Positions 1-30,671 of a stretch of 30,671 bases of DNA are shown here, one piece after another. The stretch comes from a virus, in the IMG/VR virus record IMGVR_UViG_3300032213_001035, positions 1-30,671 of that record, one strand, 5' to 3'. Below the pieces are notes generated by a model that searched no databases, had not been told where the DNA came from, and worked only from the letters and a program-made list of their open reading frames with translations. The stretch's first letter is position 1; the number at the start of each line of letters is the position of its first letter. The position numbers and the translations under genes are program-made.

Positions 1-123
1 ACCGTTATAAGTACCGGTTGCAAATATTTCTATGGTTGTTGATCCGCTTGGATCATCAATTACGTGGTAGGTCAGTTTTAAACAATCGCACATTTTATTA
101 ATATATTTTATTTAACACGAAAA
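1..123. repeat. Terminal direct repeat (copy 1), circular-assembly overlap
   Basis: Bases 1-123 are identical to bases 30549-30671. This copy holds the first 31 codons of the tail protein that starts at 30641 (equivalent to 93 here), plus the gap to the next gene. An exact short end overlap like this is the usual sign of a circular or circularly permuted genome assembled from short reads. The non-redundant length would be 30548 bp. It could also be a true terminal repeat, but the cut falls inside a coding region at no visible packaging signal. Confidence 0.9.
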
Positions 124-742
124 TATCGCTATAAATTGAATTTAACGCACTATTTGAACTGAATTGCGCGGTAATGTTTAACGTGTTGCCAATTGTTGTG
201 TCAAACGTTGTATTGTTAACGTAATTCCATGCAAAACCTTGTTGGGTTCCGGATGCTAATTTAAGTACGTGGAATTGAGACAATGAAACAATTTCGGCAA
301 CGCCCGTTGAACCAATAGCCCTAATCGTGAAATTAGTGGATAACATAAAAACTTGTCCCGTTATTGCGGGCATTGTTAACGGTCCAGAACTTCCCAAATC
401 AACCGCCCCGGATTTTAAACGAATGGTAATAGTATCATTATTTTTTGAACTTATTAAACCGCCCATATCTAAACGGAATGAATCACCTACTTTAAAACTA
501 TTGGCCGGAACAATTAAAGAACCAACGCCCCCATCAATTAACGTTCCCTCGGTTGTTGTTGCTGTTATTGGTGTACTATTTCCTGTTTGCGCAAATAAAC
601 CTGGTATAACACCGGCGCGTAATGTGGCCCCGCTTATTTTTTTACTTTCAAATGCGGTTCCGTTCCATTGGTCAACATCGAAATAATCTTCGTTGTTTAT
701 TTGTGTTGCTTCTAATGGATATTGATTAATTTGTATTCCCAT
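98..742 (-). CDS. Putative tail fibre / receptor-binding virion protein, 214 aa
   Basis: The N-terminal part (DYFDVDQWNGTAFESKKIS, from about residue 19) resembles the short attachment segments at the start of Bacteroidota phage tail proteins. The rest, about residues 50-214, is Ser/Thr/Asn-rich and beta-strand-like, ending in NSIYSDIFVLNKIY. That style of ending is seen in trimeric jelly-roll fibre or decoration domains of marine phages. The ATG at 742 lies 10 nt after the stop of the 754-aa tail gene. Its stop is 4 nt before the ATG of the 482-aa gene when the circle is closed, so the three form one tail-tip unit. No enzyme motif is visible. Role in host recognition is inferred from position and composition; a head fibre is the main alternative. 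Confidence 0.55.
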   Translation of the reverse strand: MGIQINQYPLEATQINNEDYFDVDQWNGTAFESKKISGATLRAGVIPGLFAQTGNSTPITATTTEGTLIDGGVGSLIVPANSFKVGDSFRLDMGGLISSKNNDTITIRLKSGAVDLGSSGPLTMPAITGQVFMLSTNFTIRAIGSTGVAEIVSLSQFHVLKLASGTQQGFAWNYVNNTTFDTTIGNTLNITAQFSSNSALNSIYSDIFVLNKIY

Positions 743-752
743 AATTTTAAAT

Positions 753-3017
753 TTAAGATATTATTTTTTGTTCTGAATCAGTTGTGAATTTATATTGTCC
801 GTCTGTTGTTATTTTATAACTTGCGTATTCGGTACCGGAACATCCTTTTATTTTACATGTGATTTTTACGCCATTGGTCAAATCCATCAAATTAGGATTG
901 AAATAACATTCCATTTGTGCAATTGCTCCGGTTGGATAAGTTATTGGCACAAGCAACCCGCTCATTGGCGATAATGGATTATTCTGGTTATTATCGTATG
1001 GAACAACGGAACTGACAATAAAACGTTGTGACGCTTCAAATGGCTCGATGGTTATTTGTCCCCAAATATTTTCAGCGTTCCAATATTCACCGTTATTCAA
1101 TAAATTAGCAACCCGTATTCTCATTAATTCACCTTCAATAATACTTGTTACAACCGTATTATCTAAATCCCTTATTAAATCGATTTTTTGATCAATCACC
1201 GGATCCGAATCGTAATCTTTTAATGTCAGTGAGTCATTAAATTCGTATGTTAAACCGCCTTTAATCAGTTCTAACCTTAATCGAATTGTCCAATCGCCGG
1301 TGTTATCGTATGGAACCCAATTTTTTGTTTGCTCATTTGGGTAAAAATCTGAATCGGCGTTAGTTTGCGGTAACCAATATTCCCAACGATTAATAAAAGG
1401 AAAATTTAATGTTGCACCATATTTACCAGAAACATTAATTACAGGGTTTAAATATAATGTACCGTTTCTTTTTACCGATGTCGTTGGTAATTGTGGAACT
1501 AAAATTTGATTAAAATTTAATAAATGCTGAATCCCGTTAAAAGGTACCGCGGTAAAATCGAAAAAAGTCGTGAATAACGTGAATGTTTCTAATGTCACGG
1601 TGTTAAAAGCTTCAATTTTAGCCGTTAAACTTTCATATTGTTCACCTTCATTTAACCAAAAATCTATGCTAAAGCCTAAATCGTCTTCAGTGTTACATTC
1701 ATAACCGCTTATATTTACAGATGGCGCCGTTAATTGTTGTGAATGATCAAAAAATTGTGATTGGTAAACGTCAATTAAACCCCCAACTGGTTGTGTTTTT
1801 GTCAATTGACCACTGAATAAAAGCAAATTCATATTGCCATATTTGGCCCATAAATAAAACAATCTATTGCCAACCTCTAAAGATTCGAAAAATGTTGTGA
1901 ATTGTGCATTCGGGTTAAATTGTAAATCTATTGTGTGCGTTGTTCCAACCGTAGTGATATTATTCAGTAATAAATCAAACCCGGCCCCGCTGGAATTTAA
2001 TGCGCCTGTTTCAGGGACACCAATTGTAAATTCGCGCGTTTCTAAAATCATGGTTAAATTGCTTTGATCAACCAATTGATTTTTGTAATATGAATCATCA
2101 ATGGACACATAACAACCGCCAAATCCAAATTCAGTCGATGCCGAATCAATAACCACTTGAAACCCGGTTGAAGCGTTGTAATATAATTCGTCAACGCCTT
2201 GAATCAATGTCGCATCAATAACGCTTGTATTATGCGCTTGATTAAACCAACCGGTATTGGCTGAATCATTTATGATTTTTTCCGTTTGTCCGAATGGCTC
2301 ATTAGCTAATGAAGACCAAACTAATTTCAGATAAAATTTCAAACAATTACCGGTATTAAACCAACTTGAATCGTAAACACCGGAATTGATTATGTAAATA
2401 TATAGCTTATAAGCGCGTTGATCATTTGGGACGTCAGAAATTCGTTCAAATATTCCTGTAACGGTAAATTGACCAGATCGATTGCCAACCTTCACGCCAA
2501 CGATATCATCGCCAACGATCATTGAATTAATCCCATCGAAAACAAGTTTAGTTGGTTCGCCATCTATTAAACTAAATTCTGATCCTTGTAAGTTATTTAA
2601 GACGTGATTTACATTAATCTCGAGCGTGTCACGGTCTCGATCTGTTACGGTGATCACGGCAAATTGGCCTAATGTGATATCGTACCAACCCAATAATGTA
2701 CTAACTTCGATATAATCATTATCAACGTAATTTAATGTGGCCGAATATGAATTTAATGGTGTCGAACTTGTATTATCATAAAATGATATTGTCACGGTAT
2801 CACCAATTCGGAACCCTTCATCTAACCAACCTTGTGTTGCACTAAATATTTGATAGGTTGAAATATCTAATGTCAATGGGTTACTTAATGATGTAATAGA
2901 AATATTTGAATGTATTTCTAAAGTCACAGCGGTAAAATCACCGGCATTACTTTCATAATAACTTAAATCATTACCAAAAATATCGGTGAACTTTTTACTT
3001 TGAATCTGTATTGGCAT
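753..3017 (-). CDS. Large tail-tip / baseplate structural protein, 754 aa
   Basis: I do not recognise a named family. The protein is almost entirely predicted beta-strand, rich in Thr, Asn, Asp and aromatic residues, with no signal peptide, membrane segment or coiled coil. It sits two genes downstream of the tape measure, between another large tail protein and a fibre candidate, where siphophages of Bacteroidota encode tail-tip and adhesion proteins. Several stretches look like successive beta-sandwich modules (for example around residues 60-115 and 400-560). The ATG at 3017 overlaps the end of the upstream 75-aa gene by 23 nt in the +1 frame, so translation is probably coupled. Function as a structural tail component is inferred from context. 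Confidence 0.55.
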   Translation of the reverse strand: MPIQIQSKKFTDIFGNDLSYYESNAGDFTAVTLEIHSNISITSLSNPLTLDISTYQIFSATQGWLDEGFRIGDTVTISFYDNTSSTPLNSYSATLNYVDNDYIEVSTLLGWYDITLGQFAVITVTDRDRDTLEINVNHVLNNLQGSEFSLIDGEPTKLVFDGINSMIVGDDIVGVKVGNRSGQFTVTGIFERISDVPNDQRAYKLYIYIINSGVYDSSWFNTGNCLKFYLKLVWSSLANEPFGQTEKIINDSANTGWFNQAHNTSVIDATLIQGVDELYYNASTGFQVVIDSASTEFGFGGCYVSIDDSYYKNQLVDQSNLTMILETREFTIGVPETGALNSSGAGFDLLLNNITTVGTTHTIDLQFNPNAQFTTFFESLEVGNRLFYLWAKYGNMNLLLFSGQLTKTQPVGGLIDVYQSQFFDHSQQLTAPSVNISGYECNTEDDLGFSIDFWLNEGEQYESLTAKIEAFNTVTLETFTLFTTFFDFTAVPFNGIQHLLNFNQILVPQLPTTSVKRNGTLYLNPVINVSGKYGATLNFPFINRWEYWLPQTNADSDFYPNEQTKNWVPYDNTGDWTIRLRLELIKGGLTYEFNDSLTLKDYDSDPVIDQKIDLIRDLDNTVVTSIIEGELMRIRVANLLNNGEYWNAENIWGQITIEPFEASQRFIVSSVVPYDNNQNNPLSPMSGLLVPITYPTGAIAQMECYFNPNLMDLTNGVKITCKIKGCSGTEYASYKITTDGQYKFTTDSEQKIIS

Positions 3018-3222
3018 AACGTTTAGTTAATTCGTTTATCTTATTTATATCGCCTTTACGCATGGCTTTTAATGTACTTTCGATGTCCTTTTGAATAGGT
3101 TTTACCGAATCCTGTATTTCATTTGGCAAATCGGCTAAAAACCGCCTTTGCAATTGTTCTAATTTAGATAATGAATTGCTTAATTCTTTTCCGATCGCGT
3201 TTAATTGTTCAAAATTTTCCAT
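2995..3222 (-). CDS. Small helical protein in tail operon, 75 aa
   Basis: A short, highly charged, Leu/Lys/Glu-rich protein predicted to be almost all alpha-helix. It has a heptad-like run in LSNSLSKLEQLQRRFL and a second helix after the helix-breaking DLP. Its ATG at 3222 immediately follows the stop of the 575-aa tail gene, and its 3' end overlaps the 754-aa gene by 23 nt, so it is firmly embedded in the tail-tip unit. No family is recognised. It could be a small structural linker or an assembly chaperone for the neighbouring tail-tip proteins; both are guesses from location. Confidence 0.6.
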   Translation of the reverse strand: MENFEQLNAIGKELSNSLSKLEQLQRRFLADLPNEIQDSVKPIQKDIESTLKAMRKGDINKINELTKRYANTDSK

Positions 3223-4950
3223 CTAATCATTTATTATTAATGTTTGCACCCGGCCCGCAGCGTAATTATCTGGCATTTTATACGTTATTTGCGCGTAATG
3301 TGTTTCATCGATAAATTCAATACGCAATATTTCACAAATCAACCCGTCTATTTCCGCATAATTATTAGTCAGTAAAGTTACAAATTCAGCATTGGTTAAC
3401 ATAACGCGGGCATCACTTTTTATGATCGCATCGCGAAATTGTATTTGATTGATATAATGATAATTATTCCATAATGCTTTTGCGCTAATATAATTTGTGT
3501 AATCGCCTGTTTGTTTACCGCCAACGGTCCATAATAATTTAGTTTGTGTGAAGAAGCTTTGGCCGATCATCAGAACGCCTAATCGTTTATCAATCTGGGA
3601 TTCGAAATTTGTCCCGTTACCAAATATACTTGTGATATTATCTATCAAATTAAAAAATGATTTAGCCAATAATTCTAAATACGTGAAATTATTTTTGCGG
3701 CGTCCTAATGAAAATGGCGGGTTGACATCATTCAATCCCTTTATACTGACTAAATCAGCATTCACATAATTTGTTGCTTCTGTGCTATATTCGGCATCGT
3801 GCCAATTATACATAATATCTAATGTGTGAAAATCGCCTAAATCCAAATTGTAATGTATGTAATAACGTTTCCAAATATCATCAACATTATAGGTAAATGA
3901 ATCATCTCTTTCAGCCTGTAAATTTAATGCCGGTGTGAGCTGGTTCCCGGTTGCATTCTGGTAATAATCCCAACGTTCCATTTTCACCACGCCATCAATA
4001 ACGCGTGTTTCACCATTTATTAATGTGGTTGCTGCATTCATTAAAGCGCCTAATGTGGAAACGGTATCGGATGAACTTGGTACCCCTTTATTAAATGGCG
4101 GAATTAATGCATCTGGTGTTATGTCAATTATGGAATCTCGATCTCTTATTAAAGGTACCGGTAAAATTGTATAATTCGGGAATGCATCTAACGTTGTTGA
4201 TTCAAACCCGTAACCAAGAAACGCGCAACCCACTTGTAACAAATCCTTTAATTTACATGCTTTTAAATAACGTATTGGCGGAAAAATCAGTACAAATAAT
4301 TGGCTTGCTAAATCATATATTGCTAAAAATAATGCAGCAAAATAAACAATTCTGGCGGCTAATTTTATATACAACGCAATAATATCGCCCGTGTCAACGG
4401 ATGGCGGAACGCCCGTATTTAATGTTGTGGCCTGTACAATTTCGGCAATGCTTTCTTGAATTTCTTTCGCAACAGCGATTAATTCGCGTGTTATTCCAAA
4501 TATCGAAAGGCTTAAAGAAACACCCAATTCCAATTGGTTATCTTTGATCACCACATAAGGAACATTAAATGTTGGGAAAATCTGGCCTTTCTTTAACATC
4601 AATTCGAATGATGTCGCATTAGCATTATCGAAAAATGAATCATTTGCTAAACGTCTTTTAATTTTAACTTCGCATTCATGATTCCTAAAGACACAACCGG
4701 CATCCGTTAGATCAACATAATATTGTAAAGAAATTCCGGGTTCCATTTCCACTCGGTAAGGGATGCCTTCAAATATACCGATGTTAGAAATATGTTGTTT
4801 TACTATATCGTAACCCTCACGTACTAATGTAATCGAATCAACATTTAATGATAATATTTCTGGATTGTCTTTTATGGTAAAATCAGAAATTAAACCTATT
4901 TCATTTACGTTTTTTGGACTAATTTCTATGTCATTTATAAAATGTCGCAT
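3223..4950 (-). CDS. Tail protein downstream of tape measure (distal tail/baseplate candidate), 575 aa
   Basis: First gene after the tape measure, the usual slot for distal-tail or baseplate hub proteins. The N-terminal 120 residues are beta-rich (ISPKNVNEIGLISDF and following). A strongly hydrophobic stretch at about residues 190-245 (KLAARIVYFAALFLAIYDLA and on through LFVLIFPPIRYL) could be membrane-active or a buried core helix, which is unusual for a tail protein. The remainder is mixed alpha/beta with many aromatics. The ATG at 4950 lies 48 nt after the tape-measure stop. I cannot name a Pfam family. The hydrophobic segment suggests contact with the cell envelope during DNA entry, but that is inference. 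Confidence 0.55.
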   Translation of the reverse strand: MRHFINDIEISPKNVNEIGLISDFTIKDNPEILSLNVDSITLVREGYDIVKQHISNIGIFEGIPYRVEMEPGISLQYYVDLTDAGCVFRNHECEVKIKRRLANDSFFDNANATSFELMLKKGQIFPTFNVPYVVIKDNQLELGVSLSLSIFGITRELIAVAKEIQESIAEIVQATTLNTGVPPSVDTGDIIALYIKLAARIVYFAALFLAIYDLASQLFVLIFPPIRYLKACKLKDLLQVGCAFLGYGFESTTLDAFPNYTILPVPLIRDRDSIIDITPDALIPPFNKGVPSSSDTVSTLGALMNAATTLINGETRVIDGVVKMERWDYYQNATGNQLTPALNLQAERDDSFTYNVDDIWKRYYIHYNLDLGDFHTLDIMYNWHDAEYSTEATNYVNADLVSIKGLNDVNPPFSLGRRKNNFTYLELLAKSFFNLIDNITSIFGNGTNFESQIDKRLGVLMIGQSFFTQTKLLWTVGGKQTGDYTNYISAKALWNNYHYINQIQFRDAIIKSDARVMLTNAEFVTLLTNNYAEIDGLICEILRIEFIDETHYAQITYKMPDNYAAGRVQTLIIND

Positions 4951-4998
4951 TTTCTTTACATGTTTATTTGTTTATACGTGTTTCATGTATAAATTTTT

Positions 4999-7900
4999 TC
5001 ATTTTCTTATCTTGAAACGGTTCGTTTTAATTGTATTTCCTTGTTTCGTTGTTTTAACAATATGCATCATTGATTGTGTGATTTCGCCTAATTCAATGTT
5101 CGTTTCTGGTTTATTTTTTATTGTGTTATTTAATTCATCGATTTTATTAACTAAAACAGCTGTTTCGAATGCGGTTCCAATTTGACCATTAGCACCAATT
5201 AAACGACCGTTATTGTATTGCTGCGCTAACATCGTTAATTGTTCGTTGCTCATGGATCCAATTTGTTCATTTAATGATTTAGGAATTACCCTTTCGTGTG
5301 GGTGTAATATAGCATGAAAACCGCCTTTGCCATCAACACCTTGCCCATGTGTTCCGGTGTCTTCTGTCCCATCAAAGAACGCTGGCATTTGTGATAATAA
5401 GGTATTAGCGAATTGTTGCAATAATACCGTGTCTTTTATGGTTTCTATTAATGGATTATCTACACCTTCCAGGACCTTTGCATTATAAGTTGAATAAATA
5501 GCGCTGGCCATTTGGATTGCTTGTTGTCGCCGTAATTCTTTTTCCTTTTTGCGATTGGCTTCATTGATGATCCGTTGCTGTTCAGCCAATGATTCTTTAG
5601 CGTTGATATTTCCGTTTTCCGCTAATGTTTTTAACGTGTCGTATTGGCTTTGTGCGGCTTCAATTTCTTTATCCATCTGTTCAATTTTTTTATTCGATTG
5701 ATCGATGAAATAAGTGGTTAATTGATCAGCTATATTTTGTAATGTTTCAGCGCGAGTTGTTTCAATTTCAATTTCTTTTTGCGCGGCTTCATCGGATGCC
5801 TCAACACGTCGGTCCATGTAATCATTATATGTTGTGTCAATTTGTTCCATCGCATCCAAATATTCCTGTTGCGCTGTTTCATCATTTTTAATTATTTCCT
5901 CATTAGCTTTGGCATTAATTATTTCCAATTCTGTTTTTAAATCTTCAGTCATTTTTATAATGTTTGCATTCACCGTTTCAGATTCTTTGACGCTTTGTTT
6001 ATCTAAATCAATGATGGATTCATTTAATTCTTTTTGGATCCTGGAAATTTCTTTTTTATTTCCTTTTGCGGCTAAAATTTCATCTGTTGCTTTATCTTTA
6101 ATCGTCTTTAAATTTTCATCGTAATTATTCTGCAAATTATCAATTTCTAATTGTGCTTTGTCAATATAACTTTGTTTCATCGTTTGATATTCATAATCAC
6201 GTCTTTGCTTTATGTTATCCTCTTCCATTTTAGCTTTTTTATCCAACAATTCACGTAATTTATTTGTGTCAAATTCCTGTCCTGTTCTGATCAAATTTTG
6301 CACTGACATAATTTGCGCATCAATTTCACGCGTCACGGCGTCAATATCCCTTTGTTGCAATACTTCGGTCAATTTTTGCTGCAATTCAATCTGTTGTGTT
6401 AGATATTCATTTGTTTTATTTAATGTTTGATTAAATTCATATTGCTTAACAATGACTGTTTTTGTGTGTTTCACTTGTTGTTCTTGTTGTTTCTTTTCCA
6501 GCGCGGTTAATTCACCTGTTTGCGCGCCTTTCTTTTTCATGTTATCAATATCCCTTTGGATTATTGCGTCTTGTTCATCTAAATACGCAATATTTTTTTC
6601 CGCCTCTTTATTTAAATCGTTATAATATTCTTTGTTGCTCGAATACCATGTCAAAGTTGATAAATCTAAACCACCTTCGGACCACCATGAACCCTGTTCT
6701 TTTTCCGCTTCTAATGTATTTAATACGGTTTTTTCATATTCCTGGGCGCGCACAGATTGAATAGCTTTTTGCTTTGCCTGTAATTTCAATAAGGTGATGT
6801 TATCGATCAATTGCGCATTGATTCCGGCAATTGACATTTTTTCCAAATTGATGTTATCCAATAATCCAGGATATTCAGCCTGAAATTCACGAACCAATTG
6901 CAATTTTTGTTCCCGTGATAAACTTTCATCTTCTAATGACTTTGTCAGTTTATCGGCTGCGCTTAATTCACCGGAAATTGCGCTAATGGATTCTTTCACG
7001 GCATCATTATAAAGTTGTTGACCTTCTGAAACACCACTCATTGCCGCGCTTACATCATCCCATTTAGCAATTAAAACACCAACAGCGGCTATTAATAAAC
7101 CAATTCCCGTTGCCGTAAATACTTTACCGGCATTGGTCATTTCAGAAAATTTAGAAACAATCGAATTTTGACCTTTTAAGAATTGGCCCATTTTAGTAAA
7201 TGCGGCACCAAATCCGGCTCGAATTTCTGTTAATGAATCACCAATGGCCCCTAATGATTTTAACGCATCACCTAAACCGGCAAGGGCTTGTAAACGCATC
7301 ATTGTTTTCATCACTGATTCGCTTTCAACACCCATCAAAGCCATTGCACTTTCAACACCCTGGAAAGCTGCAACACCTACTTGACCGGCGGTTGCCATAG
7401 CGCCGGCCATATTTTCAATTCCTGTTCCGGCTGTTGCTTTAATTACGGCGTTGGTATCACTTATTTGATCTTTTAATTCACCGGCTCGCATGCTCATTTC
7501 AGCAAATCGCGGGTCCGTTGTTTCCATCGTTTGCAAAGTCTTGGTTAATTCGCGCAATTCCTTTTTTAAATTGGCGGTACCGCTTTCATAATTACCCACA
7601 TTCCTGAAATTATCGCCAACGGTTTTATCAATACCTTTTAATGCTTTATCACCTTCGCGGGCGGCTAATGTCACTTGTTCATATTGATCAGATAATTCCT
7701 TATACGCTAATGAACTTTGTTGCCCGGCCGATTCCATTTGTAGCATTTGCGCCGCCAATTCTTTTGATTGGTTTTTTAATTGCCTAGTATTGGCTTCTAA
7801 TTGTTTATATGCGCTGGCTTCGTTTTGTGCTTGCTTTGATGCTTTTTCGCTTGCTTTGATTCGATCATTAGCAATTTTCTGTTCCCTTTGTGCGGTTTTT

Positions 7901-8217
7901 AACTTCTCTTGTTTTAATTTTTCTTCTTCTTTTTGAATGGCAATTAAATTCTTTTTAGCGGTCAATTCCTGTTGCTCAATGCTTATGCTGTCTTTTTTTA
8001 ATTTATTAGCTTTTTCAGTGGCCGTAATGAATTCTGTGATGCCTTTCACATTAGATAAATCAGCGTTATTAATAGCTTTTTTAGATTCATCAGCCATTTG
8101 TTTAAATTCGGTTTTAACCTTCTCTAAAACATCAATAGTTTTTTCAGCCGATTCACGAACGCCTTTAAAGATATCTTCATTATCAAATAAATCACTTGCT
8201 TTTATTTGCCTTGCCAT
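4999..8217 (-). CDS. Tape measure protein, 1072 aa
   Basis: The longest gene, at the centre of the tail region. Residues 1-260 are Lys/Glu/Gln-rich coiled coil. A hydrophobic helix at about 368-385 (TATGIGLLIAAVGVLIAKW) follows an Ala/Gly/Met-rich segment. About 410-900 is again long charged coiled coil. The C-terminus holds a Gly-rich segment (GTHGQGVDGKGGFHAIL, then HPHERVIP), a layout typical of tape measures in Bacteroidota siphophages. It sets tail length and helps DNA entry. A TTG in frame at 8226 would add three residues; I prefer the ATG at 8217 (MARQIK). The start lies inside the end of the upstream chaperone candidate, suggesting coupled translation. Confidence 0.9.
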   Translation of the reverse strand: MARQIKASDLFDNEDIFKGVRESAEKTIDVLEKVKTEFKQMADESKKAINNADLSNVKGITEFITATEKANKLKKDSISIEQQELTAKKNLIAIQKEEEKLKQEKLKTAQREQKIANDRIKASEKASKQAQNEASAYKQLEANTRQLKNQSKELAAQMLQMESAGQQSSLAYKELSDQYEQVTLAAREGDKALKGIDKTVGDNFRNVGNYESGTANLKKELRELTKTLQTMETTDPRFAEMSMRAGELKDQISDTNAVIKATAGTGIENMAGAMATAGQVGVAAFQGVESAMALMGVESESVMKTMMRLQALAGLGDALKSLGAIGDSLTEIRAGFGAAFTKMGQFLKGQNSIVSKFSEMTNAGKVFTATGIGLLIAAVGVLIAKWDDVSAAMSGVSEGQQLYNDAVKESISAISGELSAADKLTKSLEDESLSREQKLQLVREFQAEYPGLLDNINLEKMSIAGINAQLIDNITLLKLQAKQKAIQSVRAQEYEKTVLNTLEAEKEQGSWWSEGGLDLSTLTWYSSNKEYYNDLNKEAEKNIAYLDEQDAIIQRDIDNMKKKGAQTGELTALEKKQQEQQVKHTKTVIVKQYEFNQTLNKTNEYLTQQIELQQKLTEVLQQRDIDAVTREIDAQIMSVQNLIRTGQEFDTNKLRELLDKKAKMEEDNIKQRRDYEYQTMKQSYIDKAQLEIDNLQNNYDENLKTIKDKATDEILAAKGNKKEISRIQKELNESIIDLDKQSVKESETVNANIIKMTEDLKTELEIINAKANEEIIKNDETAQQEYLDAMEQIDTTYNDYMDRRVEASDEAAQKEIEIETTRAETLQNIADQLTTYFIDQSNKKIEQMDKEIEAAQSQYDTLKTLAENGNINAKESLAEQQRIINEANRKKEKELRRQQAIQMASAIYSTYNAKVLEGVDNPLIETIKDTVLLQQFANTLLSQMPAFFDGTEDTGTHGQGVDGKGGFHAILHPHERVIPKSLNEQIGSMSNEQLTMLAQQYNNGRLIGANGQIGTAFETAVLVNKIDELNNTIKNKPETNIELGEITQSMMHIVKTTKQGNTIKTNRFKIRK

Positions 8218-8641
8218 ATTGTTCAATTAAATTAAAATACTCACGTACCGTTATTTGTTTAGTGTTTAACCAGGTCCCTAACCATTTGGAAATATAAATC
8301 AAACTTTCTTCGATTGTCATTCCTTTGCCGCCATTCTGCAACATGGCTTTTAATCGCGTTTCTTCAATTTCTATTTCTGTTAATTTAAAGCGATCACCTG
8401 TTAACACAAAATCTAATTCTAAAATCGCTTTTTTCTTCATCGCATTCAGCATTCGTTTATATGTTTCACTCAATCCGAATTCGTTTAAATATTCGTTGTA
8501 AATATTTTGCCATGTCACAACGTCCATTTCCGGCGATCCTGTTTCATTTTTACGTGTGAATTTCAAATAACCATCATTACATTTAATCCAATTGTATAAT
8601 GGTAAATCATCGATCCCCTTGTAATAATTTTGATGCTTCAT
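8192..8641 (-). CDS. Tail assembly chaperone-like protein, 149 aa
   Basis: Encoded immediately upstream of and overlapping the tape measure, where siphophages place tail assembly chaperones. The N-terminus (YYKGIDDLPLYNWIK) and C-terminus (YISKWLGTWLNTKQITVREY) look like conserved segments of a Bacteroidota phage family at this position. The frame stays open to an ATG at 8689, but I choose ATG 8641 (MKHQNYYKG) because the recognisable fold begins there and the overlap with the upstream gene falls to 35 nt. The upstream gene is in the other offset (+1 relative), so the classical -1 frameshift pair of lambda G/GT is not evident. Function is inferred mainly from location. Confidence 0.6.
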   Translation of the reverse strand: MKHQNYYKGIDDLPLYNWIKCNDGYLKFTRKNETGSPEMDVVTWQNIYNEYLNEFGLSETYKRMLNAMKKKAILELDFVLTGDRFKLTEIEIEETRLKAMLQNGGKGMTIEESLIYISKWLGTWLNTKQITVREYFNLIEQYGKANKSK

Positions 8642-9077
8642 TTTGGTATCGAATAATAAGTTCTTCAACCAATTTCTGTTTACTTTCATCTGTTAATCCA
8701 ATTATTCCTTCGCCATATTCAGCGAATAAATCCGTTGTTTGGCCAAATTCATCTGTTTTTATTGGGTCCGCGTCTATTTCAATTGCTAAATCTAATATTG
8801 CAATCGTCATTGATCGATAAAATGCGCCGGTATCGTATAACGTGTAAGGTGTCCCGGCCTGTTTTTCTGGGTTTAATATTTCTGTATAAGTGGAATAAGT
8901 ACCAATTATTTCGCCTAATTCGTCAACCCCTTCATTATATAATTGATCCCATCGAATCCAATCTAAAATTTCTTCTTTAAAATCGGAATCCTTAAATACT
9001 TCTTTCCAAATTTCAGCGTGTTTTAACTGAATTGCCCGCTGCAATGCATCACCTAATAAAGTATTCATCAATTCCAT
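8607..9077 (-). CDS. HK97 gp10-like / tail completion candidate, 156 aa
   Basis: The segment TLYDTGAFYRSMTIAI followed by DADPIK and AEYGEGIIGLTDES fits the pattern of gp10-like and virion-morphogenesis proteins: a Leu-x-x-Thr-Gly-x-(L/F)-x-x-Ser motif, a beta hairpin and a glycine-rich turn. These proteins join the tail to the head-closure complex. The N-terminal 70 residues are helical and charged. The ATG at 9077 lies just after a TAACTTTG box and a strong intrinsic terminator, so this gene may begin its own transcript. Its usual place is before the major tail protein; here it follows the candidate for that protein, which lowers confidence in the exact role. Confidence 0.5.
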   Translation of the reverse strand: MELMNTLLGDALQRAIQLKHAEIWKEVFKDSDFKEEILDWIRWDQLYNEGVDELGEIIGTYSTYTEILNPEKQAGTPYTLYDTGAFYRSMTIAILDLAIEIDADPIKTDEFGQTTDLFAEYGEGIIGLTDESKQKLVEELIIRYQNEASKLLQGDR

Positions 9078-9081
9078 AAAA

Positions 9082-9089
9082 CAAAGTTA
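9082..9089 (-). promoter_or_regulatory. Possible -7 box TAACTTTG before the 156-aa gene
   Basis: On the minus strand the bases read TAACTTTG, a match to the Bacteroidota -7 consensus TAnnTTTG, lying between a strong terminator and the ATG at 9077. Only 4 nt separate box and ATG, so a real promoter here would give a nearly leaderless message or use the in-frame ATG at 9068. The -33 region would overlap the terminator hairpin. Chance match is quite possible. Confidence 0.3.
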
Positions 9090-9091
9090 TC

Positions 9092-9119
9092 AAAAAAGGG
9101 ATGCCATTTGGCACCCCTT
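9092..9119 (-). terminator. Intrinsic terminator after the major tail gene
   Basis: Minus-strand hairpin with arms AAGGGGTGCC and GGCATCCCTT (one G-U pair), four-base loop AAAT, followed by six T. This is a textbook rho-independent terminator. It lies after the 53-aa gene and before the 156-aa gene, splitting the structural operon and probably lowering expression of downstream tail genes relative to the head and tail-tube genes. Confidence 0.85.
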
Positions 9120-9148
9120 ATTGTTAATAATTAACACGTTTTTACACG

Positions 9149-9310
9149 TTATTTCTTGGCTTTCTTTTTTATAGGACCATTTACTTGTTCCCATGCCATT
9201 TTAACGATGTCTTTACGTAAATAGGCGAATGTTTCGTAACACGTTGTTAACGTATTTTGTGCTAAATAATCGGCATTGAACGTTGTGTTACCTATTTTAA
9301 CGCAATTCAT
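9149..9310 (-). CDS. Small protein after major tail protein, 53 aa
   Basis: Short open frame reading MNCVKIGNTTFNADYLAQNT at its start and ending in the basic tail PIKKKAKK. Its ATG at 9310 overlaps the TAA of the upstream gene (TAATG), a common arrangement for coupled translation, and it ends about 30 nt before a strong terminator. Composition is ordinary for this genome. The position directly after the tail-tube candidate suggests a small tail or assembly protein. No family is recognised. The tight start/stop overlap and the terminator behind it are the main reasons to accept it. Confidence 0.65.
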   Translation of the reverse strand: MNCVKIGNTTFNADYLAQNTLTTCYETFAYLRKDIVKMAWEQVNGPIKKKAKK

Positions 9311-10212
9311 TACAATTCTAAATAAGAATATTCACCATCGTAACCATCTTTTGCAACGGATAATGTCAAAGAATCACCGGTTGTTTGTGATGTGTACTGA
9401 ATGAAATAAGTTCCCGCCGGGCTTTCTGTTATTGCCGTAATGGTAACCGCTAATGACGTTGTATTATTAAACAATGCCCAATCAGAAACCAATGTTGCAC
9501 CTTGATAAATGATCGGATTTAACGCCGTTCCATAATCAAATTTTGCATCAAAAGTAATCGATCCCGTTTGAACTAAAATGTTTGAAAAATTAACATCAAT
9601 TAAGCCTGTTAAATCGTTGAAATTTACATTCGCTTCTGTTGGTGTAATCATGTACATTGTTCCTTCATCAAATAAACGCTCAAAATCGAATGCAACCATG
9701 ATTTTTGAAGTTGTTGAATCCGTTGCGAACATATATTTTGGGTCAAACGATGGATTATCAACCGGGATCGGATAAAGACCCGTTCCAACTTTAGAACCGA
9801 TTAAATTTCCGTTGACGTCAACGATGTAAACCCCAAAATCCACGCATCTATTATTCTGTAATTTAGATAATAAAGTTGGTGAAGAATCTTCCGCCCACAA
9901 TTCACCGGAAAATGATCTTTTTCCCTGGCGTAAAAATACCATACGACCGGAATTTGCTTCCTCAAATTGTGAATCAGCTTTCGGTAATTCTACATTTTCG
10001 AATATTGGCGTTGGAAACCAACGTTTTGAAGCATCCACTTCATTGATTAAATCGGACCATGTTGGCAATGGTGATGTCAAATCAATGAAATTAAGCGTTC
10101 CATCATTGGCCACTAATGGCACCATGATTAATTTACTTGTAACCGATTGGATCGGTAAACAATTTGGGCGCCCCGTATTGGATAAACCCGCATTACAATT
10201 GCATCCTAACAT
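9310..10212 (-). CDS. Major tail protein candidate, 300 aa
   Basis: Begins MLGCNCNAGLSNTGRPNCLP, a Cys-rich N-terminus I associate with structural proteins of Bacteroidota siphophages at this map position. Residues 25-200 are beta-rich with the motif RWFPTPIFENVELP. Residues about 205-300 (VNFNDLTGLIDVNFSNIL onward) look like one added Ig-like or beta-sandwich domain, as many tail-tube proteins carry at the C-terminus. It lies between connector genes and the chaperone/tape-measure genes, where tail-tube proteins belong. The ATG at 10212 is 13 nt after the upstream stop. A minor structural role cannot be excluded. The four N-terminal cysteines (three within the first 18 residues, positions 4, 6 and 18) are a notable feature of the start. 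Confidence 0.6.
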   Translation of the reverse strand: MLGCNCNAGLSNTGRPNCLPIQSVTSKLIMVPLVANDGTLNFIDLTSPLPTWSDLINEVDASKRWFPTPIFENVELPKADSQFEEANSGRMVFLRQGKRSFSGELWAEDSSPTLLSKLQNNRCVDFGVYIVDVNGNLIGSKVGTGLYPIPVDNPSFDPKYMFATDSTTSKIMVAFDFERLFDEGTMYMITPTEANVNFNDLTGLIDVNFSNILVQTGSITFDAKFDYGTALNPIIYQGATLVSDWALFNNTTSLAVTITAITESPAGTYFIQYTSQTTGDSLTLSVAKDGYDGEYSYLEL

Positions 10213-10225
10213 AATTTTTTATTTT

Positions 10226-10909
10226 TTAACATTTACAATTTTGTTTATATTTTTTTAAAGTGATGCGTAATTCAACCCCACTTAAATTTGCGTCTAATAT
10301 ATTTTTAAACATACCGTTTTGTTGTTCAACACCGAATCGGCTGAATGTGATCACTTCATAATTATCTATGGTCTCGAATGATCTGTTCGATTCTATGACA
10401 TTAATAAAAGCTTTTGCCAATTGTTCCATTGGATAAACAACATTATCTCGGTGATCTTGAACATAAAATTGGGTTACATTTGTCTCATCTAAAAAAAACA
10501 ACCTTAAATCGCTTTCAAAATCACAAACGGATTCACGCCCGAACTTTTGATAACGGATCAATTCAACTAACCAAGCTAATGGTGTTTTACTCATCACTGA
10601 ATTATTTGCTTTGGTCCATTCCATATTAGCGGCTAATTTAGTTCCTGTTTGCCAAAATGGTGATGGTAAATAAATGATTCCTTCTAAATCGTTTGTGTGG
10701 CCTATTGGTTCGGCTTTAATCCATTCATTCGGCTCAATGTCAGTGATCACATAAATATTATCGTTAGCATCAATTAATTTTTTACCGATCCTGGCCCATT
10801 TAGTTGAACAAAAAAACGTTTTATTTTCTAATTGGTCAAATGTGCCAATAATAGTGTTATCGATCGATAGCACTAAATTATTTACGATATTTGAAATTTC
10901 GTCGATCAT
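10226..10909 (-). CDS. Head-closure / head-tail joining candidate, 227 aa
   Basis: I recognise no named family. The N-terminal half is mixed alpha/beta (ITDIEPNEWIKAEP, YLPSPFWQTGTKLAAN) and the C-terminal half has helices and strands ending in a Lys/Cys-rich tail (KKYKQNCKC). An ATG at 10909 forms an ATGA overlap with the upstream connector gene; a TTG two codons earlier is less likely. Placement between a connector and the tail-tube candidate fits head-closure or tail-terminator proteins. The role is inferred from gene order only. Confidence 0.5.
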   Translation of the reverse strand: MIDEISNIVNNLVLSIDNTIIGTFDQLENKTFFCSTKWARIGKKLIDANDNIYVITDIEPNEWIKAEPIGHTNDLEGIIYLPSPFWQTGTKLAANMEWTKANNSVMSKTPLAWLVELIRYQKFGRESVCDFESDLRLFFLDETNVTQFYVQDHRDNVVYPMEQLAKAFINVIESNRSFETIDNYEVITFSRFGVEQQNGMFKNILDANLSGVELRITLKKYKQNCKC

Positions 10910-11919
10910 AACCAATAAACCATGTTTTTACGTATGCCATTAAATTTACTAAAATCGCCTTTACCCACTTTTACAGCTTTAGCCGTGCCTAATGTTCCTG
11001 TGTTCGGATGGGTATTACTTGCCAATGTGAAAACATCATTAACAGAATAACCAGAACCGGCTGCATAAATACCAATTGATTGTATTTCACCGTTGCCCAA
11101 TGGCGCCGTAACCGTTATTGTTTGGTCATTATTTCCGCCATCAATTGTTAAAATATCGCCGATTGAATAACCGGAACCAGGTTCGATAATTTCAATATTA
11201 GTTGGAACCCCGGATGGCGTTGTAAATACGCGAACCGTTGCACCGCCTATTCCAAACAATGGATAAATATTGCCATTAGTGTAACCAGATCCAACTGAAC
11301 TTGGCGTGAATACGCGTATTCCATTTATTCCATAGGATGTAAACTCAATAACGCCGCCTGTTCCGGTACCTTGTGTTAAATTGGATAACCAATAATAACC
11401 ATCATAACCGTTGCCATCTGTCAGTAATGCGATATTTAGTAATTGGCCTATTGGCGCGTTGTAATTAGTTATGATATAATATTGAATGGATCGATAAGTA
11501 CGAATTGCTTCGTTATATCGCGTGTAAATCATTGAATAAAGCGTTGTTGCCGTTGTCGAATTTTCATTGGATGGGATCACCATTCCATTTGGCGTTGTTT
11601 GGTTAGTGGTGTCTTTTAAATATTCAAAATAAATAAAACCTTTCAACATCTGTTTGATCCCTTCGCTAATCAGTATTTGATTAGGTGAAACAACGTTCGT
11701 ATCTATTTCGAACGGGTTATAAATGACCAAAAAATTTGGTGATTCTGGGACGTTAAACGGGTCTAAATCTGAAATAAATTCATTATATAATGTGGCCCCA
11801 AATAACTCGATTAGATACCTTTTTTCATAAATATCTATATAGTTTTGTAACTTGGATTGATCATATAAACCCGAATGTATTTCGTATTTACCCGTAAAAT
11901 CAGTGATGTTGATTATCAT
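10906..11919 (-). CDS. Head-tail connector (DUF6712-like) with inserted GSGY repeats, 337 aa
   Basis: Residues 1-150 are helical and resemble the Bacteroidota phage connector family that follows the capsid gene (start MIINITDFTGKYEI; IDIYEKRYLIELFGATLYN; GFIYFEYLKD; YTRYNEAIRTYRSIQYYI). The short C-terminal piece FNGIRKNMVYWL looks like the normal end of that family. Between them, about residues 155-320, sits a Gly/Thr/Asn-rich beta region with GSGY motifs at 210, 248 and 288 and a weaker NGYDG copy near 170, spaced about 40 residues apart. It therefore appears to be a connector carrying an inserted repeat domain, perhaps displayed at the neck. The family name is from memory; the repeats are directly visible. 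Confidence 0.6.
   Translation of the reverse strand: MIINITDFTGKYEIHSGLYDQSKLQNYIDIYEKRYLIELFGATLYNEFISDLDPFNVPESPNFLVIYNPFEIDTNVVSPNQILISEGIKQMLKGFIYFEYLKDTTNQTTPNGMVIPSNENSTTATTLYSMIYTRYNEAIRTYRSIQYYIITNYNAPIGQLLNIALLTDGNGYDGYYWLSNLTQGTGTGGVIEFTSYGINGIRVFTPSSVGSGYTNGNIYPLFGIGGATVRVFTTPSGVPTNIEIIEPGSGYSIGDILTIDGGNNDQTITVTAPLGNGEIQSIGIYAAGSGYSVNDVFTLASNTHPNTGTLGTAKAVKVGKGDFSKFNGIRKNMVYWL
11005..11427 (-). repeat. Coding repeats: about 40-residue GSGY units
   Basis: Within the connector gene, GSGYTNGNIYP, GSGYSIGDILT and GSGYSVNDVFT recur with spacings of 38 and 40 residues, each followed by a Gly/Thr-rich strand segment. A degenerate first copy (DGNGYDG) lies 42 residues earlier. Repeats of the form GxGYxxGDxxT are familiar from beta-structured phage virion proteins. 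Protein-level repeats are clear while the DNA has diverged, so this is an old duplication. Confidence 0.8.
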
Positions 11920-11923
11920 TTTT

Positions 11924-12226
11924 TCAGTTTATTAATTTACCAAACCCACGTTTTAAAAACAATTTTAGCCGTTCGCCGGTGATCCTGTAAACATGACCTT
12001 TAATTAAATGCTTTGATGTTCCATTTGATTCGAAATTGTAAATATCTTTATCGTTTATATCGATATCGATATTTAACCCCTGGTCATTTTTCACTAAAGT
12101 AGCATCTAAAATTGGCGTGTCTAAATCCACTTTTAAACCGTTTTCATCGCGCTTTATTTCTATATCAATGTTTTTAGTATCGATCGAAATATTTACCGGC
12201 TTTTTGGTTCGTTTTTTCTTTTCCAT
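11924..12226 (-). CDS. Small head protein of unknown role, 100 aa
   Basis: Residues 1-10 are very basic (MEKKKRTKKP) and the next 60 residues alternate acidic and hydrophobic residues (ISIDTKNIDIEI, GLNIDIDINDKDIYN), suggesting beta hairpins. The last 25 residues are basic (YRITGERLKLFLKRGFGK). It sits between the major capsid and connector genes, where decoration or small head proteins are found. I choose the ATG at 12226; a TTG three codons upstream is also open. The stop lies 4 nt from the next ATG. No family is recognised. Confidence 0.55.
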   Translation of the reverse strand: MEKKKRTKKPVNISIDTKNIDIEIKRDENGLKVDLDTPILDATLVKNDQGLNIDIDINDKDIYNFESNGTSKHLIKGHVYRITGERLKLFLKRGFGKLIN

Positions 12227-12244
12227 ATTAGACAAAATTTAAAT

Positions 12245-12262
12245 GGGGCGGATTAACGCCCC
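12245..12262 (-). terminator. GC-rich hairpin after the major capsid gene
   Basis: Perfect 6-bp stem GGGGCG/CGCCCC with a six-base loop, in otherwise AT-rich DNA, 6 nt after the capsid stop. The downstream minus-strand sequence is ATTTAAATTTT, not a clean T tract, so it may be a partial terminator or an RNA-stabilising 3' hairpin that raises capsid message relative to the next genes. Confidence 0.55.
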
Positions 12263-12268
12263 GCTTAA

Positions 12269-13471
12269 TTAATCGTTGATCGCTGCGATATCTGTTGCAA
12301 TATTACCGGTAACGAATGCGTTAACATCGTTAGCCTTTACATAATGCACCAAACGTGCTTCAGCAATGATTGATAACATATTTCTTTGGAAATCGTCGTT
12401 GTTATATCCAACTTGCATGTTCACACCTTCGCGAACTCTTACGTTTGATTTACTGAAATCACCAACTAAATATTCACCCGCTGCAATGTTCGAAGTAACA
12501 ACAACAGGCAAATTAGCAACGTATGAAAGCCCGTTTGCATCCATCAAAAACATTGGGAAAGTATATTCACCGGTTGTCGTTTTAGTCAATTGCATTGCGG
12601 CAACATCCATTGGGTTCAATACCACGTGTGTTGGCTCGAAGTTAGCCGCTTGAATTTGTGCAATCGCAATACGGATGACATCAGATAAATTCGCATTCAC
12701 AACGGTACCGGCAAATGAACCCGGCGCGAAATTTTGCGCGATTGATAATAGACCGTTCAATGAAGAACCGCCCGCACCATTTAATAACGCATCTTCAATT
12801 GCTTGTTCTACTGATTCCATTAAATCGGTGTTTATTTCCGATTGGATAAACGCTAAATCGCTTAACATTTCTTTTGAAACGCGAATCATTGCAGCAACCT
12901 TTTTAACCTCTTCGGATACCTCAAGATAATTTGGTTTAACAACCTCTTTTAATTCACCTTCTGGTGTCCACGTTGAAACCGTTTCCGTTGTTTGTGCAAC
13001 GTAGGTAACATATTTTGATGTTGTTGTTCCCGCGTTTACGATGTTACGAATTTTTATAACCGGTCTTTTAACGCGGTTAACACCCGGCTCCAATACGCTC
13101 AATGCAACGTTGCCGGAATAATTTTCAACAATTGTTGTTTCTTGTAATGCCTTAACATCCAAGTCAAATGTTTGCCCTTTTTGAACCGCTTCAACAATTT
13201 GTGCGTGCTTTTCAGCAAACGCGCTTGTCATTGCCTCGGCTAAATTTTTTGGCGCTGATTTTGGCAATGCTTTTTCGTTTATTGCTTCCAATTTACCTTC
13301 CATTTTAGCGATCGCCTTAATCATTTCATCGCTTTTAGTTTCCAATGACTTGAAGCCATCCAATTGTGTTTTAAGATCATCCATTTCGCTTTTAGTCGCA
13401 GCGGATGATAATTTTTCTGTAACCAGGTTGTTTATCTTCTCAACCACTTGTTCGGGAGTTAAATTTTCCAT
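12269..13471 (-). CDS. Major capsid protein, HK97 fold, 400 aa
   Basis: Residues 1-105 form a charged coiled-coil segment (KSEMDDLKTQLDGF, KMEGKLEAINEK), the typical delta/scaffold domain removed by the prohead protease. From about residue 115 the HK97-like core follows: VLEPGVNRVKRPVIKI, the strand pair YVAQTTETVSTWTPEGELKE (E-loop region), VAAMIRVSKEMLSD, the acidic helix ESVEQAIEDALLNGAG, and a C-terminal domain with VREGVNMQVGYNNDDFQRN. Length and order are normal for the family. It lies directly after the protease gene, separated by 12 nt. This forms the icosahedral shell. No Shine-Dalgarno is visible; the leader is A-rich. Confidence 0.95.
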   Translation of the reverse strand: MENLTPEQVVEKINNLVTEKLSSAATKSEMDDLKTQLDGFKSLETKSDEMIKAIAKMEGKLEAINEKALPKSAPKNLAEAMTSAFAEKHAQIVEAVQKGQTFDLDVKALQETTIVENYSGNVALSVLEPGVNRVKRPVIKIRNIVNAGTTTSKYVTYVAQTTETVSTWTPEGELKEVVKPNYLEVSEEVKKVAAMIRVSKEMLSDLAFIQSEINTDLMESVEQAIEDALLNGAGGSSLNGLLSIAQNFAPGSFAGTVVNANLSDVIRIAIAQIQAANFEPTHVVLNPMDVAAMQLTKTTTGEYTFPMFLMDANGLSYVANLPVVVTSNIAAGEYLVGDFSKSNVRVREGVNMQVGYNNDDFQRNMLSIIAEARLVHYVKANDVNAFVTGNIATDIAAIND

Positions 13472-13483
13472 GTGTTTTGTTTT

Positions 13484-14236
13484 TTACTTTAAATTATTTA
13501 TTACATCTGACCAATTAAACGACTCAACTACCGGCTTGTCCTCTGGCGAATGCTTTATGATTTGCGGTTCGCTTTTGGCAAGTGTTACTAATTGTGCGTT
13601 TAAAAATTTTAATTTCATTTCCATTTCGAAGAGCCTTTCATCTGATCCCTTACCATTACTTAACGCTTTAATCACCACGTCAATTTCATTTGATAATTTT
13701 TGTACGTGATCAATTTTATTTTGGCCTTTCATGACATCTACAACATTTGTAAATTCATTAGCGCCAAATGTAACCGCGGAACCCTCAAACAACATTAATT
13801 CCGTTATATTCCAATAACCGCCAGCCGGTTGCGTAGGGTCTTCGATCCATTTCATTTTGTCTGAAATATATTTGAAGCCAATAGAATGTTCTCTAATGAT
13901 GCCATCCGCGTAATCATTCCAAGCGTCTTCACCAATCCTGGAATGTCCTAATTGGCCTATTGCGAATAATCCTTTTTCATCTTCCTGTAAATCAAGAAAT
14001 TTACCTATTGGTTTTTCCCAATCATGCCATCGAAGGAATGCAATTTGCCTATTGGATCCGCTCATTGGACCGCGTTCTTGGATTGATTTAGTGAATGCGC
14101 CCCGGCGGATAATGTCATTATCAGAATCGATTATATCAAATCGTGACAAATAAACAGCTACTTGTTTTTTTTCGCTGTCCATATCTTTAATTTCGAATCC
14201 GCTTTTGACGTCGTAAATGCTTTGTTCTTTTTTCAT
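13484..14236 (-). CDS. HK97-family prohead protease, 250 aa
   Basis: Has the hallmarks of the S78/U35 capsid maturation protease: the beta-rich start QVAVYLSRFDIIDSDNDIIR, the GAF motif, the catalytic-histidine segment FLRWHDWEKPIGKF (His71) and the catalytic-serine segment EHSIGFKYI (Ser118), then the ITELMLFEGSAVTFGANE strand. It cleaves the capsid delta domain during head maturation. Residues 165-250 are a variable, charged tail. The ATG at 14236 overlaps the portal stop by 4 nt (ATGA), so it is translationally coupled to portal, as in most HK97-type modules. All expected elements are present. Confidence 0.93.
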   Translation of the reverse strand: MKKEQSIYDVKSGFEIKDMDSEKKQVAVYLSRFDIIDSDNDIIRRGAFTKSIQERGPMSGSNRQIAFLRWHDWEKPIGKFLDLQEDEKGLFAIGQLGHSRIGEDAWNDYADGIIREHSIGFKYISDKMKWIEDPTQPAGGYWNITELMLFEGSAVTFGANEFTNVVDVMKGQNKIDHVQKLSNEIDVVIKALSNGKGSDERLFEMEMKLKFLNAQLVTLAKSEPQIIKHSPEDKPVVESFNWSDVINNLK

Positions 14237-15663
14237 ATAGTTGTTTGCGTTGGTTCCTGTGTGATCATTGAGGAAGCTATATTTTCAGCATAACCGTAAT
14301 AATTCACTAATGTGTTGATGGCCGTTTGTCTGGTCATTTGACCGGTTGAAACCGCCGTATTTAGATTAATAATGCCATCTAAACCGCCTACCGTTCCACG
14401 TAATTGTGTTTGCGCTTGTTGTAATCCGGCTGCCATCGATTCGGTCCGATCTATTTTTTCTAACGTTATGCCAAATTCATCCGCGTATTGTTGTTGGCTA
14501 ATAACACCATCGCGTAACATCACGGAATACGCTTCTACTTTCGTTTTTTCGGCTGTTGCTTTGCTTTGTTCATCATCCTGTAATACCGGCAAATGTGAAA
14601 AATCCGCTTTTAAATAATAACCCTCATCCGCCAATTTCATTTGCTGCATAATTGTATTATACATTTCTTGGGTTTCTGGAATGATCGTATCGGTATAAAC
14701 CATTCGAATTGAATCCCTCACATTGCTAAATGTTGATCCTTTATCGTTTGAAAATAGGTTATAATTTAAACCGTATGCGTCAATAATGGCAAGTTTATCC
14801 GCGGTTAATTCTTCAAATAACATCAAATCCCGTGTTGGATATGACATTGGAGTCCAATTAACCTGGCTTTCAGTGATCATCAATTCATCTTTTGAACGGT
14901 TATACCAATCCTGTTGGATCGATTTTTTTTCTGCCGGTGTCATTGGAATAACCCCGCCCATGTCGGAATTCTGTGCGCTCAATATACCAATTGCGCCGAT
15001 ATTCTCTAATAATACATTACGCTTATGATAACTTGCTTTGATGTTAGATAGTGGATATTTTAACGCATCTAATCGGCTTGTAGGTTTAACGATACTCATT
15101 CCATCCGCTGTTGTCAAATAAATGACGTCTTCAATGGATAATGTTTCGTATTTATCGCCATCGTATTTGAAACGGAACCCATTTATTAACCCGTCAACAT
15201 CCATTTGTTTTAACGTGGCCCCGCTTAAATCTATGCGCATTTTACCGCTTGGTAAGGTGATCATTAAATTACGAACGTTCATTGATCTGACCGGCGCATA
15301 AGCGAACGCATTAGAATAAAGCGCATCATTAACGGATAATGAATAAACAACATCACCCCAACTTTGCATGGGATTCGGTTTTTTAATTAGATCGTTGAAC
15401 CAATGATTTTCTACAACGTTTCCATCCGCATCGTAAAGAACCGGAATGTTTGAACTCATCATTGATGCGCGTTTATCGATCACCGCCCGCAATTCTGGGA
15501 TGGATAAAAACCATTCCCACGCGTTATTGGTGTCAATCCAAACAGGTGTTTTAACGCCCCAAAGTTGTGTTTGCCAGGGCATTATACGTTGCATTTGGTT
15601 AATATATCTGTTTTGATATTCTGAATCGATACCAAAAAAAGCTTGCCAGAAATTTAAATCCAT
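14233..15663 (-). CDS. Portal protein (HK97-type), 476 aa
   Basis: Typical portal features: the N-terminal segment with TPVWIDTNNAWEWF, the core helix IPELRAVIDKRASMMSSNIP, the stretch NHWFNDLIKKPNPMQSWGD, then the wing/stem regions ending with FSNVRDSIRMVYTDTIIPET and a Gln/Thr-rich C-terminal tail. Portals form the dodecameric ring through which DNA is packaged and to which connectors attach. Length is normal for the HK97-like family. The gene lies between large terminase and prohead protease, the standard order. The ATG at 15663 is 27 nt after the terminase stop. Confidence 0.93.
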   Translation of the reverse strand: MDLNFWQAFFGIDSEYQNRYINQMQRIMPWQTQLWGVKTPVWIDTNNAWEWFLSIPELRAVIDKRASMMSSNIPVLYDADGNVVENHWFNDLIKKPNPMQSWGDVVYSLSVNDALYSNAFAYAPVRSMNVRNLMITLPSGKMRIDLSGATLKQMDVDGLINGFRFKYDGDKYETLSIEDVIYLTTADGMSIVKPTSRLDALKYPLSNIKASYHKRNVLLENIGAIGILSAQNSDMGGVIPMTPAEKKSIQQDWYNRSKDELMITESQVNWTPMSYPTRDLMLFEELTADKLAIIDAYGLNYNLFSNDKGSTFSNVRDSIRMVYTDTIIPETQEMYNTIMQQMKLADEGYYLKADFSHLPVLQDDEQSKATAEKTKVEAYSVMLRDGVISQQQYADEFGITLEKIDRTESMAAGLQQAQTQLRGTVGGLDGIINLNTAVSTGQMTRQTAINTLVNYYGYAENIASSMITQEPTQTTI

Positions 15664-15685
15664 TTCATATTGATTAGATTTTCAT

Positions 15686-15693
15686 CAAAGTTA
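15686..15693 (-). promoter_or_regulatory. Possible -7 box TAACTTTG before portal
   Basis: Minus-strand TAACTTTG matches TAnnTTTG and lies 22 nt before the portal ATG, overlapping the last codon of the large terminase. The region upstream has no clear TTG at the proper distance. It may give extra transcription of the head genes, or may be a chance match in AT-rich sequence. Confidence 0.35.
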
Positions 15694-17046
15694 TGATAAA
15701 TTTTTAAACATTGATTGAATAAATATTGATAATCCAGCTAAACAATCTGGCGCATCATCATTTTTATTTTTACCTTCTTTGCTAAAAGATATCACATTTT
15801 GCAGAAATAATTGGCTTTGCTGATCATCTTTTTTAAGGAATTTAAATCTGTTCATGATCCATGCGGATTGCATGATTATTCGCGTGATCTTATTTTGTGT
15901 ATTATGAACCTGTAAAATTCTGGTTTTCGTCATCGTTTGTAAATGCCGGCTGAACATGGCCCCCATTGCATTGGATTCGACACGGCAATAATTCACGTTC
16001 CATTTGTTTAATAATTCAGCTGCTAATGGAATGCTTATATCGGTATTATCACGCGTAAAAAGATAATCTACAATGTAAATTTGACCCTGGATTATTTGAG
16101 CAATTGCAAGCGCTGTATAATCATTACCTTGATCCGAAACATCAATGTAACCAATGGCGCCATCGATCCCGCGTTTATGCGCATCCATTAATTCAGCATA
16201 ATCAACATAATGCAATTCATTAAATAAACGTCCTTTTACATCAACGGGTTGTTGCATGTATTCCGCCGCCCATATTTCCGGCGCTGTTCTTTTTTGCTTC
16301 TCTAAATATTCCGTGGTTGTCATAACGGTTTCACAAAATGATTGGCCCCGTTCATCCAATGCCGGAATGATTATTGACTTATCATAAATTGATTGATCTA
16401 TATTTCGACCGATAATATCATTCAATGACCAACGCGTTCCAATATCTATGCGGGCGCATCCCGTTTCGAATCTGGAATCATGCGTTGATTCTTTCCATTG
16501 GATTATTCGATCGTTCACGGTGTCACTTAATGCGTCTTCTATTCCGCGGTAAAGATCATCAGTTATTGCCACATTAGAGGCCCCGAACCCAATGATTGTT
16601 CCGCCAACACCCGCACCGAAATAACCAACTTGTTTGCTGCTATTAGTATTCCATCCTTGCAAATTGGCCTTATCTTCTGAAAGTTTGACATCTGGAAAAA
16701 TGTGATGAAATTTATCGCTTTTAACAATGGCGCGAACATCGTAACTAAATTTTAAATATAGTGATGCCGTACATGTGTTACGCATTATTGATTTATCCGG
16801 GTTTTTGCCAATGGTCCATGCGCAAAATAATGACGTTATGTAACTTTTTCCGGCCCTTGGCGGCATGGAAACGCTCAAAGAATTTATTTTTTTTTCCTCA
16901 ATTTCTTGAAAGGCATGCGCAATTTCTTCCAGGAATGGACGTTCACGAAAGAAAACAGAATCATAATAACAACAAAAAGTCCAAAATTCTCTTCGCGATA
17001 GTTCCGCGAGAAGCATTTGTTTAACCGCTGTTTTTTTATCATTCAT
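15691..17046 (-). CDS. terL: Terminase large subunit, 451 aa
   Basis: ATPase domain: Walker A MPPRAGKSY (61-69), Walker B AITDD (160-164) with catalytic acidic residues, and the coupling-type segment IDIGTRWSLND. RNase H-like nuclease domain from about residue 295: first Asp in GYIDVSDQGNDYTA (D302), Glu in CRVESNAMGAMF (E357) and final Asp in NDDAPDCLAGL (D434). This motor cuts concatemeric DNA and pumps it through the portal. All catalytic residues are in place and the length is normal. It overlaps the small-subunit gene by 8 nt, starting at ATG 17046. Confidence 0.95.
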   Translation of the reverse strand: MNDKKTAVKQMLLAELSRREFWTFCCYYDSVFFRERPFLEEIAHAFQEIEEKKINSLSVSMPPRAGKSYITSLFCAWTIGKNPDKSIMRNTCTASLYLKFSYDVRAIVKSDKFHHIFPDVKLSEDKANLQGWNTNSSKQVGYFGAGVGGTIIGFGASNVAITDDLYRGIEDALSDTVNDRIIQWKESTHDSRFETGCARIDIGTRWSLNDIIGRNIDQSIYDKSIIIPALDERGQSFCETVMTTTEYLEKQKRTAPEIWAAEYMQQPVDVKGRLFNELHYVDYAELMDAHKRGIDGAIGYIDVSDQGNDYTALAIAQIIQGQIYIVDYLFTRDNTDISIPLAAELLNKWNVNYCRVESNAMGAMFSRHLQTMTKTRILQVHNTQNKITRIIMQSAWIMNRFKFLKKDDQQSQLFLQNVISFSKEGKNKNDDAPDCLAGLSIFIQSMFKNLS

Positions 17047-17425
17047 CCGATCTTAATAATTCTTTAATTTCTTCAGTGGTGAAATTACTTAAATCTGGCG
17101 TCACGTGATGTTGTTTTGTTTCCATAAATGTTGTTGACAATCGGCGCCTTTCATCATCGTTTACGATCAGCTTCATTAATGCCATCTGTAACGTGGCGTT
17201 CTCGCTTTTATACCATTTATTACGCAAAGATACTTTGACGTTCATTCTATTTATGTGCAATTTATCATTTAGTTCGTTAAAATCGTTAGAATCAACAGGA
17301 AAATGATCGTAAAAGCAAGGTTTCGAACAAGGCAAATAGGTTATGACATCTTCGATAAAAAACAACTTATGTTTATCGATCGATTCTATTGCCATTTCTT
17401 TTAGTTTTTTCGTATTGTATGCCAT
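17039..17425 (-). CDS. terS: Terminase small subunit, 128 aa
   Basis: Contains FFIEDVITYLPCSKPCFYDHFP (central part of an HTH-like DNA-binding region) followed by KVSLRNKWYKSENATLQMAL, both characteristic of small terminases in Bacteroidota siphophages. The short C-terminal tail TPDLSNFTTEEIKELL is the likely large-subunit contact. It recognises phage DNA and recruits the large subunit. The gene ends 8 nt inside terL and begins 5 nt after the methyltransferase stop, so all share one transcript. Confidence 0.85.
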   Translation of the reverse strand: MAYNTKKLKEMAIESIDKHKLFFIEDVITYLPCSKPCFYDHFPVDSNDFNELNDKLHINRMNVKVSLRNKWYKSENATLQMALMKLIVNDDERRRLSTTFMETKQHHVTPDLSNFTTEEIKELLRSDE

Positions 17426-17430
17426 GATTT

Positions 17431-18174
17431 TTATTCATTTGAGCAAAATATATAACTATTTGGCGGATAAAATGGAAATTCTTCTAACTCAAGTGGTATT
17501 TTACGCGATGATTTAACAATTTTAAACATCTTTTGTAAGCGCTCAATTACTTCTACGTAGGTTTTTATTCTTTTATCCATGTCAAATGAATATTCGAATA
17601 CCATCTTTTTAATCCCCATATTATCATTTAATTCATTTAATATAGGTATCTCCGCTCCTTCTATGTTCATTTTAATACAATTGTAACCGTCTTTTATTAG
17701 TGTATTAAAACCCAAGGCTTTTATTGCTGTGATTTTTACGTTCTTTTTTGTGCTGCTGTTTAGATAATTACCGTACAAAGTATGTCTTCTAAATGATGCC
17801 GGGTTCGTACTTTCATAGAAATTGAGCGTTTTACCGTCCTGGCTTAATGGTACAATTGCGGCTCGAATAATTTCAACCTTAGAACCTACGTTATTTAACT
17901 GAATATTTTCTTTAATCATTTCGCAATTATCCAATTGGGGTTCGTATGCCCTAACATAACAACCTTTCAATGCAGCATAACAAGTGAAAGCGCCTATATT
18001 AGCGCCTAAATCAAGCCATTTTTCACCGGCGTTTATAGTAAATGGTAACTTGGGTTTTTGATAAGCTTTTTTGATCCAAGTTTCATCAACGCTTTTGATG
18101 TCGCTTGAACCTTCTCTAACGGCAAATTTTCCGGTGATCTGTTTATTTTTCGGTATGTAAATTACTTTATTCAT
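17431..18174 (-). CDS. FkbM-type SAM-dependent methyltransferase, 247 aa
   Basis: Rossmann-type methyltransferase: motif I WLDLGANIGAFT (53-64), the acidic end of strand 2 in VRAYEPQ (E78), and the family signature CIKMNIEGAEIPIL (166-179), where FkbM proteins have a KxDxEGAE-like motif; here Asn170 stands in place of the usual Asp. FkbM enzymes mostly O-methylate hydroxyl groups of small molecules and sugars. Here the gene is wedged between a TET/JBP-like dioxygenase (8-nt overlap) and the terminase genes. That context suggests the target is modified phage DNA, for example the hydroxyl made by the oxygenase. The substrate is inference; methylation of a sugar or surface glycan is the alternative. 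Confidence 0.8.
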   Translation of the reverse strand: MNKVIYIPKNKQITGKFAVREGSSDIKSVDETWIKKAYQKPKLPFTINAGEKWLDLGANIGAFTCYAALKGCYVRAYEPQLDNCEMIKENIQLNNVGSKVEIIRAAIVPLSQDGKTLNFYESTNPASFRRHTLYGNYLNSSTKKNVKITAIKALGFNTLIKDGYNCIKMNIEGAEIPILNELNDNMGIKKMVFEYSFDMDKRIKTYVEVIERLQKMFKIVKSSRKIPLELEEFPFYPPNSYIFCSNE

Positions 18175-19033
18175 CTGTTTTAGTTTTATTTTTATTCATT
18201 TTTCTGATTAAATTAAATTTATTAGGATCAGCCCGCCAATTACTTTCTATTTTATCACGTACTTTTTTAATCCTTTCTAATTCTGCTTCGTATGGGTAGC
18301 AATTTTTCATAGTGGCCAGGCTGTAAAACACACATGAAGCGCGGAAACCTTTATCACTTATTTGTTTAATTGGTGTAACACCGTGAATAATATTTTGGCC
18401 GTTAAATAATATCAATGCGCCATCCGATTGTTCGAACCCAATGTTATATTCCGGGCAAATTAAATGGCCCCCAATGACGTCTTCTTTTATGATCAGTACA
18501 TTTGAATAAACATCTTTAAAATTACCCGTGTCACGGTGATATTTGATTGCGTGATTGACATTGAAATTAATCGTTGTAAATGGCGTGTCTTTTATAATGT
18601 AATCCTGTTCCACATTCGAACGTACTATTTGTAAATTTAGTTCATGCTGTGCGGGTAATAAATCTTTATAAACGTCATCTATGATTTTACTAAATTCAAG
18701 TATTTCATAAGCGATTTTTCGTTGTGTTTTAGTATCGGCTGTTATTCTGCAATAATCGTTTCGATACGGGACCCTTGGCAATGAACCGAAAATTGCTGAT
18801 TGTGTTGGAATCCCATTCGACCGGGCGCTTTTAGAATATTTTGTATTCTTTACTAATCGTTTAACTTTGGCAATTTGATCAGCTGTTAAAATTTTATAAA
18901 TAATAATAACTTCACCATTTTCTTGAATGATAGTGTCATTTTTTATGATCCGATCACATTCAGTTTTTTTCGGTATTTTTTTCAGATAATGTTCGAAATT
19001 ACCATCTAATTTTTGTGCGTTAATTATTTCCAT
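18167..19033 (-). CDS. TET/JBP-like 2OG-Fe(II) dioxygenase, 288 aa
   Basis: The C-terminal half shows the double-stranded beta-helix iron site: YHRDTGNF gives HxD (H166, D168), then IGGHLICPEYNIGF, then LFNGQNIIHGVTPI with the distal His217, and the 2OG-binding Arg231 in KGFRASCVFYS. The N-terminal part has FGSLPRVPYRNDYCRITAD, also typical of phage members of the TET/JBP superfamily. Such enzymes hydroxylate the methyl group of thymine or 5-methylcytosine in DNA. I chose ATG 19033, two nt after the ParB-like stop; a TTG at 19057 also exists. No phage cytosine methylase is visible, so a JBP-like action on thymine is the simpler guess. The base target is inferred. Confidence 0.8.
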   Translation of the reverse strand: MEIINAQKLDGNFEHYLKKIPKKTECDRIIKNDTIIQENGEVIIIYKILTADQIAKVKRLVKNTKYSKSARSNGIPTQSAIFGSLPRVPYRNDYCRITADTKTQRKIAYEILEFSKIIDDVYKDLLPAQHELNLQIVRSNVEQDYIIKDTPFTTINFNVNHAIKYHRDTGNFKDVYSNVLIIKEDVIGGHLICPEYNIGFEQSDGALILFNGQNIIHGVTPIKQISDKGFRASCVFYSLATMKNCYPYEAELERIKKVRDKIESNWRADPNKFNLIRKMNKNKTKTDE

Positions 19034-19035
19034 AA

Positions 19036-19632
19036 TCAGCAATTTAGGATCATCCAAATTATGGCATCGCTATTTGTTTCACATTCTTGTTCTTTTTTAA
19101 TGTGATTTAGTTTATCAACAACTTTGTCGTAATCTTCGTGTTTGATATATATTTCGAATTTCTTAACATCAGCGTTTAAATATTTTAAACTGATATCGTC
19201 AATGTGTTCATAATTCTGATTATTTGTTACGATGTCTTCAGCTTCATCAAAATCATCATTTATTGATAATTGCCATGTGTCTAACCCCCAATCACCCAAT
19301 AATTCAGCATCCCATTCATTCGCAAGTAAATCCCAATCCCATTCACCAAAGCCAACATTATCTTTAATGATAAATTCCGCTTTCTGTTCTTCTGTTAAAT
19401 TATCGGCTTTTATGATTGGTATAACTTTAATTCCGGCTTCTTTTATGGCTTTATATCGCATGTTACCGCCCAAAATGGTCATGTTTTCATCAACCACAAT
19501 TGGCCGGATATCTAACATTTCTGGAAATTCTTTTATTGACTTGACTAATTTCTTGAATTTATCGTCTTTTATGATCCTGGGGTTGTTTTCTTTCGGCTTT
19601 ATATCCGCTGTTTTTACTCTAATGATGTTCAT
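19036..19632 (-). CDS. ParB-like nuclease-fold protein, 198 aa
   Basis: Residues 1-95 match the ParB/sulfiredoxin fold: ADIKPKENNPRIIKDDKF, SIKEFPEMLDIRPIVVDEN, then the signature ILGGNMRYKAIKEAGIKVIP (GGxxRxxA), followed by LTEEQKAEFIIKDNVGFGEWDW. There is no HTH of true ParB partition proteins; instead residues 130-198 form an acidic linker and a small alpha/beta domain with a Cys at the end. Phage ParB-like proteins often pair with DNA-modifying enzymes, and this one lies directly before a TET/JBP-like dioxygenase. A DNA-targeting or ATP/CTP-using role is inference; plasmid-type partition is unlikely without a ParA. Confidence 0.85.
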   Translation of the reverse strand: MNIIRVKTADIKPKENNPRIIKDDKFKKLVKSIKEFPEMLDIRPIVVDENMTILGGNMRYKAIKEAGIKVIPIIKADNLTEEQKAEFIIKDNVGFGEWDWDLLANEWDAELLGDWGLDTWQLSINDDFDEAEDIVTNNQNYEHIDDISLKYLNADVKKFEIYIKHEDYDKVVDKLNHIKKEQECETNSDAIIWMILNC

Positions 19633-19644
19633 TTTATATTATAT

Positions 19645-19830
19645 TTAATTATTTTCCAATAATGCCACTATTTTATTTAGTATTTCGATAATTTTATCAT
19701 TATGTTCGTACATATTTACACAAATAGCGTAAGCCTGTTCCGGGCTTTGTGCGGCCCCATCATTAATTACTATGGGAATGCACCTATTGATGAATTCTTC
19801 TTGTGTTTCGTTTTCCTGTGGTGTTGGCAT
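19645..19830 (-). CDS. Small conserved phage protein (FxxRC...QAxAIC type), 61 aa
   Basis: Begins MPTPQENETQEEFINRCIP and continues with SPEQAYAICVNMYE. The pattern of a Phe, Arg-Cys, then Gln-Ala-x-Ala-x-Cys is common in small phage proteins found near packaging genes and at the ends of some capsid proteases. Two cysteines about 20 residues apart could bind a metal or make a disulfide. The C-terminal 18 residues are a hydrophobic/charged helix. The ATG at 19830 follows the upstream stop by 3 nt. Function is unknown. Confidence 0.65.
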   Translation of the reverse strand: MPTPQENETQEEFINRCIPIVINDGAAQSPEQAYAICVNMYEHNDKIIEILNKIVALLENN

Positions 19831-19833
19831 AAA

Positions 19834-20076
19834 TCAATTATTAAAATCAATGCAAATGATAGGTTTATTTTCAATTTCCTGTGATGGAATGTTGTTTATC
19901 ACAAAATCAATTGATTCGTATTCATCTAAATCGGTTATTTTTTGAAGAATCTTTACTATTCTTTTTGCTGAATATACCGGCCGATGTGTTTCCGAACAAT
20001 AACCTATAATACATGAATCGAAGTCGGTTGATAATACCCGGTTTAACCCTTCCCATATTTCAAAATAATTATCCAA
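19834..20076 (-). CDS. Small conserved phage protein of unknown function, 80 aa (TTG start)
   Basis: The core PVYSAKRIVKILQKITDL followed by FVINNIPSQEIENKPIICID resembles a widespread small phage/bacterial family with the pattern PVY...(I)..L......A..(F)...N......TPI. No ATG lies in frame. I choose the TTG at 20076, which overlaps the stop of the upstream membrane-protein gene by 8 nt; the frame remains open to a TTG at 20124 but that part is the other gene's membrane helix in another frame. Function unknown. It belongs to the same transcript as the ParB/dioxygenase group. Confidence 0.6.
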   Translation of the reverse strand: MDNYFEIWEGLNRVLSTDFDSCIIGYCSETHRPVYSAKRIVKILQKITDLDEYESIDFVINNIPSQEIENKPIICIDFNN

Positions 20077-20293
20077 TGATCCAACGTAAAAAATGATAAA
20101 TACCGATTGATGCCCAAAAACCAACTAATCTAACTAATGTATTGCTCATTGCTTTGTTATTTCGGAACCAACTTTGTATTGATGGCGTTTCCAAATGGGG
20201 CAATAATAACATAATAAGTTTATCGTTGTAATATGCTAATATGAATATCGGCATCAAACAAATCCCTAATATCATTTTCATTTTTTCTTTCAT
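20069..20293 (-). CDS. Two-helix membrane protein, 74 aa
   Basis: Two hydrophobic helices are visible: residues about 6-22 (KMILGICLMPIFILAYY) and about 54-72 (VRLVGFWASIGIYHFLRWI), joined by a polar loop containing HLETPSIQSWFRNN. A basic start (MKEKMK) suggests the N-terminus is inside. I choose ATG 20293; a longer frame starting at TTG 20326 would lie inside the hairpin at 20308-20352. The gene is far from the lysis genes, so a holin role is less likely than a membrane-anchored accessory or exclusion protein. No family is recognised. Confidence 0.65.
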   Translation of the reverse strand: MKEKMKMILGICLMPIFILAYYNDKLIMLLLPHLETPSIQSWFRNNKAMSNTLVRLVGFWASIGIYHFLRWIIG

Positions 20294-20307
20294 GCTTATC
20301 TTATTAA

Positions 20308-20352
20308 ATGACGGGGAACGGATCAAAACAGAAAATAACCGTTCCCCATCAT
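20308..20352 (-). terminator. Strong hairpin between HTH gene and membrane-protein gene
   Basis: Arms of 14 bp, ATGATGGGGAACGG and CCGTTCCCCGTCAT on the minus strand, pair with a single G-U, around a 17-base loop rich in T. The 3' side is ATTTAATAAG rather than a T run, so termination may be partial. Its position, 20 nt after the HTH stop and 15 nt before the next ATG, marks the border between early/replication genes and the packaging-side genes. Confidence 0.7.
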
Positions 20353-20372
20353 AATTGAAACATCATTCAAAT

Positions 20373-20588
20373 TTATGGATTTTTTGATAAGTATTCGCCA
20401 ATTTTTTGCAGCGTCCCAGAATGTAACCCTTTTTTATCATTACCAGAATGTAAATAAAGCCATAATTGATTCTGTTGTATGCCGCAATTTTTAGAAAATT
20501 GGTTTTCACTCATTCCTGTTTTTTGTAAATAATCCATGATCATTTTACGAACAATAATGTTTATGCTTGCCAGGTGTTTTGGTGTCAT
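20373..20588 (-). CDS. Cro/CI-like helix-turn-helix protein, 71 aa
   Basis: Single-domain HTH: helix 1 SINIIVRKMIMDYLQKTG, the turn and recognition part MSENQFSKNCGIQQNQLWLYL, then GLHSGTLQKIGEYL, which matches the XRE/lambda-repressor arrangement (x-SxxQxSxxxGxxxxxL). It is the only clear DNA-binding regulator I see. It probably controls phage promoters, with the three repeated elements at 21697, 24058 and 27874 as obvious candidate sites. The ATG at 20588 is 3 nt after the SSB-like gene's stop. There is no integrase, so classic lysogeny control is not supported. Confidence 0.75.
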   Translation of the reverse strand: MTPKHLASINIIVRKMIMDYLQKTGMSENQFSKNCGIQQNQLWLYLHSGNDKKGLHSGTLQKIGEYLSKNP

Positions 20589-20591
20589 GGT

Positions 20592-20960
20592 TTAAATGGG
20601 TAAATCGTTATTGTCATTCATCCAATTTGGCATTTCTTTTTTGTTCAACTCGGCGTTTAATCGTTCATCGAATGAATCTTTATTTTTTAATTCTATGGTC
20701 CAACCCTCAACCGTGTTGAAATACTTTGTTACGCCGTCTTTAGTCCATTCACGCCCGCGCAAATTATAGTTTATCGAAACAAAATCACCAATTGTTAAAT
20801 TGTTTAATAAATCGCATTTGTCATTAACAAACTGAATTGTTACAAATTGCGGGAATTGATCATCTGTTTTGATCACTAATTCCCTTTTTTTGAATTTTTC
20901 GCTCATCACAAACGTTTCGTTTATTACGTGAACGGTTCCATTGATTTTTGTTATTTCCAT
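20592..20960 (-). CDS. DUF3127-like OB-fold protein, probable SSB substitute, 122 aa
   Basis: Residues 1-90 have the beta pattern of the DUF3127 family: GTVHVINETFVMSEKFKKRE, LVIKTDDQFPQFVTIQFVND, then GDFVSINYNLRGREWTKDG and YFNTVEGWTIE. These proteins are common in Bacteroidota and their phages and resemble OB-fold single-strand DNA binders. The last residues, WMNDNNDLPI, form an acidic tail ending in hydrophobic Pro-Ile, similar to the interaction tip of bacterial SSB. It lies 6 nt after the exonuclease gene and near ERF, so a role in replication/recombination is likely. ssDNA binding is inferred. Confidence 0.7.
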   Translation of the reverse strand: MEITKINGTVHVINETFVMSEKFKKRELVIKTDDQFPQFVTIQFVNDKCDLLNNLTIGDFVSINYNLRGREWTKDGVTKYFNTVEGWTIELKNKDSFDERLNAELNKKEMPNWMNDNNDLPI

Positions 20961-20966
20961 GTTTAT

Positions 20967-21677
20967 TTATATTTCTTTATACATTTCGTTATAAATCGGC
21001 TTTAGATAGTCGATTCGTTCAATTATGCTTTCAATCGTTTTTTCATCGTATTGAATTTCATATTTCCGTATCCTTTTTTCCATTGGTATTTGCTCAAAAT
21101 TATGTTTTGACCTAACAACACGTTCCGCAATGTCATAAATTTCATCTTGTGAATATTTTTCGAATTTTGGATCCGGTAACATTTTCCACGCTTCTTTATT
21201 GATTAAATCTAAAACCATTCGTTCCGGTGTTGTCAATAGGATATAAACTAATTCTGATACTTTTTTATTTGACAACCACATGTACGATTGTAATTGGTAA
21301 TAATAGGCTTTATTGGTTAGTTCTTTTTGAAACCAAGGAAACGTTTCCGCACTAAATGAACATTTTATATCGGCTAAAACCGTTGGCGTTAATACGTCCG
21401 GTTCGCCGGTAATATAATCGTTAATCATGCGCGTTTTTGTTTCGGACACGTCAAACCAACCCAAAATGTTTTTGCAAATGTCAATCGCGAGCGGTTCTAA
21501 TTCAATACCTTTTGTTGTTGGCATGCTTGAAAAATCGCGCTCAATTCCGTACTTGTCAAATAATACGATTGCCTCTAATTCTTTTCTTGTTGTTTCGCTG
21601 ATTAATTCCGATTTTGAACGCGGGTTTGTCATTATGGCGCCAACTCCGGACGCCCGAATAATTAATGGATGTTTCAT
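20967..21677 (-). CDS. PD-(D/E)XK exonuclease (YqaJ/lambda-Exo-like), 236 aa
   Basis: Nuclease motifs are in order: SMPTTKGIELEPLAIDIC (Glu59/Glu61), YITGEPDVLTPTVLADIKCS containing the GxPD Asp94 and the DxK pair Asp103-Lys105, and YYYQLQSYMWLSN with the Gln of motif QxxxY type. This is the fold of 5'-3' exonucleases such as lambda Exo and YqaJ. Together with the ERF annealing protein at 22349-22996 it would make a two-component recombination system: resection followed by strand annealing. The ATG at 21677 lies 20 nt from the repeated promoter element at 21697. Confidence 0.85.
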   Translation of the reverse strand: MKHPLIIRASGVGAIMTNPRSKSELISETTRKELEAIVLFDKYGIERDFSSMPTTKGIELEPLAIDICKNILGWFDVSETKTRMINDYITGEPDVLTPTVLADIKCSFSAETFPWFQKELTNKAYYYQLQSYMWLSNKKVSELVYILLTTPERMVLDLINKEAWKMLPDPKFEKYSQDEIYDIAERVVRSKHNFEQIPMEKRIRKYEIQYDEKTIESIIERIDYLKPIYNEMYKEI

Positions 21678-21696
21678 TGTTTCTGTTTTTAGATTG

Positions 21697-21723
21697 CAAA
21701 TATATAAATTTATTTTAATATAC
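21697..21723 (-). promoter_or_regulatory. Repeated promoter/operator element, copy b (exonuclease gene)
   Basis: Minus-strand -7 box TATATTTG (TAnnTTTG) at 21697-21704, preceded by an AT-rich spacer that matches the elements at 24058 and 27874 at 25 of 27 (vs 24058) or slightly fewer positions. It overlaps the stop of the 81-aa gene and lies 20 nt before the exonuclease ATG. A local start for exonuclease, SSB-like and HTH genes is likely. Confidence 0.7.
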
Positions 21724-21955
21724 CGAAATTAGGTGTGTTAACATCATCTATATTATCTGATTTCATTTCTTGTTTTACATCATTAATTGCCTCTTTATAA
21801 CCATTTAACCACGAATCCATTGTTTGTTGCTTTTCAATTTCTTTTGCCTCATTAAATAACGCATCAATTTGCATGTAATTGTTACTATAAAATTGTTCAA
21901 ATTCTCGAAAATATTCAAGTTCTTTTCTTATCCAATCAATTGCCGTTTTTTCCAT
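21710..21955 (-). CDS. Small paralogous phage protein, 81 aa
   Basis: The core TAIDWIRKELEYFREFEQF followed by LFNEAKEIEKQQTMDSWLNG closely parallels the C-terminal half of the adjacent 131-aa gene (TAVEWFEYNLKD, LIKQAKEMEKSQIMKTWYD). The two are tandem paralogs of a small helical family common in Bacteroidota phages, often seen in several copies. I choose ATG 21955, one nt after the upstream stop; the frame is also open to an ATG at 21997, which would add 14 polar residues and overlap the upstream gene by 41 nt. Function unknown. Confidence 0.7.
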   Translation of the reverse strand: MEKTAIDWIRKELEYFREFEQFYSNNYMQIDALFNEAKEIEKQQTMDSWLNGYKEAINDVKQEMKSDNIDDVNTPNFGILK

Positions 21956-21956
21956 T

Positions 21957-22352
21957 CTATTCTGATTTAAAGGTTTCGTTGTAGTATTGTTCTGCATCAG
22001 TTGGATTTCTTTCTATTATTGATAACTTACAATCATACCAAGTTTTCATAATTTGTGACTTCTCCATTTCTTTGGCTTGTTTAATTAAATCTTCTAATAA
22101 TTGCCAATTTTGTTTTATAACAATTTTACCCAAATTATCTTTTAAATTATACTCAAACCATTCAACCGCCGTTTGTTTTTTCATTCCAACTTTATTTAAA
22201 TTTTTTATTTCTTGTTTAGGTTTTTTTTCGACGCATTTACCACACACAACAATTCCGATTCCATTACATCCCGAACATAAACCAAATTCCGATTTTTTGT
22301 AGCCATCACAACCCGGGCATATTATTTTACCATTAACGCAAATACAATTCAT
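21957..22352 (-). CDS. Zinc-finger fused small phage protein, 131 aa
   Basis: Residues 1-42 are a Cys-rich module with paired cysteines (CIC, CPGC, CSGCNG, CGKC) and glycines, like the DnaJ-type zinc-binding repeats. Residues 60-115 are the helical domain shared with the next gene (TAVEWFEYNLKD, QAKEMEKSQIMKTW). This looks like a zinc finger added to a copy of the small helical family. The ATG at 22352 overlaps the ERF stop by 4 nt, so it is translated with the recombination gene. Zinc binding is inferred from cysteine spacing; the target is unknown. Confidence 0.7.
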   Translation of the reverse strand: MNCICVNGKIICPGCDGYKKSEFGLCSGCNGIGIVVCGKCVEKKPKQEIKNLNKVGMKKQTAVEWFEYNLKDNLGKIVIKQNWQLLEDLIKQAKEMEKSQIMKTWYDCKLSIIERNPTDAEQYYNETFKSE

Positions 22353-22996
22353 TCCAAATTATTTAAAGTGTTTAATTGTGTTTCTGTTAAATCATATTCA
22401 TTAATTAGGTTTTCTTTTGTAATATCGCCGTTTTGGATTGCTTTTAAACCACGAATGAATTGATTGTCATTTAGTTTAATTTTAGTCTCTATAACCGGCG
22501 TTTGGATATCGTTTGAATGTGTTTTATCTGTGTCGTCTATTGATCCCGTTGGCACCATGAACGAATATAACAATGCATTCTTTAACGCATAAGTTGTGGC
22601 TTTACCCGCGCTTTTATCTTGAGAATCAACACCATGACCATAACCAACAATATCAATCGATTCACCCGTTGGAACGTAAACAATTCTATATTTCGCTAAA
22701 ACTTCAGTGAACACGCTTTGTTTTGTTTTTTCATATTCTTTACCGTTATATGTCTGTGTTTCGGTCCAACGTTCAACGGTTACTTTTGGTTCTATGCTGA
22801 TTGGATAACAAACCAACTGATTCTTTGCCATGCTTTGACCAATGATCATTTTAACGTCTTTATCCGCAACACCTTTATAACTCGATTTACCATCACCTAC
22901 AATTAAGTTTTTATCGATATTTTTCACCTCTTGCATCACATTCACCATTGCGGCGAAAATGTTTAAACATTCATTTTTCGGTTCTTCTTTTTTCAT
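22349..22996 (-). CDS. erf: ERF-family single-strand annealing protein, 215 aa
   Basis: Clear ERF signature GYGHGVDSQDKSAGKATT followed by YALKNALLYSFMVPTG and IDDTD (118-155), preceded by the helical/beta core with MIIGQSMAKNQLVCYP. ERF proteins anneal complementary single strands and allow circularisation and recombination of phage DNA. The C-terminal 50 residues are a variable tail (LNDNQFIRGLKAIQNG and on) with a small helical domain. Both ends overlap neighbours by 4 nt (ATGA), indicating a compact operon with the 164-aa and zinc-finger genes. The partner exonuclease is two genes downstream. Confidence 0.9.
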   Translation of the reverse strand: MKKEEPKNECLNIFAAMVNVMQEVKNIDKNLIVGDGKSSYKGVADKDVKMIIGQSMAKNQLVCYPISIEPKVTVERWTETQTYNGKEYEKTKQSVFTEVLAKYRIVYVPTGESIDIVGYGHGVDSQDKSAGKATTYALKNALLYSFMVPTGSIDDTDKTHSNDIQTPVIETKIKLNDNQFIRGLKAIQNGDITKENLINEYDLTETQLNTLNNLE

Positions 22997-23487
22997 CTTC
23001 TGATTTTTAAAATAGTAATTCCAAATATTTTTAATTCAAATGTCCGTTCATGATCAATATTTTCGACCATTTTTATTACGTCATCAATTTGATTTTTAAT
23101 TAATGTGTTGCTTGATTCCGTTTTTTGGTCATTTACTTTAGATTTCCACGCGTTTAAATCATCTTGATTTATGTTTGATAATATTTCATCTTTACGTTTC
23201 TCTAATCGCTTCATTTTTAATTTATGATGCATTTCTGAAGTGGATAAATATATTATATCCGCGATTTCAGATTTAGTTTTAGCTGTGTCAATCCATTTAT
23301 GACCCAAAATTGTCACCCGGATGATGTCATTTTTTTTTAAAATAGTGGGTATTCCTTTTGTAACATTATGGGCTTTACAAATATCTTGTAAATTTGCCCG
23401 TTCATTGTAATTAAGCGCCAAATGAATTTCATTAATGGCGTCAATGTACTTTCTGCGCGTGATTTCGCGCATTCCTCTTTTTTTCAT
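22993..23487 (-). CDS. Basic protein, possible DNA-binding, 164 aa
   Basis: The N-terminus is strongly basic (MKKRGMREITRRKY), followed by helices and a short segment LQDICKAHNVTKGIPTILKK that could be a winged-helix or HTH core. Residues 75-125 are charged helix (SEMHHKLKMKRLEKRKDE). The end FELKIFGITILKIRR is a hydrophobic/basic strand. I recognise no family. Encoded directly upstream of ERF with a 4-nt overlap, it may be a regulator or accessory of recombination. The DNA-binding suggestion rests only on charge and the HTH-like segment. Confidence 0.6.
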   Translation of the reverse strand: MKKRGMREITRRKYIDAINEIHLALNYNERANLQDICKAHNVTKGIPTILKKNDIIRVTILGHKWIDTAKTKSEIADIIYLSTSEMHHKLKMKRLEKRKDEILSNINQDDLNAWKSKVNDQKTESSNTLIKNQIDDVIKMVENIDHERTFELKIFGITILKIRR

Positions 23488-23538
23488 GATAAATTAATTA
23501 AATTATGTGCGTTATGGATGCGCACCCCCCATTCATAA

Positions 23539-23820
23539 TTAACGTAATGTTTCTATGTGATAAATGGCATCATCGTATTTATCATAAAATGATTCTTCGC
23601 CATCTTCAAAATCAGTAACAATATAATCAACGGATTGACCAAAACAGCTGGCAATTGTCACGCCATTATCTAATGCTATATAAACGTAACCGCTGTTTTT
23701 ATTAAATCCACATGCCATAATGGATTCACCCCATGCTTTCATTCGGTATGCCTTTTGAACTAAAATCCAACTTTCAAAATCTGAACTTCCCAAGTCATTA
23801 ATAAAATCTAAATTTTCCAT
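23539..23820 (-). CDS. Acidic protein of unknown function, 93 aa
   Basis: Mixed alpha/beta, acidic toward the C-terminus (DFEDGEESFYDKYDDAIYHI). The middle has strands (GYVYIALDNGVTIASCFG). No motif or family is recognised. It is preceded by a small gene and followed by a 51-nt gap containing an inverted repeat GTGCG/CGCAC (23505-23523) and a run of six C/G, which may act as a weak terminator. Typical small early phage gene. Confidence 0.6.
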   Translation of the reverse strand: MENLDFINDLGSSDFESWILVQKAYRMKAWGESIMACGFNKNSGYVYIALDNGVTIASCFGQSVDYIVTDFEDGEESFYDKYDDAIYHIETLR

Positions 23821-23844
23821 GTTTTCCTGTTTTTTTTTTGATGA

Positions 23845-24036
23845 TTAAAATATAAATATCGGATCGATCGCGTCATTATCCGCCTCAAACCCTTTGAATA
23901 AATACGAATATTTGATGGATTTTTTTTCATGATCATCTATAACAACCACTTTATAAATCCCTTCATGATGTGATAAAATTTGTAAAACCTGGTATAAATC
24001 GCCGCTTAAATGTTTTAAAATATCGCCTGTTTTCAT
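23845..24036 (-). CDS. Small protein of unknown function, 63 aa
   Basis: Reads MKTGDILKHLSGDLYQVLQI with later strands and a hydrophobic end PIFIF; the pattern (short SH3-like beta barrel with GDxL...YxV) is seen in many small phage proteins. I choose ATG 24036. A longer frame from TTG 24060 overlaps the -7 box of the repeated promoter at 24058 and so is unlikely to be translated. This gene is the first after that promoter. Confidence 0.6.
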   Translation of the reverse strand: MKTGDILKHLSGDLYQVLQILSHHEGIYKVVVIDDHEKKSIKYSYLFKGFEADNDAIDPIFIF

Positions 24037-24057
24037 AATTTTAAATGTTTCGATAGG

Positions 24058-24084
24058 CAAATATATAAATTTAATTTAATATAA
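24058..24084 (-). promoter_or_regulatory. Repeated promoter/operator element, copy c
   Basis: Minus-strand -7 box TATATTTG at 24058-24065 with the same AT-rich spacer as copies at 21697 and 27874 (25/27 identical to each). It sits in the 55-nt gap between ninG and the 63-aa gene, 21 nt before the ATG at 24036, giving a short leader. The usual TTG at -33 is replaced by TAC in this copy. Confidence 0.75.
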
Positions 24085-24091
24085 GTACTAA

Positions 24092-24625
24092 CTATCTAAA
24101 CTTTTTTTTTGCTTGATGATAATATTCAGCAATATTTTTTAATTCTCCTTTAGTGAATTTCCTGGTTTTATAAGCGTTATGTCTCAATATCGCAAATTCA
24201 TCTGGTCCAATTAATTTTTCCAAATTAACCCCATATTCGATCAAATTTCCGTGTAAATGTTGGTTGCAATAAACACATTGGCCATGAACATTTAGTTCAT
24301 CAAATCTAATTGATCCGTGATTGTGTTTATTCCAATAATGGCCGGCATCGAATTTTTTACCTAATGGTTTTTTACAGGATATGCAATTTTTACCTTTATC
24401 ACGTTCTCTAATGAATGCATTGAATTTAGTTTGTGCAATCTTAACTAAATCTGAATGACTTAATAAATCACCTTTTAATTTACTTAATCTGTTTTTTTCT
24501 TTTTTTCTATGATCCTGTAATTTTTGCATTGCCTCGATCGATTTACAATCTGGATTCCAACAATATTTCTCTAATGTGCTAAATCTGGGTTCGAAGTGTC
24601 TTTTGCAATTTTTACATTTTTTCAT
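24092..24625 (-). CDS. ninG: NinG/Rap recombination endonuclease, 177 aa
   Basis: N-terminal zinc site KKCKNCKRHFEPRFSTLEKY then CWNPDC; central helix with KFNAFIRERDKGKNCISCKK; then the HNH-like core KFDAGHYWNKHNH, SIRFDELNVHGQCVYCNQ and LHGN. This is the pattern of lambda NinG (Rap), a structure-selective nuclease that cuts branched recombination intermediates. All cysteine and histidine ligands are present and length is close to the family norm. It overlaps the upstream gene by 4 nt. With ERF, exonuclease and SSB-like protein it completes a recombination set. Confidence 0.9.
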   Translation of the reverse strand: MKKCKNCKRHFEPRFSTLEKYCWNPDCKSIEAMQKLQDHRKKEKNRLSKLKGDLLSHSDLVKIAQTKFNAFIRERDKGKNCISCKKPLGKKFDAGHYWNKHNHGSIRFDELNVHGQCVYCNQHLHGNLIEYGVNLEKLIGPDEFAILRHNAYKTRKFTKGELKNIAEYYHQAKKKFR

Positions 24626-24918
24626 ATTCCATTAAATAAATGCTCATTTAGTTTTTTTAGATCATCTATTTCTTTCATCTGTTTCATCAATTGAACATGA
24701 TAATTGAAATTTTCATTCCTCAAAACTATTAATTGTTTCTCAATGCCATCTATTATTGTGTAAACATCAGTTAAATTATTCACGTGTTTTGCCATTCCTT
24801 CGATATATGGTTTACCGTTAGGATGATTTTTTTCTTTTAATTCATCTATTGATAACCTCATTGATTGGATCACGGTTAGAATAGTGGATTTAGTAAATAG
24901 TATATTTATTTCGTTCAT
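24622..24918 (-). CDS. Helical protein between helicase and ninG, 98 aa
   Basis: Predicted almost all helical. The second half has a leucine/isoleucine heptad pattern (YTIIDGIEKQLIVLRNENF, MKEIDDLKKLNEHLF) consistent with a coiled coil. It overlaps both neighbours by 4 nt (ATGA at each end), so it is co-translated with the helicase and NinG. No family is recognised; a helicase partner or loader is a plausible guess from placement only. Confidence 0.65.
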   Translation of the reverse strand: MNEINILFTKSTILTVIQSMRLSIDELKEKNHPNGKPYIEGMAKHVNNLTDVYTIIDGIEKQLIVLRNENFNYHVQLMKQMKEIDDLKKLNEHLFNGI

Positions 24919-25832
24919 GGCTTTCTATTTGCGTATTCTTTTTCACCCCAATAATTAAGGCAATAATATTGATATTTTTCAGTATCTAAATAAAATTTAT
25001 ATATTCCTGTGATGGCAACCCCTTTCGGTTTAGCTTTCGCAACCCTCACATGTAATTCATTATCCTGGTAATATCCTGTTTCATTTTCTGCAATTCCGGA
25101 TGGCGGCCGCCAAAATGTTAGTACCGCCAAACCTTTACGGAACCATACTTGACCACCGGCTAAATCGCGGGCGGATGGCGGCGGGTAATATGTAATTCCA
25201 TCTTTGGTTATAGGTGATTGATCGCGTACATGCGTAATGATGAAATTATGTCTGTTCGTTTTCCTGGCATTCTTTCTAACATAACCTAAAATACGCGATA
25301 AATATTTATCTTCACGGCCTAAATCAGCTGTTTTATAATCTTCAGTCAATTCATTCCATGGATCAATTAACGTGGTGTGTATTCTCATTCCCGTTTCATT
25401 TTCTATTTTATCCACTAAATGATAAAATTTATCAATCGTCAAATCTTCATCCACGGGATCAATCACAACAAAATGATCATTAATGAAATATTCAGATTTT
25501 GCCCGTTCCATTTCATCCATCGAATTATTGCCTTTAATATATTTTTTACCAATGTATTTATGGCATAATTCCGAAAATATATCTTTGGCATCCCCTGTTT
25601 CCGGTGAATAAATGACGTGATTCCATCCATGCAAACAGCTTAAATTGATCAGCATTTCAAAAATAAATTCAGTTTTACCGGATGCGGGCGCGCCGCCGCC
25701 GTAAGTTGTACAACCCAATTTAACCGTGTAAGGAAACCGTTCCCAATCCCATCCAACTAAAAGACCACGTGCATTACCCATTTCGCGCAATTGATCTAAT
25801 TCTAATTTTACGTTTTCTAATCTTTTATACAT
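24915..25832 (-). CDS. DnaB/RecA-type replicative helicase ATPase domain, 305 aa
   Basis: RecA-like ATPase: Walker A GGGAPASGKTEF (45-56), catalytic Glu in IYSPETGDAKDIF (E78), Walker B HTTLIDPWNEL (D157), the sensor segment FIITHVRDQSP (H201) and a later RxxKxR-like region near GGQVWFRKG. It matches the C-terminal domain of DnaB/Twinkle-type helicases but lacks the N-terminal primase or DnaB-N domain, so it is a compact helicase that may need a host or phage primase. The ATG overlaps the stop of the replication organiser (TAATG). Confidence 0.8.
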   Translation of the reverse strand: MYKRLENVKLELDQLREMGNARGLLVGWDWERFPYTVKLGCTTYGGGAPASGKTEFIFEMLINLSCLHGWNHVIYSPETGDAKDIFSELCHKYIGKKYIKGNNSMDEMERAKSEYFINDHFVVIDPVDEDLTIDKFYHLVDKIENETGMRIHTTLIDPWNELTEDYKTADLGREDKYLSRILGYVRKNARKTNRHNFIITHVRDQSPITKDGITYYPPPSARDLAGGQVWFRKGLAVLTFWRPPSGIAENETGYYQDNELHVRVAKAKPKGVAITGIYKFYLDTEKYQYYCLNYWGEKEYANRKP

Positions 25833-26410
25833 TAGTCAAATATTATTGGATGAAATGCCATGATTTTCTTAGGCTGATCAACTAATTGCTGATCATCCCA
25901 ACATTGACCATTTAACCAGGTGAGCGGATTTTTGCGATATTTTATTTCCGGTGTGGCTAATTTATATTCGGATGCTTTTATTATTATCATGTCAAACAAA
26001 TCCGGTTTTATCTTCATAAATGATTTCAAGCATTTTGCCCGATCGACTTTTTTATCAAACGCATCCCAAAATTTATTAAAATAAAAATCAATATCAACAT
26101 TACTTTTTACTTTCTCTTTCTCTTTCTCTTTCTCTTTCATGGTAGGGTCTAACGAAGGTCCTATGTTACCCCCTTGCCAAGGGTCTTCATTAGGGTTTTT
26201 TTTATACCATTGCGCTAAATATCCATCAATTTGTAAATCAATAGAATGTTTTTGTGATAGCATCGCAAAATTACTCATCCCGGTTAACGCATCACATTTA
26301 CCCGTGAATTGTAATTTAAGTAATGCATCATAAAATTTTAGACGTTCCGCGTCATTTAGTTGCGATCCGATTTCCCAATAACTACGATAAAATTTAAATG
26401 CTTTCCTCAT
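25832..26410 (-). CDS. Replication organiser / initiator, 192 aa
   Basis: The N-terminal part KFYRSYWEIGSQLNDAERL and AMLSQKHSIDLQIDGY matches the N-terminal domain (DUF6291-type) of phage replication proteins. A low-complexity linker TMKEKEKEKEKVK follows, then the C-terminal domain with FWDAFDKKVDRAKCLKSFMK and ATPEIKYRKNPLTWLNGQCW, as in replisome organisers that recruit the helicase. The helicase gene follows directly. The linker is encoded by a hexanucleotide repeat. The origin may lie nearby or within this gene, but no iteron array is obvious. Preceded by a structured leader. Confidence 0.8.
   Translation of the reverse strand: MRKAFKFYRSYWEIGSQLNDAERLKFYDALLKLQFTGKCDALTGMSNFAMLSQKHSIDLQIDGYLAQWYKKNPNEDPWQGGNIGPSLDPTMKEKEKEKEKVKSNVDIDFYFNKFWDAFDKKVDRAKCLKSFMKIKPDLFDMIIIKASEYKLATPEIKYRKNPLTWLNGQCWDDQQLVDQPKKIMAFHPIIFD
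26110..26138 (-). repeat. Hexanucleotide microsatellite coding for Lys-Glu linker
   Basis: On the plus strand TTTCTC repeats nearly five times, giving minus-strand GAGAAA units that encode alternating Lys-Glu in the linker of the replication organiser. Six-base units keep the frame, so copy number can vary in length without breaking the protein. Confidence 0.85.
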
Positions 26411-26426
26411 GTGTGATTGTATTAAA

Positions 26427-26519
26427 TAAAAAACCCGGCCATTTTACTAACGGGTCTCACTTCGCTTTCAAATAACCGGGTAATAATACCTTCTGTTCCT
26501 ATGTTGTGAGACCGGAACC
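26427..26519 (-). promoter_or_regulatory. Structured leader / attenuator-like RNA before replication organiser
   Basis: On the minus strand: arm GGTCTCAC (26506-26513) pairs perfectly with GTGAGACC (26453-26460). Hairpin GGTATTATTACC (26479-26490) has a TTAT loop. ACCCGGTTA (26473-26481) pairs with TGGCCGGGT (26433-26441), followed by a run of six T, which is a terminator. The small hairpin shares ACC with the terminator's first arm, so the two are mutually exclusive, and the 8-bp helix crosses the terminator stem as a pseudoknot. GTTCC/GGAAC (26514-26518/26495-26499) adds another option. This looks like a regulated or partial terminator upstream of replication genes. The ligand or trigger is unknown. 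Confidence 0.6.
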
Positions 26520-26524
26520 AAAAA

Positions 26525-26532
26525 CAAATTTA
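26525..26532 (-). promoter_or_regulatory. Possible -7 box TAAATTTG before structured leader
   Basis: Minus-strand TAAATTTG matches TAnnTTTG and overlaps the stop of the 84-aa gene. A start a few nt downstream would begin the transcript at the edge of the structured element (about 26519), which supports it as the leader's promoter. No good -33 TTG is seen. Confidence 0.4.
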
Positions 26533-26784
26533 CAAATTACTTTTGAATATCCTGTAATATTTGCCGTCAATCTTTTTTTCTATGTAATCAGTTGAATTTT
26601 TATATTCCATGAAATAATGATATTTATTCATTTTCCATTCGTGGTGAAAGTATTCCACGCCGTTGATGATATTATTCACCATTTGAAACGTGATCGCGTG
26701 TAAATCCTTTAAATCATTTACCTCAATTTCCATCGTTATTTTTTTTGTTTTCTTTTTTGTTGTGGCTTTTATTTGTACTTTCAT
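26530..26784 (-). CDS. Small basic protein of unknown function, 84 aa
   Basis: A Lys/Thr-rich start (MKVQIKATTKKKTKKITME) followed by a helical part HAITFQMVNNIINGVEYFHH and an aromatic, basic end KKIDGKYYRIFKSNL. No family is recognised. The ATG at 26784 overlaps the upstream gene by 62 nt, which is long; an in-frame ATG at 26733 (MEIEVND) would reduce the overlap to 11 nt and drop the low-complexity basic part, so the true start is uncertain. Confidence 0.55.
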   Translation of the reverse strand: MKVQIKATTKKKTKKITMEIEVNDLKDLHAITFQMVNNIINGVEYFHHEWKMNKYHYFMEYKNSTDYIEKKIDGKYYRIFKSNL

Positions 26785-26917
26785 TTTCGTTCATTTTTAT
26801 TTGTCTTAATCTGTTCATCAATTCGATGTTGTATGTAGTGAAGAACGCTTTGCGTTCCATGTCATTGACATACCAATTAAATAACGCCCTGGCCATATTC
26901 AAAATGTTGAAGTTCAT
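26723..26917 (-). CDS. Small charged protein of unknown function, 64 aa
   Basis: A helical, aromatic N-terminal half (ALFNWYVNDMERKAFFTTYN) and a low-complexity polar C-terminal half rich in Asn and Lys (KSHNKKENKKNNDG). An ATG at 26896 (MARALFN) would shorten it by seven residues and reduce overlap with the upstream gene from 41 to 20 nt. No family is recognised. Overlapping neighbours on both sides suggest a compact early cluster. Confidence 0.5.
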   Translation of the reverse strand: MNFNILNMARALFNWYVNDMERKAFFTTYNIELMNRLRQIKMNENESTNKSHNKKENKKNNDGN

Positions 26918-27110
26918 AACATGTTTTCAAATACATGATGCGCATTCGCTCAATTTCTTTTTCGGCGTTCGCAATTTCTGTTTCATGATATCCAATTCCG
27001 AATGAATCGTTATTCATTTTCATAATGTCCACTTGATCAGTGACATTTTGTATCAACTTTAAATATGTTAAAGCTAATTCATGTAATCTGATTAATTTAT
27101 TTACGTCCAT
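26877..27110 (-). CDS. Small helical protein, 77 aa
   Basis: Predicted mostly helical, with a heptad-like stretch (HETEIANAEKEIERMRIMYL) and a Leu-rich start (LIRLHELALTYLKLIQNV). It may be a small coiled-coil dimer. The ATG at 27110 is 2 nt after the upstream stop. No family is recognised. Early-region position suggests a host-interaction or regulatory role, but nothing in the sequence shows it. Confidence 0.6.
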   Translation of the reverse strand: MDVNKLIRLHELALTYLKLIQNVTDQVDIMKMNNDSFGIGYHETEIANAEKEIERMRIMYLKTCYELQHFEYGQGVI

Positions 27111-27112
27111 AA

Positions 27113-27478
27113 CTAATTATTATTTATTCCAGGAAACCCCCATGTATTAAAATATTTCGATTCTTTTGCGCGATCCAACCAACATTCAATTTCATCATCA
27201 ATATTCGAATTATGGTAATAATCCTCAAGTAATCGATCATTAATTTCATCCGTTAGCCATTCCATAAAATCTAAATCAAACCCGTATTTGTGCCAATCAC
27301 ACGGCTCAATAAATATTTCATCCATCGCCTTATTATAAAGGTGTATTTGAAACGAAAAATAAATACATGCATGGTTTTGCGTGTCAAATGTGACCGCATA
27401 ATAATTTTCACTATCTTTTAATTCAACCTCTAAATTGTGAACATAAAAATTGATGCTTTCAAATCTGTTTTTTTTCAT
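27113..27478 (-). CDS. Acidic protein of unknown function, 121 aa
   Basis: Strongly acidic, with Trp and Tyr frequent; strands in the first half (YAVTFDTQNHACIYFSFQI) and acidic helices in the second (DFMEWLTDEINDRLLEDYY, DDEIECWLDRAKES). High negative charge and small size are common in phage DNA mimics and inhibitors of host proteins, but no motif proves that. The ATG at 27478 lies 11 nt after the stop of a possible 24-residue membrane peptide. Confidence 0.6.
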   Translation of the reverse strand: MKKNRFESINFYVHNLEVELKDSENYYAVTFDTQNHACIYFSFQIHLYNKAMDEIFIEPCDWHKYGFDLDFMEWLTDEINDRLLEDYYHNSNIDDEIECWLDRAKESKYFNTWGFPGINNN

Positions 27479-27489
27479 GATTTCTGTTT

Positions 27490-27564
27490 TTAAATGCTTT
27501 CAATAATACCAATAATTAATCCTAACAAATAAACCGCTAACGCGAATTTCAAAAAATTTTTCAT
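27490..27564 (-). CDS. Possible 24-residue membrane peptide
   Basis: Short frame with start MKNFLKFALAVYLLGLII and end GIIESI: two Lys near the start followed by about 17 hydrophobic residues, a single-pass membrane helix. The frame lies between two early genes with an A/T-rich leader like its neighbours, in a gap that would otherwise be 120 nt. Very short, so it may be chance, but the amphipathic layout with basic residues first is that of real small membrane proteins. Confidence 0.4.
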   Translation of the reverse strand: MKNFLKFALAVYLLGLIIGIIESI

Positions 27565-27598
27565 AATGATGTTTTTTTTAATAAATAGTAAATGTGTA

Positions 27599-27838
27599 TT
27601 ACATGCTTTTAATCATGGCATCAATAAGTTTATCCATAAATGATTTCGCCCGTTCATTAGTGTCGTAATTATCCAAACATGATAAAATGGTCTGATAAAA
27701 TGCCGTGCCACCTGGAACACGTTTTTTTTTGATTTCCAATTTTTTACCATTAGATAATGTGATCTGAACTAAATCTGGGTTCACACATTCGAACCAATCC
27801 TGAATTTTTAATGTAGAGTTTAAAATTGCTGTTTTCAT
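27599..27838 (-). CDS. First early gene, unknown function, 79 aa
   Basis: Start MKTAILNSTLKIQDWFE, then strands DLVQITLSNGKKLEIKKKRV and a helical end SFMDKLIDAMIKSM. I choose ATG 27838, 35 nt from the promoter at 27874. A longer frame to 27964 would place the promoter and a terminator hairpin within the coding region and add a hydrophobic segment that is an artefact of AT-rich DNA. No family is recognised. As the first gene after the early promoter it is expected to be made soon after infection. Confidence 0.65.
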   Translation of the reverse strand: MKTAILNSTLKIQDWFECVNPDLVQITLSNGKKLEIKKKRVPGGTAFYQTILSCLDNYDTNERAKSFMDKLIDAMIKSM

Positions 27839-27873
27839 AATCTTTTTTTTAATTCTGTGCCGTATTGACCCAA

Positions 27874-27900
27874 CAAAGATATAAATTAAATTTAATATAA
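27874..27900 (-). promoter_or_regulatory. Early promoter, repeated element copy a
   Basis: Best promoter in the window: minus strand TTG, 19-nt spacer, then TATCTTTG at 27874-27881, matching the Bacteroidota consensus (TTG, about 19-20 nt, TAnnTTTG). The spacer contains ATTAAATTTAAT, a perfect 12-base palindrome that could be an operator. It matches the elements at 24058 and 21697, lies just after stacked terminators, and heads the early gene series. Confidence 0.8.
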
Positions 27901-27935
27901 CAACACATGAAGTTAAAAAAAATGAAAATAAATTC

Positions 27936-27961
27936 AAAAACCCCGTATTTAGTGGGGTTTT
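27936..27961 (-). terminator. Intrinsic terminator, third of a stacked set
   Basis: Minus-strand AAAACCCC pairs with GGGGTTTT around an eight-to-nine-base loop, followed by more T. Works on either strand. It is the last of three hairpins between the lysin gene and the early promoter, ensuring late transcripts do not run into early genes. Confidence 0.85.
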
Positions 27962-27978
27962 CAATTACCTAAAAATAC

Positions 27979-28020
27979 AAAAAAAAGGCTTCGAATCAAA
28001 CGATTCTTGTTAGTCGAAAC
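27979..28020 (-). terminator. Hairpin with T8 tract, second of the stacked set
   Basis: Minus strand: GAATC, loop GTTT, GATTC (27993-28006), with outer TTCGA/TCGAA arms as an alternative longer pairing, followed by GAAGCC and eight T. A six-base gap lies between the hairpin and the T tract in the short form, so termination strength depends on which pairing forms. Confidence 0.6.
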
Positions 28021-28032
28021 GTAAATATAAAT

Positions 28033-28058
28033 AAAAAACCCCAACATTTGCGGGGTTT
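28033..28058 (-). terminator. Intrinsic terminator, first after the lysin gene
   Basis: Minus-strand AAACCCC and GGGGTTT arms around a nine-base loop, followed by six T. It lies about 60 nt after the lysin stop and ends the late operon. Short GGTAA motifs precede both this and the third hairpin, so the two may be a duplicated terminator cassette. Confidence 0.85.
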
Positions 28059-28115
28059 CTTTTACCTAAATAATTACGTCAATCTGTGCTTAAAAAAAAG
28101 AGTATTCAAATATAA

Positions 28116-28688
28116 TTATGTTTCGCGAATAATTGCAACCGTTAACGGTCTTTTATTCATGTAGGTTAACCAAGCATCATATTGCTTGCGTTGGTTCCTT
28201 ACAAGACACGCTAACGACCAACCATCAATTTTAATTGAATGATCACCGGCGCGATGGCAATTGGCACCAATTATATTAGTGTATTCAATACCAATTTCCT
28301 CACTTTTATTATCCTTGTCATTATCTCGGAAATACGGGAATGATTTATTTTGAATGTATGCATCATATTGCCCGCGATGTTTACCGAAAATGTGAGAATT
28401 ATAAATAATTGTGTCCGCTTTTAATATCGCGCACCCTTTATAATTATAGGTATCGAATTTTTTTAAACCCTGTGCGCCGGCGTTAGATGTCCCGGTACAA
28501 ACCATAATAAACCGCGGGCGTTCGCCATCCTTTAAACATTCAAACGTGTAAACCTTATCATCAAATTGATTAAAAATATCTTCTATAGATCTAACCCAAA
28601 TATCGTATAAACCAACAAACCAACCTTTAAACGTTGGCAATTTTTCGACAATTTCTATAAGTTCGATTGCCTTATATTTCCGAACCAT
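28116..28688 (-). CDS. Putative endolysin / L,D-transpeptidase-fold peptidoglycan hydrolase, 190 aa
   Basis: The C-terminal half carries NIIGANCHRAGDHSIKIDGW then SLACLVRNQRKQYD, giving His145, Ser158 and Cys161 in an HxxG...SxxC arrangement like the YkuD L,D-transpeptidase catalytic site, also seen in phage lysis-associated proteins. An upstream segment FRDNDKDNKSEEIG fits the same family. It overlaps the holin candidate by 17 nt and is followed by terminators, so it is the last late gene, a normal place for an endolysin. No signal peptide, so a holin would be needed for export. Enzyme class is inferred from the motif and context. Confidence 0.55.
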   Translation of the reverse strand: MVRKYKAIELIEIVEKLPTFKGWFVGLYDIWVRSIEDIFNQFDDKVYTFECLKDGERPRFIMVCTGTSNAGAQGLKKFDTYNYKGCAILKADTIIYNSHIFGKHRGQYDAYIQNKSFPYFRDNDKDNKSEEIGIEYTNIIGANCHRAGDHSIKIDGWSLACLVRNQRKQYDAWLTYMNKRPLTVAIIRET

Positions 28689-28893
28689 TTACAGCAAATT
28701 TTTTGGTTAAAATTGCAACTTGTTTTGGCGTTTCGTGTTGGCTTAATTCCGGGCTTGATCGTTTATTATCCAAACAATTGTATAATTTTGTTTCAACTTC
28801 ACTTAATCTTAAGTTGGTCCAAAATAGCCATGCAACCAGGACACCAATTGCACCATGTTTTTTAATTAGTTCAATCAATGTTAGTGGATTCAT
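28672..28893 (-). CDS. Holin candidate, 73 aa
   Basis: One hydrophobic segment near the N-terminus (LIKKHGAIGVLVAWLFWTNL), then a short helix LRLSEVETKLYNCL and a charged, polar tail with QHETPKQVAILTKKF. Small single-helix membrane proteins with charged tails directly upstream of a lysin are usually holins. The ATG overlaps the preceding gene by 4 nt and its end overlaps the lysin by 17 nt, so all three are coupled. A membrane-bound lysis regulator is the alternative. Confidence 0.6.
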   Translation of the reverse strand: MNPLTLIELIKKHGAIGVLVAWLFWTNLRLSEVETKLYNCLDNKRSSPELSQHETPKQVAILTKKFAVNGSEI

Positions 28894-29138
28894 TGCGCCG
28901 TATTATTAAGTAAATAACTATAAAATGCTTTCATCGTAAACGGGTTTCCATTTTGATCAACAATTAATCTGTTTTCAATATCACTTACGGTAATTTTCAA
29001 CGTTCCGCCGGTGAATTCATTTAAAATAAATGTTGCGGTTGTTTGATTAAATTTGAATATAGTCCATTTCATCGCAAATTCATGCGTGATGCGGTCACCT
29101 TCAAATATTAAATAATTGCCATTTACAAAAACTTTCAT
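28890..29138 (-). CDS. Small beta-rich protein upstream of holin, 82 aa
   Basis: Short alternating strands (KVFVNGNYLIFEGDRITHEF, ATFILNEFTGGTLKITVSD) with a helical end AFYSYLLNNTAQ. No signal peptide or membrane segment. It is the first gene after the inverted-repeat region at 29149-29189 and overlaps the holin by 4 nt. It may be a tail or lysis accessory protein; no family is recognised. Confidence 0.6.
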   Translation of the reverse strand: MKVFVNGNYLIFEGDRITHEFAMKWTIFKFNQTTATFILNEFTGGTLKITVSDIENRLIVDQNGNPFTMKAFYSYLLNNTAQ

Positions 29139-29148
29139 CTTTTTATTT

Positions 29149-29189
29149 CAAATTTACGTAAAAATACGTATTGATTAGAAATTAATCAA
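29149..29189 (-). promoter_or_regulatory. Promoter with two adjacent inverted repeats before lysis genes
   Basis: Minus strand TAAATTTG at 29149-29156 matches TAnnTTTG. Just upstream are two perfect inverted repeats: TACGTA, AAAA, TACGTA (29155-29170), and TTGATTA, five bases, TAATCAA (29171-29189). They cover the spacer and -33 area, the position of operators, so regulated lysis-gene transcription is likely. An RNA hairpin role for either repeat is the alternative. Confidence 0.5.
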
Positions 29190-29192
29190 AAT

Positions 29193-30641
29193 TTAACCGT
29201 TGTAATATGTGCGTTTATTTTTAAATTTATCAGCCACTTTACACGTCAAAATCGCTTTACGGCTGAATTCTTTATATTCAATGGCCGGGGATTCTGAAAC
29301 AATAACCGGTAAATCCAAATATTTGTAGCTGAAATTATGCGCGTTGTAATCACTAATAAATAATTCGTTTTCGCTCAATAAATACAATTCCACTAATGGC
29401 GTGATGATGCATTCATTTTCCGGATCAGTTGTTATTGTATAATCGAATAGATTTTCACGAATATTCCGTTTTACTTCTCTATTATTATAAATCAAATTAT
29501 CAATAGCCATATTCGGTTGACGATCGCCAATGAAACCGTAAAACCTATGTGTACTTACAACATTGGAAGCCGTGAAGTCAATTCCTTCATTTTCTTGGTA
29601 TCCATTAAATATCGCTTTGACGCGTGCCGTTTTTAATGCTGATTGTATGCTATATTCTTTTAATTGATATTCGCCCCATTCCAACGTTCCGGAAATTCCG
29701 GATATTTGATATTCAATAACTAATAGATAACATCCAATTCCATCGCTTGCTAAAACATCACGCCATTCGATTGTTGTAAAATATGCGTTGGCATCATTTA
29801 CAAAATTCTGAATTGTAGGTGTGTAATTAGTTATGACACCTTCTTTATATAAAATAAAATTGAAAGTATCTAATTGATCACTAATTTTAATCCATGCGCT
29901 TGTGATATCATTTTTCCAACTTTCAGTTTCATTTGATGCTAAAACCATTTGTTTACAGCAACAATCTTTTAAACCGCGATTTTGTTCAACAAATGTCGAT
30001 GGTAATTTTATAGAATTAAATACTTTGGCAAATCGATCTTCTCGCTTTTTACAACCACATGATTTACTTTCGAAATAATAAATGAACGGTGTTAACCGCC
30101 ATTCTAAAACCGATCCAATCGGGCATAATCCAGAACTAACTAATGTCGCAACTATTGCCGTTCCGCCTTTGCCATCTGTTGTAATTTGCCAATTGAACCC
30201 ATCAAACCAAATAGAATATGTGATACCATTTACTATAAATTCGAATACTGATTTATTATTGTATTCTGATGTGCTTGTTAATTCAAATTGATAAATTAAA
30301 CTTTCATTTGTTTCTTGAAAACTGACTATTAAACACGTGCAAGAATCACATTCTTCAGTTTTAAAAACATCAAATGTTGATCCTGGCAACCATACCGGCA
30401 TTTCCGCAATTGGGCATGGATTAGTATTTGTTTTAATCCCTGTGATGGATGGACCAGAACCAATTTCTGTGGATACAAACCAATTATTTAATGCATCATG
30501 CCAAATGTAATACGTGATGTCACCAATAGTAAATTCATAAGTATTATAACCGTTATAAGTACCGGTTGCAAATATTTCTATGGTTGTTGATCCGCTTGGA
30601 TCATCAATTACGTGGTAGGTCAGTTTTAAACAATCGCACAT
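29193..30641 (-). CDS. Cys-rich tail protein with duplicated N-terminal domain, 482 aa
   Basis: Residues 1-95 and about 98-195 are two copies of one domain: YEFTIGDITYYIWHDALNNW matches FEFIVNGITYSIWFDGFNW, each flanked by Cys pairs (CDC, NPCP, CDSCTC, LCP, CGC, CCC). Residues 200-482 are beta-rich with a central part (YLLVIEYQISGISGTLEWG) and the segment FYGFIGDRQPNMAIDN. It is the last tail gene across the circle junction, 4 nt after the fibre candidate. Cys-rich small domains suggest disulfide or metal stabilisation of a protein exposed at the tail tip. No family is named with certainty. Confidence 0.55.
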   Translation of the reverse strand: MCDCLKLTYHVIDDPSGSTTIEIFATGTYNGYNTYEFTIGDITYYIWHDALNNWFVSTEIGSGPSITGIKTNTNPCPIAEMPVWLPGSTFDVFKTEECDSCTCLIVSFQETNESLIYQFELTSTSEYNNKSVFEFIVNGITYSIWFDGFNWQITTDGKGGTAIVATLVSSGLCPIGSVLEWRLTPFIYYFESKSCGCKKREDRFAKVFNSIKLPSTFVEQNRGLKDCCCKQMVLASNETESWKNDITSAWIKISDQLDTFNFILYKEGVITNYTPTIQNFVNDANAYFTTIEWRDVLASDGIGCYLLVIEYQISGISGTLEWGEYQLKEYSIQSALKTARVKAIFNGYQENEGIDFTASNVVSTHRFYGFIGDRQPNMAIDNLIYNNREVKRNIRENLFDYTITTDPENECIITPLVELYLLSENELFISDYNAHNFSYKYLDLPVIVSESPAIEYKEFSRKAILTCKVADKFKNKRTYYNG

Positions 30642-30671
30642 TTTATTAATATATTTTATTTAACACGAAAA
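30549..30671. repeat. Terminal direct repeat (copy 2)
   Basis: Identical to bases 1-123, marking the overlap of the circular assembly. It contains the start region of the 482-aa gene and its upstream gap. Confidence 0.9.

Follow-up and report, generated by a model that had tools for sequence, protein, structure and literature searches.

Do a ParB-like gene, a dioxygenase gene and a methyltransferase gene, packed together directly upstream of the terminase genes of a virus, make up a module that chemically alters the DNA to be packaged? The question is raised by a 30,671-base virus record from IMG/VR, analysed over its whole length (the window), which may represent an incomplete genome. Five genes lie head to tail on its minus strand: a ParB-like gene (19036..19632), a TET/JBP-type 2OG-Fe(II) dioxygenase gene (TET; 18167..19033), an FkbM-family SAM-dependent methyltransferase gene (FkbM; 17431..18174), a putative terminase small subunit gene (terS-like; 17039..17425) and the terminase large subunit gene (terL; 15691..17046). 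In that order, the ParB-like gene and TET lie 2 nt apart, TET and FkbM overlap by 8 nt, FkbM and the terS-like gene lie 5 nt apart, and the terS-like gene and terL again overlap by 8 nt, in agreement with an earlier note on this DNA, which had described three tightly packed genes just before terS-terL, without naming their strand, and had pointed out sequence motifs in each, all of which we found. The TET reading frame could also begin at a TTG at 19057, a start that is not kept in relatives, which use the ATG at 19033. Comparison with the closest relative, L002, gave dN/dS values of ~0.05-0.07 for the ParB-like, TET and FkbM genes, with synonymous sites near saturation, and such purifying selection identifies the three as functional genes rather than chance open reading frames.

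The packaging genes themselves are recognised with differing clarity. The 451-residue terL product matches Pfam Terminase-T7_RNaseH-like (5.8e-11) and PHROG 38 (3e-74); the 128-residue terS-like protein, which matched no Pfam or PHROG family, is named from its position between FkbM and terL. Every match of the window terL among GenBank phages is less than 60% identical, the nearest being that of MT835752.1, a human faecal "Bacteriophage sp." record that carries no annotation (43% identity).

The assignment of the 288-residue dioxygenase to the DNA-oxidising TET/JBP enzymes, proposed in the earlier note, is borne out by several lines of evidence. The protein scores 68.6 bits against Pfam Tet_JBP (5e-19; curated cut-off 34.9), and the residues expected to bind Fe(II) (the HxD...H motif, H166, D168 and H217) and 2-oxoglutarate (R231) stand exactly where the note had placed them and are invariant among 28 diverse viral TETs. 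Searched against the PDB, a profile of these 28 sequences found human TET2 (7e-10). An AlphaFold (AF2) model, built from an alignment restricted to viral contigs, with GenBank rows left out, reached a pLDDT of 91.1 and a pTM of 0.84, and its Foldseek ranks 1-26 were taken by CcTet, TET2, NgTET1 and CMD1, followed by AlkB homologues and FTO, all of them enzymes whose substrates are nucleic-acid bases. Since TET-type DNA enzymes occupy the top 26 places, a protein or small-molecule hydroxylase, a match that the earlier note would have taken as refutation, can be ruled out. By family and fold, therefore, the assignment as a DNA-base TET/JBP enzyme is supported, and base oxidation is its predicted activity. 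Genes of this kind are easily overlooked: the labels given to TET/JBP genes by PHROG 6059 and by public database entries include "queuine tRNA-ribosyltransferase", "SNF2 DNA repair protein" and "DnaJ chaperone", phage records with such labels being, among others, NC_023701.1, NC_020857.1, MN698246.1 and MG450654.1. These look like misannotations spread by transfer, which hide TET from keyword searches.

The ParB-like protein (198 residues) contains the motif GGNMRYKA and a ParB_N domain (31.8 bits, 1.5e-7; cut-off 26.3) and has no DNA-methylase domain; G56, R59 and A62 of its GxxRxxA signature are invariant, and its relatives are 57-65% identical. It also matches PHROG 498 (5e-29) and PHROG 620 (1e-27), the former over positions 33-173 of a 633-position family labelled DNA methyltransferase. 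The PHROG 498 proteins likewise couple a related ParB-N domain to a base modifier, but in them the DNA methylase is fused, whereas here the partners, TET and FkbM, are separate genes. A ParB-TET pair beside the terminase is common even without FkbM: ParB was present in 71 of 75 TET loci, and terL lay within 2.6 kb in 46 of the 51 with enough sequence. A general pattern in which a ParB domain and an exchangeable base modifier adjoin the terminase is thus a plausible prediction. One TET neighbourhood (L063) encodes, downstream of TET and between a terS-like gene and terL, a 389-residue DNA-methylase-like protein with a TSPPY motif, by sequence likeness a candidate for another base modifier.

The 247-residue methyltransferase is a clear member of its family, matching Pfam PF05050 (Methyltransf_21) at 41.2 bits (2.4e-10; cut-off 22.7). 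Across 27 sequences, D55, G57 and G61 of the SAM-binding glycine-rich loop (LDLGANIG in the window) and I171, E172, G173 and E175 of the [DN]xEGxE signature (MNIEGAE) are invariant, and the proteins of relatives are 78-86% identical to that of the window. The structural model (pLDDT 86.7) has a class I methyltransferase fold of generic type only. The alignment contains no invariant cysteine (the best two columns reach 89%), and this speaks against the usual mechanism of C5-pyrimidine chemistry; no DPPY/NPPY motif was seen. Known members of the FkbM family are O-methyltransferases, and on the strength of its family, together with the exchange of neighbouring genes described below, this enzyme is predicted to methylate a hydroxyl. 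We know of no FkbM enzyme that acts on DNA, which counts against the module proposed here, as does the generic character of the modelled fold. When 84,980 bacterial and archaeal species genomes were searched for this FkbM family, only two weak matches were returned, so the subfamily appears to be essentially viral.

The earlier note had also called for a search for the gene set in other genomes, and there it proved to recur widely, in viral contigs and GenBank phages alike. Five close viral contigs keep the order ParB-TET-FkbM. To avoid circularity, IMG/VR was searched with FkbM alone, and the best 80 of the 328 matching stretches were examined: TET directly adjoins FkbM in 79, the contig of the 80th ending inside FkbM, so that adjacency held in 79/79 testable loci. 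Within these best 80, ParB lies upstream in 73, and FkbM mostly precedes TET, the order being ParB-FkbM-TET in 72 and FkbM-TET in 4 more. Approached from the other side, 7 of 32 TET-bearing records have FkbM, each in exactly one copy and beside TET. Among isolates in GenBank, the Prochlorococcus cyanophages MED4-117 and MED4-184/P-HS2 show ParB-FkbM-TET-terS-terL, and the Pelagibacter phage HTVC112P shows ParB-TET-FkbM. This recurrence rules out a chance or unique neighbourhood, and with it the absence of the gene order from relatives, which the note had named as a second ground for refutation. The suggestion that the pairing of TET/JBP with FkbM could be new held up only in part: it is not unique to this phage and is already present in GenBank isolates, mostly misannotated or unannotated, with FkbM and ParB already annotated in HTVC112P; on the other hand, a limited search of the literature on FkbM with JBP, ParB or phage DNA modification or dioxygenases found no description of it, and an earlier one may exist. 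TET-based hypermodification of phage DNA is itself already known, and the FkbM-TET pair is a real, widespread and undercharacterised variant of it.

What FkbM does beside TET is suggested by the genes that can take its place. In the TET clade of HTVC112P and the Nonlabens phage P12024L, the neighbours of TET include TET-associated glycosyltransferases (TAGT), amino acid:DNA transferases (ADDT) and FkbM. Among 241 fetched TET loci, FkbM was found in 93, a glycosyltransferase (GT) in 45, ADDT in 15, GT and ADDT together in 1, and none of these in 87; FkbM never occurred together with GT or ADDT (0 of 241), and the FkbM-bearing records tested contained no TAGT. This exclusivity partly reflects shared ancestry. 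The histories of the two genes nevertheless differ. Between L091 and MED4-117, the FkbM proteins share 46% identity, whereas the TETs share only 28% over 135 residues; the L091 TET instead shares 45% identity with the P12024L enzyme, and in P12024L a TAGT glycosyltransferase stands in the place taken by FkbM in L091. When trees were built for 31 phages that encode TET as well as FkbM, L091 and its group joined the HTVC112P/P12024L clade for TET, with strong support, and the MED4-like group for FkbM (99% SH-aLRT). On a TET tree labelled by slot content, a quick tree with long branches, the FkbM state required 5 changes, at least 4 of them being forced by strong branches. The disagreement between the trees therefore indicates that FkbM joined at least 4 TET lineages separately. 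Exclusivity and tree conflict together argue that FkbM, GT and ADDT are equivalent, each adding a group to the hydroxyl made by TET. FkbM thus fills the slot of enzymes that tailor hydroxymethyl bases, which strengthens the earlier idea that it caps the new hydroxyl; a tailoring transferase adjacent to TET is a mark of hypermodification systems, and here FkbM provides it. Judged from genomic context, tailoring of the TET-made hydroxyl is the most likely role of FkbM. Against this stand the 87 loci with no recognised tailoring partner in the fetched stretch, which imply that TET alone is often enough.

Other occupants of these neighbourhoods deserve mention. The loci L150, L151, L155, L159 and L161 belong to a TET clade with varied neighbours, ADDT among them; a class II glutamine-amidotransferase-like protein lies near TET in L151 and L161, and an unassigned 246-residue protein in L155, which suggests further tailoring chemistries. 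Many loci, including L103 and its neighbours, encode a protein of ~151 residues without a Pfam match between TET and TAGT. Downstream of TET in L101 and L124 is a protein of 271-276 residues, alignable over ~114 residues with a TAGT-like protein and, in L101, with no Pfam match of its own; it is probably a divergent glycosyltransferase.

Which base is oxidised can be approached through the genes that accompany TET. Characterised phage TETs oxidise 5-methylcytosine (5mC) produced by a phage C5 methylase, and PF00145, the family of such methylases, had no match in the window, L006, MED4-117, MED4-184 or HTVC112P. Among 22 further FkbM-bearing records, 3 did have one, 2 of the 3 matches being partial, and in some FkbM-bearing phages cytosine may be the substrate. 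N4/N6 and Dam-type methylases (PF01555, PF02086) gave no match in the window, MED4-117 or HTVC112P, and a thymidylate-synthase-like gene was absent from the window and the isolates tested, with one match among 38 records. Because all these genes are absent, thymine is the simplest substrate; on gene content it is the likeliest one, and 5mC made by the host may be another. Given these absences from the window and the isolates tested, a thymidylate-synthase-like route to hydroxymethyl bases and phage m6A as the substrate of TET were both rejected.

We judge it reasonably probable that the cassette serves to hypermodify DNA after replication, as a module in which TET hydroxylates, FkbM methylates and the protected DNA is packaged. 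TET would hydroxylate the 5-methyl group of a pyrimidine in phage DNA, most likely thymine, and FkbM would then use SAM to methylate the resulting hydroxyl, so that a 5-methoxymethyl pyrimidine is formed; by the thymine route, T would become 5-hydroxymethyluracil and then 5-methoxymethyluracil. The ParB-like protein would probably bind or load the enzymes on DNA. Because the module lies next to the terminase genes in a late operon, the DNA that enters the capsid and then the next host would be modified, and protected from restriction there. We infer that FkbM acts on DNA, that the oxidised base is thymine, that the product is a methyl ether, that ParB plays the role given above and that protection is the benefit. 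The more specific claim, that TET and then FkbM turn a base in DNA into 5-methoxymethyluracil (or -cytosine), which would be a base not described before, the first with a methyl-ether cap and the work of the first DNA-acting FkbM, and that it is common in freshwater and marine phages including those of Prochlorococcus and Pelagibacter, is put forward tentatively, at a little less than even confidence.

The two enzymes might also act in the opposite order, FkbM methylating the base (for example at an exocyclic amine or a ring position) in place of the missing DNA methylase and TET then oxidising the product. The general lack of recognised DNA methylases in FkbM-bearing phages would fit this, as would the ParB-FkbM-TET order in 72 of the best 80 of 328 loci and the contact of the profiles with tRNA/rRNA uracil-C5 methyltransferases at the SAM-binding region; yet FkbM lacks the invariant cysteine and the DPPY/NPPY motif, its family is one of O-methyltransferases, and the enzymes with which it is exchanged, glycosyltransferases and amino-acid transferases, work on bases that are already hydroxylated, which leaves this order unlikely, if less so than the other alternatives. 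Close behind, and unlikely too, is methylation by FkbM of a larger group, a sugar or an amino acid, put on the hydroxymethyl base by a host enzyme or an unrecognised phage enzyme. Sugar hydroxyls are methylated by known enzymes of the FkbM and RfbT families, and in the Pfam scan the RfbT family matched the window FkbM just below its cut-off; against this, Pfam scans of the window contained no glycosyltransferase, TAGT was absent from the FkbM-bearing records tested, and no fetched locus combined FkbM with GT or ADDT.

The remaining alternatives move one of the two activities away from phage DNA. FkbM could act on RNA, protein or a glycan, its link with TET being a habit of operon structure or a shared late role, and phage FkbM genes without a TET neighbour probably exist, for instance among matches in Streptomyces phages; the subfamily found here, however, adjoins TET in every testable locus, joined at least 4 TET lineages and gave only two weak matches in the 84,980 species genomes, so that we regard a non-DNA target as improbable. 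TET, for its part, could be directed at host-made 5mC or at host DNA or RNA during takeover, without any hypermodification of phage DNA. That neither the window nor the isolates encode a recognised C5 methylase would agree with this, but the linkage of TET to the terminase does not, nor does the swapping of its partner for transferases whose substrates are hydroxymethylated DNA bases, and we consider it very improbable.

If capping of a TET-made hydroxyl by FkbM is correct, a methyl ether would join sugar, amino-acid and carbamoyl caps as a new end product on hydroxymethyl bases, and FkbM enzymes would gain a nucleic-acid substrate. More broadly, the gene position next to phage TET is a slot in which tailoring enzymes are interchangeable. 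Under a methyl cap, hydroxymethyl bases could escape nucleases that depend on modification, and oxidised bases could be marked by using the enzyme pair as a tool. The existence of cultured phages with the FkbM-TET pair makes the prediction testable.

The proposed cassette has clear parallels among known systems. In the base J pathway, the TET/JBP enzymes JBP1/2 oxidise thymine in DNA and a glucosyltransferase then caps the hydroxyl, the same succession of oxidation and capping by a second enzyme; base J, however, carries a glucose cap, is eukaryotic and involves no ParB, and thymine in the phage cassette is a prediction. Close too are phages such as P12024L that combine TET with TAGT (PF12851 + PF20691), having the same TET/JBP superfamily and a tailoring enzyme directly downstream, but here the FkbM methyltransferase replaces the glycosyltransferase. 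ADDT (PF18724), of thymine hypermodification, also tailors a hydroxymethyl pyrimidine and occupies the position following TET in related loci, although the group it attaches is an amino acid instead of methyl, and it never accompanied FkbM in the loci studied here. A precedent for the recruitment of a natural-product tailoring family to hydroxymethyl bases is the 5hmC carbamoyltransferase, whose action on the hydroxyl of such a base is experimentally proven (PMC8670742); in those phages the carbamoyl group is placed on 5hmC derived from a thymidylate-synthase-like enzyme, not TET, and the chemistry is proven, whereas that of the FkbM-TET pair is predicted.
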